Shown here: piece by piece, positions 1 through 32,568 of the stretch
Position numbering within the stretch: the stretch's first letter is position 1
Layout: each line of letters begins with the position of its first letter
NCBI GenBank assembly: GCA_022763165.1
Contig: JALEGO010000260.1
Coordinates: forward strand, 1 to 32,568
Length of the DNA: 32,568 nucleotides
Direction of reading: 5' to 3'
Source: Flavobacteriales bacterium
GTDB taxonomy: Bacteria; Bacteroidota; Bacteroidia; Flavobacteriales_G; JALEGO01
Program-made: the position numbers and the translations under genes
The notes under the pieces: generated by a model
Told to the model about the DNA's origin: nothing
Databases searched by the model: none
What the model saw: only the letters and a program-made list of their open reading frames with translations

Positions 1-897
1 AGATAACGTGGATGTTGCATTTAAGTTCCCTAAGTGAATTGCACGTGCTCCAAAATAAATAGAGTCAGCCGATGCTTGCGAATTTGGGATCTGTGTGTAA
101 TAGCCTTCACTAAGGGGTTGATTTGTCGTGTTTGTAAAAACATCATACATTTTCATGTCTGCAGTTAATCCATCTTCTAACACAATATCATCAATCATCC
201 ATTCATAATATTCGCCATCAAATGTAAATCTTAGTCTCGCGTTGCTTGAACCAGCTAAAACACTGGTTAAGTTTATTTGAATAGTAGATCCTGTATCACC
301 TTGATTGGCAAATGGTGTTTCATCCCAAACTTTCGTCCACGTTGCACCTCCATTACCACTAGCTTCGATTGTTAGTGTTGCTACGAAAGCCCGGTATTCA
401 TGATACATGCTGAATAAAACACTTGTTGCAGAAGAAAGATTGATATTTGATGTAGTCAAAACCCCAGTGTGAGCGGAAGGCGCAGAACCGGATCCCTGAG
501 ATCCCCCACATTGGGTTCCTGTATCATCCAGATAGTTAGAGTCAAATATGATAAAGCCGTTGCTCTTTGTTGGTGAGGCCAAAGGTGTTCCGTCAGAACA
601 AGCACCTCTTCCACCTGTATTCAAGTCTGGAAAGGTAAAGGGACCTCTATATTCCCATGCACCTGGTGAAACAGCTCCATTAACATCTGTAACAGTATTG
701 GTCCATGTGCCTGGTATCCCAGTGGCAAAGTCTTCAGACCAATGAATAGCTTTTTTTGTTGGCGTTACTTTTTGTTTCTGTGGCTTTGGCTTATAATTAG
801 GCAAAGGTTGTATTAAGTCTCGTTGATCAATTGATATTTGTTGTGCATTAACATTAAATGCAGCAATTAAAAATAATAGGGATACTAATCGCTTCAT
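1..897 (-). CDS. Secreted protein with N-terminal signal peptide, 3' end truncated by the window edge (MAM/jelly-roll-like extracellular domain, possible T9SS cargo)
   Basis: Reverse-strand reading from ATG at 897 gives MKRLVSLLFLIAAFNVNAQQ... (signal peptide), then ...WSEDFATGIPGTWTNT...ATLTIEASGNGGATWTKVWDE...LRFTFDGEYYEWMIDDIVLEDG..., open to base 1. Missing from the ORF track because no stop lies inside the window. Confidence 0.7.
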   Translation of the reverse strand, partial: MKRLVSLLFLIAAFNVNAQQISIDQRDLIQPLPNYKPKPQKQKVTPTKKAIHWSEDFATGIPGTWTNTVTDVNGAVSPGAWEYRGPFTFPDLNTGGRGACSDGTPLASPTKSNGFIIFDSNYLDDTGTQCGGSQGSGSAPSAHTGVLTTSNINLSSATSVLFSMYHEYRAFVATLTIEASGNGGATWTKVWDETPFANQGDTGSTIQINLTSVLAGSSNARLRFTFDGEYYEWMIDDIVLEDGLTADMKMYDVFTNTTNQPLSEGYYTQIPNSQASADSIYFGARAIHLGNLNATSTLS

Positions 898-1161
898 GAA
901 GAATATTTTTGGATTTCCAAAAATACAAAATATAATCCTTTCTGATGCAGGAATTTAAAACATCATTCTAAAACTAGTTCCATAAGAAGTATCAATCTGG
1001 ACGTTATGTGATTTAATTGAGTTAGTTTAAGTGCTAGTAGTCTGATTTTCAAATATATTTAGAGCAACAGAATCACTTTTAAGCCATAGTTTCTATCACA
1101 AGAAATTTTTTTGGATGGGCTAAGACCTTATAAAATTATTAAGTAACTTTAAAATAATACC

Positions 1162-1572
1162 GTGAAACGAATCTTTTACATAGCCTGGGTTTTATTATTT
1201 GCTTGTAGCGAAGATACTTCCAATATCAAATCTGATCAATCAATCTATTCGGATTCAGAGCTAAAGGCGACAGAAGATTCAGCTCTTGTCACAATCGAAC
1301 TCATAGATTATCCTTTGTTCGAAAAACCACATCAAATTGTTGTTACCTTAGTAGATAATGGAGTTGAATATAAGACTCACTCCAATGACATCAACAAGGC
1401 TGCATTTCTTATCCCAAGAGTTCACTCAGAATATTATCAAATCAAGGTATTTACTGGGGACAAAGTCATAAAGTATGATCGGAAATTTAAGATACCTCAG
1501 GACCAAGGAGCATATGATCTCAACGTGAAACTGGAGTACTCAAGAGATCTTGCATCTCAGTACGTTCAATAA
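1162..1572 (+). CDS. Small hypothetical lipoprotein (136 aa)
   Basis: GTG start; N-terminus MKRIFYIAWVLLFACSEDTS has a hydrophobic stretch and lipobox-like LFAC. Confidence 0.6.
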   Translation: MKRIFYIAWVLLFACSEDTSNIKSDQSIYSDSELKATEDSALVTIELIDYPLFEKPHQIVVTLVDNGVEYKTHSNDINKAAFLIPRVHSEYYQIKVFTGDKVIKYDRKFKIPQDQGAYDLNVKLEYSRDLASQYVQ

Positions 1573-1606
1573 TCAATTGAATTTAAGAATTCTGAAGGTG
1601 GTTCAT

Positions 1607-3535
1607 TTAGTTGGGATCCACCCAATCATTATGTGACTTAATTAAATCAATCAAAGCTTCAACGGCTTGCTCTTCAGGGACATTTCTGACAACTACTTCC
1701 TTCTCCTTATATAAAGAAATTTTACCTGGGCCTGTACCTACATATCCATAATCCGCATCAGCCATTTCTCCGGGACCATTGACGATACAACCCATTATAC
1801 CAATTTTTACTCCTTTAAGATGACTTGTTGCCTGTCTAATTTTACCAGTGGTTTCTTGCAGATCAAAGAGTGTTCTTCCGCAAGATGGACAGGAAATGTA
1901 CTCCGTTTTAGAAATCCTTGTTCTAGTGGCTTGCAAAATCCCAAAACACAAGTTATTAATGTCTTTTACCGAAAAATTGGCTTTTATCCACAGTCCGTCT
2001 CCCAGCCCATCTAGAAAAAGTGTTCCTTGATCAACAGAAGAACGTATCCAGAGATCTTCTAAAGTTGGAAGCTCGTATTCGTTTAAAACAATTACTGGAT
2101 TTTGGATTTCATTTTCGATAAGTGAAAGAAAGAACTTTCTGAAGTGTTTATAGGGCAGATCTTCGGTTGAACTTAGAATAATGCAAAGTTTATCATAACC
2201 TTTAAGAGATTCTATTTGATTGATATCTTGTGTGCTAAGCTGTAAAAACCCTACTTGATCTTTTGGTAAGGAGCTGATGTCTTCTAGACTCAACAAAGGG
2301 TAGTGCCTTTCTTTTTGTCGCTCCCAAACTTCATAGTCTTGTATGACGCCCAGTGTACCAGGAGTTTCGAACTCAATTTGATTTTTACCGATGTAAATAT
2401 AGTCAGCCGCCATATCACCAATATTCCATTTGTCCAACTCAATTGAGTATTGATATCCAATTCCAAATAGATTGGCTTGACTTATGGAAGTTCTTGTGGA
2501 GTAATCTTGGATGATAGCAGGTGGGTTTTTAGCCCCAATATTGAGCACTTCATGAGTCGCTCTGCGGTTGTAGGAGATGAAATCGATGGGTGGGCCTTCG
2601 TGTTCAAGATCCTTTTGAGGATTGGATTTGATATTCAAATATGGACTCACAATCTTTTTAGCCACTGGACCTTCAATCTCAGGTTCTTCAGTTAAAGAAA
2701 CCCTTACAGTGTCACCCAAACCATCTTCCAATAGAGCACCGATACCAATTGCAGATTTAATCCGACCATCCTCACCGTCACCTGCTTCAGTAACACCCAA
2801 ATGGAGTGGGTAATTCATACCTTCCATTTTCATTTGAGATACCAAAAGACGATAAGCCTGAACCATAACTTGAGGATTACTAGCCTTCATAGAAAGGACA
2901 ATGTCATGATAATCATGATCTCTACAAATACGAACAAATTCTAACGCTGACTCAACCATTCCTTCGGGTGTATCTCCATAGCGAGATAGAATTCTGTCAG
3001 AAAGTGACCCGTGGTTGGTTCCAATTCTCATGGCTGTTCCATATTCTTTGCATATTTTGACTAGTGGCTGGAATCTGCCACGAATTCTATCAATCTCCGC
3101 CTCATAAGATGCGTCAGTATAGTCAATTTGGTTGAACTTCTTTTTGTCGGCATAGTTGCCTGGATTCACCCTCACTTTTTCGACAATTCTTGCTGCTTCT
3201 TCGGCAGCGTTAGGAGTAAAGTGTATGTCAGCGATTAGAGGAACATTTACTCCCCTTTTTTTCAGCTCTTTTTTTATCTCCTGCAGGTTTTTGGCTTCTT
3301 TAAGACTAGGAGCTGTAATCCTTACATACTCGCAACCAAATTCGACCATCCTAATTGTTTGCTCAACTGTTGCAATGGTATCCATCGTATCCGTGGTAGT
3401 CATGGATTGGATTCTTATTGGGTTGTTTCCTCCCACTCCTACATCTCCAATCTTAACTTCCCTTGTAAGCCACCTAGAATGGCCATGAAGGTTTTCAGTG
3501 AATAACGGAATTCGTTGAATTACAGAATCTGACAT
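1607..3535 (-). CDS. ispG: 4-hydroxy-3-methylbut-2-en-1-yl diphosphate synthase, long (Bacteroidota/plant/chlamydial) form with central insert
   Basis: N-terminal VGGNNPIRIQSMTTTDTMD and C-terminal [4Fe-4S] motifs CPSCGRTLFDLQ...GIMGCIVNGPGEMADADYGYVG; 642 aa matches the long form. Confidence 0.95.
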   Translation of the reverse strand: MSDSVIQRIPLFTENLHGHSRWLTREVKIGDVGVGGNNPIRIQSMTTTDTMDTIATVEQTIRMVEFGCEYVRITAPSLKEAKNLQEIKKELKKRGVNVPLIADIHFTPNAAEEAARIVEKVRVNPGNYADKKKFNQIDYTDASYEAEIDRIRGRFQPLVKICKEYGTAMRIGTNHGSLSDRILSRYGDTPEGMVESALEFVRICRDHDYHDIVLSMKASNPQVMVQAYRLLVSQMKMEGMNYPLHLGVTEAGDGEDGRIKSAIGIGALLEDGLGDTVRVSLTEEPEIEGPVAKKIVSPYLNIKSNPQKDLEHEGPPIDFISYNRRATHEVLNIGAKNPPAIIQDYSTRTSISQANLFGIGYQYSIELDKWNIGDMAADYIYIGKNQIEFETPGTLGVIQDYEVWERQKERHYPLLSLEDISSLPKDQVGFLQLSTQDINQIESLKGYDKLCIILSSTEDLPYKHFRKFFLSLIENEIQNPVIVLNEYELPTLEDLWIRSSVDQGTLFLDGLGDGLWIKANFSVKDINNLCFGILQATRTRISKTEYISCPSCGRTLFDLQETTGKIRQATSHLKGVKIGIMGCIVNGPGEMADADYGYVGTGPGKISLYKEKEVVVRNVPEEQAVEALIDLIKSHNDWVDPN

Positions 3536-3539
3536 TTGA

Positions 3540-3547
3540 CAAAGTTA
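3540..3547 (-). promoter_or_regulatory. Putative -7 box TAACTTTG of ispG, 4 nt before ATG
   Basis: Reverse-strand TAACTTTG-TCAA-ATG; matches the Bacteroidota TAnnTTTG consensus. Confidence 0.5.
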
Positions 3548-3657
3548 ACGCTGAAAAGAGAGAAATTGTTTATGACTAAACAATTTAATGTTCAATTTTT
3601 AGTTTTTTAACAGTGTCATTACATAAACAAGGCTAACTTTGAAGCCATTTTAATAGT

Positions 3658-4359
3658 ATGATCTCAAAACTCTTAACTTCATTATTTATGGGCTTGGTAT
3701 GTTTTACATGCTTAAATGCTCAGGATTTGCCAGACCGTCCAATTAAAGGAGAGGTCAAAGACAGAGTCGTATTCAATTTTTTTCATGACAATTGGCTCAT
3801 GGATCAGGACAGTGTCAAGGTGAGGTGGTTTTCAAGAGGAGTTTCCTTTACTTATTTTTATGATGCTCAAATAGGTAAAAGCCCATTCAGTCTTGCAGCT
3901 GGTTTAGGTTTTGCCTCGCACAACGTGTTTAGCAATGCCAAAATACAGCAAGTGAGCAATCCGGATACCAATCTTACAGAATCGTATTCTCAATTTGATG
4001 TTTTTTCTGAATTGGAAAATGTAAAACGCCACAAACTGTCAACAAACTATATAGATCTTCCTGTAGAATTGAGATTCAGAAGTAAACCAGATGCGAGAGG
4101 AAATTCTTGGCGGTTCAGTGTTGGGGCTCGAGCTGGATTTTTACTAGACGCTCATGATAAAACGAAGATTGGAGACGATAAATACAAAACTTTTATTTTC
4201 CCGAATGTCAATCAGTGGCGTTTTGGTGGGCATTTTAAATTTGGGTATCAGCGATGGGGAATATTCGGTTACTACGCTCTGAATAATCTATTCGAAAAGA
4301 ATCAAGGAGTTGAGGTGAGGCCATTGTCTATTGGTTTCACATATGTTTTGCTAGAGTAA
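3658..4359 (+). CDS. Outer-membrane beta-barrel protein (PorT-like family)
   Basis: Signal peptide MISKLLTSLFMGLVCFTCLNAQ; alternating amphipathic strands; C-terminal ...VEVRPLSIGFTYVLLE. Confidence 0.6.
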   Translation: MISKLLTSLFMGLVCFTCLNAQDLPDRPIKGEVKDRVVFNFFHDNWLMDQDSVKVRWFSRGVSFTYFYDAQIGKSPFSLAAGLGFASHNVFSNAKIQQVSNPDTNLTESYSQFDVFSELENVKRHKLSTNYIDLPVELRFRSKPDARGNSWRFSVGARAGFLLDAHDKTKIGDDKYKTFIFPNVNQWRFGGHFKFGYQRWGIFGYYALNNLFEKNQGVEVRPLSIGFTYVLLE

Positions 4360-4360
4360 G

Positions 4361-4570
4361 ATGCTTCCCTTAATCGTGGTAATTCATAAGGACGAACCTG
4401 ATTTTATTTTTGCTTTATTAATTGCCATACCAGTTTTAGTCTATCTCTATTTAGTATTGTGTATATTAACAGCTTGGTCTGAGAATAGATACAAGAAGCA
4501 TGGTTTTGGAGTTTCCTTGCTGATTTGCATCTTATTGACCCCATTAATTGGCAAAAGAATTCTAGAATAA
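4361..4570 (+). CDS. Small membrane protein (69 aa)
   Basis: ORF starts 1 nt after the upstream stop; two hydrophobic segments. Confidence 0.4.
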   Translation: MLPLIVVIHKDEPDFIFALLIAIPVLVYLYLVLCILTAWSENRYKKHGFGVSLLICILLTPLIGKRILE

Positions 4571-5152
4571 CTTGACAAAAGTCAAAAGTTGCATTCCAAA
4601 ACCCAGAATAAACCCAAAGCCGACCTGATTGGTTGTGTGAGCTTTCAGATTAAGTCTTGAATACCCAATTAACCCAGCAACTAAAGTGATGAGACAGAAC
4701 CAGTTTACCACTTGAACATTTAAGAAGTCACTGACTACAAACATTGCACCCAACAAGCCACCAATACCAATCATATGCGCGCTAATTTTCCATTTTAAGT
4801 TAATCAATAGCGTCACGATTATGGTAATTCCGGAGTAAACGATAAACGAGGTGATGATCTGTGGCATCTGATATTGAGATAGGATATAGTATGTAGCAAA
4901 GTAGGCAGATACGGCTATGGTGTACGGAAAAAACCTGTCCTGACTATCTTCTAATTTTAATGACTTCACGATTTTCAGTAAGTATAAGATTACAATCATA
5001 ATAGAAGGAATCAGAAAGGTATTGATGAACACAGGAAGTGCGATCAACAGTTTGCTTGTAAAGTCGGTTCTATAATTTAAATATGTATCTAGATTAAAGA
5101 TGATTAAAATACCGTATGTTGGCATTAACAACGGGTGAAAGATCACCGACAA
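4562..5152 (-). CDS. Integral membrane protein, PAP2-like hydrophobic family (tentative)
   Basis: Multiple TM segments over 196 aa; directly downstream of rpoN on the same strand. Start uncertain: TTG at 5152, with open frame upstream (...NSNSQTLEEKISEILSVIFHPLLMP) and no ATG. Confidence 0.55.
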   Translation of the reverse strand: MSVIFHPLLMPTYGILIIFNLDTYLNYRTDFTSKLLIALPVFINTFLIPSIMIVILYLLKIVKSLKLEDSQDRFFPYTIAVSAYFATYYILSQYQMPQIITSFIVYSGITIIVTLLINLKWKISAHMIGIGGLLGAMFVVSDFLNVQVVNWFCLITLVAGLIGYSRLNLKAHTTNQVGFGFILGFGMQLLTFVKLF

Positions 5153-5186
5153 TATTTCCGAGATTTTTTCTTCCAGGGTCTGAGAA

Positions 5187-6638
5187 TTAGAGTTCCTTTC
5201 TTAGCCTAGCTACTGGGATTTTAAGTTGCTCCCGATACTTTGCAACTGTCCTTCTCGCGATGTTGTAGCCCTTTTCCTTCAAAGCTTCAGCGAGCTTTTC
5301 ATCAGTAATTGGTTTGCGCTTATCTTCAGAACTGATAAGGTCCTGAAGTATTTTTTTAACCTCACGAGTTGAAACTTCTTCACCTGAAGAGGTGGATAGA
5401 GACTCTGAGAAGAAAGTCTTCAACAAAAAGGTTCCATATGGCGTTTGAACATATTTACTGTTTACCACTCTTGATATGGTAGAAATATCAAGATTGACCT
5501 TATCTGCAATATCCTTCAAAATCATTGGTTTTAGCTTGGTTTCATCACCAGACATAAAATAATCGTATTGGAAATGCATAATAGCGTCCATTGTCAAAAG
5601 CAAAGTTTGTTGTCTTTGTTTTACAGCATCTATAAACCATTTTGCGGAGTCAATTTTCTGCTTTACAAACATTAAAGCTTCTTTCTGCTCTTTGTTCGGT
5701 TTACCTTTTTGAGCCATTATCGTCTCGATCATTTCAGAATACTTTCTGTTTAAATGAAGCTCAGGTGCGTTTTTTGAATTGAGCGTTAGCTCAAGCTTTT
5801 CATTACTATTTTGGATCAAAAAGTCTGGAATGATGTGTTCAATAACTTTGATTGATTCATTCAAAGAGTTTCCGGGTTTGGGATTGAGCTTTAGTATTTC
5901 ATCAATGCCTTCTTTCAGCTCATCCTCAGTAATTCCAAGTCTTTTGATTATTTTGTTGTAGTGTTTTTTGGTGAATTCATCAAAATTATCTCTGAGAATC
6001 AGTTTAGCAATTTCCACAGAATCATCCTGATAAAGCTTTCGATCAAGTTGTAGTAAGAGACATTCTTGTAGACTTCTTGCACCCACTCCGGCTGGATCAA
6101 ATGCTTGGATAATGTTCAATAAGGTTACAAGCTCTTCCTCATTGGTTTCAACGTTTTGAGCAAATGCCAAATCATCAACAATAGCTTCTAAATCTCTTCT
6201 TAAATAGCCGGATTCATCAATATTTCCAATAAGCGTTTTTGCAATTTGCTCTTCTCTTTCATCTAAAACACTAAGCCCCAATTGATCCAAAAGCATTTCA
6301 TGAAATGATTTTCCAGCCGAAAATGGTATGGTCTTATCATCAGCATCAGCCCCTTTGTTTGACGAGTACAATTTATAAGATGGCATATCATCAGAATAGT
6401 CAGAAAAGTCAAATTCAGCCTCCCCCTCACTAATATTATCATATGCATCATCATATTCATCTTGTTCAAATTCTGAATCGGATTGCTCTTTTCCTTCATC
6501 TAAAGCTGGGTTCGTTTCAAGTTCTTCCTTAATCCTTTGCTCTAGTGCAACAGTTGGAAGTTGCAACAACTTCATCAATTGAATTTGCTGCGGGGATAAC
6601 TTTTGAAGGAGTTTTTGTTGTAATGTCTGTTTTAACAT
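5187..6638 (-). CDS. rpoN: RNA polymerase sigma-54 factor
   Basis: N-terminal Q-rich LKQTLQQKLLQKLSPQQIQLMKLLQLP; core region LAFAQN...FDPAGVGARSLQECLLLQL; C-terminal RpoN box ARRTVAKYREQLKIPVARLRK. Confidence 0.96.
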   Translation of the reverse strand: MLKQTLQQKLLQKLSPQQIQLMKLLQLPTVALEQRIKEELETNPALDEGKEQSDSEFEQDEYDDAYDNISEGEAEFDFSDYSDDMPSYKLYSSNKGADADDKTIPFSAGKSFHEMLLDQLGLSVLDEREEQIAKTLIGNIDESGYLRRDLEAIVDDLAFAQNVETNEEELVTLLNIIQAFDPAGVGARSLQECLLLQLDRKLYQDDSVEIAKLILRDNFDEFTKKHYNKIIKRLGITEDELKEGIDEILKLNPKPGNSLNESIKVIEHIIPDFLIQNSNEKLELTLNSKNAPELHLNRKYSEMIETIMAQKGKPNKEQKEALMFVKQKIDSAKWFIDAVKQRQQTLLLTMDAIMHFQYDYFMSGDETKLKPMILKDIADKVNLDISTISRVVNSKYVQTPYGTFLLKTFFSESLSTSSGEEVSTREVKKILQDLISSEDKRKPITDEKLAEALKEKGYNIARRTVAKYREQLKIPVARLRKEL

Positions 6639-6743
6639 AAGGCGTTTACTTTATGACATCAATTCAAAAACGAAGATGGTGCCAAGATAGTTTCAAAAAT
6701 GTTAATAATTGTGAAGAAAGCATTTTTACACTTTATTTCCAAC

Positions 6744-8195
6744 TTAAAATTCAGCGTTCTTTGGAGTTCTTGGGAAAGGAATCACATCTCTAATATTGGT
6801 CATCCCAGTGACGAACATAACAAGTCGTTCAAAACCAAGCCCAAAACCGCTATGAGGAGCAGTACCCAGTTTCCTGGTTTCTAGATACCACCATATATGT
6901 TCTTCAGGAATATCAAATCGCTCAATACCTTCTTTAAGTTTATCTAAACGTTCTTCTCTCTGAGAGCCGCCCACGATCTCACCGATTCCTGGAAATAGAA
7001 TGTCCATAGCTCGCACTGTTTTTCCATCATCATTTTGACGCATATAAAATGCTTTAATATCGGCTGGGTAATCGGTTAAGATAACAGGTTTTTTAAACTT
7101 CTTTTCGACAAGATAACGTTCATGTTCTGATTGTAGATCGGCTCCCCAACCTTCAATTAGATATTGAAAACGTTTCTTCTTGTTTGGTTTAGAATTTCTA
7201 AGAAGGTCTATGGCTTCTGTATATGTCAATCGTTCAAACTCGTTTTGTACAACAAAATTTAAACGTTCTAGCAATGGTAATTCGTTTCGATCCTCAGCTT
7301 TCTTTTGTTTATCAGCATCCACTTCTCGTTTGTGAAGAAATTCCAAGTCATCCGAGCAATTGTCCATGGCATATTTAATGACATATTTTAAGAAGTCTTC
7401 GGCAATATCCATGTTCTCGTTCAGATCTGCGAAAGCAACTTCTGGCTCTATCATCCAGAACTCAGCAACATGACGCGTTGTATTAGAGTTTTCAGCTCTA
7501 AAAGTGGGGCCAAAAGTGTAAACTTTTCCTAAAGCAAGTGCTGCCAATTCTGCCTCCAGCTGCCCAGATACTGTTAGGTTCGTAGCCTTACCAAAAAAGT
7601 CTTGTTCAAAATCAACTTCTTTTTGATCATTCAATGGTGCGTTTTTCAAATCCAAAGTGGTAACCTGAAACATTTCCCCAGCACCTTCAGCATCTGATCC
7701 GGTGATGATTGGAGTATTCACATAAACATATCCTTTATCATTAAAGTACTTGTGAATGGCATATGCCAATGCATTTCTTACCCTAAAAACAGCACCGAAA
7801 GTGTTGGTTCTAAACCTCAAATGTGCTTGCTCGCGAAGTTTTTCTAGAGTATGCCTTTTGGGTTGAAGTATTGTGAGCTTCACATCTTCTGGATCGGCAT
7901 CACCAAGGACTTCAATCGTTTCTGCTAATAATTCTACTGCTTGTCCAGATCCTTGTGATGCGACCAAGTCACCCGTAAAAGAAACACAAGCTCCTGTTCC
8001 TAACCTCTTAACTAAGTCTTCAGAAAACTTGTCATTGTCAACTACAACTTGGAGGTTTTTAATGGTTGAACCATCATTTAAGGCTATAAACGATACATTT
8101 TTACTTCCTCTGTTTGTTCTAATCCAACCTTTTACGTTGACCTTGTTTCCTTCATCCGCACCAGTAAGTACTGATTTGACTTCTGTTCTTCTCAT
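6744..8195 (-). CDS. asnS: Asparaginyl-tRNA synthetase
   Basis: Class II aaRS motifs: [64 protein letters not shown]. Confidence 0.96.
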
Positions 8196-8368
8196 AAAAC
8201 GAAATAATGTTTGTGGCGCTTCCCGAATTTGTCAAACAGGTATTTAACCCCTCAAATGCGGGACCAGGCTCTCCATTATATTCTCGAGAAAGCAAAAACC
8301 TTTCTCAAGAGATGCCATTTCGATCCTTAGCGCGGACCCAAAATTAAATGATTCTTAATGAAACGAGA

Positions 8369-9430
8369 TCAATATAGGATGTTAAATCCATTTTCTAGTT
8401 GATCCTTAATTTTATCCTTGAGTTCATCTGGGTTTTGAAGCCCTTTGTTGAATCTTTTGCGCTCCAGCTTTCCTTTTCGCATTTCTTTTTGAGTTTCTTC
8501 GGGTAAAGCGTTGATTTCTTTGCACTTTGGAGTGCAACAGTTTTCAAACTTAGCTTTGCAGTTTGGGCATTGGATAAAAAGTAAGTTGCAGCCTACGTTT
8601 GAACAATTGGTATGGTCATCGCAGGGAGCACCACATTGATGACACTTTGCTATGATGTCGTCTGAGATTTTTTCTGCCAATCGATCATCAAAGACAAAAT
8701 TCTTACCAATAAATTTATTCTCAAGACCTTCATTGTCTACTTGGTGCTTGTAATCTATGATGCCTCCATGTAGCTGATTTACATCTTTAAACCCATGATG
8801 TTTTAAATATGCGCTGGCCTTCTCACATCGGATACCACCTGTACAGTATAACAGTATTTTTTCGTCTTTTTTATCCTCAAGTTCATCTTTGACTTTCGGA
8901 AGTTCCTCTCTAAAGGTATCAACCTGAGGCAATATAGCTCCTTCAAAATGCCCCACTTCACTTTCATAGTGATTTCGCATATCAACCACGATAGCACCAT
9001 TTTTGATCGCCTCATTAAACTCTTTTGCAGAAAGATGAGTTCCTACGTTAGTAACATCGTATTCTTCATCATCCAGGCCATCTGCAACAATCTTGTTTCG
9101 GATTTTGATTTTTAGCTTTAAAAATGAATCTTCTTCTTCTACGGCCACTTTAAAGGGCATGCTTTTAAAGGCCACTCTGGATTCTAGGTTTTCTCTAAAA
9201 GCATCAAGGTTTTCCGAAGGTACATTGAGTTGAGCATTAATACCTTCTCGGGCAATATAAATACGCCCCAAAACCTTTAGTGCTTCCCATTCAGCGTAGA
9301 GTTGATCCCTTAAGGTTTCAAGATCCTCAAGAATCACATATCTGTAAAATGATAAAGTAGTTCTTTCAAGTCCTTCTTGGTCAAGAAATTTTTTAAGCGT
9401 TTCTTTATCATACTTATTGTGCAAAACCAT
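8369..9430 (-). CDS. trhO: tRNA uridine(34) hydroxylase, rhodanese-domain (YceA/TrhO) family
   Basis: YceA-type N-terminal domain ([11 protein letters not shown]), rhodanese active site [15 protein letters not shown]-terminal Cys-rich [26 protein letters not shown]. Confidence 0.9.
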
Positions 9431-9437
9431 GATTTTG

Positions 9438-9445
9438 CAAAGATA
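9438..9445 (-). promoter_or_regulatory. Putative -7 box TATCTTTG of trhO, 7 nt before ATG
   Basis: Reverse-strand TATCTTTG-CAAAATC-ATG. Confidence 0.45.
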
Positions 9446-9474
9446 CGGGTTTGTAAGGGCTTTGAAAAATGATT

Positions 9475-9502
9475 TTTGTTAGATAAGGTTCATTTAACTT
9501 TG
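9475..9502 (+). promoter_or_regulatory. Putative promoter (TTTG-N16-TAACTTTG) of the histidine kinase gene, ending 4 nt before ATG
   Basis: TTTG 9475-9478 and TAACTTTG 9495-9502; ATG at 9507. Confidence 0.5.
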
Positions 9503-9506
9503 ACGT

Positions 9507-11444
9507 ATGAGGATAACTGGAATTATCGGATTATGCTTAATTGGGCTCTCAATTTTTGCAATTGATTGTTCGTCTGATATTTCTGTGCTGAAGCTAAATT
9601 TAACTGAGGCTCAAACAAATGAAAGTAAAATCGATGCTTTTCAATGCATCATTTTGCACTATATGAGGCATAATAAGGATAGTTCCATCATTTATGGAGA
9701 TGAATTCTTAAAATCCCAACCAGCTGATACCGAAGGGCTGTCTAAGGCTTATAAAATGCTTTCTCTTGTACACTTTAATATTGGAGATTTTCAAACCTCA
9801 CATTCATATTGTGATTCAATTAAAATTATTCTTGAGGGAGATAGTTTAGACCCATTAATGCTTCAATACTATTTCCAAAAATCTAATTTGTGTTTGAGAG
9901 AAGGGAGAATTGATGAGGGCCATCGATATATTAGTGATTGTAAAAGATTTTCGGAATTACATTCAGATACATTTTATATTCTCAAATCTTTGAATCATCT
10001 AGGGTATGTTGCTACCGTTCTAAACAACCTTGAAGAAGTCATAAAGTATAATCAGGAAATTTATGAAATAGCTCGAAGCCAGAATAATAGTCAACAAATT
10101 GGGCGTTCTCTTTATAATATGGGAACTGCATACACTAAGTTAGGTGATTTCGAAGCTGCTGAAAAGGCTATGTTAGAAAGTCTTCGTTACAAAAGTTCTG
10201 CTTCGGATTACCTCATTACTTTTTCGGGTTTAGGGAAGAACTTTTTGAACAGCAAGAATTTTGAAAAGGCAATCCACTACTATGAGAAAGGACTTCATTG
10301 TTCGGATACTGCCAAAATGATGCACACCAACAAAAGAAATGTCTTTAAATGCTATACAGGGCTTGCGAAATGTTATAATGAACTGAGAGAATACAGCAAA
10401 GGATTAGAATATAGTTTAATGGCAAAGGAACTTGTTGATGAGGGGATGTCGTTGAGAGATAAAATAGCTGTTTATGAGAGTTTGTCTAATTCCTGGAGGT
10501 TAAATAATAATTATGAGAAAGCCTGGCACGCTCAAAAGATTCAACAAACATTGAAAGATAGTTTGTGGAATAAAGAGAAAACAGATGAGGTGTTGCAACT
10601 TGAACAATTATATGAGTCAAAAGAGCAAGAACTAGAAATTGAAAAGCTCAGCAGTGAAAACCTACACAAGGAGAATGAATTGCAAAGGTCCAAAACAAGA
10701 AACATTCTGTGGGTCTCGAGTGCTATAATTTTGCTTTTAGGTGCTCTGCTTTTATTCGGAATGTTCAAACAAAAGCAAAAGGCCAATGAAATATTGGAAG
10801 AAAAAAATGAGATCATATCCACTCAAAAGGAAAGCGCTGAACTGAGAGCGCTATTAAGTCAAATGAACCCTCATTTTATTTCAAATTTTTTGAACACCCT
10901 ACACCATTCTATTTCAAAGGGAGAGATTAAAGATGAGAAGGTGCTTTCAGCTTACATAAGTAAGTTTGGAAGACTTTCCAGAATGATTCTCGAGCATTCT
11001 AACAATTTGGAGATTACGATACAAGAGGAATTAGATGCGCTAAAACTCTATCTTGATCTGGAGCAATTGCGGACGAACAATAAGTTTCAATATCAATTGC
11101 ACATAGATCCCTTGATAGATGTCTACAACTCTACAATACCCCCAATGCTGTTTCAACCCTTTGCCGAAAATGCAATATGGCACGGGTTGATGCCAAAAGG
11201 GGATACGGGCCTATTATCCATTGATATAAACCTCAATGGTGAAGCAATCAAATGTTCTATTAAAGATAATGGAGTGGGTGTTGATTTGAATAATCAGAAA
11301 GAAGGTCATAATTCCCATGCTACTCGAATCACTAAAGAACGAATCGAATTGACTTGGAAGAAATATGAAGGCAACGGAAGGTTTCAAATCAATTCTGGTA
11401 ATGAGGGTACAGAAGTGTTATTTGAGCTCCCGTTAATGTTTTAA
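9507..11444 (+). CDS. TPR-containing sensor histidine kinase, LytS/His_kinase family
   Basis: Signal/TM N-terminus, several TPR-like repeats, TM (ILWVSSAIILLLGALLLFGMF), His motif LLSQMNPHFISNFLNTL, N-box PFAENAIWHGL, G-box IKDNGVGVD. Confidence 0.9.
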   Translation: MRITGIIGLCLIGLSIFAIDCSSDISVLKLNLTEAQTNESKIDAFQCIILHYMRHNKDSSIIYGDEFLKSQPADTEGLSKAYKMLSLVHFNIGDFQTSHSYCDSIKIILEGDSLDPLMLQYYFQKSNLCLREGRIDEGHRYISDCKRFSELHSDTFYILKSLNHLGYVATVLNNLEEVIKYNQEIYEIARSQNNSQQIGRSLYNMGTAYTKLGDFEAAEKAMLESLRYKSSASDYLITFSGLGKNFLNSKNFEKAIHYYEKGLHCSDTAKMMHTNKRNVFKCYTGLAKCYNELREYSKGLEYSLMAKELVDEGMSLRDKIAVYESLSNSWRLNNNYEKAWHAQKIQQTLKDSLWNKEKTDEVLQLEQLYESKEQELEIEKLSSENLHKENELQRSKTRNILWVSSAIILLLGALLLFGMFKQKQKANEILEEKNEIISTQKESAELRALLSQMNPHFISNFLNTLHHSISKGEIKDEKVLSAYISKFGRLSRMILEHSNNLEITIQEELDALKLYLDLEQLRTNNKFQYQLHIDPLIDVYNSTIPPMLFQPFAENAIWHGLMPKGDTGLLSIDINLNGEAIKCSIKDNGVGVDLNNQKEGHNSHATRITKERIELTWKKYEGNGRFQINSGNEGTEVLFELPLMF

Positions 11445-11491
11445 TTCAAATATAAGGTGGCCCTTAAAGGTTCTATTATAATTTCTTCCAT

Positions 11492-11499
11492 TAAATTTG
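11492..11499 (+). promoter_or_regulatory. Putative -7 box TAAATTTG of the LytTR regulator gene, 4 nt before ATG
   Basis: TAAATTTG-ATTT-ATG; no clear -33 TTTG. Confidence 0.4.
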
Positions 11500-11503
11500 A
11501 TTT

Positions 11504-12244
11504 ATGATGAAATGCATCATAATTGATGATGAAGAAAATTCTAGAAACTATCTTTCAGATCTAATACACAATAACCACTCTGAAGAGCTTGTTTTAATTG
11601 GAACAGCAGACTCTGTTGAAAACGGAGAGCGATTGATAAGAAGTTTGAGACCAGATCTTATCTTTTTAGATGTTCAAATGCCTCCAAAAACTGGGTTTGA
11701 TTTATTACGCCAAACAGCTGATATCGACTATCAGGTGATCTTTTGCACTTCATATGATCAATATGCCTTGGATGCTATAAAATTCAGTGCTATAGATTAT
11801 CTGCTCAAACCAGCCCAGGATGATGAACTTGCCGCAGCTGTTGCAAAAGTTATTCAGCAAAACGAGTCCTTAAGGAGGGAAACTTTTGTACAGAATTTGG
11901 TAGGAAGATCTGATCAAAGAAAAATTGTAATCCCCTTTGCGGATGGATTTACCGTTTTGAAGCCAGAGGAAATCGTCTATTGCCAGTCAGACAGAAATTA
12001 CTGCGAGATTTATACGCTCAATGGAGATAGAGTCGTTTCCAGCAGAACCTTGAAACATTATGAGCAGCTTTTGACAAAATTTGGTTTCTTTAGAATTCAT
12101 CAATCACATCTCATAAATACGGCACATGTGCGGAATTATTACAAAGGAAAAGAACACAGGGTCGAATTGACCAACAAAATCGAGTTTGTGGTAGCACGTG
12201 CTAAAAGAGATGCTTTCATTAAATTTTTCGAAAACCAAATGTGA
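11504..12244 (+). CDS. LytTR-family response regulator
   Basis: Receiver MKCIIIDDEENSRNYL...PDLIFLDVQMPPKTGFDLL...DYLLKPAQDDEL and C-terminal LytTR (ILKPEEIVYCQSDRNYCEIYTLNGDRVVSSRTLKHYEQLL...FFRIHQSHLINTAHVRNY). Confidence 0.93.
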   Translation: MMKCIIIDDEENSRNYLSDLIHNNHSEELVLIGTADSVENGERLIRSLRPDLIFLDVQMPPKTGFDLLRQTADIDYQVIFCTSYDQYALDAIKFSAIDYLLKPAQDDELAAAVAKVIQQNESLRRETFVQNLVGRSDQRKIVIPFADGFTVLKPEEIVYCQSDRNYCEIYTLNGDRVVSSRTLKHYEQLLTKFGFFRIHQSHLINTAHVRNYYKGKEHRVELTNKIEFVVARAKRDAFIKFFENQM

Positions 12245-12401
12245 TCCAAATCGCATTTATTACTTGCTGAATATACCTTCAAATTGTTCCAATGATAAAT
12301 GGCTAGTTTTTGCCTGTTCGGTGTGGTTAATTACAAATATCTTCGTTCAAAATCTTAAAAAGATTACCTCAATCAACCACATGTAAAACGTGGTAAGAAC
12401 G

Positions 12402-12426
12402 ATGCCCTTTTTAGGGCATTTTTTTT
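12402..12426 (+). terminator. Rho-independent terminator downstream of the LytTR regulator
   Basis: Perfect 7-bp stem ATGCCCT / AGGGCAT with TTTT loop followed by a 7-T run (12420-12426). Confidence 0.8.
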
Positions 12427-12472
12427 AAAGCAAACCCGACTATAGAACTTCGTGATTAATTTTGTGGCCTAA

Positions 12473-13879
12473 GTGAAATTGTCAGGAAAAATAATTCGTT
12501 TGATCAAAGACATACGATTTTGGATCGTGCTAATGTTTTTAGTAAGGCTTATTGGTATTCAGAATCCTCCATTAGAAAGCGGTCACAACTGGCGTCAGTC
12601 ACTTACTAATATGGTCGCCAGAAATTTTTTAGAAGATCCAAATATTTTATACCCTAAAATTGATATGGCAGGAGAAAAGACGGGTATCATCGGGTCAGAA
12701 TTTCCTGTTTTTAATTATTTGATTTTTTTGGTATCTGCTTTGTTTGGTTTTGAGCACTGGTATGGAAGGCTGATTAATTTAATTTTCTCATCAATTGGTC
12801 TTTGGAGTTTTTTCAGAATTATAAGGGAGTTCGTCAATCAGAAAGTGGCCTTTAATGCCACAATTGTCCTGCTGTTCTCCCTTTGGTTTAGCTACTCGAG
12901 AAAGGTAATGCCAGATACCTTTAGCTTGTCCTTATTGCTAACTGGTTTATGGATGGGATATGATTATCTGAAATCTGGCAAAATATTATCTCTAACGGGC
13001 TTTTTTGTGCTTTGTGCCATCGGGATGTTGAGTAAGATACCGGCTCTAAGTGTATTCAGTTTGGTTTCAGTAGTACCTTTTGTAAGAAAGATACCGCTTA
13101 AGAAAAGAATCATATTCTCCATTGTTTCAGTATTAGTAATAATTCCAGTGCTAATTTGGTATTTTCTTTGGGTTCCATATTTGGTGAATACTTACAAGTT
13201 TGAACTCTACTTTCCAAGGGGCTTGGTTGAAGGCCTTCTCGAAATTATCCCATTGTATAAAGAACTTTTCGAGAAGTTTTATTTCAGTGCCCTAAGGTCT
13301 TAGGTGGCCTTGGTAATGGTAGTTGTTGGGCTATTTGTGTTTTTCAAGAATACTAAGTCACTGCTTAAAATTGGCCTGTGTATTATAACGCTTGTTTTTT
13401 TTGGGTTCATAGCCAAAACAGGATCTGTTTTCCCCTTACATGGTTATTATATCATCCCATTTGTGCCAGTAATGGCTTTAATCGCAGGTTATGGTTTGGA
13501 AGCTTTGCACTCCAAAAGCCGTTTCGCGATTTTATTATTAGTAGCCATAGGTTTAGAGGGCTTATTGAACCAACAGCATGATTTTTTTCTATCAGAAAGG
13601 AAAATGTACCTTCTTGACCTAGAAGGTATATGCGAGACATATATTCCAAAAAAGGATTTAATAGTGGTGAACGGAAATAACTCTCCATCGTCACTCTATT
13701 ATACCAACCGAAAGGGTTGGATTGTAAGCAATGAGCATCTTGAAAATGATAATCATCTTGATTCCTTAATGCACTTAGGCGCTAAGTATATGATTATTGA
13801 TAAAAATAGTGGCAGTATGACTGATTCAATGAAAATATTTGAAGATGACAATTTCAGCTTATATAGCTTAAAACGTTAA
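12473..13879 (+). pseudogene. GT-C (ArnT/PMT-like) membrane glycosyltransferase interrupted by one in-frame TAG at 13301-13303
   Basis: ORFs 12473-13303 and 13304-13879 are in the same frame (offset 831 nt), separated only by TAG. ORF1 has GHNWRQSLTNMVARNF...and multiple TMs; ORF2 continues with TMs (GFIAKTGSVFPLHGYYIIPFVPVMALIAGYG) and a soluble tail typical of these enzymes. Confidence 0.65.
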
Positions 13880-13910
13880 TCCATCTTATATTTGAAACTA
13901 AAATAGGACT

Positions 13911-14189
13911 ATGAGCACAAGAGAATTGATTAATGAGTTAAACGACCTAAATATTTTGCTGGAGGCAGTTATGGACGGAACGGGACATGTGGGAATCGCA
14001 CTTCAAATCGCAGCTTTAATCAAAGATCATACACATCACAACGACCCTGATGCAGAAAACAATCTTTATTCAAACCCCTTTTACAACTTCTTCCAAAATG
14101 CAGCAAATGACGTTCATACTCAATATCCAATTAAGAAACTTGCGTTAAGGAGTGCTATTGAAGGCTATGTAAGATATCTTTCAAATTAA
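13911..14189 (+). CDS. Conserved hypothetical protein (92 aa)
   Basis: ATG start, preceded by TATATTTG (13887-13894); stop 1 nt before the next CDS start. Confidence 0.5.
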   Translation: MSTRELINELNDLNILLEAVMDGTGHVGIALQIAALIKDHTHHNDPDAENNLYSNPFYNFFQNAANDVHTQYPIKKLALRSAIEGYVRYLSN

Positions 14190-14190
14190 T

Positions 14191-15135
14191 ATGAGTGGTA
14201 AGATTTTAGTAGTGGGAGCTGCAGGCCAAATTGGTACTGAGCTGGTGTTAAAGTTAAGGGATCAATATGGAGACAATAATGTAGTCGCTTCTGATATAAA
14301 AACACCTGGATATGAAGTGTTTGAAGGGGGGCCTTATGAAATACTTGATATTCTGGATCTTAAGAGGCTAAATCACATTGTTAGCAAGCATAATATAACA
14401 CAAGTTTATTTACTCGCGGCTTTGTTGTCGTCAACAGCAGAGCAAAACCCAGGTTTTGCATGGAATCTCAATATGAACGGCTTGCTCAACCTGCTAAATA
14501 TGGCAAGAAAAAACAAAATCGAAAAGATTTTTTGGCCTAGTTCTATAGCAGTTTTCGGGCCAAACAGCCCAAAAGAAATGTGCCCACAATACACAATTAC
14601 TGAACCCAACACGGTTTATGGAATCAGTAAGTTGGCCGGAGAACGCTGGTGCGAATATTTTTTCGAAAAAAGCGATGTGGATGTAAGGAGTATTCGTTAT
14701 CCAGGGTTAATTGGCTGGAAATCGCAACCTGGAGGAGGCACAACCGATTACGCTGTACATATATTTCATAAAGCATTAAAAGACCGCCATTATACATGTT
14801 ACCTCAAAGAGGATAGTTTCTTACCCATGATGTATATGGATGATGCTATTAGGGCAACCATAGAGTTGATGGAAGCTCCAAAAGAGCAAATTAAGATAAG
14901 ATCAAGCTATAATATTGCTGGGATGAGTTTTTCTCCAAAAGAGATTGCCTCTGAAATTAAGAAGCGAATTGCTGATTTTAAAATCTCATTTGATCCTGAT
15001 CATAGACAAAGTATCGCAGACAGTTGGCCTTCGAGCATTGATGATAGTTTGGCCAGACAACACTGGTTATGGGAGGCGCATTATGATTTACCAAAAATGG
15101 TAGATGTAATGTTGAAGAATCTCCAGTTTAATTAA
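14191..15135 (+). CDS. NAD-dependent epimerase/dehydratase-like SDR, L-threonine 3-dehydrogenase-like
   Basis: Rossmann motif ILVVGAAGQIGTEL; YGISK (YxxxK) active site; RSIRYPGLIGWKSQPGGGTTDYAVHIFHKAL and SFLPMMYMDDAIRATIELMEAP typical of SDR-type TDH. Confidence 0.8.
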   Translation: MSGKILVVGAAGQIGTELVLKLRDQYGDNNVVASDIKTPGYEVFEGGPYEILDILDLKRLNHIVSKHNITQVYLLAALLSSTAEQNPGFAWNLNMNGLLNLLNMARKNKIEKIFWPSSIAVFGPNSPKEMCPQYTITEPNTVYGISKLAGERWCEYFFEKSDVDVRSIRYPGLIGWKSQPGGGTTDYAVHIFHKALKDRHYTCYLKEDSFLPMMYMDDAIRATIELMEAPKEQIKIRSSYNIAGMSFSPKEIASEIKKRIADFKISFDPDHRQSIADSWPSSIDDSLARQHWLWEAHYDLPKMVDVMLKNLQFN

Positions 15136-15183
15136 TATTCTTCTCTCATTTTTGAGCGATTCTTTTCATGAACGGCAAGATTG

Positions 15184-15215
15184 TTGAATGACTTTGGCAA
15201 TGAGTGCTATTTTTG
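15184..15215 (+). promoter_or_regulatory. Putative Bacteroidota sigma-A promoter (TTG-N21-TATTTTTG)
   Basis: TTG at 15184-15186 and TATTTTTG at 15208-15215 match the known -33 TTG / -7 TAnnTTTG architecture. Confidence 0.4.
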
Positions 15216-15312
15216 GCATTGAATTGATTGGGAAATTCAAAATTTAACTATTATTGTAGGGTCTGAAACCTCTTATAAGTTTTTTCGTATATACGGGACG
15301 TAGCAAGGATTT

Positions 15313-16245
15313 ATGAAAGCTTGGAAAAAAATACAAATGAGAATGCTCCTAGGGCTATTTGTGTGTATGCTTTTCTTTGGTGAAAACATTGTGGCCCAAA
15401 ATTATATTCTATATGATGGAGACACCATCAATAGAGTAGATGACAACAATCAGAAACAAGGAGAGTGGGTTTATTTTGGCAGAATGAAAAATGAACCAGA
15501 GTTTAAACCGGATCAGATTGTGGAGGAAGGAAATTTCAAGAACAATCGTAAACAAGGAGTATGGTTGAAATATTGGCCGAATGGAAAGGTGCATACCCTC
15601 ATAACTTACGTCAATAATGTTCCTAGAGGAGAGTATAAAGTCTATTATGAAAATGGACAACTTGAAGAACATGGCCATTGGAAAACCAGAAGAAATGTAG
15701 GTGACTTTAAAAGGTTTTACGAGAATGGTGAGCCCATGCAAGATTTTATTTTCAACCAAAGCGGGAAAAGAGATGGCGAGCAAAAATATTTCTATGACAA
15801 TGGTCAATTGATGATCATTGGAAACATTCAGGAAGGGAAAGAAGTTGGAGAGTTTAAAGAGTATTATGCTGATGGGAGCCTCAAATCATTAAAGTACTTT
15901 GATGAACCCGGGAAAGTAAATCATGCGAAGACAGTCACCAAAGATCCTATCGACAAAGCACTGGCCTCCAAAGACCCAGTTATGGAAACAATAGATGAGA
16001 CTAAGGAAGCAAAGGTAGAAGAAGGAGCTCAGCAAAATGCAGCACAGAAAAAGGTGAATCCGTTCAATGGAAACGGGGAGCATACCCTCTACAATAAGAA
16101 CAAACAAATCTCTCAGAAAGGTATTTTCAAAAACTATAAACTGATCGATGGTCAGTACTATAGATACAATGATGATGGTATCCTAATCGCAATCGAGCGT
16201 TATAAGAAAGGAAAGTATGTCGGAGATGTTCCAATTGAAGAATAA
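15313..16245 (+). CDS. MORN-like / YwqK-family repeat protein with signal peptide
   Basis: Signal peptide, then repeats such as GVWLKYWPNGKV, GEYKVYYENGQLEEHG, GDFKRFYENGEPM, GEQKYFYDNGQLMIIG, GEFKEYYADGSLKSL. Confidence 0.8.
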   Translation: MKAWKKIQMRMLLGLFVCMLFFGENIVAQNYILYDGDTINRVDDNNQKQGEWVYFGRMKNEPEFKPDQIVEEGNFKNNRKQGVWLKYWPNGKVHTLITYVNNVPRGEYKVYYENGQLEEHGHWKTRRNVGDFKRFYENGEPMQDFIFNQSGKRDGEQKYFYDNGQLMIIGNIQEGKEVGEFKEYYADGSLKSLKYFDEPGKVNHAKTVTKDPIDKALASKDPVMETIDETKEAKVEEGAQQNAAQKKVNPFNGNGEHTLYNKNKQISQKGIFKNYKLIDGQYYRYNDDGILIAIERYKKGKYVGDVPIEE

Positions 16246-16258
16246 TTGAACACTAAGC

Positions 16259-16672
16259 CTACCACGTACTGATTTCCAATCGTGCTTTATCATATGCTTG
16301 ACCATAAGAATGACAAATGACTTGTGGAACTATAGGCGCAGATAGTATATTAATTCCTTGAAGCATTACACGCACAATGGGATTTGAAATGACTATATAA
16401 TTCTTGATAAACCTTCCTTTATATTTTTTCTCAAGAGCCTTTGAACGATGGGCTAAATCAACCTGACCTTTAAAATCGGATCCAGTTAATGCTGTCGTAT
16501 CCGTGATCAATACGAATTTTTCTGCAGCTCTACGAAACACAAGATCCTGAGTGTCAAACAACTCTTTGATGGCCTTTGGAGTCAGGGTGATATTCTTCAT
16601 TGAAATAGTAATGATTTGTAAATTACTAAAGTCAATGGTGCCTAAATGAAAATCGATTTGCTCTTCGTTCAT
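16259..16672 (-). CDS. Hypothetical protein (137 aa), possibly STAS/SpoIIAA-like fold
   Basis: ATG-started ORF; ...FVLITDTTALTGSDFKGQVDLAHRSKALEKKYKGRFIKNYIVISNPIVRVML... looks like an alternating alpha/beta protein. Family assignment weak. Confidence 0.5.
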   Translation of the reverse strand: MNEEQIDFHLGTIDFSNLQIITISMKNITLTPKAIKELFDTQDLVFRRAAEKFVLITDTTALTGSDFKGQVDLAHRSKALEKKYKGRFIKNYIVISNPIVRVMLQGINILSAPIVPQVICHSYGQAYDKARLEISTW

Positions 16673-16752
16673 GTTCCTAAATACTAAAGTAAGTATTAAT
16701 AGGTGTTTACCGCAATAGTTAGATGTTGATAATACTTGAGAATGATCTCAGG

Positions 16753-17763
16753 TTATTCAGAATAAATAACGGTTAATACTGTATGCCCAACAGCGTGCAG
16801 CGTTGGCTTATGAATAATGTCCATGGTGTCATCATGAGTATGATGAAAAGATCCAAAATCATTTACATCAGGGCGATAGTGAATAATATCAATGCTGGGA
16901 ATACCAGCAATGGCATTAACATACAAATGATCATCTGTTATACCCCTAAATTCTCTTTTAGGTATAAAATAATTCGAATAACCCAGTTTAGCCGCTGTAC
17001 TCCAAACCTTATTGACTATTGTTGGGGCATAGTTCATTGAATTCATCTCTTTTGGAAATACAGCATCTTTGGCACCAACCATGTCCAAAAGAATACCATA
17101 TTTGGCATAGTAATTTGGTATAGGGTTGTTTCTTGCCCAATATTGAGAGCCCAAACACCAAGTATTGGATTGGTGGGCAATAATCGTAGCATTTGGTTGC
17201 CCATAATCTTCTGCATCAAAGAAAACAATGTCCACTCCCACTCTTGGTTTGATCTCACTGTTGTTTATTGCTCTAGCAATTTCCAATAAAACCCCAACGC
17301 CACTTCCTCCATCATTGGCGGCATCTATAGGGACGGCCTTTCTTTCGTCATCACGATCTGCATAAGGTCTTGAGTCCCAGTGGGCAAAAAGCAATACTCG
17401 ATTTGGATTGGCAGAGTCATATTGAGCTATGATATTTTGAATTTGAAGTGTCTTCCCATTGTAGGCTTCTACTTCTGCTCTTTGACGGATAACTTTTAGG
17501 TCATATGACTCTAATGTCGAAACCAAATAATCGGCACATTTTTGATGGGCTTTCGTGTTTGGGACCCTTGGTCCAAATTGGACTTGTCTTTCTATAAATT
17601 TGTAGGCTGAATCAGCATTGAATTCTGGCGGTGGTAGTGGTTCAACCTTGGGCTTTTGTGCGGTAGGCTTTTTTTCCTTTTTTGGTTTTTGAGGTTCCTC
17701 ACATGCTCCCAAGAGCAACAAAAAACTACTCCATACAATTGTAATTTTTAGAATCTTATTCAT
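16753..17763 (-). CDS. M28-family zinc hydrolase lipoprotein, glutaminyl-peptide cyclotransferase-like
   Basis: Lipobox LLLLGAC; metal-site motifs LFAHWDSRPYADRD, AANDGGSGVGVLLE, VFFDAEDYG (E-D pair rather than E-E), late DIIHYRPDVNDFGSFHHTHDDTMD. Confidence 0.82.
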   Translation of the reverse strand: MNKILKITIVWSSFLLLLGACEEPQKPKKEKKPTAQKPKVEPLPPPEFNADSAYKFIERQVQFGPRVPNTKAHQKCADYLVSTLESYDLKVIRQRAEVEAYNGKTLQIQNIIAQYDSANPNRVLLFAHWDSRPYADRDDERKAVPIDAANDGGSGVGVLLEIARAINNSEIKPRVGVDIVFFDAEDYGQPNATIIAHQSNTWCLGSQYWARNNPIPNYYAKYGILLDMVGAKDAVFPKEMNSMNYAPTIVNKVWSTAAKLGYSNYFIPKREFRGITDDHLYVNAIAGIPSIDIIHYRPDVNDFGSFHHTHDDTMDIIHKPTLHAVGHTVLTVIYSE

Positions 17764-19252
17764 ATGACCATTCAGTTCCTTCCCTTGAATCCTTTAATGT
17801 GATGTTGAGATCGGACAATTTATTTCTGATCAAATCGGCAGTTCCAAAATCCTTATTGGATTTGGCTTGTGCTCTCAACTCAAGAATTAATTCCATTAAT
17901 TCGTTTTCAACTCCCTGGTTAGAAGTTGTTTGGGTTTCTAAACGAAGACCCAAAACGTCTATCATGAATTCTTCAACGAGACTTTTGACTTGTTCAAGGT
18001 CATGAGCGGAAATGCCTTCCCCGGAAATCCTTTTATTAACTTCTGTTGATAGACCATATAGATGCGAGATAAGAAGAGGGGAATTAAAGTTATCATTCAT
18101 TGCTGAATAAAACTTCTTCTTAAACGCTGCATAATCAAATTCGGGAGCATCATTATTTGGTACAAGTTCTTGTAGTTTATTGTACATCTCAGTCAGCTTA
18201 TCATATCCTTTTTCAGCATCTGAAAGCGCTTTGTTTGTAAGATCTAAAGGATTTGTGTAATGAGAAAGTAGCATCAAAAAACGCGCCATCATGGGTGAAT
18301 AACCCTTGGAAATATGTTCGGAGCCACCAGCAAAAAGCTCTTGGGGAGTGATAGAATTTCCATCGCTCTTAGACATCTTTTTGCCATTCAATAAGAGCAT
18401 GTTTCCATGTAACCAATATTTTGCTGGTTGTTTGCCACAAGATCCCGCATTTTGGGCGATTTCATTTTCATGATGAGGGAACTTAAGATCACCGCCTCCA
18501 CCATGAATATCAAAGGTTTCGCCTAAATACTTCGTGCTCATTGCCGAACATTCCAAATGCCATCCTGGAAACCCAATTGACCATGGTGATTTCCACTTCA
18601 TAATATGTTCTGGAGCCGCTTTGATCCAAATAGCGAAATCGGAAGCGTTTCTTTTTTCACCTTGATTTTTTAGATCTCGTGTTTCGGTAAACAAGTCCTC
18701 TAAAATGCGTCCTGATAATTTTCCATAGTTATATCCCTCGATATTTGATTCGTTGGCAAATTTTTGCGTATCGAAGTAAACAGAACCGTTAACAACATAA
18801 GCAAAACCATTGTCCAGAATCTTCTGAACCATATCAATCTGTTCAATAATGTGACCAGTGGCTCTTGGTTCAATATCAGGAGGAGCAATATTGAAGATTT
18901 GCATCATATCATGAAACCCCAGAGTGTAACGCTGTGTAACCTCCATGGGTTCAATTTTCTCGAGCCTAGCTTTCTTTGATATTTTATCTTCAGCACCAAT
19001 GTCCGCATCGCCCTCTAAATGACCAACGTCCGTAATGTTTCTTACATATCGAACTTTGTAACCCAAATGTTTCAAGTAGCGATAAATAACATCAAAACTG
19101 ATAAAAGTCCTACAGTTGCCTAAATGAACATCACTATAAACTGTTGGCCCACAGACGTACATGCCTACATATCCCGGAATAATAGTAGAAAAAGGCTCCT
19201 TCTGTGCGGTTAACGTGTTGTAAACGTGTAAGTCTTTGTGTTCTGGTTTCAT
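17756..19252 (-). CDS. cysS: Cysteinyl-tRNA synthetase
   Basis: YVCGPTVYSDVHLGNCRTFISFDVIYRYL (HIGH-region), GWHLECSAMS, FPHHENEIAQ, KMSKSDGN (KMSKS). Confidence 0.96.
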   Translation of the reverse strand: MKPEHKDLHVYNTLTAQKEPFSTIIPGYVGMYVCGPTVYSDVHLGNCRTFISFDVIYRYLKHLGYKVRYVRNITDVGHLEGDADIGAEDKISKKARLEKIEPMEVTQRYTLGFHDMMQIFNIAPPDIEPRATGHIIEQIDMVQKILDNGFAYVVNGSVYFDTQKFANESNIEGYNYGKLSGRILEDLFTETRDLKNQGEKRNASDFAIWIKAAPEHIMKWKSPWSIGFPGWHLECSAMSTKYLGETFDIHGGGGDLKFPHHENEIAQNAGSCGKQPAKYWLHGNMLLLNGKKMSKSDGNSITPQELFAGGSEHISKGYSPMMARFLMLLSHYTNPLDLTNKALSDAEKGYDKLTEMYNKLQELVPNNDAPEFDYAAFKKKFYSAMNDNFNSPLLISHLYGLSTEVNKRISGEGISAHDLEQVKSLVEEFMIDVLGLRLETQTTSNQGVENELMELILELRAQAKSNKDFGTADLIRNKLSDLNITLKDSREGTEWSYE

Positions 19253-19372
19253 GTATCAGTTAAGAGCTACGAAAGTAGGGGATTAAAGATGAATGAACAA
19301 GAAATTTTGACGCTTGTGAATACGGAAAATCAATTTAAAGAAGCCAGGATTTTTTTTATTCGAATTAAATAA

Positions 19373-19384
19373 CTACAATTGTAG
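19373..19384. promoter_or_regulatory. BlaI/MecI-type operator 1 (CTACAATTGTAG)
   Basis: Perfect 12-bp palindrome containing TACA-N2-TGTA, about 20 nt upstream of the BlaI-type ORF. Confidence 0.75.
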
Positions 19385-19392
19385 TAATAAAA

Positions 19393-19404
19393 CTACAGTT
19401 GTAA
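19393..19404. promoter_or_regulatory. BlaI/MecI-type operator 2 (CTACAGTTGTAA)
   Basis: Second TACA-N2-TGTA site, centre exactly 20 bp from operator 1; its last base is the A of the ATG of the BlaI-like CDS. Confidence 0.72.
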
Positions 19405-19781
19405 TGAAATCGCTTAACGACTCGGAACTCCAAATAATGGAATACTTGTGGAAGCTGAAAAAAGCATTTCTTAAAGAAATTGTTGATCAATTTCCTGACC
19501 CAAAACCTGCTTATACCACAATTTCCACTCTGGTAAAAAGGATGTGCGATAAAGAATATATTGGGTTCAAAAAGTACGGAAGAGACAAACATTATTTCCC
19601 TATTTTGGAGAAAAAGAACTACTTCTCTTCAAAATTGAAAACGATGGTTAACGACTTTTTCAATAACTCCAATACACAGTTTGCTTCATTTTTCACTAAA
19701 AACTCCAACATGAGTTTAAATGAACTTGAAGAATTGCAGAAATTGATAAACCAAGAGATTCTAAAAAAGAAAAATGATTAA
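19404..19781 (+). CDS. BlaI/MecI/CopY-family transcriptional repressor
   Basis: LNDSELQIMEYLWKLKKAFLKEIVDQFPDPKPAYTTISTLVKRMCDKEYIGFKKYGRDKHYFPIL is the typical BlaI winged-helix; overlaps the downstream M56 gene by 8 nt. Confidence 0.9.
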   Translation: MKSLNDSELQIMEYLWKLKKAFLKEIVDQFPDPKPAYTTISTLVKRMCDKEYIGFKKYGRDKHYFPILEKKNYFSSKLKTMVNDFFNNSNTQFASFFTKNSNMSLNELEELQKLINQEILKKKND

Positions 19782-21198
19782 AAATCTCATACTTGTAAAT
19801 GTTATTCTAGCCATTTCTTATTTAATGTACTGGTGTCTATTGCGTAGGTCAACAAGATATCAGTTCAAGAGGTTTTATATGCTCTCAGTAATGTTTTTGG
19901 CCTTAATAATACCATGGCTTCAATTTGAGGGACCAATCGAGGTACCTGTGCAAACAGCGAGTTTCGTTTCCAACAATATAGCGGAAAATCTAAACGTTTC
20001 GCAAGAGGTTTTTTATGATTCTATTTCGCAGGAATCTCGAGAAACACCCTTATTGTTACTGATCTATCTTTCAATTTCCATTCTTTTCTTAATCCGATTT
20101 ATGCTCAACCTCATAAAATTGGTTCGAAAGACTGTCAAGTTTATTCTGCCAATAAAGGTTAATGGTCTAAATGTGGTGATGTTACAAGGAAAAGGTCAAT
20201 TGTTCAGCTTTTTCAATTTTGTATTTTCTTCATCAGATCGGTTTTCCTCTTTATATAATAGTAATGCCATCTCTCTACATGAAAGAGCCCACAGCCGTCA
20301 ACTTCATTCATTAGATATTATATTCTCGGAATTGATAATCTGTATTATGTGGTTCAACCCTTTTGCTTGGTTGTTTAGAAAAGCCATTGCAGACAATCAC
20401 GAATATCTTGCTGATCAAGCAGTGTTGGATGAAGGAGTTTCCAAAGAAGAATATATGCAGGTAATGGTGGATCATCAGATTTCAACAAATTCACCTCTTG
20501 CCAGCGCTTTTAGTTATTTACAAACCAAAAAAAGAATTAAAATGTTAAACAGAAAATCAAAAAGAAGTTTAGAATACTTTAGGATAGGTGTTATTGTTTG
20601 TATGAGTGTTGCTGTTTTTTCATGCAGTACAGTAAAAATTGAACATAAACCAATTGTTGTGGTTATTGATGCTGGACATGGCGGAAAAGACCCTGGTTGC
20701 AATGTAGATGAAATCAATGAAAAGGACATTGTATTGAACATTAGCAATATGTTGGCCGCATATTCCCATAAAGATAACATTGAAATCCGAGTCACCAGAC
20801 ATGAAGATCAGTTTCAGGAGCTTCATTCCCGCCTAGATTACATAAAGAAGATTGAACCAGACATGTTTATCTCCTTACATGTTAACCATGCTTCTAACCC
20901 GGAAGTTTCAGGTGCGGAAGCTTATTATTATAGTGGTCCAAGTGAAGAGCGTTCGATGCGACTGGCGGAATCTTTGCTTTCAGAGTTATCGGATCATACG
21001 CAAGATTCAAAATTGGCCCCGGCTCGATTTTATTTGCTCAAAAACACAAATTGTCCTGGAACAATCTTAGAGCTAGGTTTTTTATCAAACTCTGGAGACA
21101 GGGAGTTCTTGAACCAATCAGAAAATCAGGCTTTGGTGGCACAATCAATTTTCGAGGGAATTCGTAAATTTCGAGATCAAAGCTTATACGGTTATTAA
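19774..21198 (+). CDS. BlaR1-like M56 membrane metalloprotease fused to C-terminal N-acetylmuramoyl-L-alanine amidase (Amidase_3)
   Basis: M56 part: N-terminal TMs, HExxH motif (LHERAHSRQLHSLDII), NPFAWLFRKAIADNHEYLADQAVL. Amidase_3 part from ~20656: VVVIDAGHGGKDPG, E in NEKDIVLNIS, ISLHVNHAS, ILELGFLSN. One uninterrupted 474-aa ORF. Confidence 0.87.
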   Translation: MIKNLILVNVILAISYLMYWCLLRRSTRYQFKRFYMLSVMFLALIIPWLQFEGPIEVPVQTASFVSNNIAENLNVSQEVFYDSISQESRETPLLLLIYLSISILFLIRFMLNLIKLVRKTVKFILPIKVNGLNVVMLQGKGQLFSFFNFVFSSSDRFSSLYNSNAISLHERAHSRQLHSLDIIFSELIICIMWFNPFAWLFRKAIADNHEYLADQAVLDEGVSKEEYMQVMVDHQISTNSPLASAFSYLQTKKRIKMLNRKSKRSLEYFRIGVIVCMSVAVFSCSTVKIEHKPIVVVIDAGHGGKDPGCNVDEINEKDIVLNISNMLAAYSHKDNIEIRVTRHEDQFQELHSRLDYIKKIEPDMFISLHVNHASNPEVSGAEAYYYSGPSEERSMRLAESLLSELSDHTQDSKLAPARFYLLKNTNCPGTILELGFLSNSGDREFLNQSENQALVAQSIFEGIRKFRDQSLYGY

Positions 21199-21289
21199 CT
21201 CAATTACTCGAAAACACGAAATCAAAAGACGCACTGATCTTGTCATCGATGCCTATACTGCAAATGGGATTGTCTCATCGATTGAGGTT

Positions 21290-21922
21290 TTGCATCAAAA
21301 TTTACTCCTTCAAAAGATTAAGTTTCCACTATTGGAATATGCGGGTAAAAATTTATTCGAAAAAATTTCAGAGAAAGATCGTTTTTCGTTTTGTGATGAA
21401 GTAGAACGCCTCAAAACAATGGGAGGCAACGTTCTATTAGGAATCATGCTCCAGTTGCACATAGAGCAATCGTTTAAGGAATCGTTTTCAAAGGCTGCAG
21501 AGTATATATCAATGGCTGATATTTGGTATGTATGCGACATCATTGGGGAAAGGGTTTTTGGGTATGGATTGGTTTCAAGACCAAAGGATACATTCCCGGA
21601 AATTGTCAAATTGTTTGGCCATGAAAGTGACTGGGTCGTTCGAGCCTTAGGCGCTGGAGTGCATTATGCGACAAAAAAGGGTCTTTCAAAACAGTATGTT
21701 GAACAGATCTTTCCGTTTCTACTGCAAAAAGGGAAGTCACGAAATAAAGAAATAAAACAAGGTATTGGTTGGGCTGCCAAGACAATTGCCAAGTTTCACC
21801 CAGCCGTCATAAAGTCATTTAATTCTGAAATACAGGACAAAGAAAAAGTAGGCCAGTGGTTTCGGACAAAGGTTAGAATTGGATTGAATCGAAATGCTTA
21901 TGCCCAAGGAAATCGAAGTTAA
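21290..21922 (+). CDS. AlkD-like / HEAT-repeat DNA alkylation repair-type protein (tentative)
   Basis: Helical repeat protein with ADIWYVCDIIGERVFG and SDWVVRALGAGVHYATKKG resembling AlkD-family motifs. Start uncertain: the same frame is open upstream (INSITRKHEIKRRTDLVIDAYTANGIVSSIEV...) back into the previous CDS, without an ATG. Confidence 0.55.
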   Translation: MHQNLLLQKIKFPLLEYAGKNLFEKISEKDRFSFCDEVERLKTMGGNVLLGIMLQLHIEQSFKESFSKAAEYISMADIWYVCDIIGERVFGYGLVSRPKDTFPEIVKLFGHESDWVVRALGAGVHYATKKGLSKQYVEQIFPFLLQKGKSRNKEIKQGIGWAAKTIAKFHPAVIKSFNSEIQDKEKVGQWFRTKVRIGLNRNAYAQGNRS

Positions 21923-22823
21923 ATCTGTGCTTAATAAAACCAAGAGAAGAGATCCTTGGTTTTTAGATGACTATACCTTCAATCCCTACAGCAGTTGTTC
22001 GTTTAATTGTCTTTACTGCTACATTAGAGGTAGCAAATACGGAGAAAACTTGGCAGAGAGTTTATCAGTAAAAACAAATGCTATTGAAATTTTGGAAAAA
22101 CAATTATCCTCAAGAGCTAAGAAAGAGCAATATGGATACATTGTTATTTCAAGTGCAACGGATCCCTATTTGAAAATAGAGAAGGAGTACCAATTGACTA
22201 GAGCCGCTCTTGAGATCATAGAAAAATACAGGTTTCCTGTACATGTAATCACGAAATCCGATTTAGTTGAACGCGATTTTGATTTACTGAAGAAAATTGA
22301 CTCAAATGCCATTATTCCCAAGAGCTTGAATTTGAAACGAGGAGTAATCATGAGTTTTTCTTTTTCTACTATTGAGGATCAAATAGGGGCGCTATTTGAG
22401 TCAGGAGCCACCAAACCGTCTTTGAGAATCAACACCGTGCGAAGAGCGCTTTCTGAAGATTTTCTCACAGGAATAAGTTTTATGCCACTTATCCCTTACA
22501 TATCAGACACCACTTCTCATTTGACAAGTGCATTTGCAATCTTTCAGAACCTTGGCGTAGATTACATTTTGCCAGCAACAATTACTCTTTTTGGAAATGG
22601 TAAGTCAGATAGTAAAACCTTGATCATGAAAATGGTTCAAAAACACTTCCCTGAATTGATTGATAAATACAATAAATTTTTTGAAAACAGTAATCAAATG
22701 CCTGAATATTATAGGAAGGCTTTTAAGGCTAAAATGCAAGAATTATGTGCCCAATATGATATTCCACAAGGGATTCTCTTAGCCGAGAAAGGTCAAGCTA
22801 TTCGCGAATACCTTCCCGAATAG
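21894..22823 (+). CDS. Spore-photoproduct-lyase-like (SPL/Rv2578c-type) radical SAM protein
   Basis: YTFNPYSSCSFNCLYCYIRGSKYGENLAE contains Cx3Cx2C in the SPL-type context; ISSATDPYLKIEKEYQLTRAALEII; overlaps the upstream ORF (alternative ATG at 21900). Confidence 0.8.
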   Translation: MLMPKEIEVKSVLNKTKRRDPWFLDDYTFNPYSSCSFNCLYCYIRGSKYGENLAESLSVKTNAIEILEKQLSSRAKKEQYGYIVISSATDPYLKIEKEYQLTRAALEIIEKYRFPVHVITKSDLVERDFDLLKKIDSNAIIPKSLNLKRGVIMSFSFSTIEDQIGALFESGATKPSLRINTVRRALSEDFLTGISFMPLIPYISDTTSHLTSAFAIFQNLGVDYILPATITLFGNGKSDSKTLIMKMVQKHFPELIDKYNKFFENSNQMPEYYRKAFKAKMQELCAQYDIPQGILLAEKGQAIREYLPE

Positions 22824-23559
22824 TTTTGTATTTCAAAAAACTTCCAAGTGCCGAGATCCTAGCAATTTCGAAACCAGAAAGTCCATCTAAAAAACCGAAT
22901 TTGAGCAAGAAGGTTTCAATAAACTTGGCGAAAGCAGACACATAAGGTTTAAAAAAACCTACGCTTTTTCCATTTTGAATAGCACGATCAGCAGCCAGCA
23001 AAGCATATTTTTTTGACCTTTCTAAATGCTCTTGAGTTGAATTGTACGAATAATGTAATAGGTCGCCTTTGAGTTTGGTGTTGGATGTTGAACTGGGAAC
23101 GACTAATGTTTCATGTACGAAGTCTCCCTCCCAGAAAACTTCATTTCTGTTGAATATTCTAATCTTTTCATCGGGATACCAACCTGAGAAACGAATCCAT
23201 TTGCCCACATAGTTATTTTTTCGATTAAATGAATAGGTACCTTTGAGTCCTTTAGTTAAAGCTTTTTTTATGCTAGTTTTTAAGGATTCGCTTAAGATCT
23301 CATCAGCGTCTATACTTAAAACAAAATCAGAACTGACAAGTGAGTTTGCATAGTTTTTAGTTGCTGCATACCCTTTCCATTCAGTGGTGAAAACTTTGGC
23401 TCCTGCTCTCTCAGCAAACTTCAACGTGTTGTCCGAACTGCCAGAATCCATCACAACGATTTCTTTACAAACTTCAGATAATGATTGAATGCAGCGCTCA
23501 ATATTTTGCGCCTCATTTTTTGTTATAATCACAGCCGATAGGGTTTGCTCAGGCATCAT
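22798..23559 (-). CDS. Glycosyltransferase family 2 (WaaE/KdtX-like)
   Basis: SAVIITKNEAQNIERCIQSL...EIVVMDSGSSDNTLKFAE...LSIDADEILSESL...GWYPDEKIRIFNRN. Confidence 0.88.
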   Translation of the reverse strand: MMPEQTLSAVIITKNEAQNIERCIQSLSEVCKEIVVMDSGSSDNTLKFAERAGAKVFTTEWKGYAATKNYANSLVSSDFVLSIDADEILSESLKTSIKKALTKGLKGTYSFNRKNNYVGKWIRFSGWYPDEKIRIFNRNEVFWEGDFVHETLVVPSSTSNTKLKGDLLHYSYNSTQEHLERSKKYALLAADRAIQNGKSVGFFKPYVSAFAKFIETFLLKFGFLDGLSGFEIARISALGSFLKYKTIREGIRE

Positions 23560-23679
23560 ACAATATTAGGCTTTTATGCTTTGACCATCAAGTTTATGGT
23601 GGCAAGAAAAACTTTCAACATCTTACTTTTACTGGCGTCTTCTTAAACAGATATTTGTAATTTCGGACAAAATCTTGCC

Positions 23680-26466
23680 ATGTCTGAAAAGAAGTTGTTT
23701 TTGTTAGATGCTTTTGCTTTGATTTACAGATCTTATTTTGGGTTTGGGAACAATCAGAGATACAATTCGAAAGGAGTAAATACATCAGCAGCCTTGGGGT
23801 TTACAAATACACTTCTAGAAGTTCTTAGAAAAGAGGATCCTAGTCATATCGGAGTTGTGTTTGACGCTCCTTCATCAACGGCAATTCGAACAGCACAGTT
23901 TTCTGAATATAAAGCCAATAGGGAAGAGATGCCTGAAGATATCAAGAAATCTATCCCGATTATTCAGGATATCGTAAAGGCATTTAATATTCCAATTTTA
24001 ATGGCAGAAGGCTATGAGGCAGATGATGTAATCGGAACATTAGCCAAACAAGCGGAAAAAGCCGGTTTCACGACATATATGATGACGCCTGATAAGGACT
24101 TTGGTCAGTTAGTGTCTGAAAATATTTTTATGTATAGACCAGGCAGAAGTGGTAAGCCTTCTGAGATTTGGGGCGTTCCAGAAGTTTGCGAGAAATTTGA
24201 AGTTGAAAACCCATTACAAGTTATAGACATACTTGGTTTGTGGGGAGATGCAGTTGATAATATTCCTGGAATTCCAGGAATTGGAGAGAAGACGGCAAAA
24301 AAGTTAATCAAACTGTATGGTTCAGTTGAAGGATTAATAGAGAATGTTGAGGACTTGAAAGGCAAGCAGAAGGAAAATGTAATCAACTTTGCTGAGCAAG
24401 GGAAACTCTCAAAAGTGCTGGCTACAATATTGTTAGATGCACCTGTGGAATTTAAACCTGAGGATCTTGTAAGAGAAGAGCCCAACAAAGAGGATGTTAG
24501 ACGGATTTTTTCAGAACTGGAATTTAGAACACTAGCCAAAAGAATTTTGGGTGATGAGGTGCCTTTGGCCTCTAATGCCTCCGGTCAGCTAGACTTATTC
24601 GGAGGTGGAGGAACTCCAGCTCCTATTTCTGATGATACAGAAAACAAAGTTGTTGAACTCAAGAAGTTTGATGCTACAAAAGTTGACTACCGTCTAGTTC
24701 AAGAAGGTGAAGTTGACCAACTAGTTAAAGAGCTTTCTAATGTGAGTAGTTTTTGTTTTGATACAGAAACAACCGGAGTTGATGAAATTATGGCCGAAAT
24801 CGTGGGGCTTGCAATATCTTTCAAAAAGGAGACTGGATATTATATTCCCATGCCAAATGACTTTGATGCAGCCAAAAAAGTCCTGCATAAGTTTAAGCCA
24901 GTATTTGAGAATGATAAAATCGAAAAAATTGCTCAAAACTTGAAATATGATATTACAATTTTGAAAAGATATGATGTTCAGGTTAGAGGTCCAATATTTG
25001 ATACCATGCTTGCCCACTATCTTCTTCAACCCGATATGAAGCATAGCATGGACCGGTTGTCCGAAGCGTATTTGGCTTATAAGCCAATTTCTATTGAAAC
25101 TTTGATAGGAAAAAAGGGGAAAAAGCAACTGAGCATGAGGGACGTAAGCCTTGAGTCTGTCAAAAATTATGCTTCTGAAGACGCTGATATTACTTTACAG
25201 CTTAAGGAAGTTTTCGAACCTGAGATTACTAAATCTTTTAAAAAGCTATTTGAAGAAGTTGAAATGCCCTTAACCGATGTTCTATCTGATATAGAACTCG
25301 AAGGCATCAATCTTGATGTTCCTTCATTACGGAATTTCTCAGCAGAATTAGGCTCTGATATTGACAGATTAGAGAAAGAGATTATTGAATTGGCGGGTAC
25401 TGACTTCAATGTTGATTCACCAAGACAGCTAGGTCAAATCATTTATGAAATACTGCAAATTGGGGGTAAACCCAAAAAAACTAAAACAGGACAGTACTCT
25501 ACGAGTGAAGATGTCTTGATCAAGATGTCCAATGAACATGCCATTATTCCAAAAATACTAGATTACCGATCACTAAGAAAGCTCAAAAGTACTTATGTAG
25601 ATGCTTTACCAGATCTTGTAAATCCTGAAACAGGTAGGCTCCACACAAGTTACATGCAGGCGATTGCAGCAACTGGAAGGTTGAGTTCTAACAACCCAAA
25701 CTTGCAGAATATTCCCATTAGAACTGAGAAGGGGCGTGAGATTAGAAAAGCGTTTATCCCAAGAAATGATGACTATAAACTTCTATCAGCAGATTATTCT
25801 CAAATTGAACTGAGAATTGCCGCTGCCTTCAGTGAGGATCAGACCATGATAGATGCATTTCAAAACAATTTAGATATTCATGCCTCAACTGCTGCAAAGG
25901 TCTTCGGAGTGCCAATTGATGAGGTGGACCGAGAAATGAGAAGCAAGGCTAAGGCGGTAAACTTTGGCATTCTATATGGTCAAACAGCATTTGGTTTAGC
26001 GCAAAACCTTAATATTCCTAGAAAAGAAGCCAAGGAGATTATAGAAAGCTATTTTAAAGAGTTTTACAAAATTAGTGTTTACATCAATGATCAAATCAAC
26101 AATGCTCGAGAAAAGGGATATGTTGAGACTATAATGGGGAGGAAAAGAATCCTTAAAGACATTAATTCCAGGAATGCAGTAGTTCGTGGTCATGCTGAGA
26201 GAAATGCAATCAACGCTCCTATTCAAGGATCAGCCGCTGACATCATTAAAGTGGCGATGATCAATATTCATAAGAAAATCAAAGCTAACAATTTTAAATC
26301 TCGCATGTTACTTCAAGTTCATGATGAATTGGTATTTGACTTATTCAAGCCTGAAGAAGAGGAGTTTAAGCAAATGGTAATCAGAGAAATGCAAGAGGCT
26401 GTGACCTTAAAAGTCCCGCTTACAGTTGAAGCCGGAACAGGAAATAATTGGCTTGAGGCCCATTAA
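23680..26466 (+). CDS. polA: DNA polymerase I
   Basis: 5'-nuclease domain (LLDAFALIYRSYFGF...DDVIGTLA...GIPGIGEKTAKKLI), 3'-5' exonuclease motif FDTETTG, polymerase motifs (LLSADYSQIELRIAA, RSKAKAVNFGILYGQTAFGLA, LLQVHDELVFD). Confidence 0.97.
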   Translation: MSEKKLFLLDAFALIYRSYFGFGNNQRYNSKGVNTSAALGFTNTLLEVLRKEDPSHIGVVFDAPSSTAIRTAQFSEYKANREEMPEDIKKSIPIIQDIVKAFNIPILMAEGYEADDVIGTLAKQAEKAGFTTYMMTPDKDFGQLVSENIFMYRPGRSGKPSEIWGVPEVCEKFEVENPLQVIDILGLWGDAVDNIPGIPGIGEKTAKKLIKLYGSVEGLIENVEDLKGKQKENVINFAEQGKLSKVLATILLDAPVEFKPEDLVREEPNKEDVRRIFSELEFRTLAKRILGDEVPLASNASGQLDLFGGGGTPAPISDDTENKVVELKKFDATKVDYRLVQEGEVDQLVKELSNVSSFCFDTETTGVDEIMAEIVGLAISFKKETGYYIPMPNDFDAAKKVLHKFKPVFENDKIEKIAQNLKYDITILKRYDVQVRGPIFDTMLAHYLLQPDMKHSMDRLSEAYLAYKPISIETLIGKKGKKQLSMRDVSLESVKNYASEDADITLQLKEVFEPEITKSFKKLFEEVEMPLTDVLSDIELEGINLDVPSLRNFSAELGSDIDRLEKEIIELAGTDFNVDSPRQLGQIIYEILQIGGKPKKTKTGQYSTSEDVLIKMSNEHAIIPKILDYRSLRKLKSTYVDALPDLVNPETGRLHTSYMQAIAATGRLSSNNPNLQNIPIRTEKGREIRKAFIPRNDDYKLLSADYSQIELRIAAAFSEDQTMIDAFQNNLDIHASTAAKVFGVPIDEVDREMRSKAKAVNFGILYGQTAFGLAQNLNIPRKEAKEIIESYFKEFYKISVYINDQINNAREKGYVETIMGRKRILKDINSRNAVVRGHAERNAINAPIQGSAADIIKVAMINIHKKIKANNFKSRMLLQVHDELVFDLFKPEEEEFKQMVIREMQEAVTLKVPLTVEAGTGNNWLEAH

Positions 26467-26604
26467 ATTGAAACTTTCTTCCTTCTCTAGCGTAGATCAT
26501 AGGTAACACTATAAGAGAACTGCGATTAGAAATATATTTTGATTAGAATAATATTTTTCATAAATTAGATTTGGTTGGCATTCTCGGAATAATATTTTAA
26601 TATT

Positions 26605-29364
26605 ATGCGAGTTTTTATCATATTTAGCACATTTTTACTCACATTCGCTCAGCTTGAGCTGAGGGCTTCTCATGCAGCAGGTGCAGATTTGACATATCAT
26701 CATGTGTCTGGCAATAACTATGAGTTTGTTTATTCTTTCTACCGTTTTTGTGACGCTGGAAACACCAATGCTTCTGAGCCGTTGGGGGTTTATGCTTACA
26801 TCAATGCCCCTTCTTGCGGTATATCCAATTTTCAATTTTTACTTACCAAAGATCCTGGGAGTGTGGATATTACACCCCTCTGTCAATCGGTTCAATCAAG
26901 TTGTAACGGAGGGCCTTACGTGGGTTATCAAAAGTTCACCTATCGTGCGCAAATTCAATTGACGAGTCCATGTCCCGATTATGTGATTACTGCTTGTCAT
27001 TACGCTAGAAATGGAAACATCAATACTGTGGTGACCCCTAATCAAGAAAACCTTTGTGTGCAAACAAGTTTAGATCTATCATCAGGTATCCCAAACAATT
27101 CTCCTCAATTTTCGTTTGATCCGGTTTCATTTATTTGTTTGGGTCAAACCACTTGTGTCAATTCTGGGGCTACCGATGTGGATGGGGATTCATTAGCATT
27201 CGAGCTTATAAACCCTTTGTCAGCCGCTTTTTCCAATACCCACTCCAGCAGTGTTTATGATGCTTTGGGAAACTACATTGGTTACTACATGGGGTCACCT
27301 CCCCCGACATATAATATATCTTATCTTCCAGGCTGGTCTTTTACAAACCCAATAACCGGAACCACGACTTTCAATCAAGTTAATGGGGATTTGTGTTTCA
27401 CGCCAACCCAGAATGAAACAAGTGTTATAGCTGTGCGGGTCAAGGAGTATCGAAACGGAGTGCTTATAGGAAGTGTAATTCGTGACATGCAAGTCATTGT
27501 TCTGGCCAATTGTAATAACCAAAATCCTGAAATTGGTGATATACATGGTGGTAACACCTTAAACTCTGATACGTTGGTCTGTCCAGATGTTGCATTGAAC
27601 ATTGCGATACCAGTAAGTGATCCAAATGGCAATAATGTGACTATTTCATACAACAATACTATTCCAGGATCATTTGTATCTGTAATTGGAAATAATTCGC
27701 CCAGCGCCACAGTACATTTTGCTTGGACCCCATTGGCGTCTCAAGTTAGTGCTACACCATATTGTTTCACTGTATCTACAGTTGATGATCATTGTCCCTA
27801 TTTTGGTAGTTCTACTAGAACTTATTGTATTTATTTACAAAAGCCAACCGTAAACGTAAATGCAGCAGGACCTTTATGTGGCAATGCCAGCGCGTTTAAC
27901 ATGGTTGGAAGTCCTTCAACAAATGGCACATGGAATTGGTCCGGCACTGGGATAACAGACCCCTTATTGGGAACTTTTGATCCCTCCGTTGCAGGTCAAG
28001 GGTCTCATTGGGTGGTTTATAATTATACAGATAATGCGGGTTGTACTAACTCAGATAGTACCCAAATCTCGATTAATGGAAGTCCAGTTGCCGATGCAGG
28101 TCTCGATTCCAGTATTTGTGCAAGTGGATCTGTCAATTTGAAATTGGGTGGATCTCCAACAGGTTCGTGGGGAACGGGTCCATATACGTTCAGTTGGACT
28201 CCTGCATCATACTTATGGAATGCTGCTGTTCCGGATCCAACGGTAATTACCAATGTAGATACGAGCTTTATTGTGGTTGTCACTGACGCTTTAGGTTGTC
28301 AGGATCAGGATACAGTGGATATTTCCTTCTTTGCTCAACCTTCAGCTGATGCGGGGATAGACCTTACATATTGCTCCGGAAATTTCGTGCAAGATACTGT
28401 CGGAGGCGTACCCACGGCCAGTGGTGGAAGTGGGCCTTATGTTTATTCTTGGACTCCTTCTCATTGGGTTTCGGACGATAGTATTGCAAATCCATTTATT
28501 CTTGGAGGGAATGTGGGAACCTTAACTCTGGTCGTAACCGACTCGAATGGATGTGAAGATATTGATAGTATTACGATTGATTACAATCAATCACCTCGTG
28601 CCGATGCAGGTCCGGATATAGAATCATGCGGGTTATTTACGGATACACTTGGCGGTTTACCCACCGCTTCAGGGGGTACCGGTCCCTATACATATGAGTG
28701 GCTCCCGGCTCTAGGCTTAGATGACTCGAGTTTGGCCAACCCAAATCTTAATTTGAGTGCGGATACCTTCTATGTAGTTAAAATTACGGATGCCAAAGGT
28801 TGTACGGCTATAGATACTTTGTTTACCTCATTTGGAAGCGTAACAGCGGACTTTGATATGATCCCGGAATCATACTTTGCCCCGGTTAACGTGTATTTTG
28901 ACAATAACTCTAGCGGAGCAACTGACTATGAATGGGACTTCGGTGATGGAGATGACTCAGATGATAAAGATCCCACACACCTTTACAATGGGTCTGGATC
29001 TTATGTTGTTCAATTAATTGCATACGATGATAAAACCGGTTGTTCGGATACCTTGCGAAAGGTTCTAGTGCTTGAAGGACATTCACAGATATATGTGCCT
29101 AATATTATCACTCCAAATGGTGATGGAGAAAATGATCATTTTAAGGTTATTTCAAGAAACCTTGTTAAGTTTAGATGTGTGATCTTCAATCGCTGGGGCA
29201 CAGAGCTTTATAAGTTCAATGAGCAGGAGAATAATTGGGATGGTTACACATATTCCGGAAAAAAGGTCTCCAATGGAACATACTTCTATTTGATCACTGC
29301 AAAAGGGGCTGACGATTCTGAGTATAATTTCAAAGGAACGTTTTCAGTTCTAGGAACAAATTAA
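26605..29364 (+). CDS. Large secreted T9SS type B cargo protein with PKD domain, Ig-like repeats and gliding-motility-associated (CHU_C) C-terminal domain
   Basis: Signal peptide; PKD motif YEWDFGDGDDSDDKDPTHLYNGSGSYVVQLIAYD; C-terminus IYVPNIITPNGDGENDHFKV...IFNRWGTELYKF...WDGYTYSGKKVSNGTYFYLI (type B CTD). Confidence 0.9.
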   Translation: MRVFIIFSTFLLTFAQLELRASHAAGADLTYHHVSGNNYEFVYSFYRFCDAGNTNASEPLGVYAYINAPSCGISNFQFLLTKDPGSVDITPLCQSVQSSCNGGPYVGYQKFTYRAQIQLTSPCPDYVITACHYARNGNINTVVTPNQENLCVQTSLDLSSGIPNNSPQFSFDPVSFICLGQTTCVNSGATDVDGDSLAFELINPLSAAFSNTHSSSVYDALGNYIGYYMGSPPPTYNISYLPGWSFTNPITGTTTFNQVNGDLCFTPTQNETSVIAVRVKEYRNGVLIGSVIRDMQVIVLANCNNQNPEIGDIHGGNTLNSDTLVCPDVALNIAIPVSDPNGNNVTISYNNTIPGSFVSVIGNNSPSATVHFAWTPLASQVSATPYCFTVSTVDDHCPYFGSSTRTYCIYLQKPTVNVNAAGPLCGNASAFNMVGSPSTNGTWNWSGTGITDPLLGTFDPSVAGQGSHWVVYNYTDNAGCTNSDSTQISINGSPVADAGLDSSICASGSVNLKLGGSPTGSWGTGPYTFSWTPASYLWNAAVPDPTVITNVDTSFIVVVTDALGCQDQDTVDISFFAQPSADAGIDLTYCSGNFVQDTVGGVPTASGGSGPYVYSWTPSHWVSDDSIANPFILGGNVGTLTLVVTDSNGCEDIDSITIDYNQSPRADAGPDIESCGLFTDTLGGLPTASGGTGPYTYEWLPALGLDDSSLANPNLNLSADTFYVVKITDAKGCTAIDTLFTSFGSVTADFDMIPESYFAPVNVYFDNNSSGATDYEWDFGDGDDSDDKDPTHLYNGSGSYVVQLIAYDDKTGCSDTLRKVLVLEGHSQIYVPNIITPNGDGENDHFKVISRNLVKFRCVIFNRWGTELYKFNEQENNWDGYTYSGKKVSNGTYFYLITAKGADDSEYNFKGTFSVLGTN
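28084..28848 (+). repeat. Three tandem ~85-aa Ig-like repeats inside the T9SS cargo protein
   Basis: Repeat starts P(VADAGLD) 28084, P(SADAGID) 28339, P(RADAGPD) 28594, exactly 255 nt apart; each contains GPYxxxW(T/L)P and V(V)(T/K)...GC. End of the third copy approximate. Confidence 0.75.
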
Positions 29365-29374
29365 TGGTATCATT

Positions 29375-29716
29375 TTGAAGAGTCTTATCCTAACACTTAT
29401 AGTATTGGTATTTGCCATTGCAACCCATGGGCAAAGCTTGGATCAGAGTACCAAAACAGATGAGCTGCCCAATGTATTTACACCAAATGGCGATCGATTG
29501 AATGAGTGGTTTGAGTTCCCTGTTGAAGACGAGAGGAACATACGTTCTATAAAGGTTTACAATAGGTGGGGTCAATTAATGCATCATTCAGATGAAAATG
29601 CAATTTGGAATGGTCGTTCTTTTGACGGGCAACTTGCCCCGCAAGGAGTATATTACTACATTATAGAAGAAAAAGAGGCTGAACCCTTTACAGGCTACAT
29701 TACGCTTCTTAGATGA
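29375..29716 (+). CDS. Minimal T9SS type B sorting-domain (CHU_C) protein with signal peptide and almost no cargo
   Basis: MKSLILTLIVLVFAIATHGQ signal peptide, ~12-residue linker, then PNVFTPNGDRLNEWFEF...IKVYNRWGQLMHHSDENAIWNGRSFDGQLAPQGVYYYIIE. TTG start; directly downstream of the large CHU_C protein. Confidence 0.82.
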   Translation: MKSLILTLIVLVFAIATHGQSLDQSTKTDELPNVFTPNGDRLNEWFEFPVEDERNIRSIKVYNRWGQLMHHSDENAIWNGRSFDGQLAPQGVYYYIIEEKEAEPFTGYITLLR

Positions 29717-30724
29717 TCAATTGTTTTCCAAAATCTCAAAAAGCTCATCCAAGTTTGGAGTTAGAATTACTTCAATTCTTCTGTTGTGCGCCTTATCATC
29801 TTTAGTTTCGTTCGCATTTAATGGCAGGTGTTCACCTCTTCCTGAAGCAGTGAGTCTTGAAGGATCGATATTCTTGTTATCTAATAATATTCTGACTACA
29901 GCAGTGGCCCTCAAAACGCTCAGATCCCAATTGTCTTTTAAGTGTCCTGAGCCATTTACAGGGTCATCATCGGTGTGGCCTTCAACCATAATGTTTATAT
30001 CATCTTGATTTTCAAGAGCCTCAGAAAGTTTGTTCAATGCCTTTCTCCCTCCCTGGTCTATGGCTGTGCTACCCTTGGGGAACAACAACTTAGCTTCCAG
30101 AGAAACGTAGATTTTCCCATTTTTTTGTTCAATAGTCAGGCCTTTTCCTTCATATCCTAAAAGGGCGTCTGTGACTTTCTTTTTCAAAGCCGCTACCTTA
30201 TCATCTTTTTCTTTAATTATGAATTCTAGCTCTTTGACCCGCGCTTCTCTCTTTTGCAGCTCTTTATTCAGGTCGTTAAGGGAACCCTCTTTTTTCTCCA
30301 AATCCCACTGAAGTCTTCTCAATTCATCTTCTTTGTCCAGTAGGGATTCTCTTGAGTTTTGAAGCTCTCCCATAAGTTTGGAACTTTCGGCTTTGTTTTT
30401 ATTCTCTAACTCCTTTAATCTTTTAACACGTTCCTCGTCTAGCTCCTTAATCTTATCATATTGCTCGGTAAGAGTTCGGTAGGCTTTCCCTTTGATAGTA
30501 GTATCTTGCACAAGTCCTTTGTGTCTTCTTCGGAGATCGTCTAATTCAGCTTGGTTTTCCTTTAGTGTGCTTTCAAGCTGCTTGTTTTGACTTAACAGGT
30601 TATTTCGGTCATCCTCACAGCGCTGCTTTTTGGCCTCTAGCTCCTCCACTTTTCTTGCAGGGACACAACCAAAAAACAAACTTATCAATGCGGTGAAAAA
30701 AAGAAAGTATCTGAAATTTTTCAT
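29717..30724 (-). CDS. OmpA-family lipoprotein with long coiled-coil
   Basis: Lipobox SLFFGC; heptad-rich coiled-coil (aa ~25-180); OmpA motif INIMVEGHTDDDPVNGSG...NWDLSVLRATAVVRIL...LTASGRGEHLPLNANETKDDKAHNRRIEVIL. Confidence 0.9.
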   Translation of the reverse strand: MKNFRYFLFFTALISLFFGCVPARKVEELEAKKQRCEDDRNNLLSQNKQLESTLKENQAELDDLRRRHKGLVQDTTIKGKAYRTLTEQYDKIKELDEERVKRLKELENKNKAESSKLMGELQNSRESLLDKEDELRRLQWDLEKKEGSLNDLNKELQKREARVKELEFIIKEKDDKVAALKKKVTDALLGYEGKGLTIEQKNGKIYVSLEAKLLFPKGSTAIDQGGRKALNKLSEALENQDDINIMVEGHTDDDPVNGSGHLKDNWDLSVLRATAVVRILLDNKNIDPSRLTASGRGEHLPLNANETKDDKAHNRRIEVILTPNLDELFEILENN

Positions 30725-30796
30725 CTAAATAAGGTTTAGTAAATAAGATAGCCTTAACCTACAAAAGTCATGGAAATCCTACATATTTAAAGGCAT

Positions 30797-31642
30797 TTGA
30801 AACAAATTTATAAACATTTCGTTATTAATAATAGGCCCATAATAGCGCTGTTTCCAAATAATATTTTATTATTTTTAATAAAAAGCGATCAATTCGAACA
30901 AATGTTAGGAAAAAATTGGATATTAAATAATATTGGTGATTTTGAATATTTCAAATACTTGTTCATGGCCTACATCCAAGAAGTTCAGGCTTATTATGAA
31001 GAACGGAAGGTTTATCCTCACCTGGATGATTTGAAAAAAAGATATGTGGATTTAGCTGCTATTACAGAGCAGAAAGAGGATATCGAGATAAGCTTTCCAA
31101 GCAATTTAACAGGATTTGATTTTAAGAATCAAAAAACGATATTTAAATCAGCGTTTTCTAATGATGACGTTTTACAAGATCTAGAAAAGATAATTGAGTT
31201 TTGCATGCCCCTTCTAAAGAGTAATCTAATTAAGGGCCTGAGTCTTATTGATATGATCAAGTCGTCAGTGGTGCTTGAGCCTGTTGGTCTTGAGCCTATG
31301 TATTTAGATGAAGGTTATTTATTGATAGATGCATCTAAAACAGAGTATACACTAGTTTATCAATATAAAAAATCCAAGGTGGAGTTTTCTGATTCTGGAG
31401 AGTTGTCAATTTTAGGGGTTGAACATGTTAAGAACTATAAGAAAAGTATTGCTTGGACACCTGAAAATATCAAGTATGACTTGATAACGACTTTTGAGGA
31501 ATTACCAAACCCAGCTACTTATGTTATCGTGTGTGATGATAAGGTGCCTATAAACGAGACACTAATTCCTGTGGCAAAACAAATTGTTTATACGCACATA
31601 GCGGAGCGAACACAAGGTCAAGACTCTTCGGGCTCAATGTAA
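30797..31642 (+). CDS. Hypothetical protein (281 aa), possibly DUF3822-like
   Basis: Long ORF with TTG start and no recognised motif; 3' end overlaps the convergent CDS by 25 nt. Confidence 0.45.
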   Translation: MKQIYKHFVINNRPIIALFPNNILLFLIKSDQFEQMLGKNWILNNIGDFEYFKYLFMAYIQEVQAYYEERKVYPHLDDLKKRYVDLAAITEQKEDIEISFPSNLTGFDFKNQKTIFKSAFSNDDVLQDLEKIIEFCMPLLKSNLIKGLSLIDMIKSSVVLEPVGLEPMYLDEGYLLIDASKTEYTLVYQYKKSKVEFSDSGELSILGVEHVKNYKKSIAWTPENIKYDLITTFEELPNPATYVIVCDDKVPINETLIPVAKQIVYTHIAERTQGQDSSGSM

Positions 31643-32568
31643 ACCGCTCCGAAATCTCGATATTCCATTGCATTTGAAGGAAAGTTTTTGACTTGGGGAT
31701 TAAGTAACCGAATAAATTCATCGTAATAAAGAGGCAGTACAACCCCATCATCTAAGATGGTTTGCTCGGCCAACCGATACAATCTATACCTTTCGGACTT
31801 ATCAACTGTTTGAAGAGCTTTTTCGTAAAGAGAGTCGTACTTGGGATTTTGATATCGAAAAGCGTTGATATAAGAACGCTGATGTAGACTATCAGGAACG
31901 TGCTTGCCATAAAAGAGGTTTAAAAAACTCTCGGGATCTGGGTAGTCAGCGGCCCAGCCTGATCTCCAAAAATTGGCTTGACCATTCTCCACTTTTTCCA
32001 AATGTTCAGCAAAAGGAAGTACTTCCAGTTCAATTTCTATATTGAGGTTTTCTTTTAACATTTCTTGAATAACTTCGGCCACTTTTATATTGTTTTGCCC
32101 TCCACTATTCAGCTGAATCTTAGTTATCGGGAAGTCCTTGCCTCCAGGGTATCCAGCTTTTGACAGGAAGAGTCTCGCTTTCATCGGGTTAAAGGAGTAG
32201 CTCTTAAGACTATCATATTCATAATCTGCAAATGCTGGAGGGACAAAACCGTATTTAACAGGTTTCCCATCTCCTTGCATGATAAAATCGACAATATAAT
32301 CTCTATCTATCGCATAATTGAACGCTAGGCGCACATTCTTATCTTTAAAAACTTCGGATTTATGCTGAAATCCATAGTATTGGATCAGCATAGATGGAGT
32401 CACCTGCATCTCAAATGGTAGGTTGTCTCCCTTTTTAGCCTCATCTAACTCTCCAATAACAAAATCTATCATTTCAAGTGGTAACTTGAAAACCATGTCC
32501 AGCTTTTTATCTCTAAACATTTTTAATTCTTCTGTCTTATCATTGACAAAACTGATGCTAATTTCATC
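31618..32568 (-). CDS. Peptide/oligopeptide ABC transporter substrate-binding protein (SBP_bac_5), 5' end truncated by the window edge
   Basis: NVRLAFNYAIDRDYIVDFIMQGDGKPVKYGFVPPAF, ARLFLSKAGYPGGKDFP, NFWRSGWAADYPDPESFLNLFYG, DGVVLPLYYDEF. Frame stays open upstream of the tracked Met to base 32568 (DEISISFVNDKTEELKMFRD...). Confidence 0.88.
   Translation of the reverse strand, partial: DEISISFVNDKTEELKMFRDKKLDMVFKLPLEMIDFVIGELDEAKKGDNLPFEMQVTPSMLIQYYGFQHKSEVFKDKNVRLAFNYAIDRDYIVDFIMQGDGKPVKYGFVPPAFADYEYDSLKSYSFNPMKARLFLSKAGYPGGKDFPITKIQLNSGGQNNIKVAEVIQEMLKENLNIEIELEVLPFAEHLEKVENGQANFWRSGWAADYPDPESFLNLFYGKHVPDSLHQRSYINAFRYQNPKYDSLYEKALQTVDKSERYRLYRLAEQTILDDGVVLPLYYDEFIRLLNPQVKNFPSNAMEYRDFGAVYIEPEES

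Follow-up and report, generated by a model that had tools for sequence, protein, structure and literature searches.

How bacteria match the hydrolysis of their wall to its state is an open question, and it is raised by a locus in the 32,568-nucleotide stretch of a Flavobacteriales genome analyzed here (the window), where a peptidoglycan hydrolase sits at the end of a BlaR1-like receptor. In classical BlaR1 and MecR1, the extracytoplasmic C-terminal part is a penicillin-binding sensor, and activation of the M56 protease leads to loss of BlaI repression. What, then, might a hydrolase in this position sense, and what would the receptor control? A first-pass annotation of the window had described one 474-residue open reading frame at 19774-21198 (+) as an M56 membrane protease joined to a complete Amidase_3 domain. 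The reading frame is intact, its coordinates match exactly, and Pfam profiles detect both domains: aa 165-258 match Peptidase_M56 with an E-value of 3e-11, which passes the gathering cut-off, and aa 296-464 match Amidase_3 (E 7e-45) over profile positions 1-173 of 174. The motifs on which that description relied were likewise located, i.e., HERAH (aa 169-173), NHEYLAD of the NHEYLADQAV element (aa 208-214), DAGHGG (from aa 299), NEKDIV (315), SLHVNH (367) and ELGFLS (433), with the amidase tetrad H302/E316/H369/E433 intact.

Each half also resembles a known structure. A profile of 80 M56 proteins matched S. aureus BlaR1 (8exp) along the membrane and protease half (E 8e-16), and a PDB sequence search returned, for the amidase part, Nostoc AmiC2 (5emi, E 4e-24) and CwlV. 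An AlphaFold model of the whole protein, built from 42 sequences (mean pLDDT 87.9), matched the CwlV/AmiC2 amidases with a TMt of 0.88-0.90 and the BlaR1 structures more weakly (E 4e-5); the structure of LytH was also among the fold matches. A penicillin-binding sensor of the SxxK transpeptidase or class D-like type was not found in the fusion protein, whose C-terminus matched Amidase_3 only in the Pfam and PDB searches. A frameshift or assembly artefact is ruled out, because full-length orthologues occur in independent genomes, one of them closed as a single 4.5 Mb contig, with blaI just upstream in each.

Hydropathy and the positive-inside rule predict an N-out protein with four transmembrane (TM) helices, which are also present in the AlphaFold model, and a periplasmic C-terminus. 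TM1 (aa 5-23; 19786-19842 (+); helix 2-23 in the model) and TM2 (aa 34-52; 19873-19929 (+)) are separated by a positively charged loop, and TM2 is followed by an acidic loop (aa 53-92) that is predicted to be periplasmic and disordered. TM3 (aa 93-111; 20050-20106 (+)) precedes the M56 domain, and six Lys/Arg residues lie within the 15 positions before TM4 (aa 271-289; 20584-20640 (+)). The M56 domain is therefore predicted to be cytoplasmic and the amidase periplasmic, and a cytoplasmic amidase was rejected on this predicted topology. The end of TM4 carries a lipobox-like FSCS in the window protein (20617-20628, aa 282-285) and LSCT in the G620 orthologue (L233), and such a sequence is absent from the G022 and G034 orthologues; signal peptidase II may act at this site, in which case the amidase would be set free as a lipoprotein.

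The protease half retains the residues expected of an M56 gluzincin. The cryo-EM study of BlaR1 identified H201EXXH, E242XXXD, Tyr261, Arg293/294 and the autocleavage bond Ser283-Phe284 (PMC9834060), for which alignment gives the counterparts HERAH (20278-20292 (+)), E210-xxx-D214 (20401-20415 (+); third ligand and Asp motif), Y227, R254 and F246 (20509-20511 (+)), the last aligned to the P1′ Phe284 of the autocleavage loop. Among 80 M56 homologues, R254, H178 and D181 are invariant, Y227 is nearly so, and Phe occupies the position of F246 in 65. These homologues were chosen by their HExxH/HExxAD motif, so that independent evidence of conservation is limited to Y227, R254, F246, H178 and D181.

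The amidase domain (20659-21165 (+)) is of a short form, with H302, E316 and H369 as zinc ligands and E433 as the catalytic residue. It lacks the insert, between the equivalents of H369 and E433, that bears the autoinhibitory helix of AmiA/B/C; this insert is present in housekeeping amidases of G022 and G034 and absent from all fused amidases aligned. A division amidase of the AmiC type was ruled out by this missing insert. The H/E/H/E tetrad is kept in 13 of the 14 fused amidases and, judged from these residues, the fused domain is apparently active as an N-acetylmuramoyl-L-alanine amidase. The exception is the G034 orthologue (L035:1486-2922 (-)), in which Thr replaces the catalytic Glu (LLTLGN) and the three zinc ligands, the operon and the operator are kept. 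It resembles a natural pseudoenzyme version; catalysis would thus be dispensable in the G034 lineage, and the pattern fits a binding role. Besides the fusion, the genome of the window has a short stand-alone amidase that is probably secreted (G000:C583, L203:1505-2197 (-)), also helix-free and 33% identical over the domain.

Directly upstream lies blaI (19404-19781 (+)), which encodes a 125-residue repressor of the Penicillinase_R/BlaI/MecI type (PF03965, E 4e-28, with matches to MecI and BlaI structures) and whose last 8 bp lie within the fusion gene. At the position of the BlaI cleavage site N101|F102, the window BlaI has an FF pair, i.e., the P1′ Phe is conserved and P1 is Phe rather than Asn. 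Two putative operators precede the gene: a perfect dyad, ACTACAATTGTAGT (19372-19385 (+)), with no mismatches to ACTACANNTGTAGT, and a second copy, ACTACAGTTGTAAT (19392-19405 (+)), with one mismatch and overlapping the blaI start codon. We take this ACTACA/TGTAGT dyad to be akin in form to BlaI/MecI-type operators. The same tandem arrangement stands before blaI in G022, G034, G177 and G620.

How many other genes might such a repressor reach? The tandem pattern occurs exactly once per genome, ahead of the fusion operon, in the window's genome (G000), G022, G034 and G177; in G369 its lone match precedes an M56-M23 operon, and the M56-amidase operon of that genome has a looser variant. The exact 16-mer TACTACANNTGTAGTA occurs once each in G022, G034, G177 and G620, always before the fusion operon, and a second exact copy was not found in these four near-complete genomes, of which G620 is closed. 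Two sites with one mismatch to the 16-mer, one in G022 and one in G034, both lie within open reading frames. In the window's genome, a draft of 86% completeness and 5.7% contamination, the operator itself differs from the 16-mer at one position, and the remaining one-mismatch sites fall within open reading frames. The uniqueness of the operator rests on the zero-mismatch class, because a backward-read control pattern finds 1-3 matches in each genome when up to one mismatch is allowed.

The neighborhood offers no obvious resistance target: a beta-lactamase or penicillin-binding protein (PBP) gene was found neither next to the operon in the window nor in those flanks of relatives that were inspected. 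By Pfam, the neighbors encode CysS, an M28 peptidase, an AlkD-like (DNA_alkylation) protein and a radical SAM protein. The last two genes (21290-22823) lie downstream of the operon in the same orientation, and since the interval that separates the AlkD-like gene (21290-21922) from the fusion gene showed no terminator-like site, co-transcription is possible. The window also encodes a type IX secretion CHU_C protein, in line with Bacteroidota. A CysS tree, together with the named members, places the window in class Bacteroidia, where its lineage has no close neighbor among the named genomes sampled. A tandem duplication of two large pairs of open reading frames in the window was considered and rejected.

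The first-pass annotation had left open how frequent the fusion is. It is real and not isolated, since M23 and M23 plus Amidase_3 C-termini recur in the class. Within the Bacteroidia, the C-terminal slot of BlaR1-like receptors holds Amidase_3 in at least nine genomes, M23 in at least eight (G369, G261, G357, G124, G337, G286, G304 and G249) and M23 followed by Amidase_3 in at least five, these counts being minima because scoring was limited to the few best candidates of each genome. In the same order (42 genomes), at least three carry M56-Amidase_3 (G000, G022 and G034) and at least five the triple fusion (G011, G014, G018, G026 and G031), with a frame change interrupting the M56 part in G014. 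Further M56-Amidase_3 proteins were found in the class sample (G177, G369, G263, G310 and G373) and the phylum sample (G620). Wherever the flanks of double and triple fusions were read, blaI lies directly upstream. No M56-Amidase_3 fusion was found at E ≤ 1e-50 in 199 genomes of the phylum of L002 (labelled Acidobacteria), the only phylum sampled outside the Bacteroidota, and no plasmid record covered 80% of the query. A first scan of viral contigs returned no amidase, and a later profile scan of viral contigs gave sequences for the structure model.

In a tree of the M56 domain, the window protein groups with the Amidase_3 fusions of G022, G034 and G177, two fusions to M23 and a single receptor of a different type (support 99/86). 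Because this supported group mixes amidase, M23 and other receptors, its related members appear to have swapped C-terminal domains. The fusions of G263/G310 and G373 are placed outside this group, and that of G373 probably represents a separate fusion event, although long branches limit what can be drawn from its position. The triple fusions fall together in one clade. Resolution is poor in the amidase tree, where a single clade of fused amidases is neither supported nor firmly rejected (p-AU 0.06).

In the operons of the triple fusions (L098, L099, L100, L101 and L095), blaI is preceded by AACTG-N6-CAGTT dyads, for the most part tandem, rather than by ACTACA-NN-TGTAGT, implying a different BlaI specificity. 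Three of these operons (L095, L098 and L099, from three genomes of one genus) adjoin a divergent gene that, judged by eye, resembles a cbb3-type oxidase subunit. A second kind of regulator-amidase fusion is encoded in G304 (L234:2950-4182 (-)), where HTH_3 and a hydrophobic segment precede a complete Amidase_3 domain with the H/E/H/E tetrad; this protein could be a membrane-bound transcription factor sensing peptidoglycan.

What could such a receptor do? The locus had been read as a BlaR1-type receptor whose sensor is replaced by an amidase that may bind or process peptidoglycan directly. The latter suggestion gains support from the absence of a penicillin-binding domain, the predicted periplasmic location and the kept zinc and catalytic residues, which make direct binding or processing the natural reading. 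Wall damage or turnover, the signal that the annotation proposed, is a candidate trigger. The replacement itself stands insofar as the M56 half and the BlaI partner are intact. However, it is half the picture, since the amidase is also the only evident output. In the genomes tested, the operator appears to mark only its own operon, and therefore the likeliest output is the amidase itself.

We thus propose a two-gene closed circuit in which the tethered amidase senses a wall substrate and induces its own operon, a reading to which we give about an even chance. BlaI would repress only its own operon through the tandem operators, and the receptor would be anchored by four helices with the M56 zinc protease in the cytoplasm and the short amidase in the periplasm just above the membrane. 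The amidase would engage its substrate, which is probably peptidoglycan close to the inner membrane that is damaged or not crosslinked, and the resulting change, relayed through the membrane helices, would lead M56 to cleave BlaI and derepress the operon. As the only evident product is more receptor-amidase, the substrate would be trimmed until the signal falls, so that one protein probably serves as both sensor and effector. Interchangeable hydrolases (Amidase_3, M23 or both) in the C-terminal slot are expected on this proposal, because wall cutting or binding would be the point. A more tentative extension, which we rate somewhat below an even chance, is that the Bacteroidia contain a family of one-operon peptidoglycan homeostats, each consisting of BlaI and an M56 receptor whose interchangeable periplasmic hydrolase would be both the substrate sensor and the only output.

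Several observations do not fit the closed circuit easily, i.e., the missing catalytic Glu of G034 and the FF, rather than NF, at the BlaI cleavage position. The operator pattern may also have missed weaker or single sites at which BlaI acts. In addition, TonB_C tails occur on 37 of the 80 collected M56 receptors of the same class, a sample biased by the queries, and M56 fusions to CarboxypepD_reg/Plug domains are also common in this query-biased set; with TonB_C-tailed receptors this common, a C-terminal domain may have a role other than that of a peptidoglycan effector. In one alternative, the amidase fold is only a peptidoglycan-binding sensor, just as the BlaR1 sensor uses a penicillin-recognizing fold, with other genes under weaker BlaI operators as the real outputs and catalysis incidental. 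The G034 orthologue agrees with it, as does the HTH_3-Amidase_3 protein of G304, a distinct fusion by which amidase domains have been joined to transcription regulators more than once. However, the zero-mismatch operator has no second copy in any of the four near-complete genomes, and full catalytic residues in nearly all fused amidases go beyond what binding alone needs. A dedicated sensor controlling other genes is thus less likely than the closed self-inducing circuit and, taken by itself, we consider it unlikely.

In another alternative, the amidase would generate a messenger: stem peptides freed by it would be recycled to the cytoplasm and converted there into a small coactivator, e.g., gamma-D-Glu-mDAP, which would release BlaI from DNA, with M56 cleavage adding to the effect in a feed-forward loop. 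A dipeptide from peptidoglycan turnover binds BlaI/MecI and dissociates BlaI from DNA in vitro (B. licheniformis/B. subtilis; PMC3305447), and amidases release stem peptides upstream of such fragments. However, the reported affinity is in the millimolar range (PMC3305447), peptide binding would have to be assumed for the window BlaI, amidases cell-wide, including the stand-alone paralogue in the same genome, would feed the same pool, and the G034 orthologue lacks the catalytic Glu, so that we regard this route as improbable. We give least credence to a constitutive tethered autolysin for which M56 is mainly an anchor or stabilizer and BlaI only sets the expression level, with no sensing by the fused domain, since the M56 gluzincin and accessory residues (E210, D214, Y227 and R254) and the co-occurrence with BlaI are maintained as expected of a working protease-repressor relay. 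In its favor, the LytH structure is among the fold matches, and S. aureus LytH, which needs ActH as a partner in the membrane and may cleave uncrosslinked peptidoglycan alone (cited in PMC8496864), offers a precedent for the control of an amidase by such a partner.

If the closed circuit is correct, the architecture would link a peptidoglycan hydrolase to the proteolysis of a repressor on the opposite side of the membrane, directly and without a kinase, and the BlaR1 mechanism would reach beyond drugs to the sensing of the wall. The otherwise unexplained M56-M23 fusions gain a testable explanation as well. The G034 orthologue and the HTH-amidase fusion of G304 are natural tests of sensing versus catalysis.

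Among known systems, M56-M23 fusions likewise join M56 and a peptidoglycan hydrolase in a single chain, and were already noted in a 2022 review of M23, in which M56 is among the catalytic domains found with M23 (<1% of matches), M23-amidase combinations are also listed, and a role of M56 in peptidoglycan cleavage is stated not to have been shown (PMC9662197). In those fusions, the hydrolase is an M23 endopeptidase, and this survey gives no mechanism, nor does its passage on M56 mention an M56-Amidase_3 or triple fusion (PMC9662197). A search of the openly accessible literature returned no description of the M56-Amidase_3 fusion. CwlV, AmiC2 and CwlD (1jwq, 5emi and 7rag) share the fold, the zinc ligands, the catalytic Glu and the lack of an autoinhibitory helix; they are separate cell-wall enzymes, whereas here the amidase forms the C-terminal part of a polytopic protease-receptor. 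In LytH-ActH of S. aureus, too, a polytopic membrane protein keeps an Amidase_3 domain at the membrane, although ActH is a different kind of membrane protein, on a separate chain, and repressor cleavage is not known to be involved.

The BlaR1/MecR1-BlaI/MecI systems of S. aureus and B. licheniformis share the M56 gluzincin HEXXH and EXXXD motifs, the predicted N-out topology with four TM helices, the Phe of the autocleavage loop, an adjoining BlaI-family repressor and one or more dyad operators before the operon. While similar in these respects, we note differences between the two. First, the C-terminus of BlaR1/MecR1 is an SxxK penicillin-binding sensor, whereas that of the fusion protein is an Amidase_3 peptidoglycan hydrolase. 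Second, BlaR1 systems switch on a separate resistance gene, whereas the fusion operon, which has no linked beta-lactamase or PBP gene, is preceded by an operator that, in the genomes tested, is unique to that operon itself.
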